A DNA stretch of 36,604 bases, from positions 1 to 36,604 of the IMG/VR virus record IMGVR_UViG_3300009175_001422; one strand, written 5' to 3'. Every line of letters begins with the position of its first letter. Position 1 is the first letter of the stretch. The notes below the pieces were generated by a model, which was not told the origin of the DNA, searched no databases, and saw only the letters and a list, made by a program, of their open reading frames with translations. Source of the DNA: a virus. The position numbers and the translations under genes were made by a program. Shown in pieces: positions 1 to 36,604 of the stretch.

Positions 1-1266
1 TTGCAAAACATTTCCAATAATAAATCAGAACGTGTCCTTTTGGCCATAGTGACCTTAACGCAAAGAAATGCTTGGACGCCAGAGGATGAGGCCCAAGAAA
101 TGACGGAACTGATCCATTCTTGTGAGGGGCAAGTAGTGCATACTATTTTTTGTAAAGCCATGCCTCCCACGGCCAGCCATTTGCTTACCAAGGGTAAGGT
201 CGAGGAAATTGCGGCATTGTGCGCCATGGGAGATGTAGACTGCGTGATTGTCAGCCATGATCTTAAAGGAGTGCAACAGCGCAACCTTGAGGAAGAATTT
301 AGTGTTAAGACCATTGATCGCACTCAGTTGATTTTAGAGATTTTTGCCCGTAATGCCAAAAGCCTCGAGGGGAAGATGCAGGTTGAATTGGCGCAGTTAG
401 AATACCGGCTCCCAAGGCTTTCCGGCCATGGCCTTGAAATGTCCCGTCTCGGCGGAGGTATTGGCACTTCCGGCCCTGGGGAAACAAAGCTGGAAGTTGA
501 CCGTCGTCGGATTGGAGAGAGGATTACCCGGCTTAAAAAAGAACTCGAGCAGGTTTCTTTAAGCCGTCAGACCAAACGCAAAAGGCGCCAAGACCAGCAG
601 ATCCCAACGGTGGCCCTGGTGGGTTATACCAACGCGGGTAAGAGCACCTTGCTTAATACTTTGACTGATGCCGCAACCCGTACGCACGATGGGCTTTTTA
701 CCACACTTGATTCTCTTTCTCGCCAGAGTTTGTTGCCGGACCACCGTAAAATCGTTTTGACGGACACGGTTGGGTTTATGCATGATTTACCCCATGGGCT
801 TATTGAAGCTTTTAAGGCAACGCTTGAGGAGGTTCAGCAGGCAGATCTTCTTGTACATGTCATTGATATTAGCAATGAAAACTATAAGAATTTTTATGTC
901 GCGGTCAACGGGGTTTTGGAAGAATTAGAAGTGCGTCAGAAGCCAACCATTTTGGTGCTCAATAAAATAGATAAATTGGAAGATCAAAAACGGTTGAAAG
1001 AGTTTAAAGATGATCATCCTTGGATCGTTGCTGTTTCGGCATTGAATGGTCAAAACATCCAGTCTCTTTTATTGACCATTGAAGAGGCTTTAAGTGAGCA
1101 AACCCAAGAACTCGACGTGCTTCTTAAAAGTAACCGGATGGATTTAATCAACCTTGCTTACGCGCACGGCCAGGTCTTACAGGTGGACTATGGCGCACAA
1201 GGAATTCAACTTAAGGCCATATTACCAGCCAAAATTGCAGGCCAGATATTAAAAGAAGCGGGGTAA
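1..1266 (+). CDS. hflX: GTPase HflX (ribosome-associated)
   Basis: TRAFAC-class GTPase that in studied bacteria binds the 50S subunit and splits or rescues stalled ribosomes in the cytoplasm. The frame reads from a TTG at base 1 to a TAA. The G1 loop GYTNAGKST lies at residues 208-216, G3 DTVGF at 255-259 and G4 NKID at 321-324. The N-terminal HflX domain carries the conserved SGHGLEMSRLGGGIGTSGPGE stretch (written here in part: GGGIGTSGPGE) around 150-161, followed by a basic coiled linker (about 170-200). The length of 421 aa is close to the usual 420-430, so the TTG may be the true start, but the ribosome site lies outside the window. It is a host housekeeping gene and marks the chromosomal side of the prophage junction. 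Confidence 0.95.
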   Translation: MQNISNNKSERVLLAIVTLTQRNAWTPEDEAQEMTELIHSCEGQVVHTIFCKAMPPTASHLLTKGKVEEIAALCAMGDVDCVIVSHDLKGVQQRNLEEEFSVKTIDRTQLILEIFARNAKSLEGKMQVELAQLEYRLPRLSGHGLEMSRLGGGIGTSGPGETKLEVDRRRIGERITRLKKELEQVSLSRQTKRKRRQDQQIPTVALVGYTNAGKSTLLNTLTDAATRTHDGLFTTLDSLSRQSLLPDHRKIVLTDTVGFMHDLPHGLIEAFKATLEEVQQADLLVHVIDISNENYKNFYVAVNGVLEELEVRQKPTILVLNKIDKLEDQKRLKEFKDDHPWIVAVSALNGQNIQSLLLTIEEALSEQTQELDVLLKSNRMDLINLAYAHGQVLQVDYGAQGIQLKAILPAKIAGQILKEAG

Positions 1267-1275
1267 TGTATAGGC

Positions 1276-1304
1276 TGGACAGAATGTGTAAAATTTGATA
1301 TAAA
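1276..1304 (+). promoter_or_regulatory. Putative sigma-70 promoter ahead of the tRNA genes
   Basis: A -35 box TGGACA (1276-1281) and a -10 box TATAAA (1299-1304) are separated by exactly 17 bases. Each box differs from consensus at one position. It lies 72 bases before tRNA-Arg and is the best promoter candidate for the two tRNAs. A hairpin with a short T-run follows at once, which is odd for a tRNA leader. Prediction only. Confidence 0.5.
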
Positions 1305-1314
1305 CTAACAATTC

Positions 1315-1350
1315 AAATCTCTCTGTCGGCGGTTGAATGGAGAGATTTTT
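1315..1350 (+). terminator. Rho-independent terminator after hflX (or leader hairpin)
   Basis: AAATCTCTC (1315-1323) pairs with GAGAGATTT (1340-1348) across a 16-base loop, and the T-run continues to 1350. It probably ends the hflX transcript. Because it lies downstream of the promoter-like site at 1276-1304, it would also sit at the 5' end of a tRNA precursor begun there. Confidence 0.6.
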
Positions 1351-1375
1351 GTTCTAGGTCAAATGGATTGTTCAT

Positions 1376-1450
1376 GTCCCTGTAGCTCAGTTGGATTAGA
1401 GCAACAGCCTTCTAAGCTGTGGGCCGGAGGTTCGATTCCTCCCAGGGACG
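1376..1450 (+). tRNA. tRNA-Arg (anticodon TCT)
   Basis: Cloverleaf of 75 bases. The acceptor stem is GTCCCTG (1376-1382) with CAGGGAC (1443-1449) and discriminator G at 1450. The anticodon stem ACAGC/GCTGT encloses loop CTTCTAA, so the anticodon TCT at 1411-1413 reads AGA. The T loop is GTTCGATTC. The CCA end is not encoded, unlike in the neighbouring tRNA-His. It belongs to the host flank. Confidence 0.96.
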
Positions 1451-1512
1451 CTTAATATCTTGTTTTTGGTTCAGATTTTTGGTAAGGTAGTGCCTTCATT
1501 TTTGTGGTACAT

Positions 1513-1589
1513 GGTGGGTGTAGCTCAGTTGGCAGAGCGGAAGAATGTGGCTCTTCAGGTCGCGGGTTCAAGTCCCGTCACTCACCCCA
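1513..1589 (+). tRNA. tRNA-His (anticodon GTG), CCA encoded
   Basis: Cloverleaf with the extra G(-1) typical of tRNA-His at 1513 facing C73 at 1586. The acceptor stem is GTGGGTG (1514-1520) with CACTCAC (1579-1585), including one G-U pair. The loop around the anticodon is AATGTGGCT, and CCA is encoded at 1587-1589. The leftward integrase gene ends inside this tRNA at base 1578, so the 3' end of tRNA-His is the likely left boundary of the prophage. Confidence 0.95.
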
Positions 1590-1600
1590 GATTGTACGCC
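1560..1600. other. Candidate attL zone at tRNA-His 3' end
   Basis: The integrase reading frame overlaps the tRNA by 12 bases, so the host-phage junction must lie at or very near this point. No matching core of useful length was found near the right end; the longest shared string I saw is an 8-mer, which is expected by chance. Serine integrases need only a 2-bp crossover core, so a long direct repeat is not required. Confidence 0.3.
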
Positions 1601-3239
1601 CCTGCGAAACGGGGGCTGTAGAGGCCACAACCCCATCTTGACTAATGGTCAGGGTGGGGTTTTTGTCGTTTTTAGGGGGTTCCTTGTTGATTACAGTGGG
1701 CAAAATATCGGCCAAGGCTTCTTCAAGGTATAAGGTCATGGCAATTTTTTCGTCATGTACGATGATTTCTTTGATCAAAACCTGTAGTAGGCTTCTTTGG
1801 GCTTCTCGGGGCGCCAGATCGAGATATTTCATGGCAAGCTGGATGTTCTTAAACAAGAACTCTCCGGATGACGCGTCCATGTGTGCGATTTTCTTCTGAA
1901 CCTGCAGTTTTTCGATTTCTTCTTCAAGCCTTCCAATTTCTGATTCAATCCCAGCAAGTTTTGTTTTGTAAGTTGATCCCTGTGTGATTGCATTATTCAT
2001 GGCCATTTCGAGCAATTGATTTGCCTCATGGCGCAGGGTGTTAAGAGCAGATTCTTTTTCATTTACTATGGATTCGATCTTTTCGAATTTTAATTTTGCG
2101 TCCAGCACCGCGCTTCCGATTGCATGAGTAATTATTTTTTGGTCTTTTGAGGCATCTTTGAAGAATTTGATTATTTCGGTATCGAAACCTATGGCAGGTA
2201 TTCGTTCATAGGAACAGCCAAGGGCTTGCCTTGACCGCGCACATTCATAGTAAAAGAATTTGTTTTTTCCTCTCCCTGCAGAATGAGCTGCCACAAGATG
2301 ACTTCCGCAGTGTCCACATTTAATCAATCCACTTAGTAGATATGTATATTCGTGATTAATTTTTACGAAGCTATGCCCGGGAAGGCGTGCGCTTAATACG
2401 GTGTTTGCCTTTTCCCATATTTTTTCGCTTACCAAGGGTTCGTGTTTGCCCTTATGCAATTCACCGTTGTATTTCAGGTAGCCCTTATAGAAAGGATTCT
2501 TGATTATGGAAGATAATCCGGTTCGGAGCCATGGTTTGCCACTGGATGTATAAATCTTTCTTTCATGTAAAGCATGCCCGATTTCTGTCAGGGATTTGTT
2601 TTCAGCGGCCATTTGCCAGATGATTTTAATATGCGGAGCGATCTTTTCATCGATGACAGCTTTCTTGGGTTGTTTACCATTTGGGAGCTGTTCACCGTTA
2701 TTTACCAGTTTGTAGCCTATGGGCGTTGTGCCTCCAATGCGTAGGCCTTGTCTGACACGCGCAATAGCGGAAGCCTTGACACGTTCACCGGTTAGTTCGC
2801 GTTCAAAGGCAGAAAGAATGCCAAGGATGCCTATAACAACGCGACCGATTGCTGTAGAGCTGTCGAGGTTTTCTCGGACCGAGATGAAATCAACATTGCG
2901 CTCTTTAAAGACGTCAATCATTGCATACAGGTCTCGCGTATTACGAGTGAGGCGATCAAGGCGGAAGAATATTACGCCATCAAATGATCGCTTGGTTTGA
3001 ACATCATTGAGGATCAGTTGGATTCCAGGGCGGTTTAGATCTTTACCGGAGAAACCGTCATCATTCACAATGCCTTTATTCCCGATGTCGGCCATTTCAT
3101 ATCCAAAAGCATCCAGCATATTTTTGCAGTGATGAGCTTGGGCGTCCAGCGTAGTGAAATCGCCTTGTGCCTGTTCGTCAGTTGAGCATCGGGTGTAAAT
3201 AACGAATTTTTTCTTCTGATTTTCTGTTTTAAGTGTCAT
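1578..3239 (-). CDS. Large serine recombinase (prophage integrase)
   Basis: Site-specific recombinase that integrates and excises the phage by serine-mediated double-strand exchange. The N-terminal resolvase domain (about 12-165) has the catalytic Ser19 in TRCSTDEQ and the RLDRLTR arginine motif at 93-99. The recombinase domain follows (about 170-290), then a zinc ribbon with Cys308, Cys311, Cys333 and Cys342, and a coiled coil (about 380-450) typical of serine integrases. The start ATG has AAAGGA 5 bases upstream. The length of 553 aa fits the family. The final residues TIWGE are encoded by the tRNA-His 3' end, so the C-terminus could differ in the free phage. Serine integrases seldom target tRNAs, which makes this placement unusual. 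Confidence 0.95.
   Translation of the reverse strand: MTLKTENQKKKFVIYTRCSTDEQAQGDFTTLDAQAHHCKNMLDAFGYEMADIGNKGIVNDDGFSGKDLNRPGIQLILNDVQTKRSFDGVIFFRLDRLTRNTRDLYAMIDVFKERNVDFISVRENLDSSTAIGRVVIGILGILSAFERELTGERVKASAIARVRQGLRIGGTTPIGYKLVNNGEQLPNGKQPKKAVIDEKIAPHIKIIWQMAAENKSLTEIGHALHERKIYTSSGKPWLRTGLSSIIKNPFYKGYLKYNGELHKGKHEPLVSEKIWEKANTVLSARLPGHSFVKINHEYTYLLSGLIKCGHCGSHLVAAHSAGRGKNKFFYYECARSRQALGCSYERIPAIGFDTEIIKFFKDASKDQKIITHAIGSAVLDAKLKFEKIESIVNEKESALNTLRHEANQLLEMAMNNAITQGSTYKTKLAGIESEIGRLEEEIEKLQVQKKIAHMDASSGEFLFKNIQLAMKYLDLAPREAQRSLLQVLIKEIIVHDEKIAMTLYLEEALADILPTVINKEPPKNDKNPTLTISQDGVVASTAPVSQGRTIWGE
1629..1664 (+). terminator. Rho-independent terminator for the tRNA transcript, inside int
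   Basis: AACCCCA (1629-1635) pairs with TGGGGTT (1655-1661), with a nested TTGAC/GTCA arm pair, and TTTT follows on the + strand. It would stop transcripts coming out of tRNA-His before they run antisense through the integrase gene. It is embedded in integrase coding sequence on the opposite strand. Confidence 0.65.
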
Positions 3240-3311
3240 TTCAGTCCTTTTTTTGACTCAACCCTATAACAACCCCGTTACAAGTCAAGTTTTATCCCCC
3301 TAAGGCTTTAA

Positions 3312-3337
3312 TACGACGTTTTCAGGAAAAGTGTCGG
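3312..3337 (-). promoter_or_regulatory. 26-bp dyad element, copy facing the integrase
   Basis: Read on the - strand it begins CCGACACTTT and ends ACGTCGTA, with half-sites CGACAC and ACGTCG. It is 73 bases upstream of the integrase ATG. Similarity to the + strand copy at 3344 continues downstream of the dyad (GTCGTAT, then GCCTTAG and a purine-rich patch). It lies back to back with that copy, 6 bases apart, forming a long imperfect palindrome. It is either an operator or a promoter for a phage regulator. Confidence 0.6.
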
Positions 3338-3343
3338 TAATTG

Positions 3344-3369
3344 CCGACGTTTCTCAGGTGGACGTCGTA
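3344..3369 (+). promoter_or_regulatory. 26-bp dyad element, copy ahead of the 74-aa gene
   Basis: It begins CCGACGTTTC and ends ACGTCGTA. The 6-bp arms CGACGT and ACGTCG are perfect inverted repeats separated by 11 bases. The distance from its last base to the ATG at 3394 is 25, the same as for the copy at 4308-4333. The sequence between it and the ribosome site is also similar in both. Confidence 0.65.
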
Positions 3370-3393
3370 TGTATGCCTTAGAGGTGAAAAATT

Positions 3394-3618
3394 ATGAGCG
3401 AAAAAATATTGAAGAATTTCCAAAAGAGATTTGTCAACGGGATCAGCGTGGCTTATTTGAAGAAGCCCTTGGAACCGGCAGAGCAGAAGTTTCGTGATTC
3501 AAGGCTCGCCAAGGCATACGAACAGGTTCTGGCAGGGATTCTTAAAAGAGAGCCAAGGCAGGAGGAGTTGCTCGGATTGGTTGATATTGAACCAATCATT
3601 TCACGTCGGAAACATTAA
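3394..3618 (+). CDS. Unknown 74-aa protein, first gene of the rightward early operon
   Basis: Small basic protein that I do not recognise. The ATG has AGAGGTG 7 bases upstream. It has a Lys/Arg-rich N-terminus (MSEKILKNFQKRF), a mostly helical predicted middle and a basic tail RRKH. It is the first gene divergent from the integrase, directly behind a 26-bp dyad element, and a perfect-stem terminator follows its stop. That position suits a regulator or excision factor. No helix-turn-helix is evident, so function stays unassigned. Confidence 0.7.
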   Translation: MSEKILKNFQKRFVNGISVAYLKKPLEPAEQKFRDSRLAKAYEQVLAGILKREPRQEELLGLVDIEPIISRRKH

Positions 3619-3642
3619 ATCACGGAGCCCTCCGTGATTTTT
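3617..3642 (+). terminator. Rho-independent terminator after the 74-aa gene
   Basis: ATCACGGA (3619-3626) and TCCGTGAT (3631-3638) form a perfect 8-bp stem with loop GCCC, followed by TTTT. It begins right at the stop codon and separates the 74-aa gene from the sigma-factor gene. Confidence 0.8.
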
Positions 3643-3717
3643 AAGAGCGTTTAAAAGAGCTATCTTTATTTGGGCTCAATCAGAGATATCAAAAAAAACC
3701 TTAAGGGGAGGTATCTC

Positions 3718-4299
3718 ATGATGAGTCCAAGTTACAAAGGCCTGTTTGAAGGTTGGGAAATCGCAGTAGCAAAGAAGTTGATTAACGATTTTAAGAAACA
3801 ATGGGGTTGTTTAGAGCTTGATGGTTTTGATGATCTTTTGCAGGAATGCCTTACGCAGTGGTTTCTGGCAAAGGACAAATATGATCCCAGTACAGAAGCG
3901 TCAAAAAAGACATTCATGGCAAAGGTTGTTAAAAACAGACTTTTTGACATTGTTAAAGGCCACGAACGGTTCCGCAGAAAAGATGCACATAAGATCGCCT
4001 CATTGGATCAGCCGATATCTGATGAAGAAGACGCTCCTACCTTATTAGATTTACTTTCAGATGATGAAAAGCATTCCACAAGTTTTCGGGTACATACCGA
4101 ACTCAAGGTAGATATTTCCCGTACTTTCCAAAAATTAACCCCTAAACAGCAAGAGCTTTGCCGGTTACTTGGTGAAGAAGGCTTAAGTATTAAAGAAGCA
4201 AGCGAAATTCTTCAGACGCCGCGAGGCACTGTCTATGAAGAAATTAAACGCATTAAGGCCATATTTCAGGACGAAAACCTTCAGGAGTATCTGGGCTAA
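3718..4299 (+). CDS. Phage-encoded ECF-like sigma-70 family factor
   Basis: Probable RNA polymerase sigma factor of 193 aa. An N-terminal region-2-like helical part (about 10-90) includes FDDLLQECLTQW and the FMAKVVKNRLFDIVKGHERFRR helix (quoted here in part: KNRLFDIVKGHERFRR). An acidic linker (about 100-125) leads to region 4 (about 138-185) with LTPKQQELCRLLGEEGLSIKEA (in part: GLSIKEASEIL) and a helix-turn-helix. The ATG at 3718 is chosen because GGGGAGG lies 6 bases before it; an in-frame TTG at 3670 has no such site. It could direct host polymerase to phage promoters such as the 26-bp elements nearby. An anti-sigma gene was not seen. A regulator that merely resembles sigma region 4 is the alternative. 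Confidence 0.8.
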   Translation: MMSPSYKGLFEGWEIAVAKKLINDFKKQWGCLELDGFDDLLQECLTQWFLAKDKYDPSTEASKKTFMAKVVKNRLFDIVKGHERFRRKDAHKIASLDQPISDEEDAPTLLDLLSDDEKHSTSFRVHTELKVDISRTFQKLTPKQQELCRLLGEEGLSIKEASEILQTPRGTVYEEIKRIKAIFQDENLQEYLG

Positions 4300-4307
4300 A
4301 GAAATTC

Positions 4308-4333
4308 CCGACACTTTCTGGGTGAACGTCGTA
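4308..4333 (+). promoter_or_regulatory. 26-bp dyad element, copy ahead of the 90-aa gene
   Basis: It begins CCGACACTTT and ends ACGTCGTA, overlapping the region just after the sigma-factor stop. It is 25 bases from its own start codon at 4358, with GGAGGAG between, as in the copy at 3344-3369. The preserved spacing suggests that element, leader and ribosome site were duplicated as one unit. Confidence 0.65.
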
Positions 4334-4357
4334 TGCATGCATAGGAGGAGAAATTCG

Positions 4358-4630
4358 ATGACGTCGGTTTGTAAGTTCACATTTAAGAAGGAAGTCACCC
4401 GGCAGTTTGTAGAGGAACAGATCGCTTTTGCGATTCTTTCAGCCGAGTGCACTTTTGGCCAAGCGAAGGTAAGGCTTAATGCTGCTTATTTGGCAGCGGA
4501 CAACAAGGTCGTTATCGATGTTTCCAGCAAGATTGGTGAGCATGTCGCGGAGGTTTTTACAGGTTTGATGATCAAGTTTGTTGGTGAACAGGGCTTCGCA
4601 GTTGAGCGAATCAAGGGGGGCAAGTCATGA
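4358..4630 (+). CDS. Unknown 90-aa protein
   Basis: Not recognised. The ATG at 4358 follows GGAGGAG by 7 bases; an in-frame start further upstream would run through the 26-bp element, so this start is preferred. The protein is mixed alpha/beta in appearance, has two cysteines (Cys5 and Cys31) and ends in a Lys/Gly-rich tail. Its stop overlaps the next start (ATGA). The name of the domain is unknown and no catalytic motif is visible. Its own element-type promoter marks it as an early gene. Confidence 0.75.
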   Translation: MTSVCKFTFKKEVTRQFVEEQIAFAILSAECTFGQAKVRLNAAYLAADNKVVIDVSSKIGEHVAEVFTGLMIKFVGEQGFAVERIKGGKS

Positions 4631-4737
4631 GAGTCATCAAAGGATTAAAGAAGCTCTACAAGAATTTAAGTCGGTATAACCGTCAGCAGTTACTTAGGGC
4701 AAATTTCAAAGGGACTAAGAATGCAAGATTTATTTAA
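4627..4737 (+). CDS. Basic 36-aa mini-protein, translationally coupled
   Basis: A short frame starts at the ATGA overlap with the preceding gene and ends 17 bases inside the helicase gene. The product is strongly basic (LKKLYKNLSRYNRQQLLR) and could form one amphipathic helix. It may be a nucleic-acid-binding peptide, or just a coupling ORF that carries ribosomes to the helicase start. No homolog is claimed. Confidence 0.45.
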   Translation: MRVIKGLKKLYKNLSRYNRQQLLRANFKGTKNARFI

Positions 4738-6139
4738 ACATCAGAGCGATGCAGTTGAGTTTGCCGTACGTAATCGCGGGAGTTGCGCGTTGTTTCATGA
4801 TCCCGGACTGGGCAAGACTCGCACATGCCTTGAGATTTTTAAGAGGTATCGGCAGACGGATCCCAAGCTGCGTCTTTTTGTAGTGTGCCCTCTATCACTG
4901 GTTAATGCAGCATGGGGCGAGGACATTAAACGCTTCACCGAGTTTTCGCATGCGCCTTTAAAGCAAATCAAAGGTGATTTGCCGGATATTGTCATCGTCA
5001 ATTATGAGGCGCTCATTTCACGTAAATATTTACCCACAATTCACCGCCTTGTCATGGATTACCAATTCATGTGCGTATTAGATGAAAGCTCACGTTTAAA
5101 GAATCACAAGAGCGTCACTACTAAAACGCTTCTTGCCATGACGGAATGTTTTCGCTATCGCGTGATCGCATCCGGTACGCCCATGCCAAATAGCGAGGCC
5201 GAATTGTGGGGACAGATTAGCTTCGTCCGGCCATATCTTTTGCCGCATTCGTTTTATGCCTTCCGTAATACCTATTTTCATTTAGAGCGTGATGGGGAAA
5301 TCATGACGACCGGCAGGTACGTTTCCAGAGATGAGATGCGGGAAATATTAACTCAAGGTTGGAAGTACGAAATAACGGCTGAAAGCCAACGCCAGCTTAT
5401 GCACGAAATCAGTCCGGTCACTCATTGGGTTAAGAAAGAGGAAGCCTTAGATTTACCAGAAAAGATTGATGAGGTTCGGGAAGTCCAATTAAGCGCCAAA
5501 GAGTCAAAAGCATATGAGGAGATGCGGGATCTCTTGGTCACGGAAATCGAAGGCCAAGAAATCACCGCCCAAATTGTTTTAACCAAACTCATGAAACTTC
5601 GCCAGGCCACTTCAGGATTTTTCTATGCGGAAGATGGCAAGGCGGTTGAGGTAGATAAAGCCTCAAAACTCAAAGAACTTGAAGAAGTCATAGAGGAGTT
5701 AGGGGTACAGCCTCTCATTATCTGGGTTCAATTTCACCATGAGGTTCATGTTATTCAAAGAATGCTGGCAGCCAAGTATGGCAGCGATCAGGTGACAACG
5801 CTCTATTCAGAAACAGAGAACAGGGACAAAGAGATTAACCGGTTTAAGAACAATCAAGTCCGGTTTTTAATCGCTCATCCCAGATCCGCAGCGCATGGTC
5901 TTACCTTCATTAATTGCAACACGATGATTTTTTACAGCATGGATTATTCATACGAGGCTCATGCCCAAGCGCGGGACCGCATTCACCGTATTGGGCAGAG
6001 CAACAAGTGTCTTTATATCTACATGATTGCCACCGGCACTATTGATGAACAGCTTTTAATGGTCTTACAACGCAAGAAAGGTCTACAGGATGCAGTTTAC
6101 GCGATTGTCCGAAACAAATTTCAAAAGACGCGTCATTGA
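4721..6139 (+). CDS. SNF2-family (SF2) DNA helicase/ATPase
   Basis: DNA-dependent ATPase of phage replication/recombination modules. Walker A (motif I) is DPGLGKT at 27-33, the DEAH-type motif II reads DESS at 121-124, and motif III is SGTPMPN near 151. A C-terminal helicase lobe holds the SNF2 signature QARDRIHRIGQ at 416-426. The 472-aa size is that of the compact phage SNF2 proteins that lack extra chromatin domains. The ATG at 4721 has AAAGGGA 7 bases upstream. Its 3' end overlaps the VRR-NUC gene by 50 bases, so the two are probably made in fixed proportion and may act together as a helicase-nuclease. Confidence 0.9.
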   Translation: MQDLFKHQSDAVEFAVRNRGSCALFHDPGLGKTRTCLEIFKRYRQTDPKLRLFVVCPLSLVNAAWGEDIKRFTEFSHAPLKQIKGDLPDIVIVNYEALISRKYLPTIHRLVMDYQFMCVLDESSRLKNHKSVTTKTLLAMTECFRYRVIASGTPMPNSEAELWGQISFVRPYLLPHSFYAFRNTYFHLERDGEIMTTGRYVSRDEMREILTQGWKYEITAESQRQLMHEISPVTHWVKKEEALDLPEKIDEVREVQLSAKESKAYEEMRDLLVTEIEGQEITAQIVLTKLMKLRQATSGFFYAEDGKAVEVDKASKLKELEEVIEELGVQPLIIWVQFHHEVHVIQRMLAAKYGSDQVTTLYSETENRDKEINRFKNNQVRFLIAHPRSAAHGLTFINCNTMIFYSMDYSYEAHAQARDRIHRIGQSNKCLYIYMIATGTIDEQLLMVLQRKKGLQDAVYAIVRNKFQKTRH

Positions 6140-6389
6140 TTTTATCAAGCGGGAGTATCCGAAGGTTTGGCTTTATAAGTCAGCCGACCGCTTCACGTCA
6201 GGGATACCGGATTTGATTATCTGTTTAGAGGGATTGTTTTACGCCATTGAGCTTAAGGTTGGCAGCAACAAGGCAACACCGATTCAGGCAGTTGTTATTA
6301 GGAAGATTCAGGAAGCGGGAGGCCGAGCGGCGGTCTGTCGCAGTTTAGATGAAGTTAAACAGTTTCTAAAAACAGGAGGTGTTTCATGA
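6090..6389 (+). CDS. VRR-NUC domain nuclease
   Basis: Structure-specific endonuclease of the PD-(D/E)XK superfamily, of the stand-alone phage VRR-NUC type (99 aa). The motif GIPDLI has the catalytic Asp41, and ELK supplies Glu54 and Lys56. The conserved C-terminal part QEAGGRAAVCRSLDEVKQFL follows. It begins inside the helicase gene with AAAGG upstream. In phages these enzymes are commonly paired with SNF2 helicases, which supports a joint role in processing branched DNA. Confidence 0.9.
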   Translation: MQFTRLSETNFKRRVIDFIKREYPKVWLYKSADRFTSGIPDLIICLEGLFYAIELKVGSNKATPIQAVVIRKIQEAGGRAAVCRSLDEVKQFLKTGGVS

Positions 6390-6547
6390 CGTACAACATC
6401 GGGGATAAGGTTTTCATAACAGCGAAAATTATCCAAAAAGTCGAGAACGAAGACGGCATCAGCTATGACATCGCACAGGATGATCCGAAACGTTCTTGTT
6501 ACAGCACGTTGCGCGTAAAAGAAAAAGACATCTTACCACGGGGGTAA
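6386..6547 (+). CDS. Unknown 53-aa protein
   Basis: A small frame whose start overlaps the VRR-NUC stop (ATGA), with a perfect AGGAGGT 5 bases before the ATG. The sequence MTYNIGDKVFITAKIIQKVE is of the beta-rich, SH3/Tudor-like kind (GDKV...), and the C-terminus LRVKEKDILPRG is similar in style. The strong ribosome site and coupled position argue that it is expressed. Function unknown. Confidence 0.75.
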   Translation: MTYNIGDKVFITAKIIQKVENEDGISYDIAQDDPKRSCYSTLRVKEKDILPRG

Positions 6548-6551
6548 TCAC

Positions 6552-6953
6552 ATGGAAAAGGCAATCGAGAGAGATTTGGTTGTAAATTTCAAAAGCGCCA
6601 AGGGAAAGCGGGACTCCTTAAAAGAGGAGTTAAAACAGGCGCAGGATGAATACGAAAAGACCGAGTTTGCTCTTATTGAGTTCTTGGAAGCAAATTCTGC
6701 GGTATCAACCGCTTGTTATGAGGGGATTGGATACGCGCAGATTCAAAAGCCGAGGCTTTATGCCAGCTGTAAAGAGGAAAACATGCGGACGTTGTTTGCA
6801 TTTCTTAAAGAACAACGTCGTGAGGATTTAATTAAGACCACTGTCTTGCCTCAAAGCCTGTCGAGTTTTACCAGCGAATGCATAGAGAACGGCTTGGATG
6901 TACCGGAGTGTATCAGCTATTACCTTAAACCGTCAGTCAGGCTCTATTCATAA
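6552..6953 (+). CDS. Unknown 133-aa phage protein with N-terminal coiled coil
   Basis: Not recognised at family level. Residues about 10-50 (KGKRDSLKEELKQAQDEYEK) form a strong coiled coil. A compact domain follows with the sequence KEENMRTLFAFLKEQRREDLIKTTVLP (quoted in part: RTLFAFLKEQRREDLIKT), a pattern often found in phage replication-module proteins. GGGGG lies 6 bases before the ATG. It stands between the nuclease gene and the conserved 242-aa protein, suggesting a replication accessory role. This is inference. Confidence 0.75.
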   Translation: MEKAIERDLVVNFKSAKGKRDSLKEELKQAQDEYEKTEFALIEFLEANSAVSTACYEGIGYAQIQKPRLYASCKEENMRTLFAFLKEQRREDLIKTTVLPQSLSSFTSECIENGLDVPECISYYLKPSVRLYS

Positions 6954-6966
6954 AAGGAGGCAGGTC

Positions 6967-7695
6967 ATGTCTAATGATGTCATTGAAAAAACACAAACAG
7001 GTTTAGTCCCATCAACGCAACCTCAAAGAGGTTTTGAGGGCGGGGTGGATCAGGAAGATTTAATTATACCACGAGCGAAACTTATTCAGGCGTTATCGCC
7101 GGAATTAGCCGAGGGATTAGAAGGCATTAAGATCGGTTCAATCATCAATTCGCTAAGCAAAGAAATTCTTCCGCAGGATTTTATCCCGATATTCACGTTT
7201 AAGAATTTTATTCGGTTTAATCCGCGCAGCAAGGATGATCCGAATTTTGACAGCGATTATGACCCGGGTGCGGTCATTTGGAAATCAACCGATCCGCTGG
7301 ATCCAAAGGTCAAAGAGCAAACGAAATTTGGGCCCAATGGAGAGAAGCCCGTAGCCGTTACGTTTATTAATTTCTTTTCGTACTTCCCGGGTGTCAGTAT
7401 GCCTATTATCGTCAGCTTTTCAAAGACCAGCTATAAGGCCGGTAAGAATCTTTTATCGCTGGCTAAGTTTTGCGGTGGAGATATGTTTTCCCGCAAGTAC
7501 AGGCTGGGATCTCAAATGGAAACCAACGACGTGGCAACATACGCCATATTGAAAGCAAAGCCAGTTGGCGCAGTTTCGCCAGAAGAATTCCAGCTTTGCG
7601 AAGGATTGTGGAAGGAATTCTCAACGAAGGTTGACGTGATTCAGGTCCATGAGGGGGATGTTCAGGAAGACGTTGAAGGCAAAAGACCGTATTAA
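6967..7695 (+). CDS. Conserved phage protein, possible ssDNA-binding function
   Basis: A 242-aa protein of a type repeatedly seen next to phage primases and nucleases. Its conserved landmarks are PRAKLIQALSPE, GSIINSLSKEILP, FIPIFTFKNFIRFNPR, IWKSTDP, LNFF-like INFFSYFPGV and SFSKTSYKAGKNLLSLA. The perfect AAAGGAGG site before the ATG at 6967 decides the start over an upstream frame extension. By position it may coat or protect ssDNA during replication, but I see no OB-fold proof and no catalytic motif. Confidence 0.8.
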   Translation: MSNDVIEKTQTGLVPSTQPQRGFEGGVDQEDLIIPRAKLIQALSPELAEGLEGIKIGSIINSLSKEILPQDFIPIFTFKNFIRFNPRSKDDPNFDSDYDPGAVIWKSTDPLDPKVKEQTKFGPNGEKPVAVTFINFFSYFPGVSMPIIVSFSKTSYKAGKNLLSLAKFCGGDMFSRKYRLGSQMETNDVATYAILKAKPVGAVSPEEFQLCEGLWKEFSTKVDVIQVHEGDVQEDVEGKRPY

Positions 7696-7700
7696 CAGCT

Positions 7701-7730
7701 TGGGCGGGGTCGGGATGGCCCCGCCCATTT
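7701..7730 (+). terminator. GC-rich hairpin, terminator-like
   Basis: TGGGCGGGG (7701-7709) and CCCCGCCCA (7719-7727) form a perfect 9-bp stem with a 9-base loop. Only TTTCTT follows, so termination may be partial. It sits between the 242-aa gene and a 55-aa gene, and could protect the upstream message or reduce readthrough into the primase. Confidence 0.6.
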
Positions 7731-7747
7731 CTTCGAAAGGTGACACC

Positions 7748-7915
7748 ATGAAATGCGAAATATTTGAGGATCGAGATCCGGGGGTATTGCAGTCTTTTGT
7801 TAATGGATTTATTGCTGATAAGAAGGTAATTGAGATTAAACAAAGTATTTGCCCGGGGGTTTTCCTTTATCCACTTTTGATCATAACCATTTTCTATGAG
7901 GAAGTCGCCAAATGA
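7748..7915 (+). CDS. Unknown 55-aa protein upstream of primase
   Basis: A small frame with ATG at 7748 and AAAGGTGA upstream. The form is MKCEIFEDRDPGVLQSFVNGFI, then a beta-strand-like C-terminus LLIITIFYEE. Short proteins of this FE-x-FINGFI...YEE shape are frequent in phage early regions. Its stop overlaps the primase start (ATGA), so the two are coupled. Longer upstream frames lack a ribosome site and cross the hairpin. Function unknown. Confidence 0.75.
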   Translation: MKCEIFEDRDPGVLQSFVNGFIADKKVIEIKQSICPGVFLYPLLIITIFYEEVAK

Positions 7916-10047
7916 TTGAGCAGGCATTAATTTATGCCAAGCGCGGCTGGGCGGTTTTTCCATGTAAAAACAAAATCCCTTTAACAGCGCATGGCTACAA
8001 AGACGCATCGGTTGATGAAGCTGTTATCAGGCAGATGTTCACTAATCACAGCCAAGCCAATATCGCTATTGCAACAGGCAAAGTGTCAGGAATTTTTGTT
8101 GTGGATATTGATGTTAAGAATGGCGTGTGTGGTGATGAATCTTTACACGATCTTGAAGGTGAGTTTGGTAAATTGCCGCTCACAGTTGAATCGTTGACGT
8201 GGACTAAGGGCAGGCATATTTATTTTAGGTATCCGCAAGTTGGTGTTGGGTGTAAGGCTGGCATCCGTTCGGGGATTGATATTCGTGGTGACGGCGGATA
8301 TGTGATTGCGCCACCCAGCGTCATTGAAGGCAAGTCATATGAATGGGAAGCGTCGCAACATCCTGATGAAACAATGATCGCGGACGCGCCAGAGTGGCTT
8401 GTGGATTTGCTTAGTGAAAAACAGCCGGTTGTTGATCTGTCCGAACAGGGAGCAAAGATTACAGGGAACCGCAATGACACGCTCATGCACATGGGTGTCA
8501 AACTTCGCAAGATGGGTCTGGAACACGAACAGATTGAGTTGACACTGCAGTCCATCAATGAGAATCGTTGTTCCCCCGCATTGCCTAAAAAGGAAGTTTC
8601 AGCGATTGCCAAGAGCGTTTCACGTTACGGTATTGAGAGCAGGTCCAAATATGACGACCCTCTGACTGACGTTTGGAACTCCAAAATGTTCTTTGAGAAG
8701 TATGGCGATGACATCAAGTATTGCGATGCCCTAGGTGGATGGTTTATTTGGGATGGCACCCGCTGGAAAAAGGACGATAGATTTGAGATTTTGCGGTTGG
8801 CCAAGCACACAGTCAAACAGATGTATCAAATGGCCAAGTCAAATAGCGACAAATTTCTATTTAAGCACGCCGTTAAATGTGAGGGCGAATCGCGGCTTAA
8901 AGCAATGATCAGTCTTGTTAGAAGCGAAGGCATGATAGCGACCGTAAATGATCAGTTCGACAGTGATGTGTTTTTGCTTAATTGTCTAAATGGAACATTA
9001 AACCTTCAGACTGGTGAGTTAAGGCCGCAAAACAAAGAAGATTATATTACCCGCCGTGTAGAGCTTAATTACAACAAAGACGCGCAGTGCCCGGAGTGGC
9101 GACGATTTTTGATGACCATATTCCAGGGCGATTTGCAGCTTATTGAATTCATGCAAAAGGCGGTTGGATATTCACTGTCTGGGTCAATCAAAGAGCAGTG
9201 CATTTTTATTTTGTATGGCATTGGAATGAACGGCAAATCGACGTTTTTAAAACACATCTTCCGAATGTTAGGCGATTACGCGCTTAATACGCCCGCATCA
9301 ACCTTGATGGAGAAGTATAACGATTCAATTCCCAATGATGTGGCAAGGCTTAAAGGAATGAGATTTGTGACGGCCCTGGAATCTGGCAAGTCAAAAGCCA
9401 TGGCCGAGGCGCAAATCAAACAACTGACAGGTGACGATCCGATATCGGCTAGGTTTTTGCATCGAGAGTATTTTGACTTTTTTGCCACGTTCAAGATTTT
9501 CTTTGCGACAAATCACAAGCCAAACATATCAGGAACGGATAAAGGAATTTGGCGACGCATTATCACTATTCCATTTGAGAAAGTTATTTCAGCGAAAGAG
9601 CGCGATGCAAAGCTGGATGAAAAGCTAGTCAGTGAATATGAGGGCATTTTAAATTGGGCAGTTGAAGGCTTTAAGCTTTGGCAGACGCATGATTTGGGAA
9701 GACCAGATAAGGTTACCGATGCCACCAATGAGTATCAAGAGGAGTCCGATCTGATTGGCAATTATTTGGAAGAACGCTGCATTATAGGTGCCGATTTCAA
9801 GGTTCAAGCAAGTTCAATTCTCAAAGATTTACAGCAATGGGCTAAGGACAACGGGCTTCGGTATATCAATCGCAATGAGTTTATTGACTACATGAAGAAG
9901 CGGGGATTTAAGAAAGACAAGCTAACTTCTGGTGGAGATCGTGGAAATATTTTTTGGTTCGGAGTCGGCTTGAAGGCAGGTGACAGTCAAGACAGGGGAG
10001 AAAGTGGAGAAGTTTTTAGTGATGTTTCAGAAAAAAGGCCGTTTTGA
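7912..10047 (+). CDS. PrimPol-D5 primase-helicase
   Basis: Replication initiator that joins primase/polymerase and SF3 helicase activities. The N-terminal Prim-Pol domain (about 1-170) begins EQALIYAKRGWAVFPCKN and has the metal-binding DID at 65-67. A PriCT-like helical segment (about 182-235) and the D5 N-terminal region (about 260-410) follow. The SF3 ATPase has Walker A GIGMNGKST at 436-444 and FFATNHKP near 537. A C-terminal winged-helix-like part holds EYQEESDLIGNYLEERC (about 600-710). The 711 aa are normal for the family. The last codons encode two of the GTGGAGA repeats of the presumed origin, so the protein tail is shaped by that DNA signal. Confidence 0.94.
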   Translation: MIEQALIYAKRGWAVFPCKNKIPLTAHGYKDASVDEAVIRQMFTNHSQANIAIATGKVSGIFVVDIDVKNGVCGDESLHDLEGEFGKLPLTVESLTWTKGRHIYFRYPQVGVGCKAGIRSGIDIRGDGGYVIAPPSVIEGKSYEWEASQHPDETMIADAPEWLVDLLSEKQPVVDLSEQGAKITGNRNDTLMHMGVKLRKMGLEHEQIELTLQSINENRCSPALPKKEVSAIAKSVSRYGIESRSKYDDPLTDVWNSKMFFEKYGDDIKYCDALGGWFIWDGTRWKKDDRFEILRLAKHTVKQMYQMAKSNSDKFLFKHAVKCEGESRLKAMISLVRSEGMIATVNDQFDSDVFLLNCLNGTLNLQTGELRPQNKEDYITRRVELNYNKDAQCPEWRRFLMTIFQGDLQLIEFMQKAVGYSLSGSIKEQCIFILYGIGMNGKSTFLKHIFRMLGDYALNTPASTLMEKYNDSIPNDVARLKGMRFVTALESGKSKAMAEAQIKQLTGDDPISARFLHREYFDFFATFKIFFATNHKPNISGTDKGIWRRIITIPFEKVISAKERDAKLDEKLVSEYEGILNWAVEGFKLWQTHDLGRPDKVTDATNEYQEESDLIGNYLEERCIIGADFKVQASSILKDLQQWAKDNGLRYINRNEFIDYMKKRGFKKDKLTSGGDRGNIFWFGVGLKAGDSQDRGESGEVFSDVSEKRPF

Positions 10048-10234
10048 GTGGAGAAAGTGGACATTTGGGGAGATTGTTTTTGACATTTTCCACGCTTAAA
10101 ACAACTTGATTGCAGTTAGTTACGGCAAAAGTGGAGATAGTGGAGAAATATTTTCTTCTATATACATAAGTATCAAAAAATAAATGAATATATATGGAAA
10201 TCTCCCAGAACAATTTCTCCTCCACTTTCTCCAC
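10003..10234. other. Putative phage replication origin (iterons around AT-rich core)
   Basis: GTGGAGA-type repeats occur in direct orientation at 10003-10011, 10048-10061 (a double copy AGTGGAGAAAGTGGA) and 10130-10147 (another double copy), and in inverted orientation at about 10217-10234. A 14-bp unit at 10048-10061 is matched in reverse complement at 10220-10233. Between the last direct and the inverted copies lies a stretch of almost pure A/T (10145-10198). Position directly after the primase-helicase gene, iterons and an unwinding-type core together fit a theta origin. This remains a prediction. Confidence 0.55.
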
Positions 10235-10245
10235 GCAGGGGGCAT

Positions 10246-10476
10246 ATGGATAAATTCGATAGGTTTAAGGTTTTGTATAAAAGGTTTATAGACGGCACGC
10301 GTTGGCTTAATGAGCGTATGTCTAAAGGTATTAATGTTGATAAAGACAAAGTGGACTTTAACGCATTGGTTGTTGAACCGATGGAAGCCTTGTGGGCAGA
10401 GTTTAGTGATGAGGAGAAGGACGATTGGCTGCGGGTTGCTGATGCTGTCCGTATCTTTAATGGAAGGATTGTTTAA
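10246..10476 (+). CDS. Unknown 76-aa protein
   Basis: Acidic/basic mixed small protein MDKFDRFKVLYKRFIDGTRW..., likely helical, with a C-terminal part EFSDEEKDDWLRVADAVRIFNG. The ATG follows GGGGG by 4 bases. It stands just right of the putative origin and runs directly into the next gene (TAA then ATG). Not recognised. Confidence 0.7.
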   Translation: MDKFDRFKVLYKRFIDGTRWLNERMSKGINVDKDKVDFNALVVEPMEALWAEFSDEEKDDWLRVADAVRIFNGRIV

Positions 10477-10611
10477 ATGGAGAAGGTATTCCCATGTGTG
10501 TTGATTGTATTGGATTGTTTAGCAGCATGTGTCTATGGATGGCAGGGCGACGTGCGTCATTGTATTTATTGGTTGTGTGCAGGGGCATTGACCATATGTG
10601 TGACGTTTTAA
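10477..10611 (+). CDS. 44-aa membrane protein with two helices
   Basis: The frame starts immediately after the preceding stop, with GGAAGG upstream. The first hydrophobic segment is VFPCVLIVLDCLAACVYGW and the second YWLCAGALTICVTF, joined by a short polar turn (QGDVRHC). Tiny proteins with this two-helix design, xFPxILIxLDxxAAxVY...IYWxxAAxLTxxVTF, are common in phage replication/packaging junctions. It sits in the inner membrane by prediction; the role is unknown. Six cysteines in 44 residues is unusual. Confidence 0.7.
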   Translation: MEKVFPCVLIVLDCLAACVYGWQGDVRHCIYWLCAGALTICVTF

Positions 10612-10769
10612 ATCGGCGGGTCCTTCTGATGGGGGTGGGGTTAAGCGGGTCGGCAAGCGCGCTCGCTGTCAGTGATTGAAAAATAATTTTTTCGTTTCAT
10701 GTTCATGTTTTAAGTAACAAGACAATACCGTCAGGGGCTTATCCCCGACGGTAATAAGGAGAAATGGCA
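10612..10769 (+). promoter_or_regulatory. Gene-free leader with hairpin before the methyltransferase
   Basis: A 158-base gap. At 10726-10753 TACCGTC and GACGGTA form a 7-bp stem, continued by GGGG/CCCC after a single bulged A, around loop CTTAT. No T-run follows; AAGGAG starts 3 bases later. This makes it more likely a translational or operator element than a terminator. The rest holds an A/T-rich stretch (10677-10693) and a short CATGTT repeat. No convincing -35/-10 pair was seen. Confidence 0.5.
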
Positions 10770-12062
10770 ATGGCAAAGATTAACATTCAACCTGAAATTA
10801 TGAAATTTCAAATTGCATCTTTAGTGCCGTGGGAAGAAAATCCGCGTGACATATCCCCAGAGGCTTTAAAAGGCTTGCGGGATAGTTTAGAAAAGTTTGG
10901 CTATGTGGATTTGATCGTGATTAACAAACGCAACATGCAGGTTGTTTCTGGTCATCAGCGTTTACGGGTTCTTAAAGAAGATGGCGTCCAAGAAGTCACC
11001 TGTCTGGCCGTTGACATGGACGAAATCGCCCAGAACGCTTTGGCAGTAACGCTTAACAATCAGCAGATTACGGGTTTCTTCACCAAGACGTTGATACCGA
11101 TTTTGGAAGATTTGAGGCTGAAAATGCCAGCGGATTATCTAAATCTTCGCCTTGCTGAATTAAGGCAGGGTCTGGAAGAATTCGAGCTAGAAAAGATGGG
11201 AAAAACTTTGCCGGATGATGTTCCGGCCCCGCCCAAGGTGGCCGTGACAAAGCCTGGCGATTTATGGATTTTGGGAGAGCATCGGCTTTTGTGCGGTGAC
11301 TCAACCAAAGATGAAGACGTGGTACGTCTTATGGACGGGCAGAAGGCAAGGTTGTTTGCGACTGACCCGCCTTATTGCGTGGATTACACCGGTGCTGATC
11401 GCCCCAATGGTGGCAAGGATTGGTCGAATGTTTATCATGAGATTGACATTCCCGATGCGGTGGATTTTATACGCAAATTTTATACAGCTGGCCTTAAACA
11501 TATTCTTGAGGGGACGGCATTGTATCTTTGGCATGCTTCCAAGCGGCGTTCGGATATTGAAGGCATAGCCAAGGAGTTGGGAATACTTATTCATCAGGAG
11601 ATTGTTTGGGTTAAGCCGTGCGTTATTTTGACTTACTCATTTTATTCATGGCGACATGAGCCATGTTTGCTCATGTGGATTAAAGGTCAAAAGCCGGAAT
11701 ATAAACCTAAAAAGAAATCTATTGGGAGTGTGTGGACAGTTGATTTTTTAAGGACAGGGGATCCATCTACACCGGAATATCACAGTGATGTCTGGGAGTT
11801 AGATTGGGAAGGTAAGAAGCGCAATCCCGGACTTGATCATCCCACAGTTAAACCTACGGAAGTTTTCGCTATACCAATGCGGGTTCATACGATGCCAGGG
11901 GAGATTTGTTACGAACCGTTTAGCGGTTCAGGTTCGCAGATTATCGCGGGCGAACGGTTAAACCGCAGGGTGTTTGCCATGGAACTTGAACCAGTCTTTT
12001 GTGATGTGGCGGTTAAGCGTTGGGAGAATTTTACTGGGAAGAAAGCAGTTTTGGCGAGGTAA
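10770..12062 (+). CDS. ParB-like nuclease domain / DNA adenine methyltransferase fusion
   Basis: N6-adenine (or N4-cytosine) DNA methyltransferase with an N-terminal ParB/sulfiredoxin-like domain. The ParB part (about 10-100) reads LVPWEENPRDIS...VVSGHQRLRVLKEDG. The methyltransferase part has motif IV DPPY (numbering from the ATG at 10764: 201-204) before motif I FSGSGS (386-391), the beta-class order. The ATG at 10770 is preferred because AAGGAG lies 8 bases before it, but only 2 before the ATG at 10764. Such fusions typically sit next to phage terminase genes and may modify phage DNA against host restriction. No cognate restriction gene is present. Confidence 0.92.
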   Translation: MAKINIQPEIMKFQIASLVPWEENPRDISPEALKGLRDSLEKFGYVDLIVINKRNMQVVSGHQRLRVLKEDGVQEVTCLAVDMDEIAQNALAVTLNNQQITGFFTKTLIPILEDLRLKMPADYLNLRLAELRQGLEEFELEKMGKTLPDDVPAPPKVAVTKPGDLWILGEHRLLCGDSTKDEDVVRLMDGQKARLFATDPPYCVDYTGADRPNGGKDWSNVYHEIDIPDAVDFIRKFYTAGLKHILEGTALYLWHASKRRSDIEGIAKELGILIHQEIVWVKPCVILTYSFYSWRHEPCLLMWIKGQKPEYKPKKKSIGSVWTVDFLRTGDPSTPEYHSDVWELDWEGKKRNPGLDHPTVKPTEVFAIPMRVHTMPGEICYEPFSGSGSQIIAGERLNRRVFAMELEPVFCDVAVKRWENFTGKKAVLAR

Positions 12063-12069
12063 TGACGTT

Positions 12070-12705
12070 ATGGCTGGCAATGAACCGAATAAACCAAATC
12101 TTCTCGAGATAGCCAAAAAACAAAGAGAGGTCAAGCTAATCGAGAAAATGCAAAAGGGCATGGCTCTGACGCCATCAGAGATGAAGGAACTCGCCAAGTA
12201 TCAAGATGGCGGATCATTACCGGGTGTTCTTTCGACACAGGATCAAGTAGCACAGGTATTTCGTGTTTCGACCCGCACAGTGGCCAACTGGGCTAAAGAC
12301 GGAATGCCGGTAACCAAAGAAGGGCATTATGACATTCTTGAGATTCAAACTTGGAAATTCAATAAGGGCAGAAAATCCACAGGCAAGAATGACGACTGGG
12401 ACGCAACCTATCGTGAGTATAAGGCAAAAGTTGAGCAGATTAAATTTAAGACCATGATAGCAGAGTTGATTTCAATGCGTGAGGTTGAGGATGGTTTGGT
12501 GCAGGTTAGCATTGCAATTAAAAGGGCGCTGCTATCGCTTCCTCGCATGGTGGCGCCAAGGTTGGTTGGTCTTGAAGTTCGTGAGATTGAGAATATTCTT
12601 CGAGAGAGGGTAGAGGAAATTATCAATATTTTTGCTAAGGATCAAATATTTAAAAAGGGCAAGTCTGATGATAGCGATGGTGAAAAAACCAAGGATTTGG
12701 ACTGA
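12070..12705 (+). CDS. Terminase small subunit (Nu1-like)
   Basis: DNA-recognition subunit of the packaging motor. The segment LSTQDQVAQVFRVSTRTVANWAKDGMPV (quoted in part: VFRVSTRTVANWAKDGMPV) is a Nu1-type winged helix-turn-helix, here preceded by an extra basic/helical N-terminus of about 50 residues. The C-terminal part (about 120-200) is helical and likely contacts the large subunit. The ATG at 12070 has GAGGT 9 bases upstream. It overlaps the large-subunit gene by 38 bases, as is usual for this pair. Confidence 0.85.
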   Translation: MAGNEPNKPNLLEIAKKQREVKLIEKMQKGMALTPSEMKELAKYQDGGSLPGVLSTQDQVAQVFRVSTRTVANWAKDGMPVTKEGHYDILEIQTWKFNKGRKSTGKNDDWDATYREYKAKVEQIKFKTMIAELISMREVEDGLVQVSIAIKRALLSLPRMVAPRLVGLEVREIENILRERVEEIINIFAKDQIFKKGKSDDSDGEKTKDLD

Positions 12706-14551
12706 TAGTGTTCGTCAGGCGTGGGAATTGCCAAAGCGGCTTACGGTTTCGCAATGGGCTAATCAATCACGCGTCTTGGATCCGATAACTTCAGCTTCTG
12801 GCGGCAAATGGCATACCGAAACAACACCGTATTTGCGAGGGATCATGGATGCTTTTTATGACCCCTTGGTTGAAGATATTACCATCATGGCATCAACGCA
12901 GATAGGTAAGACTGAAGGCATGCTCAATATGCTTGGATATGCCATAGATCAAGACCCCGGGCCTACTTTATGGGTTAACCCAACAGAGGAACTAGCTAAG
13001 AGTTTTTGCAAGAACCGTATTCAGCCAATGACGCGTCTTTCACCAGATTTAAAAAGGCATTTACCGTCTAATGAAGATAACATCGCTAAATTTGAGATTT
13101 TCTTTGATCGAATGCCACTGTACGTAGGATGGTCGAACAGCCCATCGTCGCTGTCATCGCGACCGATTAGATATCTTTTTTTAGATGAAATTGATAAATA
13201 TCCGCCATTTTCAGGCAAGGAAGCCGACCCAATAAAACTCGCTAAAGAACGCACCCGCACTTTTTGGAACCGCAAGATTGTTAAATGTTCAACGCCGACA
13301 ACGAGGGACGGTTATATTTATCAAGAATATAAAAAAAGCGATAGATGTCAATATTACGTGCCGTGTCCCTTTTGCCGTCATTATCAGGTTTTAAGTTTTA
13401 GCCAGATACGCTGGCCGGAAGATGAACGTGATCCAGAAGTTGTTAGAGATAAGAAATTGGCGTGGTATGAATGCATAAGGTGTAAAGAAAAGATCATTGA
13501 TGTACAAAAACGCCAAGTGATTAACAGCGGGCAATGGGTTCCCGATGGTTGTGAAATTAATTCACAGGGAATGATCACCGGAGAAATCCCAGTAACGGTA
13601 AGAAAGGGTTTTTGGATTAACGCTATTTATTCCCCGTGGTTGACGTTTTCTGAAATAGCAGCGGAATTTCTTTCATCCAAAGACCAGATTAATGATTTGA
13701 TGAATTTTGTTAATTCGTGGCTTGCGGAGATATGGGAAGAAAAAAGCAAAAGGACTGAAGTTGATCACGTTAAAAGTCTTTCACTCGAATATCCGGAAGG
13801 GTTCGTTCCAGATAAGGTTGTTGTCATGACCGCGGGAGTAGATGTGCAAATGGATCATTTTTATTTTGTTATTCGTGGTTGGGGATATGGAGAGGAGTCG
13901 TGGCTTATTCGAGCGGCGAGGGTGGAGAGTTGGCCTAATATTACGGACGCTTTGTTTCAGACCGTTTATAAGAAAAGAAACGGCGAAGTTTTAAAGGTCA
14001 GGATGACCTGTGTTGACAGTGGTTATAACACCGATGAGGTTTACGAAATCTGCCGGCGCAATAGTGATGTTGCCAGAGCCATTAAAGGGGATATTCGAGT
14101 TACCGGTGTGCCGATTACAATTACTCGTATTGATAGATATGTCGGATCAGGGGTTTTTATTCCGGGTGGTTTAAGTTTATACCGTCTTGACGTGAACTAT
14201 TTTAAAGACAAGGTTTATCGTTTGGTTAATTCTGACCCCGGGGACTTATCTAAGTGGCACAATTTTAAGAATGTGTCAGAGCAGTATTTGAGGCAGTTTT
14301 GCAGCGAGGACAAGGTTATTGTCCGAGATAGAAAGACTGGGCGTGCGCAGGAAGTATGGAAGCCAAAAGCTAATAAGACGCCCAATCACTATTGGGACGC
14401 GGAAATTTACGCTACCGCAGCAGCCGAGATGATTCATGTTTCATCATTAAGGCAGACTGGTACAGCGAATACTTTTAATTCCACTCGAGATAATAACGAG
14501 TCATATTTAGGAAAATTAGGTGGTATGCGTAAAAACTGGTTACAAAGATGA
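12668..14551 (+). CDS. Terminase large subunit (lambda GpA family)
   Basis: ATPase-nuclease that cuts and pumps phage DNA into the prohead. It begins RQAWELPKRLTVSQWANQSR and has the adenine/Walker A region ASTQIGKTE (about 79-87) and the Walker B FLDEIDK (about 173-179). A Cys cluster CPFC...CIRC (about 235-280) precedes the nuclease domain, which has the acidic GVDVQ motif near 400. The C-terminus NHYWDAEIYATAAAEM is typical of GpA. The start at 12668 has AAAAAGGG upstream. At 627 aa it is near the family length of 640. Terminases of this type cut at cos or similar sites, so cohesive-end packaging is plausible. Confidence 0.94.
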   Translation: MIAMVKKPRIWTDSVRQAWELPKRLTVSQWANQSRVLDPITSASGGKWHTETTPYLRGIMDAFYDPLVEDITIMASTQIGKTEGMLNMLGYAIDQDPGPTLWVNPTEELAKSFCKNRIQPMTRLSPDLKRHLPSNEDNIAKFEIFFDRMPLYVGWSNSPSSLSSRPIRYLFLDEIDKYPPFSGKEADPIKLAKERTRTFWNRKIVKCSTPTTRDGYIYQEYKKSDRCQYYVPCPFCRHYQVLSFSQIRWPEDERDPEVVRDKKLAWYECIRCKEKIIDVQKRQVINSGQWVPDGCEINSQGMITGEIPVTVRKGFWINAIYSPWLTFSEIAAEFLSSKDQINDLMNFVNSWLAEIWEEKSKRTEVDHVKSLSLEYPEGFVPDKVVVMTAGVDVQMDHFYFVIRGWGYGEESWLIRAARVESWPNITDALFQTVYKKRNGEVLKVRMTCVDSGYNTDEVYEICRRNSDVARAIKGDIRVTGVPITITRIDRYVGSGVFIPGGLSLYRLDVNYFKDKVYRLVNSDPGDLSKWHNFKNVSEQYLRQFCSEDKVIVRDRKTGRAQEVWKPKANKTPNHYWDAEIYATAAAEMIHVSSLRQTGTANTFNSTRDNNESYLGKLGGMRKNWLQR

Positions 14552-14775
14552 CGGCATGGATTGATAAAAAAGAGGATTCATGGCTTGATAAGCCTTTAAA
14601 ACGGGAACGTCGGATGACCCCAGTGGAAGATCATGATGTTCTCATTCATAGGCCTTTAAAATGTAGAAGATGCAAATCAAGGAGTGTCAGATGCTATGGA
14701 GCAGATAAGCCAATTCTTTATTACAAGTGTGTCGATTGTCAGCATAAATTTAAGGTTATCGAGAAGGATGATTGA
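14548..14775 (+). CDS. Small zinc-ribbon protein
   Basis: A 75-aa protein whose start overlaps the terminase stop (ATGA). Cys39, Cys42, Cys61 and Cys64 form a zinc ribbon (KCRRCKS ... YYKCVDCQHKF), with an extra Cys49. The N-terminal third is charged. Small ribbons of this kind may bind nucleic acid or the terminase complex. The specific role is unknown. It ends the upstream transcription unit before the gap at 14776. Confidence 0.75.
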   Translation: MTAWIDKKEDSWLDKPLKRERRMTPVEDHDVLIHRPLKCRRCKSRSVRCYGADKPILYYKCVDCQHKFKVIEKDD

Positions 14776-14803
14776 GATTTTTCAGTATTTCTGAACCAGA
14801 ACA

Positions 14804-14831
14804 TTGACTATGCATTGTAGTCAGATAAACT
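14804..14831 (+). promoter_or_regulatory. Putative promoter with internal dyad operator
   Basis: A -35 box TTGACT (14804-14809) and a -10 box TAAACT (14826-14831) are 16 bases apart. Inside, TGACTA (14805-14810) and TAGTCA (14818-14823) form a 6-bp dyad that overlaps the -35 and the spacer, the layout expected of a repressor site. It lies in the only sizable gap of the packaging/head operon. Confidence 0.45.
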
Positions 14832-14837
14832 AAAGTC

Positions 14838-14934
14838 AGGATAAAGATTTACGCCGGGAATGGAGCGGCCGCTTCGCTCTCGACGATAAAGCGGCAATTT
14901 GGGTGCCCAAATCACTCATTTTGCCGCTTTTTTT
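14838..14934 (+). ncRNA. Candidate small structured RNA between terminase and gpW genes
   Basis: From a start about 7 bases after the -10 box the transcript would be about 97 nt and end in a strong terminator. It holds a GAGCG/CGCTC hairpin (around 14862-14880), then the terminator stem with a nested TTTGGG/CCCAAA hairpin. No open frame of note occurs. It could be a small RNA or a leader whose terminator controls entry into the head genes. Prediction only. Confidence 0.35.
14888..14934 (+). terminator. Strong branched terminator before the head genes
   Basis: AAAGCGGCAA (14888-14897) pairs with TTGCCGCTTT (14921-14930) over 10 bp, followed by TTTT. The loop contains a second perfect hairpin, TTTGGG (14898-14903) with CCCAAA (14906-14911). 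It lies between terminase/zinc-ribbon genes and the gpW-like gene, so it should reduce or regulate readthrough into the portal and capsid genes. Confidence 0.8.
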
Positions 14935-14950
14935 ATTTGTTAGGGGAGTT

Positions 14951-15202
14951 ATGACACAAGACTTACAGGCAAGCCTCGACGCTGTTAGTGCGGCTATTGA
15001 TGCAATGGTCGCTGGTGGATCCGTTTCAGAGTATTCGATTAATGGTCGTAGCATAAGAAAAATGAGCTTAAAAGATTTGATGGATTATCGTACCAAATTG
15101 CAATCTGAAATCGCAAGTACACGTAATGTTAGAACCTATGTTGAGTTTAACGAGCCGGAAGGTAATACAGGCCCCGGATATCCGCAGCCAAGCGGACTAT
15201 AA
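14951..15202 (+). CDS. gpW-like head-tail joining protein
   Basis: A small helical protein (83 aa) positioned between large terminase and portal, exactly where lambda has gpW. The core is LDAVSAAIDAMVAGGSVSEY..GRSI..MSLKDLMDYRTKLQSEI, i.e. helix, beta-turn with a short 'I-N-G-R' strand, helix, as in gpW/DUF6148 proteins. The ATG at 14951 has AGGGGAG 4 bases upstream; the longer frame begins inside the terminator. In lambda gpW plugs the portal channel after DNA filling. Confidence 0.75.
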   Translation: MTQDLQASLDAVSAAIDAMVAGGSVSEYSINGRSIRKMSLKDLMDYRTKLQSEIASTRNVRTYVEFNEPEGNTGPGYPQPSGL

Positions 15203-15205
15203 GAT

Positions 15206-16867
15206 ATGACTGAACAAAAAATACCACAACCTTCATTTACCGATAAGGCATCGCAAGCAGTCGACAAGATTGTTGCGATATTCTCACCTAAAGCTGCAGC
15301 ATATCGTCAGGCGTATCGCTCGGCCAAGAAAATGCTCACATCATATAGGGGAGCGGATAACAGCCGTTTGACTGGTGGATGGTTATCATCACCGGGATCA
15401 GCGGATCAAGATATCATTAATAATTTACCTACCTTACGTCAGCGTAGCCGTGATTTAAACCGCAATACTCCATTTGCCGCGGGCATTACCAATACGATGA
15501 CAACCAATACCGTTGGGTCTGGCATTCGTCCTCAAAGCCGGTTAAGACCTGAAAAATTAGGCATTACCCAGCAAGAGGCTATTGATTTTCAAAATCAAAT
15601 GGATGCGGTCTGGGATAAGTGGGTTCCATATGCGGATGCCAGTGAGAGATTGAGTTTTTATGAAGTTCAACAGTTGGTACATCGTCAAATTATTGAGAAT
15701 GGCGAAATATTTTTAATTCCAGTCATGCTTGATAAACCAGACAGGCCGTATGCTTTGGCGTATCAGTTAATTGAGGCAGATCGTGTAGGAACGCCGTTTA
15801 ATTTTCAAACGAATCCAGCGGTACGTGCTGGCATCGAAATCGGCAAAGAGTTTGGTGAGCCGATTAATTATTACGTTCGTGAAGTCCACCCGGGCGATAT
15901 TACCTTGCGTTTTCTTGGCAGCAATCCGCTTAAATGGCGGACATATCCAGCCAAGAATCCTAAAACTGGCCGGAAGAATATTTTTCATCTTTATTTCATG
16001 TTACGACCGCAGCAGACTCGGGGCGTTCCTTTCTTTGCGCCGGTCATCGATTATTTTCAACATTTAGACAAGTATTTAGAAGCTGAATTGGTAGCCGCAA
16101 GGATTTCCGCGTGTTTTGCGCTTTTTATAACTAAGAATGATCCTAACGCAGCTTATATGGGAACACCCGGAGATCAAGATTCGCAGGGCAAGAAACTTAA
16201 TACTCTTGAACCCGGGATGGTTGAATATTTGGCGCAAGGAGAATCGGTCAATTCATTTAATCCGCAGCGTCCGGGTGGCACTTTCGAAATGTTCATGATG
16301 CAACTGTTACGAATGATCGCAGCGGCTTTAAATTTGCCTTATGAATTGGTGACTAAAGATTTTACAAAAAGTAATTATTCCAACATGAGAGCATCGCTCT
16401 TACAGGCATATCGGTATTTTCGAACTCATCAGCAGTGGATGAATGAAAAAATTAATCAACCGACTTTTGAAATGGTCATTGAGGAAGCAGTCTTAAGCGG
16501 TGAATTAAAATTACCAAACTTTTTTAAGAATAAGAAAGAGTGGACTCGCTGCCGGTGGATCGCAGAGGGGTGGGAATGGGTGGATCCACTTAAAGAAGCG
16601 CAGGCGTCTGTTTTGGCTCATGACAATAATTTCACTACTTTACAGGATGTCGCAGCCAGCCGCGGTCAAGATTGGGAAGAAGTTTTGCAACAACGCGCCA
16701 AGGAATTGCAACGCGTCAAAGATTTGGAAGATCAGTATGACGTTCAGTTTACGGTTATGCCAGCACTGCCTCAAGCGGAGCCGGGGACGCCCAAGCCGGA
16801 TAAAGTTATTTCTCAACAGGCAGCGGGAGATAACCAAGAAGAGCCAGCAGGAAAAGCTAATGAATGA
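15206..16867 (+). CDS. Portal protein (lambda family)
   Basis: Dodecameric ring at the capsid vertex through which DNA enters. Family landmarks are AYRSAKKMLTSYRGAD, LRQRSRDLNRNTPFAAGITN (residues about 78-97), TNTVGSGIRPQSRL, the QLIEADRV segment, HLYFMLRPQQTRGVPFFAPV and LNLPYELVTKDFTKSNYSNMRAS. The 553 aa fit the lambda gpB/TIGR01539 type. The C-terminal tail is acidic and Pro/Glu-rich. Only a weak ribosome site is visible, so coupling to the upstream gpW-like gene is likely. It overlaps the next gene by 8 bases. Confidence 0.93.
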   Translation: MTEQKIPQPSFTDKASQAVDKIVAIFSPKAAAYRQAYRSAKKMLTSYRGADNSRLTGGWLSSPGSADQDIINNLPTLRQRSRDLNRNTPFAAGITNTMTTNTVGSGIRPQSRLRPEKLGITQQEAIDFQNQMDAVWDKWVPYADASERLSFYEVQQLVHRQIIENGEIFLIPVMLDKPDRPYALAYQLIEADRVGTPFNFQTNPAVRAGIEIGKEFGEPINYYVREVHPGDITLRFLGSNPLKWRTYPAKNPKTGRKNIFHLYFMLRPQQTRGVPFFAPVIDYFQHLDKYLEAELVAARISACFALFITKNDPNAAYMGTPGDQDSQGKKLNTLEPGMVEYLAQGESVNSFNPQRPGGTFEMFMMQLLRMIAAALNLPYELVTKDFTKSNYSNMRASLLQAYRYFRTHQQWMNEKINQPTFEMVIEEAVLSGELKLPNFFKNKKEWTRCRWIAEGWEWVDPLKEAQASVLAHDNNFTTLQDVAASRGQDWEEVLQQRAKELQRVKDLEDQYDVQFTVMPALPQAEPGTPKPDKVISQQAAGDNQEEPAGKANE

Positions 16868-18104
16868 AATTTTGGAACCGATAGAGGGACATTTTAGAAC
16901 CAATCTGGCCGTTGGATTGGAACCAAATCCAAATGCCGTTGATCGTGAGAACAAGATTATTCACGGTTTTGCGGTTATGACGAAAGGTTTTGTTAAAGAT
17001 TCCCGCGGATGGGAAATCGATGACGCCACCTTACAGCAGGTTGTTGATGCTGGAAACGTAGCTAAGGGCGGGATAAAGTCACGTTTTGGTCACCCGAACA
17101 TGAGTGGAGAGGCCTTTGGCACCATGGTCGGTCGAGCAAAGAATTTTCGTATGGACGGCAACGTTGCTCGGGCTGATTTGCATATTTCGGATGCGGCTTT
17201 TACTTCACCCAATGGTGATTTGGGAACCTATGTACTTGATATGGCCGATAAGGAACCAGACATGTTTGGAGCTTCGATTGTTTTAGATGAGGCTGGTTTT
17301 GAATACAGGAAAAATCAGGATGGATCCAGAAAGCAAGATGATAAGGGGCAGGATTTACCACCGTTATTGCGGGTAAAGTCAATATCTGCGGCAGATGTTG
17401 TTGATTCACCAGCGGCAAATGATGGAATGTTTGGCCGCAAATTTTTTAATTCTTCGCTCACCTTGTCGGTTGAGGCGACAGAGTTTTTGAATAAATTTTT
17501 AAAGAATCCATCAGCAGTCGAGAGGGTACAGGATTTCTTGGCTCGGTATGGGCGTACAAGAGATTTATTTAACGAACATCATGAGGAGGAAATGGCTATG
17601 ACCAATGAAACTAAACCAGAAGTATTAACACTCGAAGGGTTAAAAACGGAAAGGCCTGATTTGATTGAAAAAATCAGTGTCGAGTTATCCAAGGGGCACG
17701 AGGATGTGCTTAAAAAATCGGTCAGTGAGGCGCTATCTGATCAGAAAACACGTTTGCTTGAGCTTTTCAAGTTGAGCGAGAATCCAGAATTTTCATCTCC
17801 CGCCAACCGCGCCATCATCATGGCAGGCATTGAAAAGGACGAGGCTTTCGCGATCGTTCAGCAGAAGCTTTATGACTCAAGACTCGCTGAATTAAAAAGG
17901 GAAGCCCCCAAGGGTGCAGGTGCTGGTGAAATCCAAGATCAAGGGGATCTTTCTACTTTGCCGGATGGTGAGGAGAAATGGAAAGCCCAGTTTGAACAAA
18001 GCCCTCAATTACAAAAAGAGTTTAGAAGCAAATTAAGCACGTATCTGGCCTACATGAAAGCGCAGGCTCGTGGACAGGTGACGCTTTTGACGAAGTCAAA
18101 ATAA
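16860..18104 (+). CDS. Prohead maturation protease fused to scaffold domain
   Basis: 414 aa. The N-terminal half (about 1-200) resembles phage head maturation proteases: HGFAVMTKGFVKDSRGWEID, KSRFGHPNMSGEAFGTMVGRAKNF (in part: RFGHPNMSGEAFGTMVG) with His97 as a likely active-site residue, then VARADLHI and SAADVVDSPAANDGMF. The second half is helical and charged, as in scaffolds, ending LAYMKAQARG. The ATG overlaps the portal stop. An internal Shine-Dalgarno plus in-frame ATG at the domain border suggests separate scaffold expression. By analogy with lambda C/Nu3 the scaffold shapes the prohead and is then cleaved. Confidence 0.82.
   Translation: MNEILEPIEGHFRTNLAVGLEPNPNAVDRENKIIHGFAVMTKGFVKDSRGWEIDDATLQQVVDAGNVAKGGIKSRFGHPNMSGEAFGTMVGRAKNFRMDGNVARADLHISDAAFTSPNGDLGTYVLDMADKEPDMFGASIVLDEAGFEYRKNQDGSRKQDDKGQDLPPLLRVKSISAADVVDSPAANDGMFGRKFFNSSLTLSVEATEFLNKFLKNPSAVERVQDFLARYGRTRDLFNEHHEEEMAMTNETKPEVLTLEGLKTERPDLIEKISVELSKGHEDVLKKSVSEALSDQKTRLLELFKLSENPEFSSPANRAIIMAGIEKDEAFAIVQQKLYDSRLAELKREAPKGAGAGEIQDQGDLSTLPDGEEKWKAQFEQSPQLQKEFRSKLSTYLAYMKAQARGQVTLLTKSK
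17598..18104 (+). CDS. Nested scaffold protein (internal in-frame start)
   Basis: AGGAGG at 17584-17589 lies 8 bases before an in-frame ATG at 17598 (and only 2 before another at 17592). The product would be the 168-aa C-terminal scaffold part alone, starting MTNETKPEVLTLEGLK. It is acidic and helical. Lambda uses the same trick for Nu3 inside C. The strong site within a coding region is direct evidence; expression is inferred. Confidence 0.6.
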   Translation: MTNETKPEVLTLEGLKTERPDLIEKISVELSKGHEDVLKKSVSEALSDQKTRLLELFKLSENPEFSSPANRAIIMAGIEKDEAFAIVQQKLYDSRLAELKREAPKGAGAGEIQDQGDLSTLPDGEEKWKAQFEQSPQLQKEFRSKLSTYLAYMKAQARGQVTLLTKSK

Positions 18105-18132
18105 ATATATTTCATTTAAGGAGGAATTAACT

Positions 18133-18561
18133 ATGTCTCAACTTATTCAAAATCTTGTACGGAATTACGATTCAGTCGATTTGGATGTTTTTAAGGATCA
18201 ACCCATGGCCGCGGCCAGCGTTATTTATGAAGGCGCTGCTTTGGGGCTTGTCGGTACAACTGGTGTTGTTCGTCAATTGGTGGCAGCTGACGTGTTCGCA
18301 GGGTTTGCTAACCGCAAGGCTGATAATTCAGCCGGTGCGGCCGCGGCTCGGAACATTTCATGCAAGCTCAAAGGGCAAATCCAGCTTAACGTGGTTGGAG
18401 TAACCGGCAATTTAGATGTCGACAGCGTTGTATACGCATCTGACAGCAACACGTTTACCAAGACGTCGACGGGTAACACTGCGATCGGCAAGATTGTCCG
18501 CTGGATTTCCGGGACGCTTTGCGTGGTTGCTTTTGAGGCAGATGTACTTCGTTCATTATAA
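18133..18561 (+). CDS. Capsid decoration (cement) protein, DUF2190-like
   Basis: 142 aa, with AAGGAGG well placed before the ATG. It is beta-rich and Ala/Val/Gly-rich: PMAAASVIYEGAALGLVGTTGVVRQL, FAGFANRKADNSAGAAAARNISCKLKG (in part: FAGFANRKADNSAGAAAA), VYASDSNTFT and GKIVRWISGTLCVVAFE. The pattern 'GFA...D.....G' followed by 'VYASD.NTFT' is the hallmark of DUF2190-type decoration proteins, which are encoded between scaffold and major capsid genes, as here. It would stabilise the expanded capsid. Confidence 0.8.
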   Translation: MSQLIQNLVRNYDSVDLDVFKDQPMAAASVIYEGAALGLVGTTGVVRQLVAADVFAGFANRKADNSAGAAAARNISCKLKGQIQLNVVGVTGNLDVDSVVYASDSNTFTKTSTGNTAIGKIVRWISGTLCVVAFEADVLRSL

Positions 18562-18594
18562 TTTTAACCTTTTAAATTTTATGTGGAGGGTCAA

Positions 18595-19611
18595 ATGGAT
18601 CAACAAATACTAACAAGCCGGGATATCATCGGTACCTTTTATGAAACAGTTCAGACGGCGGCCGGCGCCGGGTGGGTGCCGTACGTCAGCATGCTTTTTC
18701 CTTCAAACCAGCAGTTTGAAAATTACAAGTGGCTCGGGTTCTCACCAGCGCTTTCTCGTTGGATGGGTTCACGTAGACCTACAAGCTTAAAAGGAAACGG
18801 AATCATCATTGAGAATTTACTTTTTGACGCGACGCTTGAAATCTCTGTTGATGATTTACGCAGGGATAAGAGCCAGCAAATTCTTCTTCGTGTGCAGGAG
18901 TTGGCAGCAGAATGCGCTAATCACTGGGCAACTCTTTTGACCGCGCTTATTGAGGCCGGTGAAACAACCGTCTGCTATGACGGCAATAACTTCTTTGATA
19001 CGGTGCATCAGGAAGGCAGCAGTCCAGTTCAAAAGAATACGATCACCAAGACGGACTATTCGGAATTAGGAGTTGCTATTGGGGCAAATCCAACCGCCTA
19101 TGAGATGGCCAACGTCATCATGAAGATGATTCAGCATCTTTATTCTATCAAAAAGGACAACGGTCAGCCCATGAATGAATTCGCCAAGGAATTCTTGGTC
19201 TTGGTGCCGGTCAATATGTACGGCAATGCTGTCAAGGCCGTCAGCGGTCTGATCTTAGCAGCCGGAACTGGCGCCATCGATAACCCGCTTAGGTCTTTAC
19301 CCGGATTTAATATCCGCGTTGAGGTAAACCCCAGAAGCGGTTGGAGCAACAAGTTGGCGGTGTTTCGTACAGATGGCCGTGCCCGCCCGTTCATTCGTCA
19401 GGCAGAGGATCTGAATAATGGCAATATCGGATCCGTGGCGACGACTAACGGATCAACCGGATTCGATGAAACCATGGGTATAAAGATCAATGCCATTGCC
19501 GAGGGCAGCGAAGAGGCTATAACTCATCGTCGTCATTTATATACGGTAGAGGCAAGTCGTAATGTGGGATATGGCTATTGGCAACAGGCTGTTTTAGCCA
19601 CCTTAGGTTAA
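18595..19611 (+). CDS. Major capsid protein (Mu gpT-like)
   Basis: 338 aa, with GGAGGG before the ATG at 18595. The Mu-type major head subunit shows as YKWLGFSPALSRWMGSRRP, SLKGNGIIIENLLFDATLEISVDDLRRD (in part: ENLLFDATLEISVDDLRRD), ALIEAGETTVCYDGNNFFDT and HRRHLYTVEASRNVGYGYWQ. The HK97 fold is known for the family. The mixture of a lambda-type portal and terminase with a Mu-type capsid marks mosaic ancestry. Confidence 0.85.
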   Translation: MDQQILTSRDIIGTFYETVQTAAGAGWVPYVSMLFPSNQQFENYKWLGFSPALSRWMGSRRPTSLKGNGIIIENLLFDATLEISVDDLRRDKSQQILLRVQELAAECANHWATLLTALIEAGETTVCYDGNNFFDTVHQEGSSPVQKNTITKTDYSELGVAIGANPTAYEMANVIMKMIQHLYSIKKDNGQPMNEFAKEFLVLVPVNMYGNAVKAVSGLILAAGTGAIDNPLRSLPGFNIRVEVNPRSGWSNKLAVFRTDGRARPFIRQAEDLNNGNIGSVATTNGSTGFDETMGIKINAIAEGSEEAITHRRHLYTVEASRNVGYGYWQQAVLATLG

Positions 19612-19639
19612 CGTTAGTTTTTTTAAACTTGGAGGAAAC

Positions 19640-19873
19640 ATGAGTAAAGATACAAAAATGGTGCCAAAGGTGACTAGTGAAAGCATGGAAGTCAAAAAAA
19701 CGGCCAAGGTCAATGTTTCTTTAGTTTTTGACCGAGCATTTGGCGGAGTAGAGTTTCCAGCCGGTAGTATTGTTTTAAGAGGCGAATGTGTAGATGGGCT
19801 GACGGATAAGGACATCAATAAAGCCCTGCAACTCAATCAACTGAAAGCATATCCGGTTGATGAGGAAGCATAA
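19640..19873 (+). CDS. Unknown 77-aa head-region protein
   Basis: Small protein following the capsid gene, with GGAGGAAAC just before the ATG. The N-terminus is Lys-rich and polar; the rest (VNVSLVFDRAFGGVEFPAGSIV...GLTDKDINKALQLNQLKAYP) looks like a compact alpha/beta domain. 'Head fibre' or connector accessory proteins are found at this position, but no specific assignment is supported. Confidence 0.7.
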   Translation: MSKDTKMVPKVTSESMEVKKTAKVNVSLVFDRAFGGVEFPAGSIVLRGECVDGLTDKDINKALQLNQLKAYPVDEEA

Positions 19874-19888
19874 CGAAAGGCCGCCACT

Positions 19889-20167
19889 ATGTTGCAAGGA
19901 GATAACGCGTACTTTCAATTCAACTTTGAGGGGTATCACTTAAGCGACGGCCCTATCGTTGACGGGAGTTTTCCGAATATCAATTATTACCTGTTCATTG
20001 ATCGCTTGAGTAATTGGTACATCATGAAGGAAGACACGACAGCCAAAAGTTATCGGTTTAAGAAAGGATCACCGGTTACAGGCGATGCAACGACAACGTA
20101 TGCCTACAACTGGACAAATCGAGAGAGTGGTGTCTATGGGTATTTCGACGCTGTTTTTAGCGCTTAA
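19889..20167 (+). CDS. Unknown 92-aa protein
   Basis: Aromatic-rich, beta-type protein (YFQFNFEGYHLSDGPIVDGS, YYLFIDRLSNWYIMKED) that I do not recognise. AAAGG lies 9 bases before the ATG. Its last 32 bases overlap the start of the fibre-like gene at 20136. The position at the entry to the fibre/lysis block suggests a virion-surface or fibre accessory role. This is inference only. Confidence 0.65.
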   Translation: MLQGDNAYFQFNFEGYHLSDGPIVDGSFPNINYYLFIDRLSNWYIMKEDTTAKSYRFKKGSPVTGDATTTYAYNWTNRESGVYGYFDAVFSA

Positions 20168-20783
20168 TATTCTATTAGCTGTATTTACAACGACAGCATT
20201 TGCTGGTCAGGCATTTAATGCCTTTACCGGAAAGATTGATAAATGCGTCACGATAAAAGACGCATCCGGTTCTCCAGCGGATACTACGTGTGGGGATGTT
20301 CAGGTTACTGCCGGTGCGTTGTCTAGCAATGGTAATGGAACCTATTCATTAAATATTCCTACCACATCCACTGGTGGCGGGTGGACAAGAACAACGGGAG
20401 TTGTGACCACAACAATCAGCACGGACAATGTCGGGGTAGCGACAGCAACTCCAACTTCCAGATTCTCAATTAACGGGTCGTTTTCAAAAGCAACCACGAC
20501 AAGTTCAGCGGCAACGTACACCTTAACGGATTCAGATAATGTTATTTTGGTTGATTCAACATCCGGGGCAAGAACAAGAACGCTTCCGTCAGCTGTTGGT
20601 ATCACTGGGAGGCAATATGTTATCAAGGATTGGAAGGGTACTTCAGCTGCGAGCAATATTACTATTCTGACAACGTCATCCCAGATGATTGATGGGGTGA
20701 CATCATACGTTATTAATTACAGTTATGGCGCTGTAATTGTTGAATCTGATGGCGCCAATTGGAGCATTGTTGGAAAGGTTTAG
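20136..20783 (+). CDS. Fibre-like beta protein with N-terminal signal peptide
   Basis: 215 aa from the ATG at 20136. The first 23 residues form a hydrophobic signal-like segment (STLFLALNILLAVFTTTAFA, then GQ), with an AFA cleavage motif but no positive N-terminal charge. The body is Thr/Ser-rich. The C-terminal part, TLPSAVGITGRQYVIKDW...QMIDGVTSYVI...GAVIVESDGANWSIVG (long gaps omitted), is a trimeric-fibre beta module common at the ends of phage fibres. The start is chosen over one 51 bases upstream because it opens the signal segment. Signal peptides are unexpected on virion fibres. Confidence 0.7.
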   Translation: MGISTLFLALNILLAVFTTTAFAGQAFNAFTGKIDKCVTIKDASGSPADTTCGDVQVTAGALSSNGNGTYSLNIPTTSTGGGWTRTTGVVTTTISTDNVGVATATPTSRFSINGSFSKATTTSSAATYTLTDSDNVILVDSTSGARTRTLPSAVGITGRQYVIKDWKGTSAASNITILTTSSQMIDGVTSYVINYSYGAVIVESDGANWSIVGKV

Positions 20784-20792
20784 GGGGGAATT

Positions 20793-21215
20793 ATGAGTCT
20801 TGGTTTTGGGGCAGTTCCAATAGGAGCAATTTTAGATTGGGACAAGAATCTGACAAATACGCCAGCTTTACCAGCGGAGTTTGTCGAGCGTAATGGCCAA
20901 GCAATTATTGATTCAAAGAGTCCATACAACGGAGTTGCACCAGCTGATTTAAATGGGGCGCAAGGTGGATCTAAAATGTTTATTCGTGGCTCAACCTATT
21001 CAACAGGTCAAGGCGGTTCTGATTATCATAACCATTATATTTGCAGCGTATATTGTTCAGAGCCTTCTTATGTATGCAGTGCGACCACATACCCCATGTG
21101 TAGCTCAATACCCCTCGCTGGACAAAGTCACACACATTCAATCTGGGGATCTACCGAATCAATGGAAACTGCACCATCGTATTACGAGTGCGTGAAGATT
21201 ATGAGGGTTAAATGA
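20793..21215 (+). CDS. Tail-fibre/collar-type protein
   Basis: 140 aa, preceded by GGGGGG. The N-terminal motif PIGAILDWDKNLTNTPALP with EFVERNGQAI, SPYNGVAPADLNGAQG and FIRGS belongs to small phage fibre proteins. The His-rich DYHNHYI and SHTHS segments and the terminal APSYYECVKIMRVK are typical of trimeric tip domains, where His pairs bind metal. It contains 6 Cys between residues 88 and 110, more than is usual. It probably recognises or decorates the host surface. Confidence 0.75.
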   Translation: MSLGFGAVPIGAILDWDKNLTNTPALPAEFVERNGQAIIDSKSPYNGVAPADLNGAQGGSKMFIRGSTYSTGQGGSDYHNHYICSVYCSEPSYVCSATTYPMCSSIPLAGQSHTHSIWGSTESMETAPSYYECVKIMRVK

Positions 21216-21937
21216 TGAAGGTATTGGTCATTATTCCAACAAACGGAAGTGTTGATAATCGCTGTATTGAATCTGTGATGAATCAGGATTATTCGAATTT
21301 TAGTATCTTGATAAATGTGATCAAGGCCGAGGTTAAGTGTCGCAAAGACATAACAGTTAATTCAACAAAGAACAGAAATATTGCTCGTGATATGGCGCTC
21401 AAAACTGATGCCGATTGTTTTTTGTGGGTCGACAGCGACGAAGTGCTTCCTAAAGGAGCAATAACTGAATTTGTGACTCAACAGAAACAGGCGGGTTTTC
21501 ATATTATTGGAGGCTGGTACAAGATTCGTAAGAGTCCATTTTGGGTCGCAGGTAGATGGGTCGCGGACAATACTTTTTTACATTGTCTAAAACCTGTTCC
21601 AAGCGTCACGAAGACTGACATGGTTGGATTGGGATGTATGTTTATATCCCGTCAGGCTCTAAATGATATTGAGTTTAGAGATGGAACTAACAAGGAAGCA
21701 AATGTGGTTAATGCGGGCAAATGTTATTTGGGCCCTTGCTGCCAATTTGGCAATGACGCTTTTGAAAAAGGGTATCAGATGTACATGGATGGAAACGTAA
21801 TCTGTAAACATTTAAACAGAAGAAAGGAAGGGGAGTCATGGATATCGATGTTAAAAGAAATGTCAATGAGAGTCAGCAGGTTTCGTATACCTTTCGGACT
21901 TTCAAGACTGCAGAAGTCAGAACCGGCAATCCCGTAG
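21212..21937 (+). CDS. Glycosyltransferase, GT-A fold (family 2-like)
   Basis: 241 aa. It opens with the beta-strand VLVIIPTNGSVDNRCIESV, has TKNRNIARDMAL (54-65) and the DxD metal/nucleotide-sugar motif VDSDEVLP with Asp74 and Asp76. An acceptor-side segment GLGCMFISRQAL and a terminal CKHL match the GT-A layout. A transmembrane helix is absent, so it is probably soluble. It may glycosylate phage fibres or alter host surface glycans to block superinfection. The start overlaps the fibre stop (ATGATGA). Its last 100 bases overlap the following gene, so its C-terminus could be shorter in function. Confidence 0.82.
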   Translation: MMKVLVIIPTNGSVDNRCIESVMNQDYSNFSILINVIKAEVKCRKDITVNSTKNRNIARDMALKTDADCFLWVDSDEVLPKGAITEFVTQQKQAGFHIIGGWYKIRKSPFWVAGRWVADNTFLHCLKPVPSVTKTDMVGLGCMFISRQALNDIEFRDGTNKEANVVNAGKCYLGPCCQFGNDAFEKGYQMYMDGNVICKHLNRRKEGESWISMLKEMSMRVSRFRIPFGLSRLQKSEPAIP

Positions 21938-22122
21938 AAGTTGTTGATAAGAAAGAAACGATGACGATGGGGCAGTTGCTAGATCAAAAGAGTAATCTTG
22001 AGAATTTGTTGTCACAGCTTCAAGACAGAATTGATGGAGCAAATGCAGCTGAAGCTGCTGCGAATCCGCAGCCAGCGATTTCACAACCAGCGCAGCCACA
22101 ACAAACACAGTCCAGCAATTAA
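21838..22122 (+). CDS. Unknown 94-aa protein with coiled coil and Gln/Pro tail
   Basis: The ATG is preceded by GGAAGGGGAG, a very strong ribosome site inside the glycosyltransferase gene. The N-terminal part is polar, residues about 45-68 (LDQKSNLENLLSQLQDRIDG) form a short coiled coil, and the tail is Ala/Gln/Pro-rich (AISQPAQPQQTQSSN). It may be a fibre or virion accessory protein. No family is recognised. Confidence 0.65.
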   Translation: MDIDVKRNVNESQQVSYTFRTFKTAEVRTGNPVEVVDKKETMTMGQLLDQKSNLENLLSQLQDRIDGANAAEAAANPQPAISQPAQPQQTQSSN

Positions 22123-22131
22123 TGGTGAGGC

Positions 22132-22557
22132 ATGGATCAAGAGTTGATAAAAGCAGCGGCTACGTATGGATTGGGCATAGTTCTATCGCTTTTAATGGCT
22201 GGCTTCATGGGCTGGGTGATTCGTTTCATTCTTAAAGAAAATGCCAAGCGTGAAGAGCGGTTGGCTGGAATCATTGAGCGCGACCTTGTCGCCCAGAAAA
22301 ACGCCCTTGAACAGCATGACCGGCGCATGTCAGAGGCGGCACAAAGAACTGAAGAAGCAAATAAACGCCAGCGTGAGGAACATGAACAATTATCCGGTAA
22401 ACAAAAACAGCTTCTAGATAATCAAGATAGTTTTTCCCACCGGCAGGACGCCACAGTTCAAGTGTTAGAAAGAATAGCGGGCGTTTTGGCCGCTTTAAAT
22501 CCGAACGCTAACACAAGTCAACTCAAACTATCTATTCAAAAAGAAAAGGAGCAATAG
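22132..22557 (+). CDS. Membrane-anchored coiled-coil protein, holin-like
   Basis: 141 aa. One transmembrane helix (about 12-34, YGLGIVLSLLMAGFMGWVI) is followed by a long charged helix (35-125) rich in Glu, Gln, Lys and Arg. GGTGAGG precedes the ATG. One-helix proteins with a long cytoplasmic coiled coil are often found in phage lysis cassettes. Because lysis genes follow, a holin or antiholin role is likely but unproven. Confidence 0.65.
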   Translation: MDQELIKAAATYGLGIVLSLLMAGFMGWVIRFILKENAKREERLAGIIERDLVAQKNALEQHDRRMSEAAQRTEEANKRQREEHEQLSGKQKQLLDNQDSFSHRQDATVQVLERIAGVLAALNPNANTSQLKLSIQKEKEQ

Positions 22558-22558
22558 A

Positions 22559-22864
22559 ATGTGGGACAAAATTAAAAGTTTCTTCAGTAATATTTTTAAG
22601 AATCCACAGGTCATTAAGTTTGAGCAGTTTATTCAGCAGGTTTTTACCGCTGAAAAGCCAATTGTTATGGGGGCATTAAAGGACATTGCCATGCAGGCGG
22701 TTACCAGCATTAATAATGTCAGCACTTTGACCAATGATCAGAAAAGAACTCAAGCATTTGGGCAGATTACTGATTATGCAAAAGCCCAAGGGATTCAAGC
22801 TGGTGAGTCAATGATCAATTTGGCCATTGAAATGGCGGTGCAGGCCGTCAAAGGAAATAGCTGA
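22559..22864 (+). CDS. Unknown 101-aa protein of the lysis cassette (LLH holin-like C-terminus)
   Basis: AAAAGGAG is 8 bases before the ATG. The N-terminus MWDKIKSFFSNIFKNP is amphipathic. The segment TNDQKRTQAFGQITDYAKAQGIQAG...MINLAIEMAVQAVKG resembles the C-terminal helix pair of phage holins of the LLH type, but no full transmembrane segment is present. It may act with the neighbouring one-helix protein. Low certainty about function. Confidence 0.65.
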   Translation: MWDKIKSFFSNIFKNPQVIKFEQFIQQVFTAEKPIVMGALKDIAMQAVTSINNVSTLTNDQKRTQAFGQITDYAKAQGIQAGESMINLAIEMAVQAVKGNS

Positions 22865-23079
22865 TGCCTGTTTGGCTAACTGCCTTAGTTACTTTAGGCG
22901 GAATATTGAAAGAGGCCATGCATGTGGCAGGTCTCGTTATCCAAGCGCGTCTTGAAAAGGACGAGGAGTTAAGAAAAACCAAAGGGGACATGCTTGATGC
23001 TGCTAAAAAAGCTATTGATTCTGGCGACGTTGATCACATCATTGACCTTGCTGACAAGCTGCGCCAGCCAGGCTGTTAA
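22864..23079 (+). CDS. Small membrane-associated protein, possible inner spanin
   Basis: 71 aa. The start shares its A with the preceding stop region (TGATG). An N-terminal hydrophobic segment (VWLTALVTLGGILKEAMHV) is followed by a charged helix (ARLEKDEELRKTKGDMLDAAKKAI). The +1-shifted frame inside its 3' half encodes a lipoprotein. This Rz/Rz1-like overlap suggests an inner-spanin role, although the protein is shorter than most Rz proteins and its membrane segment is weak. Confidence 0.6.
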   Translation: MPVWLTALVTLGGILKEAMHVAGLVIQARLEKDEELRKTKGDMLDAAKKAIDSGDVDHIIDLADKLRQPGC

Positions 23080-23224
23080 GCCGGCGCCGGCAGTTGAAAT
23101 TAATATGATTCAAGACAGAGGCGTGTGGCGGGATAAAGACGGCAATTATGTTTTTACTCCGGATGCACTTTGGAGGATATTTCAGATCAAAATTAACGCC
23201 AAGTATCAAACAAAACAAATATGA
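22997..23224 (+). CDS. Nested lipoprotein, probable outer spanin (Rz1-like)
   Basis: 75 aa from the ATG at 22997, 8 bases after AAAGGGGA. It has a charged N-terminus (MLLKKLL), a hydrophobic core and the lipobox LLTS-Cys22, followed by ASQAVKPAPAVEI. The mature part is short with a Pro/Ala stretch. The first 83 bases lie in another frame within the preceding gene. Outer spanins are lipoproteins often embedded this way in Rz genes; they bridge to the inner spanin and fuse membranes at lysis. It implies a host with an outer membrane. Confidence 0.72.
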   Translation: MLLKKLLILATLITSLTLLTSCASQAVKPAPAVEINMIQDRGVWRDKDGNYVFTPDALWRIFQIKINAKYQTKQI

Positions 23225-23571
23225 CTTTTAAATCGATTATAGCTTCTGATGCCAACAGTATCATTTTAAATCCCAGCGAATTTGCTGAAACTGTCACATA
23301 TACAAAGGATGGTCAAGCTGGCAAACAAATCCAAGCGATTGTCATACGAAAACCCCAGCAACCGTCAAGTGAGGATAATGCGCGGATTGGAATTAATGAT
23401 TTTGAGATGTATATCTCGGCGGATCCGGTAGCTGGTATTGATGTTATTCGCAGAGGTAAGGATAAGGTAACACTGGCTCAATATGAGGGGATATCACAGA
23501 TGTGTGATTGCTTGGTTGTTGAGGTCTTGCAATCAGATCTGGGTATATGGCATTTGGTGATTAGAAAATGA
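23221..23571 (+). CDS. Head-tail connector protein
   Basis: 116 aa, overlapping the lipoprotein stop by 4 bases. The N-terminus MTFKSIIASDANSIILNPSEFAETVTYTKDG is characteristic of a head-tail joining protein (lambda gpFII position), with a beta-rich remainder ending LGIWHLVIRK. Followed by an ATGA overlap with the next gene. It would join the capsid vertex to the tail. This gene resumes the morphogenesis order that was broken by the fibre/lysis block. Confidence 0.75.
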   Translation: MTFKSIIASDANSIILNPSEFAETVTYTKDGQAGKQIQAIVIRKPQQPSSEDNARIGINDFEMYISADPVAGIDVIRRGKDKVTLAQYEGISQMCDCLVVEVLQSDLGIWHLVIRK

Positions 23572-24212
23572 GCGAATTGAAAATCACAGCTAATACTGAA
23601 AATGTACGGGCAGAAATCAAAAAGATTCCATATTCGGTGAAATTAGCCTTAGCCGACGGATTGGATCATGGAACGCGAAGTTTTTTTAGCATGTTTTATA
23701 AAACAAGATTACAAGGGCCCCCGGGCGTGCGTTCGACGCCGGGTGGAATATTTCATCGTTTTAGACGAGTGACCATGGTTGCTGGCAAGCCGGTTTTCTT
23801 AAGACAAAGCGCATCTCAAAGTGAAACAGTACGGACAATCGCAAAATCGGCCAAGGATCCCATGGACATGCAAATCGATATTTATACGACGTCAAAAGCA
23901 GCTGGTCTTCTTGAAACCGGCGGAGTGATTAGATCAGCCCATGGCATGCCGATACCGCTTAATGATGAAGCCAAGGCGATGAAGAAGAACAGTCCAGCAT
24001 CTATTGATGATTTGGATTTTATTATTCAAAACGGCAAGGTTTTTTTAGGCAGGAAAATTAAAGGCAGTCCACCGCAGAGGCTATTTATTCTTTCGCATTC
24101 TGTGAGGATCAATCCCCATTTAGGATTTTATTCAACATGGGACGCCCATTTGGGGCGATTTAATCAAATTATGGATGATGCCCTTGATGATGGGCTAGCT
24201 AAGGTCAATTAA
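23568..24212 (+). CDS. Minor tail / tail-completion protein (gpZ-like)
   Basis: 214 aa. It lies between the connector and the tail-terminator genes, where lambda has gpZ. The N-terminus is helical (NVRAEIKKIPYSVKLALADG), and the middle holds RLQGPPGVRSTPGGIFHRF and an ETGGVIRS segment as in DUF6441-like and HK97 gp10-like proteins. It overlaps both neighbours by 1-4 bases. Assigned by position and general pattern. Confidence 0.68.
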   Translation: MSELKITANTENVRAEIKKIPYSVKLALADGLDHGTRSFFSMFYKTRLQGPPGVRSTPGGIFHRFRRVTMVAGKPVFLRQSASQSETVRTIAKSAKDPMDMQIDIYTTSKAAGLLETGGVIRSAHGMPIPLNDEAKAMKKNSPASIDDLDFIIQNGKVFLGRKIKGSPPQRLFILSHSVRINPHLGFYSTWDAHLGRFNQIMDDALDDGLAKVN

Positions 24213-24676
24213 TGACAACCGTTCGTGAGAACATTGTTGCTCAACTTAAAAGTATGCTCTCCGGCATCAGCGTGGCAAATGGTTATAACAATGACATTGC
24301 CACGGTGGAACGATGGCAGCAGCGGGGGAACTCTCTAAATAATACACCGCTTATTGTTATTGTGCCGGGTGAAGAAATAAAAACGCCTGATCCAAACCCC
24401 TTTTACACGTGCCATCTGCCTATTGCCTTGGATGTATGGATATGTCATGACGAAGCAGATTTAAGCCAGTCCACGGATCAGATCATTAATAGCATTTTAG
24501 GAGATATTGAGAGATGCATTATGACGGATCCAAGCCTTGCAGGTTATGCGTTAGATGCAATTTTTAAGAGTAATACCCAATTTCAAGGTGCGCCGGGACA
24601 GCCGTATGCCGGTATTGTCATTATTTTAGAAGTTTTATATCAGCATCGCCTAATGGATTCAACTTTGGCGGTCTAA
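24212..24676 (+). CDS. Tail terminator protein (gpU-like)
   Basis: 154 aa. TVRENIVAQLKSMLSGI at the N-terminus, a middle with PLIVIVPGEE, VWICHDEAD..QSTDQIINSILGDIERC, and a beta-strand end AGIVIILEVLYQHRL are the alpha/beta pattern of tail-terminator proteins such as lambda gpU. Its place directly before the tail tube gene agrees. It would cap the tail tube and attach it to the head. Confidence 0.72.
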   Translation: MTTVRENIVAQLKSMLSGISVANGYNNDIATVERWQQRGNSLNNTPLIVIVPGEEIKTPDPNPFYTCHLPIALDVWICHDEADLSQSTDQIINSILGDIERCIMTDPSLAGYALDAIFKSNTQFQGAPGQPYAGIVIILEVLYQHRLMDSTLAV

Positions 24677-24691
24677 AAGAGGGAGAGAACC

Positions 24692-25831
24692 ATGTTAACA
24701 AGGAAAAGACAGTTAGCCAGCAAGATAGAAGCAGTGGAAGGATCAGCGGAAACTTTAACTATTGCAGAAGCCAAAACATTAGCAATTAACCCAAAGATTA
24801 CACATGACGTCAAAATGTTTCAAAGAAATCCTGCACGTTCTACCTTAGGCAATCTTGGAGAAATTCCAGGCCAACGATATGGAAAGATCACTTTTGGCAT
24901 TGAATTGCGAGGAAGCGGGACAGCGACAACTGCCCCTGATTGGGGGAAACATATTAAATCCAGCGGTGCTAAAGAAAACGTGCTTAAGGCGATGACAATT
25001 GGTGCTATCACCAACGGGCCCTTTGTTCATGGTGAAACGATTACTGGCGGCACATCAACCGCAACCGGCCGTGTGATTCTGACAACCGTTAATGGAACAA
25101 CAAATCTATATTTGGTTTCATTAACAGGTTCGTTTCAAAGTGGTGAAACGATCACTGGATCAATTTCAGGGGCGACAGCTACAACAGCATCGACCGCCAC
25201 AGCTGTCGGTATGGTTTATGAACCAGAAACGAATCCGCCAAGCCAGACAATGGCAAGCTATGAAGATGGCATTTCCAAGGTATTAAAGGGATGCCGAGGC
25301 ACTTTCAAAATTAATTTCAAGATTGGTGAGGTGCCGGTAGTTGACTTTGATTTTAGCGGGGCAGAGGGTGGAGTGGCTGCAGCGTCACTATTTACTAATC
25401 CATCTTATGAAGCGACCAAGCCACCGGCATTCTTGAGTGCCAACCTTACCATTGATGGTGTTTCTTTGAAATTAGCGGATTTAACGATTGATGCAGGTAC
25501 CACATTGGCACCGGTTGATTCACCCGGGGATCCAAGCGGCATATCGCATTTTGTTATTGGTCAGCGCATGGTAAATGGTTCTTTTACCGCTCGAATGGAA
25601 TTGCCTACTACTCATGACTTCTTTAATAAATGGTTTAGCGGAACTTTCATGATTTTGGATACGAGCTGGGGAACGGTATCAGGCAATAAATTCCGTTTTT
25701 ATGCGCCCAAAATTCAATACACAAAGAATGATGATGCTGATCAGGGTGGGTTGGCAGCGGTTAAATCAACCTTTTCTGTTAATGAAAGCGCTACACCCGG
25801 AGATGACGGTTGGGCTTTATTGTGTCTTTAA
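24692..25831 (+). CDS. Major tail tube protein with inserted repeat domain
   Basis: 379 aa, larger than many tail tube proteins. GAGGGAGAG precedes the ATG. The N-terminal part TRKRQLASKIEAVEGSAETL and the C-terminal part (KFRFYAPKIQYTKNDDADQGG..KSTFSVNES) are typical of tube proteins. Between them, two copies of a GETITG motif (about 112-118 and 151-157: FVHGETITGGTSTATG and FQSGETITGSISGATA) form an inserted beta domain that would protrude from the tail surface. The tape measure and chaperones follow in the usual order. Confidence 0.82.
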   Translation: MLTRKRQLASKIEAVEGSAETLTIAEAKTLAINPKITHDVKMFQRNPARSTLGNLGEIPGQRYGKITFGIELRGSGTATTAPDWGKHIKSSGAKENVLKAMTIGAITNGPFVHGETITGGTSTATGRVILTTVNGTTNLYLVSLTGSFQSGETITGSISGATATTASTATAVGMVYEPETNPPSQTMASYEDGISKVLKGCRGTFKINFKIGEVPVVDFDFSGAEGGVAAASLFTNPSYEATKPPAFLSANLTIDGVSLKLADLTIDAGTTLAPVDSPGDPSGISHFVIGQRMVNGSFTARMELPTTHDFFNKWFSGTFMILDTSWGTVSGNKFRFYAPKIQYTKNDDADQGGLAAVKSTFSVNESATPGDDGWALLCL

Positions 25832-25854
25832 AATTTTAAGAAAGGAAAACGACT

Positions 25855-26277
25855 ATGTTTAAAGCAGTAGATATCACAGCCACTAAGAGGTATGTTTCAC
25901 CAAATGATCCAGATTCTAAGAATCCAACGGTATTTATTATTGGATCCATCGACCCCGCGCTTAGGGCGCATATTGACGGTAAATGTTCAACCATTGAAGT
26001 GGATGAGAAGAAGTCAGAGAAAAGGGTCGTGAGGGTTAATGCAACACAGTATTCGATATTGACGTTTAAATTTGGGTTGCGAGGGTTAGAGAATTTTTTT
26101 AGTACAGACGGAAGTACAGCGCTTCAGCTGAATTTGGGGAATCATAATATCAGCGGTGTTTCCTATCCTTGTGTTACCGAGGAGTTCATGAAGAATTTCC
26201 ATCCGGATTTAATTAGCGAAATTGCTGAGGAGATTGTTAAGTTCCAAAGCTTAAGTGTGGCTGAAATAAAAAACTGA
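25855..26277 (+). CDS. Tail assembly chaperone, short form (gpG-like)
   Basis: 140 aa, with AAAGGAAAA before the ATG. It stands between tail tube and tape-measure genes, the G position. The last codons before the stop are ATA AAA AAC TGA, which contain a slippery heptamer. The protein is basic and alpha/beta. In lambda, gpG coats the tape measure during tail assembly and a small share of ribosomes shifts to make gpGT. Confidence 0.82.
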   Translation: MFKAVDITATKRYVSPNDPDSKNPTVFIIGSIDPALRAHIDGKCSTIEVDEKKSEKRVVRVNATQYSILTFKFGLRGLENFFSTDGSTALQLNLGNHNISGVSYPCVTEEFMKNFHPDLISEIAEEIVKFQSLSVAEIKN

Positions 26278-26322
26278 TTTTGGCAGTTCGAGTGTTTGAT
26301 GCTCAAGAACATTTTAACTGCC
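26268..26322 (+). promoter_or_regulatory. Programmed -1 ribosomal frameshift signal
   Basis: The slippery sequence A-AAA-AAC (26268-26274) is in the correct phase, directly before TGA. A spacer of 7 bases leads to GGCAGTT (26282-26288), which pairs perfectly with AACTGCC (26316-26322). Inside, GTTC and GAG can pair with CTC and GAAC. All three parts of a -1 signal are present at the expected distances. Confidence 0.88.
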
Positions 26323-26609
26323 CGCGATTAAAGATTCAAACGGGTGCCATTGAACAAGAATGCGACCCTGTAGAGTGCGATCACAGTACGTGGAGTTTTA
26401 ACGGGGAAGATTATATCGGGTGTCCGGTAAAGAGTATCACGCAGCAAAGCGGGGATTTTATAAGAGCGTATCGATTTTTTAAATACGGAATATTGCCCCG
26501 TTCTGGCGGATTGTTGGATCAAGGTAGCCGATATGTGCAGGCGATGGAAGCTATTGACCGTGAAATAAACCTGATTGCTCAAGAAAAAGAAAAAAGGGAT
26601 CGTAAATAA
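26274..26609 (+). CDS. T part of the G-T frameshift fusion chaperone
   Basis: The frame that follows a -1 slip at 26268-26274 runs 111 codons to the stop at 26609, giving a 251-aa fusion with the G part. On its own it has only a TTG (26280) and no ribosome site. Five cysteines lie in the first half (e.g. ECDPVECDHSTW and CPVKS), and the C-terminus is helical. The T domain binds the tail tube protein in lambda. Separate initiation is the less likely alternative. Confidence 0.8.
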   Translation: MILAVRVFDAQEHFNCPRLKIQTGAIEQECDPVECDHSTWSFNGEDYIGCPVKSITQQSGDFIRAYRFFKYGILPRSGGLLDQGSRYVQAMEAIDREINLIAQEKEKRDRK

Positions 26610-28165
26610 TGGCCGGATCACGTGTTTTGGAAATCATCGCAACTTTACAGGATCAAGTGACTACTAAAATTGATCAGATGGAACAAGGGTTTGGCCGTCT
26701 GACCAAGCAACTGGCTTCAAGTGGTCATCAGGCGGTCATGATGGGGCGAACCATGGAGCAGGTTGGCCGGTCGATGATTTTTACGGGTGCGGCTCTGACG
26801 GGGCCTTTGGCTTTAGCATTTAACGCATCCGCGCAGTATTCGCAAAAGGTTAATGATCAAATAGAACGATTAAAAGGAACTACCGCGGCATTTCAGTTGA
26901 GTCTGGCAAATGCCATGTTGCCGGTCATAGAAAGGTTTAATAATGTTTTGGCTTCACTGGTTAATGCTTGGAACAGACTAACGCCCGCACAGCAAAGTTC
27001 TATTGTGCAGGGCATATTAATGACGGGTACGTTTTTGACCCTTGGCGGTACGCTTATCACAGTCGTTGGGGCTGTGGTCAAGTTTGTCGGTGAGCTGGAG
27101 AGGTTAACCGCCATGCAGTTGGCATTTATTCAAAAGGTTGGAATGGGAGTTTTGGTGACTGGGGCGTGGATTGCGGCCATTGTTTTATTGATCGCTTATT
27201 GGGACAAATTAAAAGCTGTGGCTATACCGATATTAAATGGCATTCAAATCGCGGTTGATATGGTGGCCATAGGATTTCAGAAGATGTTAGCGTTTGCGGT
27301 TGATGGGGCAATACGGCTGACAAACGCGCTTCACGATATTTTTATGGCATTAGGCAGTGTAGCTGGGCCCCAGCAGCAAATGTTTTTAGGAATGGCCGAT
27401 GGCATGCAGAAAGCATCTGGCGCCTTGCATACCTTTTACGCAGCCCAACAGAAAACTATTCTTGATCTGCAGAATAACATCACTGACATTTTAGTTACCG
27501 GCAAAGGGGCATTGTCGTCAAGTGTCGATTCAATGATTACAAAAATAAAGCAGTTGTTTCAAAGTTTCAATAATGCCTTCAGTCAAAGTTCAAATATAAA
27601 CGCACCGGTTAAATATTTTAATGCTTTGCAGACCATCGTACAGCAGACCGCTCAAGCCATGACTACTAGTCTGGGTTCAGGTTTTTTTGACGTCATTACC
27701 GGAAAGTTAAGCGATTTAAAGAATGTGTTTGCTAATTGGGGGCAGCAGGTTTTAAAGATCATAGCAGATGTTATCGCCAAGTTAATCATCGTAAATACGA
27801 TAGGTAGGATTGGTATCGGTGGGGGAAAAACAATCGCGTCATTGATCATGCATTCTGGCGGCATGATCCGTAAGGCTCACGATGGCATGCTGGCTTACGA
27901 TGAGGTTCCAATTATTGCGCAAACAGGCGAGGCGGTATTATCACGCCGTGCTGTTGCCAACTTGGGCGCGGAGAACGTGAATCGATTAAACAGTGGGCAA
28001 GGTATCGGGGGTCAGAATACAAGTATAACCATTCAAATTAATCCCGTTATTCAGGCATGGGATACAAACGATATTATGCGTAACCGCAGGGCGATTTCAG
28101 CAGCTATAGCTGAGGATTTAAGAAGTAATTCACAGATTCGTCAAACCATTAGACAGTATTCATAA
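26609..28165 (+). CDS. Tape measure protein
   Basis: 518 aa, TAATG overlap with the T frame. It is helical and Gln/Ala-rich, with hydrophobic segments near 55-70, about 130-160 and about 172-200 (e.g. GVLVTGAWIAAIVLLIAYW), as usual for tape measures. The C-terminal region carries DGMLAYDEVPIIAQTGEAVLSRRAV, a frequent tape-measure end motif. At about 1.5 angstrom per residue it predicts a tail near 78 nm, a short siphovirus tail. Confidence 0.9.
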   Translation: MAGSRVLEIIATLQDQVTTKIDQMEQGFGRLTKQLASSGHQAVMMGRTMEQVGRSMIFTGAALTGPLALAFNASAQYSQKVNDQIERLKGTTAAFQLSLANAMLPVIERFNNVLASLVNAWNRLTPAQQSSIVQGILMTGTFLTLGGTLITVVGAVVKFVGELERLTAMQLAFIQKVGMGVLVTGAWIAAIVLLIAYWDKLKAVAIPILNGIQIAVDMVAIGFQKMLAFAVDGAIRLTNALHDIFMALGSVAGPQQQMFLGMADGMQKASGALHTFYAAQQKTILDLQNNITDILVTGKGALSSSVDSMITKIKQLFQSFNNAFSQSSNINAPVKYFNALQTIVQQTAQAMTTSLGSGFFDVITGKLSDLKNVFANWGQQVLKIIADVIAKLIIVNTIGRIGIGGGKTIASLIMHSGGMIRKAHDGMLAYDEVPIIAQTGEAVLSRRAVANLGAENVNRLNSGQGIGGQNTSITIQINPVIQAWDTNDIMRNRRAISAAIAEDLRSNSQIRQTIRQYS

Positions 28166-28171
28166 AATGCC

Positions 28172-28513
28172 ATGGCCGACTTTGCATATGCTCCGGACTT
28201 TAACTACAAAACAAAACCTCGCTACAACACGCTTGTATCTACTTTTGAGAATAAAGTCGAACAGCGCCGACTAAAGTCCCCAAAGAAATTACGCTCATAC
28301 GAATTGACCTTTACCAATCGTTCCCAAGTGGAGATTAGCGCGGTTAATGCCTTCTTTGATTCAAAAAAAGGATCGTTAACGACCTTTACCGTCAATATAG
28401 AAGGAGAGGACGTTTTAGGTCGTTTTGTGGAAGATTCGTTTTATTCGCAGCGTCTGGCGCCATCTGTTTATAACTACGGCTTTAATTTTCAAGAGGTCGT
28501 CAATGCCAGTTGA
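28172..28513 (+). CDS. Minor tail protein (gpM-like)
   Basis: 113 aa, starting 6 bases after the tape-measure stop. The sequence FNYKTKPRYNTLVSTFENKVEQRR, SYELTFTNRS, AFFDSKKGSLTTFTV and the final FQEVVNAS is typical of gpM/DUF2460-like tail-tip proteins. No strong ribosome site, so reinitiation is likely. It joins the tail-tip complex around the tape measure. Confidence 0.8.
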   Translation: MADFAYAPDFNYKTKPRYNTLVSTFENKVEQRRLKSPKKLRSYELTFTNRSQVEISAVNAFFDSKKGSLTTFTVNIEGEDVLGRFVEDSFYSQRLAPSVYNYGFNFQEVVNAS

Positions 28514-29162
28514 TACTAATAGCACATTTATTGCCGAGAAAAATAAAGCGACTAACCAGCCAATTTTTTTATATACGCTCTTTAATTATGACGGCCTAAA
28601 CAATAATTTAAATTACGCTGAGTACGATACGGATGTTGTTTATCAGTCAGTCAATGATTCGCAGCAGATCACCTATGTGGCATTTCCCATCACGCACGAT
28701 CAAATTGGAGAGAATACCAGTAGTCAGATTGATTCAATCAAGATCACCCTCGCCAACGTATCCCGTCTAATTCAGGCGTATTTGGAATTGTACGATAACC
28801 CTTCAGCCGGTATTACCTTGCGTGGCAAGAAGGTCTTAATAAGAACCGTCTGGGCAAATCAATTAGGGGACAATGAGGCTTTTGTTGATCATGTTTATTA
28901 CATTGACAGCTGGGTAGCGGATCAGAATAACGTAACTTTTACTGTAAGCAGCAAGTTTGATGTCTTGGAGAGGCAATTGCCGGGTAGAAATTTCTCGCGT
29001 ACCGCGTGTGCTTGGGCTACGAGGTTTAAGGGTATTGAATGTCAGTATACCGGAGTAGAGGCTACCTGTGATGGCACGCTTCAACAATGTAGAGGATATA
29101 ACAATGTTTTGCGCTATGGCGCTCAACCGGCGGTGCCCAGCCAGAAGATTTATAACATATGA
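28503..29162 (+). CDS. Minor tail protein (gpL-like, probable Fe-S protein)
   Basis: 219 aa from the ATG at 28503, which overlaps the gpM-like gene; a longer frame lacks support. Cys169, Cys180, Cys189 and Cys196 lie in the C-terminal third (RTACAWATRFKGIECQYTG, then CDG and QQCRGY). Lambda gpL binds an iron-sulfur cluster with four cysteines in a similar region, so this protein probably does too. It is a tail-tip baseplate component and is followed at once by the K-like gene (ATGA overlap). Confidence 0.83.
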   Translation: MPVDTNSTFIAEKNKATNQPIFLYTLFNYDGLNNNLNYAEYDTDVVYQSVNDSQQITYVAFPITHDQIGENTSSQIDSIKITLANVSRLIQAYLELYDNPSAGITLRGKKVLIRTVWANQLGDNEAFVDHVYYIDSWVADQNNVTFTVSSKFDVLERQLPGRNFSRTACAWATRFKGIECQYTGVEATCDGTLQQCRGYNNVLRYGAQPAVPSQKIYNI

Positions 29163-29581
29163 ACATTTTAAAACAAGAACAGACCATTGTTCGCAGGTAT
29201 TTAGGTATCCAGTATAAATTGCGCGGACGTGATTATCGAACTGGCCTTGATTGTTATGGGCTAATCATTGCGGTTTATAAGGATTTGGGATTTGACCTAT
29301 TAGATATCGAGGAAGAATACGACATTAATTGGCAATGGCAAAAGCGGGTCAATTTTATTGAGAAATATCACGATAAATGGCTAAAGGTCAAATCGGCGGC
29401 ATTTTTGGATGTGGTGTTATTTAAAGATCCCCGTGGCCATGCGAATCATGGCGGGATCATGCTTAGAGATGACAGATTCTTGCATTGCAGTAAGACGGGG
29501 GTGACCATCGGCCGGATTATGTATCCTCAATGGGAAAGCAGGGTTGATGGATTTTATCATTTAAAGGTACGTGATGATTAA
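29159..29581 (+). CDS. NlpC/P60 tail-tip peptidase (gpK-like)
   Basis: 140 aa cysteine peptidase that would cut host peptidoglycan during DNA entry. The catalytic Cys32 is in GLDCYGL, His97 in ANHGGIML, with a possible third residue His109. The gene lies between L- and J-type genes as in lambda. No separate JAMM domain is present. The ATG overlaps the preceding TGA, and the stop overlaps the next start. Confidence 0.9.
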   Translation: MNILKQEQTIVRRYLGIQYKLRGRDYRTGLDCYGLIIAVYKDLGFDLLDIEEEYDINWQWQKRVNFIEKYHDKWLKVKSAAFLDVVLFKDPRGHANHGGIMLRDDRFLHCSKTGVTIGRIMYPQWESRVDGFYHLKVRDD

Positions 29582-32500
29582 GATTACGGAAATACCAAAT
29601 CTTTTAAACAATGAAAATCGACGAGATGTATCGATTGTCTTTGATCGTGATAAGACGGTTTTATCTTATTTAAAGGAATCTGGGTTTGCCTATGAGGGAA
29701 TGCGAATCATAGTTTCAGGAAAGAAAATTACCGATTTAGATACTCGTCTTAATAAAGGCGATCAAATTTTAATCTTGCCGGATTTAAAGGCACCTTTAGC
29801 TGCCCTTGCGGTCGCGGCATTTCATTTGCTTTGGGCAGCAGCTTTGGCGCATCCGTTTATCGCAGCTTTTACGGTACTTTCGATAGGTTATGGTATTTAT
29901 TCTTATGCAACGGCACCGCGTTCGCCAGCGATTAATTTAAGTGGGGGCAGCGGGATTGATAGCGCCTCACCTACATATTCATGGGATGGAATTCAAACGA
30001 CACAATCAGTTGGTACACCGATTCCCATTGTCTTTGGTACTCACCGTGTGGGTGGCAATATCATTAACCAGTTTATAAATACCGACGGGTATAATAATTA
30101 TTTAAACATACTTATTGCGCTTTGCGAGGGCGAGATTGAAGCGGTTTCTAATATTGAAATCAACTCAAATCCGGCCGTGAATTATCAAGGGATAACGACG
30201 GACATTCGATATGGCACCAATAATGACGCTATCGTTAGTCAATTTCATGATCTGCACAATATTTATTCTATCAATGCCCAGTTAAAGCAAAACAACTCGT
30301 TCATTTACACCACTATAAATAATGATGCGGAAGCTTTTGAGGTTTATTTGAACCTGTCTAATGGACTCTATTATCAAAATGCTAGCGATGGTTCGATTAA
30401 TCCATGGGAAGTGGATTATCGGGTTGAGTATAGATTAGTTGGCAGCGGTACTTGGATTAATCTTGGGGTAACAGCGATTAATGAGCAGAACCGCAGTCAA
30501 GTGCAGAGGATATTTCGTAAGGATGGATTAACTGCGGGTAAATACGACATTCGGGTGACTCGCACTTCAGCGGACAGCGATTTTTATCATACCGGTGATT
30601 TATATTTGCAAAGTGTTGATGAGATAAAGACCGAGGATATTGCCTATAACAATACAGCCAAGGTGGGTATTAAGGCTTTGGCTACCAATCAATTGTCAGG
30701 TAGCACACCTAATTTCACATTCTTAGTTAAAGGCATGAAGATTCTTGTACCGCGGGTAATGAATGGATCCAGCGAAGTCGCTTGGGATGATTATTATTGG
30801 GATCCTAATGCCTTTCAATTTAGGTTGTTGTCGGATGGTACAGCCCTCACATGGGACGGTACAACCTATGTACGTCGTTACAGCGCGAATCCGGCGTGGT
30901 GTTTGTATGAGCTTTTGACCAATGTTCGGTTTGGTTTAGGAGCATTTATTGCGACATCGCAAATGAAGATCGCGGATTTCTTAGAAATGTCTAAATACTG
31001 CGATGAGAAGGTGCCAGATGGTGACGGCGGGTGGGAAAAACGCTTTAGGTTAGATGTGGTTATTGATAGTGCTAGCGCTTCACTGGATATTATATCGCAG
31101 CTGGCCGCTGTTTTTAATGCGCTACCGTTTTATTCGCAAGGGTTGATTAAATTAAAGATCGACAAGCCCGACAGTCCTGTGCAGATGTTTGGTATGGGTA
31201 ATATCATTGAGAACACTTTTCAGCAGTCATGCAAGTCACTCAAGGATATTTATAACGTCATTGAAGTGCAATATCTCAATCAGGATATGGACTATGTTCA
31301 GGATACTATTTCAGTCATTGATGAGGCAGCTTTAGCGGCAGGGGATCCGGTACGCAAAAAGACCATACGCCTTTTTACTACAAAAACTTCTTATGCGGTT
31401 CGTGCTGGCCGGTATGCGCTTCTGGTAGCCAAGAATATCAATCGTTCAATACTTTTTAATGCAGGCATAGATGCGATTGCTTTGACGGCTGGGGATCTGT
31501 TTGATTTTGCACATGATGTGCCAGCTTGGGGGTTATCTGGACGCATAATTAATGGAACGACATCTTCGGTGACTCTTGATCAATCAGTTACATTGATTCC
31601 GAGTAAGAGTTACGTGGTTAGAATAAAGTTTGAAGATGACACGATTCAGGAGAAGCCTGTCATCAATGCTGCTGGCACATACACTGTTTTGAATGTATCC
31701 CCAAGTTTTAGCAAAGCTCCCATGGCGTATGACATTTACGCTTTTGGAGAGGTCAATAAAGCTGTTAAAACCTTCCGTGCAGTCACGTTGCAGCGGATGA
31801 ATAACTTTGAGGTTACTTTGCATGGGATTGAGTACAACGAAAATGTTTACGATGATTCGGCGGTTACGGTACCGGTCAACACTGTTTCTAGCTTAGATCC
31901 GTCCATTCCGAAAGTGACAAATTTAATCTTGAAGGAAGACGCGGTTAGATTAAATGATGGCACGATTCAGGATATCATTAATGTTTATTGGCAGGCACCG
32001 GTTGTTATAAATTCACTGCGAAAATATGCCAAGGCTAGAATATTTTTATCTGCTGATAACGGTGCTAGCTGGCAATTGGCTGGAGAAAGCAGCAGCACAA
32101 ATTTCTCAATCCAAAACGGGATTGCGGTTGGTAATCAATACAAAGTAGCAGTTACATCTGTTACAGATCACAATGAGCAGAATGATGTTTCTTTAAGTCC
32201 TCAGGCATCTATTGCAACAGTCGGCAAGAACTCCCCACCCAGTGATGTTACGAATTTTGCTGTAGATCAGAATAACAGTTTCTTGGATTTTTCATGGGAT
32301 CCAATTCAGGACAGTGACTTAGCTCGTTACATAGTTAAAAAGGGAAGTACATGGGCAACTGGTCAGGTGGTTGCGGAAAAAATAGACGCTACCAAGTTTA
32401 ACACCATGGTCGATCAAATAGGTCAAGTGACCTACTTGATTAAGGCCGTGGATACTTCAGGTAATGAAAGTGCCAATCCGGGTATATATGTGATCACAGT

Positions 32501-33239
32501 GGAACCCCCGCCAGATTTAAATTTTGTGGTTACATTGGATCCTTGGGCAGCAAATCGTGAGTACAAGCTAACTAATATCGCCCGAGAAGAAAAGAATCTT
32601 TTTAACCCATCTTACGCTCGAGATGTCTTTTCATTAACGACATCGCAAACATGGGAAGGCGAACAAGCGACAGGCAAAGGCTGGGATCAGGCGGTCGCGG
32701 CTGGTGATTTGAATTTTAACAATACTTTTCAAACATCAGGATCTATCGAACAACCGGATCCGTGGGATTTAGGTTTCTTGTTTGAGTTTAATGTAGTTGT
32801 GGACATGCTCTTTAATAATGTGGCTGGGGGAACTTTGATAGTGCAGATCGCAACTAGCGAGGACAATGTCACTTGGACAAGTTTTGCCAATATTGATGGA
32901 TCCGTTAATTATCGTGCCCGGTATGTAAAGTTCAAATATTTACTCACTTCGGATGGCAATAACAATCTTTTTTTCTATGCGGGGACGATTTTCATCAACG
33001 CGCCCAATGTGTTGGTTGCTTGGGGTAGAGATGTAGTCGTACCAGTGGCTGGCGTGACGATTAATTTTGGAACGAATTTTAGCACAACACCACGCATTAC
33101 CAGTCTTGTGGTCAAGAATGCCGCGGGCATTGTGGAAGTTCAATCGATAAGTGCCTTAGGTATGACAATTAAGGTTAAGGATTTAACGAATACTTATATC
33201 GGGACGGCAAAGGTTGATTGGGAAGTGAGGGGTAACTGA
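29574..33239 (+). CDS. Tail-tip attachment protein, gpI-gpJ fusion
   Basis: 1221 aa from the ATG at 29574 (AAAGG upstream). Residues about 1-75 form a beta-grasp, ubiquitin-like domain (VSIVFDRDKTVLSYLKESGF...GDQILILPDL), followed by hydrophobic helices (about 78-115), which together equal gpI of lambda. The central hub (about 140-740) has the J-type GTPIPIVFGTHRVGGNIINQF, NPAWCLYELLTNVRFGLG and SCKSLKDIYNVIEVQYLNQD. Fibronectin-III-like repeats (about 775-985) and a beta-rich C-terminal tip (about 1000-1221) follow. The tip should contact the receptor. Confidence 0.9.
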   Translation: MIKITEIPNLLNNENRRDVSIVFDRDKTVLSYLKESGFAYEGMRIIVSGKKITDLDTRLNKGDQILILPDLKAPLAALAVAAFHLLWAAALAHPFIAAFTVLSIGYGIYSYATAPRSPAINLSGGSGIDSASPTYSWDGIQTTQSVGTPIPIVFGTHRVGGNIINQFINTDGYNNYLNILIALCEGEIEAVSNIEINSNPAVNYQGITTDIRYGTNNDAIVSQFHDLHNIYSINAQLKQNNSFIYTTINNDAEAFEVYLNLSNGLYYQNASDGSINPWEVDYRVEYRLVGSGTWINLGVTAINEQNRSQVQRIFRKDGLTAGKYDIRVTRTSADSDFYHTGDLYLQSVDEIKTEDIAYNNTAKVGIKALATNQLSGSTPNFTFLVKGMKILVPRVMNGSSEVAWDDYYWDPNAFQFRLLSDGTALTWDGTTYVRRYSANPAWCLYELLTNVRFGLGAFIATSQMKIADFLEMSKYCDEKVPDGDGGWEKRFRLDVVIDSASASLDIISQLAAVFNALPFYSQGLIKLKIDKPDSPVQMFGMGNIIENTFQQSCKSLKDIYNVIEVQYLNQDMDYVQDTISVIDEAALAAGDPVRKKTIRLFTTKTSYAVRAGRYALLVAKNINRSILFNAGIDAIALTAGDLFDFAHDVPAWGLSGRIINGTTSSVTLDQSVTLIPSKSYVVRIKFEDDTIQEKPVINAAGTYTVLNVSPSFSKAPMAYDIYAFGEVNKAVKTFRAVTLQRMNNFEVTLHGIEYNENVYDDSAVTVPVNTVSSLDPSIPKVTNLILKEDAVRLNDGTIQDIINVYWQAPVVINSLRKYAKARIFLSADNGASWQLAGESSSTNFSIQNGIAVGNQYKVAVTSVTDHNEQNDVSLSPQASIATVGKNSPPSDVTNFAVDQNNSFLDFSWDPIQDSDLARYIVKKGSTWATGQVVAEKIDATKFNTMVDQIGQVTYLIKAVDTSGNESANPGIYVITVEPPPDLNFVVTLDPWAANREYKLTNIAREEKNLFNPSYARDVFSLTTSQTWEGEQATGKGWDQAVAAGDLNFNNTFQTSGSIEQPDPWDLGFLFEFNVVVDMLFNNVAGGTLIVQIATSEDNVTWTSFANIDGSVNYRARYVKFKYLLTSDGNNNLFFYAGTIFINAPNVLVAWGRDVVVPVAGVTINFGTNFSTTPRITSLVVKNAAGIVEVQSISALGMTIKVKDLTNTYIGTAKVDWEVRGN

Positions 33240-33628
33240 TGGGATTAAAAGGGTATTGCTCTAATTGTACGGTTTTGGTTGATATGGTCGGGGTTCAAAC
33301 GATACGGCTTAGCAATAAACAATATGTTCAAAGTGGCAGTTGTCCTAATTGTCAAAGCCCAATCATAAAAGCGATACCAGATTCCGAGATGTTGGTGGTT
33401 CCACCCGGGCAGTATTGTCCTCAAACGGTTTATGTGGGTAAAGACACGCCAAGCAAAATTATCAATGACCAAAACGGGCAACAGATCATAAATGGAGACA
33501 GCGTTGTGACAACTACGCCTAAGAATAAAGATATAAAAACGTTAGCTCAAATAGAGGAGGAGTTAGATGAAAAACAAAATACTAGCACTAATGATCAGCG
33601 CACTGCTGATAGCACAAATCAAGGTTAA
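33239..33628 (+). CDS. Zinc-ribbon protein (DUF5679-like) with polar tail
   Basis: 129 aa. The start overlaps the J stop. Cys7, Cys10, Cys35 and Cys38 form a ribbon (YCSNCTVLVDM ... GSCPNCQSP) of the kind named DUF5679. Residues about 50-129 are low-complexity, Asn/Thr/Asp/Gln-rich. The function is unknown. Its last 62 bases overlap the adhesin gene in another frame. Confidence 0.75.
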   Translation: MGLKGYCSNCTVLVDMVGVQTIRLSNKQYVQSGSCPNCQSPIIKAIPDSEMLVVPPGQYCPQTVYVGKDTPSKIINDQNGQQIINGDSVVTTTPKNKDIKTLAQIEEELDEKQNTSTNDQRTADSTNQG

Positions 33629-35594
33629 TGCCGATGAGGTAATGTATCGGTATGATGAGAATTTCCCGACAGGCGCATTCTCGTTGGCTAATTTTAGAGC
33701 GACTTTGCGGGGTCTTCATGAAATGGACATGATGCCGCTTCGGCCTCGGGCTAAACGGTACGTTGATGATATGGAATATAGTACCGATGCTGCTGCACAG
33801 GCGACCTACAGTGGTACAGGGATTACGATAACTCATGAGGCTTCAACGGTGCAGGAAGGAAGTTATTCATTAAAAGCGGTTACTGATGGTACAGCTAACC
33901 GTATTCTTTCACGCACATTTGCTGTTAATTTAAGTGCGTTTACAAAAATTACCTTATGGGAGAGGTCATCGGGAACATCGCAAAGTATTCGTTTTTATGT
34001 GCAGGATGGATCCGGACATCAAAGTTATTGGACGATCAACACCAGTTCATCGGCCAACACTTGGAAGCAAGATACTATTACCTTGGCCAGCCCATCGGGC
34101 AATAATGGAACGCCGGCAGATTTAACTAACATTACGTCCTATGGTTATTCCAATTTGACGGCATCGAGTACGTATTATTTTGACAGCATTAAGTCAGTTG
34201 TCGGCATGACGGTTGTAGTACAGGGAACAAATTTTGGCGCATATTATAGATCGGCTTATATTGGCGTTAGTCCATTATTAGTCAACGCTCAAGCAGCGCC
34301 AACCGTAACCGCGCCGGTATCTAATCCGCGTATTGATATTTTGAAGATTAATAGCGGTGGGACTTTGTCATGGGTGGTTGGAACCGAAAATAGCAGTCCA
34401 ACGATTCCGTGGGCAAGTATGCCTCAAAATGAAATACCCATTTGTCTGGTTTATAACAAAACAACGGAAACGAAAATACTTGATTATGAGGATCAGGCCA
34501 CCGACACAAATCAAGGGTATATCTTGGCGGATGTCAGACCATTCTTAAATTTAAGCGCCGGAGCTTGGACGCAGGGTCTGGACATTGCATCAGCATCAAC
34601 GATCACTCTTGGTAATGACGGTATATTTTTTAATATTACTGGAACTTCAACGATTACGTCAATAACAGCTAAACCGGCAGGGACGGTGGCATGGTTAAAG
34701 TTTTCCGGTATCTTGACGGTTCAGAATGGTAGCAACTTGTCCTTGAATGGAAATTTTCAAACCTTAACGGGAGCAACCCTGCAGTTGGTGTCAGACGGAA
34801 GTACATGGTATGAAGTCAGCCGGCAGCCAACGGCTTCGACATTTATTAAATTAACTGATGTGCCAAATAGTTATAGCGGGCAAGCATTGAAACAGGTGCG
34901 TGTTAATTCAGCGGCTACGGCACTGGAATTCTTTAATCCATCATTTACCGGATTAAGTGATGTGCCAACAAGTTATTCAGGTAATGCGGGCAAGGCCGTT
35001 ACGGTTAATTCAGGGGAAACGGGTTTGCAGTTTTCTTCTCCAATGTGGGTTCCAAATAATATTCAAGTTTTTACATCTTCCGGTACTTGGACAAAACCAG
35101 CGAATGTTTCAAAAATATATGTCAAAGCTATTGGGGCAGGTGGGCTTGGTGGTGGACTTGGCTGTAGTTCCGGTGGTCACGGTTGTACAGGATGTAATCA
35201 AGGGGGCGGTGGTGGGGCTGGCGGTTATTCAGAAGGGTATGTTTCTGTTGCTGGAAACGTCACTGTTACTGTGGGGGCGACTGATGATGGTAATGGGGGG
35301 ATTTCTTCTTTTGGGAGTTCGATTATTGCTAATGGAGGGGCTGATGGCACAGCAGGTTCTTATTGTGGTTATATGAGCGGATGTTATGGTTCTACTTCCG
35401 GGGCTTCTGGCGGATCTGCGTCTGGTGGACAAATAAATCTTCCCGGGGGTTCAGGCGCAAATGGAATGGCAGAAGCGTGCGGATGGAGTGGAGCGACTAG
35501 CGGACAGGGATCCGCTTCTATGATGGGAGCATATGGACAAGGCGGGACTTCAGGATCCACTGGTGGCGGTGGTCTCGTTATTGTTTATTACTAA
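33567..35594 (+). CDS. Long glycine-rich tail adhesin with Sec signal peptide
   Basis: 675 aa, with GAGGAGGAG before the ATG. The first 22 residues form a canonical signal peptide (KNK, then ILALMISALLIAQIKVNA, cleavage before DEV). Next comes a jelly-roll carbohydrate-binding-like part (about 60-215), then a beta fibre part and two 34-residue tandem repeats (426-493). The C-terminal domain (about 520-675) is Gly-rich, with loops such as GGGGGAGGYSEG, and ends GGGGLVIVYY, as in phage Gly-rich adhesin tips. Eight or more Cys are interspersed in the Gly-rich loops, which is atypical. It is the main candidate for host recognition. Confidence 0.85.
   Translation: MKNKILALMISALLIAQIKVNADEVMYRYDENFPTGAFSLANFRATLRGLHEMDMMPLRPRAKRYVDDMEYSTDAAAQATYSGTGITITHEASTVQEGSYSLKAVTDGTANRILSRTFAVNLSAFTKITLWERSSGTSQSIRFYVQDGSGHQSYWTINTSSSANTWKQDTITLASPSGNNGTPADLTNITSYGYSNLTASSTYYFDSIKSVVGMTVVVQGTNFGAYYRSAYIGVSPLLVNAQAAPTVTAPVSNPRIDILKINSGGTLSWVVGTENSSPTIPWASMPQNEIPICLVYNKTTETKILDYEDQATDTNQGYILADVRPFLNLSAGAWTQGLDIASASTITLGNDGIFFNITGTSTITSITAKPAGTVAWLKFSGILTVQNGSNLSLNGNFQTLTGATLQLVSDGSTWYEVSRQPTASTFIKLTDVPNSYSGQALKQVRVNSAATALEFFNPSFTGLSDVPTSYSGNAGKAVTVNSGETGLQFSSPMWVPNNIQVFTSSGTWTKPANVSKIYVKAIGAGGLGGGLGCSSGGHGCTGCNQGGGGGAGGYSEGYVSVAGNVTVTVGATDDGNGGISSFGSSIIANGGADGTAGSYCGYMSGCYGSTSGASGGSASGGQINLPGGSGANGMAEACGWSGATSGQGSASMMGAYGQGGTSGSTGGGGLVIVYY
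34842..35045 (+). repeat. Two 34-codon tandem repeats in the adhesin
   Basis: Residues 426-459 and 460-493 repeat the pattern F-x-x-L-(T/S)-DVP-x-SYSG-x-A-x-K-x-V-x-VNS-x-x-T-x-L-x-F. About half of the positions are identical. The repeats connect the fibre shaft to the Gly-rich tip and may set shaft length. Confidence 0.75.
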
Positions 35595-35672
35595 GAATCG
35601 CCTTGCCAACTATTGAACCGTATGGCCTTATACAACGCAAGCTACAGTAAAAACTATAACAGGGAGGTCAAA

Positions 35673-35915
35673 ATGGCTACAAAGAATAAGAAACAGAAAT
35701 TAGTGGTCAAGGAAACTATCGTTCTTCCAGAAACTCGGCAGGCTCTCATGATGTTGGCCAAGAACAGGGGAATTAAGAATTTCCGTATTCTTAACAAGGT
35801 AGAGCTTCGGCAGGTTTTGGCCGAAGATGTAACACTTGAGCAGATTGAGCAGGTTGTATCTGGGGCAGTGGCCAGATGGAAATCCGGATGGGGATCGAAG
35901 AAGGTGCAGGCATGA
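35673..35915 (+). CDS. Unknown 80-aa basic protein
   Basis: GGGAGG lies 5 bases before the ATG at 35673, which is preferred over an in-frame ATG 60 bases upstream. The N-terminus is Lys-rich (MATKNKKQKLVVKETI). The centre, ALMMLAKNRGIKNFRILNKVELRQVL, has the look of a small helix-extension-helix nucleic-acid-binding (SAP/Rho-N-like) unit. Stop and next start overlap (ATGA). It lies past the tail genes, where accessory genes are common. Confidence 0.7.
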   Translation: MATKNKKQKLVVKETIVLPETRQALMMLAKNRGIKNFRILNKVELRQVLAEDVTLEQIEQVVSGAVARWKSGWGSKKVQA

Positions 35916-36223
35916 AAGTCAACGCAACTTTAGACCTCAACGTTACGATGGGTGACGTGTCACATGACGGCACTGGCTGTCAGGGGTATTTGCCTGAAGG
36001 AACCCGGTACGAGGATATCGTCCGGGTCTTCGGCAAGCCCCAGTTGGGCGATTCATTGGATGGCAAGATCAAGGCGGAGTGGGTTGGTAGGATAAATGGC
36101 CTTGTGTTTACGATTTATGATTATAAATCGAAACTGGAACCAGAACAGAATACAGATTGGCATATTGGTGGGAAAGTAAAATTTGTTGTCATTTTGATTA
36201 ATCTTTTTCTAGAAAGCATTTAA
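35912..36223 (+). CDS. Conserved phage-type protein, unknown function (103 aa)
   Basis: The ATG at 35912 is coupled to the upstream stop, with AAGGTG before it. Landmarks are the series EGTRYEDIVRVFGKPQLGD, KIKAEWVGRINGLVFTIYDYK and DWHIGGK. This combination occurs in small proteins of many phages, but no activity is known to me. The terminal KVKFVVILINLFLESI is rather hydrophobic. It is the last clear phage-type gene of the window. Confidence 0.78.
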   Translation: MKVNATLDLNVTMGDVSHDGTGCQGYLPEGTRYEDIVRVFGKPQLGDSLDGKIKAEWVGRINGLVFTIYDYKSKLEPEQNTDWHIGGKVKFVVILINLFLESI

Positions 36224-36256
36224 TGGATTAATCACCATAGATTTCTTTATTATGGT
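36196..36256. promoter_or_regulatory. Repeated palindromes near the right end
   Basis: The 8-bp palindrome GATTAATC occurs at 36196-36203 and again at 36226-36233, exactly 30 bases apart. Just after the second copy, ACCATA (36234-36239) and TATGGT (36251-36256) form another dyad with an 11-base spacer. These could be operator sites for the 56-aa ORF or recombination-related sequences. Function is unproven. Confidence 0.35.
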
Positions 36257-36298
36257 AAACTACTGTAAATTAGACAAGATATTTTTAAGAGGATTAGT

Positions 36299-36469
36299 AT
36301 GAATAATACTTTAACACTGCAGTCTCCTCCGACTAGCACGGTGGGTCGCGGAAAAACATTTGTTCTTGATACGAAACCAGGCGCAATGCTTTTCTTAGTT
36401 GAGATTTTTCAGGATTCTCCAGAATTTTCATCGCCTACAATGCCTCTGCTTTCAACGATCTTAAACTAA
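36299..36469 (+). CDS. Unknown 56-aa ORF
   Basis: The ATG follows AAGAGGA by 5 bases, and the frame ends at 36469. The product (MNNTLTLQSPPTSTVGRGKT..., ending MPLLSTILN) matches nothing I know. Its final 9 bases overlap the end of the leftward ORF at 36461. It may be a host gene remnant next to attR or an accessory phage gene. The ribosome site is the main support. Confidence 0.45.
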   Translation: MNNTLTLQSPPTSTVGRGKTFVLDTKPGAMLFLVEIFQDSPEFSSPTMPLLSTILN

Positions 36470-36604
36470 GACAGTCTGGGCGACGCCGGAAATTTCACTC
36501 GCAGGTTCTTTTGCTTCTTCCAATTCCTTTGCTTTAATCATCTGCTGTATTTTTAACCGCAGAACTTTTAAATAATTGTGGCCCTTAATTTTGTATAACC
36601 GTGG
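36461..36604 (-). CDS. C-terminal part of an unknown leftward gene (cut by window edge)
   Basis: On the - strand an open frame enters from the window edge and runs 47 codons to a TAA at 36461-36463. The visible end is helical and charged (LRLKIQQMIKAKELEEAKEP, then ASEISGVAQTVLV). The change of strand marks the end of the rightward phage operon, so this could be host DNA. No family is recognised, and the start is not visible. Confidence 0.5.
   Translation of the reverse strand, partial: PRLYKIKGHNYLKVLRLKIQQMIKAKELEEAKEPASEISGVAQTVLV

Follow-up and report, generated by a model that had tools for sequence, protein, structure and literature searches.

The 36,604 bases analysed here (the window, a 36.6-kb IMG/VR virus contig) hold three copies of a short element, two of them between an integrase gene and a rightward series of genes and the third about 1 kb away, and the question that the locus raises is which protein reads them. 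An earlier note on this DNA had left two answers standing: the copies could be the operators of an unrecognised repressor, or they could be a promoter class for the sigma-like protein encoded between them. In this report, which is computational throughout, we conclude that they are very probably (at roughly 93%) ECF-type promoters of a prophage, recognised by the sigma factor whose gene lies between the second and the third. The features on which the argument draws are as follows, with the elements called R, F and D.

ORF 1-1266: putative host hflX (our own reading of the ORF)
After hflX and before the integrase: tRNA-Arg and tRNA-His
1578..3239, minus strand: large serine integrase (Resolvase, Recombinase and Zn_ribbon_recom domains; phrog_95 integrase), predicted target of element R
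3310..3337, minus strand: element R, predicted leftward promoter of the integrase; -35 CCGACAC at 3337-3331, -10 CGTCGTATT at 3318-3310
3344..3371, plus strand: element F, predicted promoter of the 74-aa gene; -35 CCGACGT at 3344-3350, -10 CGTCGTATG at 3363-3371
3394..3618, plus strand: gene 1, a 74-aa helical protein, first gene of the predicted sigma regulon
3617..3642, plus strand: inverted repeat AAATCACGGA-GCCC-TCCGTGATTTTT between gene 1 and the sigma gene, read from the sequence
3683..3717, plus strand: hairpin covering the sigma ribosome site; arms GAGATATC at 3683-3690 and GGTATCTC at 3710-3717, with the ATG next
3718..4299, plus strand: ECF-type sigma factor, 193 aa, predicted reader of the elements; region 2.3-2.4 at residues 63-90, -35-binding HTH at residues 142-185
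4308..4335, plus strand: element D, predicted promoter directly 3' of the sigma gene; -35 CCGACAC at 4308-4314, -10 CGTCGTATG at 4327-4335
4358..4630, plus strand: conserved 90-aa protein, encoded by the first gene behind element D (57% identity to its homologue in the relative L004)
4721..6139, plus strand: SNF2-type helicase (SNF2-rel_dom and Helicase_C), the first gene that can be recognised in the rightward replication operon downstream of D

The three exact 26-bp copies that had been described (3312-3337, minus strand; 3344-3369 and 4308-4333, plus strand) are indeed present. The pattern CCGAC-N13-ACGTCGTA matches the window exactly three times, compared with a mean of 0.00 and a maximum of 0 matches in 100 dinucleotide-preserving shuffles, and the 36,604-base record has no other site within one mismatch of CCGAC-N14-CGTCGTA, in keeping with the claim that no further full copy exists. 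The plus-strand copies end at 3369 and 4333, and the start codons at 3394 and 4358 begin 25 positions on in both cases; the likeness extends into the leader as TATGNATGC, followed by AGAGG or AGGAGG. The length of 26 bp holds for the exact copies and falls slightly short of the functional unit, which is 28 bp because the -10 part extends through CGTCGTATG. Elements R and F stand back to back, their first positions 7 apart, and the first position of F lies 50 nt from the ATG, a distance of 45-51 nt in the 35 loci measured.

The rightward run proceeds from the 74-aa gene through the sigma gene, the 90-aa gene, the SNF2 helicase, a VRR nuclease and a primase to terminase, portal, head and tail genes, and element D is predicted to drive the 90-aa gene, the helicase, the nuclease and the replication operon. 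Gene 1 is conserved in 32 aligned loci, its model (pLDDT 83) consists of helices only, and Pfam and PHROG searches return no known domain or family for it; it may be a directionality factor, an anti-sigma factor (for which its place beside the sigma gene makes it a candidate by position) or something else. The 3' end of the integrase gene (1578) overlaps the host tRNA-His gene (1514-1589; compare 2001-2104 in L004). The prophage is therefore located at a tRNA gene, and host DNA encodes the final residues of its integrase. Among the early genes, those at 6552-6953 and 6967-7695 match the Pam3 gp33-like and Pam3 gp34-like families of cyanophage Pam3, a sequence likeness that hints at where the replication module came from. 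At 10764-12062, ahead of the terminase genes, lies the gene of a protein that fuses a ParB-like part to a DNA methyltransferase.

Judging by its domains and its predicted fold, the protein encoded between F and D is an ECF-type sigma factor. Its start is best placed at 3718, directly after the ribosome-site hairpin; an upstream TTG at 3670 is disfavoured. At about 190 aa it has the sigma2 and sigma4 domains and no others, as expected of a group 4 sigma-70 factor. It reaches 61.2 bits against TIGR02937 (sigma70-ECF; cutoff 42.9), a cutoff passed by 29 of 30 family members, and 27.9 bits against Pfam Sigma70_r4_2 (cutoff 25.7); Sigma70_r2, at 23.8 bits, falls just below its cutoff of 24. SigW is the best PDB match by sequence. 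The AlphaFold model is of moderate quality (pLDDT 71), with two helical domains and a poor linker, which is why whole-chain TM values are low; a Foldseek search with it nonetheless finds SigH complexes at an E value of 4e-5 and also RpoE, and its region 4 resembles sigmaE region 4 on -35 DNA (2h27; TMt 0.77-0.80), so that the modelled fold is like that of solved ECF sigma factors. The domain roles and the specificity loop of such proteins have been described (PMC6411747, PMC3817407). A tblastn search with the window sigma against 50,697 phage records matched only contigs of Listeria phages, at about 25% identity, and no phage of the phiEco32/7-11 kind was among the matches at E 1e-3 in this single-sequence search.

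Relatives were gathered by scans with sigma, integrase and 90-aa protein alignments, which yielded 42 distinct loci, the window included, three of the relatives being in named genomes (two Omnitrophota MAGs and one contig labelled Burkholderiales). In 37 loci the elements could be placed, by eye following an automatic repeat search and with a one-base shift for L034 and L035. The statistics exclude five loci (L030, L031, L033, L041 and L089), in which the integrase was absent or of a distant family or the elements were unclear, and also L077, whose sigma gene is cut short. The sigma gene adjoins the integrase gene in nearly all loci with an integrase of the window's family. The sites of the elements are constant: a back-to-back pair separates the integrase gene from gene 1, and about half of the loci have one more element after the sigma stop codon; an ortholog of element R is present in all 35 training loci that have the intergenic region between integrase and gene 1. 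The sequence of the elements, despite this placement, differs from phage to phage. Loss of the elements from relatives that keep the genes would have spoken against any regulatory reading; what we find is that relatives with both integrase and sigma factor keep them, in the same places and in other sequence. The promoter form itself is stringent, with 19 nt from the first position to the -10 half in 35 of 37 loci and 18 nt in the remaining two, L034 and L035, which carry a textbook GGGAACTT...CGTCGTA. These two loci bear out the remark that the CGTC core fits ECF -10 elements. In a different setting, the Burkholderiales-labelled MAG contig (L014) has a sigma gene with an element CCGACACTTT..TTCCGTATA directly before a ParA-like gene and is without an integrase; it may have been misbinned or may represent a mobile element of another kind.

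How the element sequence changes is the most telling evidence. In L004, whose sigma factor is 64% identical to that of the window, the same genes and three elements occupy the same places. Its elements read CCGACACTTT...TCCGGAATG, and those of the window CCGACACTTT...CGTCGTATG; thus, the change affects the -10-like half and spares the -35-like one, and of the two protein regions it is 2.4 that has changed, region 4 being conserved. This is what one would expect of a sigma factor and its promoters, not of a repressor and its dyad. The pattern is general. In partial Mantel tests over 36 loci, the -35 half follows region 4.2 (r 0.54, p 0.0005) and not region 2.4 (-0.07), whereas the -10 half follows region 2.4 (r 0.53, p 0.0005) and not region 4.2 (0.005). 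When gene 1 and the integrase are added as competing predictors, the two correlations stay at 0.49 and 0.53, respectively, and those of gene 1 (partial r 0.007 and 0.056) and of the integrase (-0.12 and -0.03) are not significant. Pairs of loci with like 4.2 and unlike 2.4 regions have identical -35 halves (mean 1.00) and a -10 identity of 0.57; for pairs with like 2.4 and unlike 4.2 regions, the values are 0.73 and 0.91. The clearest case is a natural domain swap between L007 and L008, in which the recognition helix is identical, region 2.4 has 29% identity, the -35 half is unchanged and the -10 half has switched at all three sites, from TCCGGAATG/ACCGGAATA to (C/T)GGGGAATG (types TCCGGAATG and CGGGGAATG, respectively). 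A test on greedy independent sister pairs did not separate the domains cleanly, in that region 4 correlated with the -10 half too (rho 0.73), because all distances grow together; it was too blunt for this purpose and was dropped as support.

Some of this covariation can be read residue by residue. Arg84, which our alignment to ECF sigma factors places in the region of the specificity loop, goes with G at position 21 of the -10 half in 15 of 16 cases, compared with 1 in 35 for G21 without R84; in a tree computed from the remainder of the protein, residue and base changed on the same branch in 10 of 11 instances. Glu80 (E80) accompanies C22 in 22 of 22 cases. In the recognition helix, H168 goes with G at position 1 of the -35 half (16/16 versus 3/35, with three same-branch changes). 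Rules linking Y173 or F173 to -35 position 4 involve few evolutionary changes and are suggestive only.

Given a close reference, the sigma sequence also predicts the promoters. Among 384 genomes of the phylum Omnitrophota, to which L013 led, a profile search found the sigma factor in 17. For 19 new loci, we derived the expected promoters from whichever training loci had the closest region-4 helix and the closest region 2.4, and then scanned the loci for them. In all nine loci whose nearest helix reached a likeness of 75% or more, the predicted -35 half was present at 7/7 bases; in all ten loci whose nearest region 2.4 reached that likeness, the predicted -10 half was present at 8/9 bases or better, in both cases at the expected positions. 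Random combinations rarely equalled the prediction (1-8 of 300). L107 matched its weaker prediction too, and L095, L104, L108, L111 and L114 have element pairs of their own that were recognised by eye; L106, L109 and L110 showed no clear full element set. Some of the new loci (e.g., L113 and L105) are near to training loci, and the 19 are therefore not all fully independent. The promoter half of the earlier proposal is thus upheld by two separate covariations and by prediction outside the sample, and it is on these that the assignment of the -10 half to region 2.4 and of the -35 half to region 4.2 rests.

The same results bear on the other explanations. It is very unlikely that the elements are operators through which a repressor, be it the 74-aa protein or one that escaped recognition, silences the integrase and the early operon in the lysogen. 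Such an arrangement would account for two copies between divergent operons and for the perfect 6-bp inverted repeat of window copy B. That repeat is a coincidence, however, confined to this copy in the window: inverted half-sites are not kept from copy to copy, and for 127 elements from 51 loci, complementarity between the two halves does not exceed that of halves recombined between phages (2.709 observed versus 2.730 expected, p 0.70), so the name "dyad element" is not supported. Further, the copies are all oriented with transcription at a fixed distance from a start codon, gene 1 contributes nothing to the covariation, and no HTH or repressor family was found in gene 1 or the other window proteins scanned. 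As a candidate reader of the elements, the 74-aa protein was rejected together with the integrase, neither having a partial correlation with them.

A host-encoded ECF sigma factor, with the phage protein acting elsewhere, would suit the ECF form of the elements, given how common such promoters are in bacteria; we consider it similarly improbable, since the element sequence tracks the phage sigma factor residue by residue. Moreover, co-resident prophages of one genome differ in their elements (G008, G084 and G202), and a single host sigma factor could not explain both versions. That the elements are binding sites for the integrase or an excision factor, that is, accessory sites of recombination, is suggested by the two copies that adjoin the integrase gene and is extremely unlikely in view of the third copy after the sigma gene, the tie of the copies to start codons and the lack of covariation between integrase sequence and elements.

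If the elements are promoters of the phage sigma factor, the circuit would work as follows. Region 4.2 would read the -35 half (CCGACAC), and region 2.4 with the specificity loop the -10 half (CGTCGTATG), at a fixed spacing. The sigma factor would most likely come from a transcript of its own and be kept low by the ribosome-site hairpin; once accumulating, it would recruit host RNA polymerase to three promoters at once. R would then fire leftward into the serine integrase gene, F rightward into the 74-aa gene, and D rightward into the genes for the 90-aa protein, the helicase and replication, which elsewhere could be served by read-through. Integration or excision and the early lytic genes would thereby form one regulon under one private switch, and because relatives carry the same circuit with other matched sequences, each phage would have its own key and lock. 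That transcription does start from the elements, that the effect is activation and that the circuit has a role in induction we infer from the sequences. The regulon appears to be tiny: in scans of complete records, the full-match elements number exactly three in L004, L006 and L007 and exactly two in L036, L037 and L060.

The circuit comes in two architectures. Loci with the third element have a gap of at least 80 nt between gene 1 and the sigma gene, and those without it have one of at most 63 nt, with no overlap; the -35 spacing of the divergent pair is mostly 7-13 nt in the former and mostly 26-29 nt in the latter. None of the sigma factor's own promoters stands immediately ahead of its gene in the window, so that autoregulation would need read-through there. 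In the second architecture one does, across a short gap, which would give positive feedback.

A consensus scan found no sigma-70 promoter ahead of the sigma gene; the region ahead of it has a conserved TATCCTTT-like stretch. The hairpin over its ribosome site is shared by most relatives and has strong support from covariation: in 23 leaders (the window and 22 related ones), 92.8% of cells are paired, two-sided changes occur in eight of nine pairs, and the covariation is 0.405, against at most 0.169 when the pairing is slid. Possibly, this hairpin exerts translational control of the sigma factor. The inverted repeat at 3617-3642 is a probable terminator. It occurs only among loci that have element D and a gap of 80 nt or more, some of which carry a degenerate form; the AAATCACGGA/TCCGTGATTT repeat escaped a scan for terminators. 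GCCCTCCGTGATTT follows gene 1 (upstream of the sigma gene; window, L022, L026 and L027) even in loci that no longer have the left arm of the repeat, and because CCCTCC is complementary to the GGAGG of the sigma ribosome site, the repeat may be more than a terminator. In the integrase leader (3262-3295), most loci have a conserved AACAACCCC(T)ATAACA..ACAAGTCAAG in the same place.

Two such sigma factors occur together in 4 of the 17 genomes: G008 (L013/L095), G084 (L097/L112, 48 kb apart on one contig), G202 (L105/L113) and G091 (L110/L114). In each of the three readable pairs, from the Omnitrophota genomes G008, G084 and G202, the promoters differ: CCGACAC/TCCGGAATG versus GCAACAT/GCCCGTATG, GTGACAG/CCCGATATA versus GTGACAG/ATCTGTATA, and TCGGCAG/CGACGTATG versus TCGTCTG/CTGCGTATG, respectively. 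These differences fit avoidance of cross-activation and are no proof of it, since pairs taken at random are usually different as well. We infer that the diversification would be driven by selection against cross-activation between prophages. The window proteins that were scanned include no recognisable CI-like repressor, the sigma factor seems to command integrase and replication, and a conserved hairpin may hold its translation. These facts raise the possibility, which we put forward tentatively and hold to be somewhat doubtful, that the sigma/promoter pair replaces the repressor/operator pair both as lysogeny-lysis switch and as immunity group, with selection against cross-activation splitting the family into orthogonal types.

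Sigma factors of phages are themselves known, ECF-type ones from lytic phages among them. Two lytic phages, phiEco32 and Salmonella phage 7-11, encode a sigma factor that drives middle and late genes, an anti-sigma factor shutting off the host (PMC4331800). They share with the family described here a phage-encoded sigma factor with a few well-conserved, phage-specific -35/-10 promoters, which take charge of part of the phage programme (PMC4331800); the present family differs in having a serine integrase, in a sigma factor predicted to drive integrase and early operon, and in having only two or three promoters. Sporulation-like sigma factors of Bacillus phages, some of them temperate, are likewise phage-borne and resemble host sporulation sigma factors, acting on host sporulation genes (PMC9429907), whereas the regulon seen here is the phage's own. 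Bacterial ECF sigma factors of the SigW/SigH/RpoE type have the same two domains, with regions 4 and 2.4 reading -35 and -10 (PMC6411747). The window sigma factor, unlike these, lies in a prophage with no recognisable anti-sigma gene and appears to control phage genes, and the specificity of its family differs between close relatives. Rhodius et al. (2013) engineered orthogonal ECF sets and chimeras that combine different -10- and -35-reading domains (PMC3817407); such combinations of domains, together with promoter halves to match, occur naturally within this one prophage family. A literature search, with most subscription papers outside its reach, found no phage ECF sigma factor commanding integrase and early genes, nor such co-diversification, and the control of both by a sigma factor that diversifies with its promoters looks new.

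What this family offers is a natural series of many matched pairs, descended from one regulator and its few promoters, in which the exchange of a protein domain is accompanied by an exchange of the promoter half. Its protein-to-DNA recognition code is partly readable (R84 with G21, E80 with C22, H168 with G1 of the -35 half), which would help to decode ECF promoter specificity and would supply ready orthogonal parts. It also raises the question of how the temperate phages of uncultured Omnitrophota choose between lysogeny and lysis with no repressor in sight.
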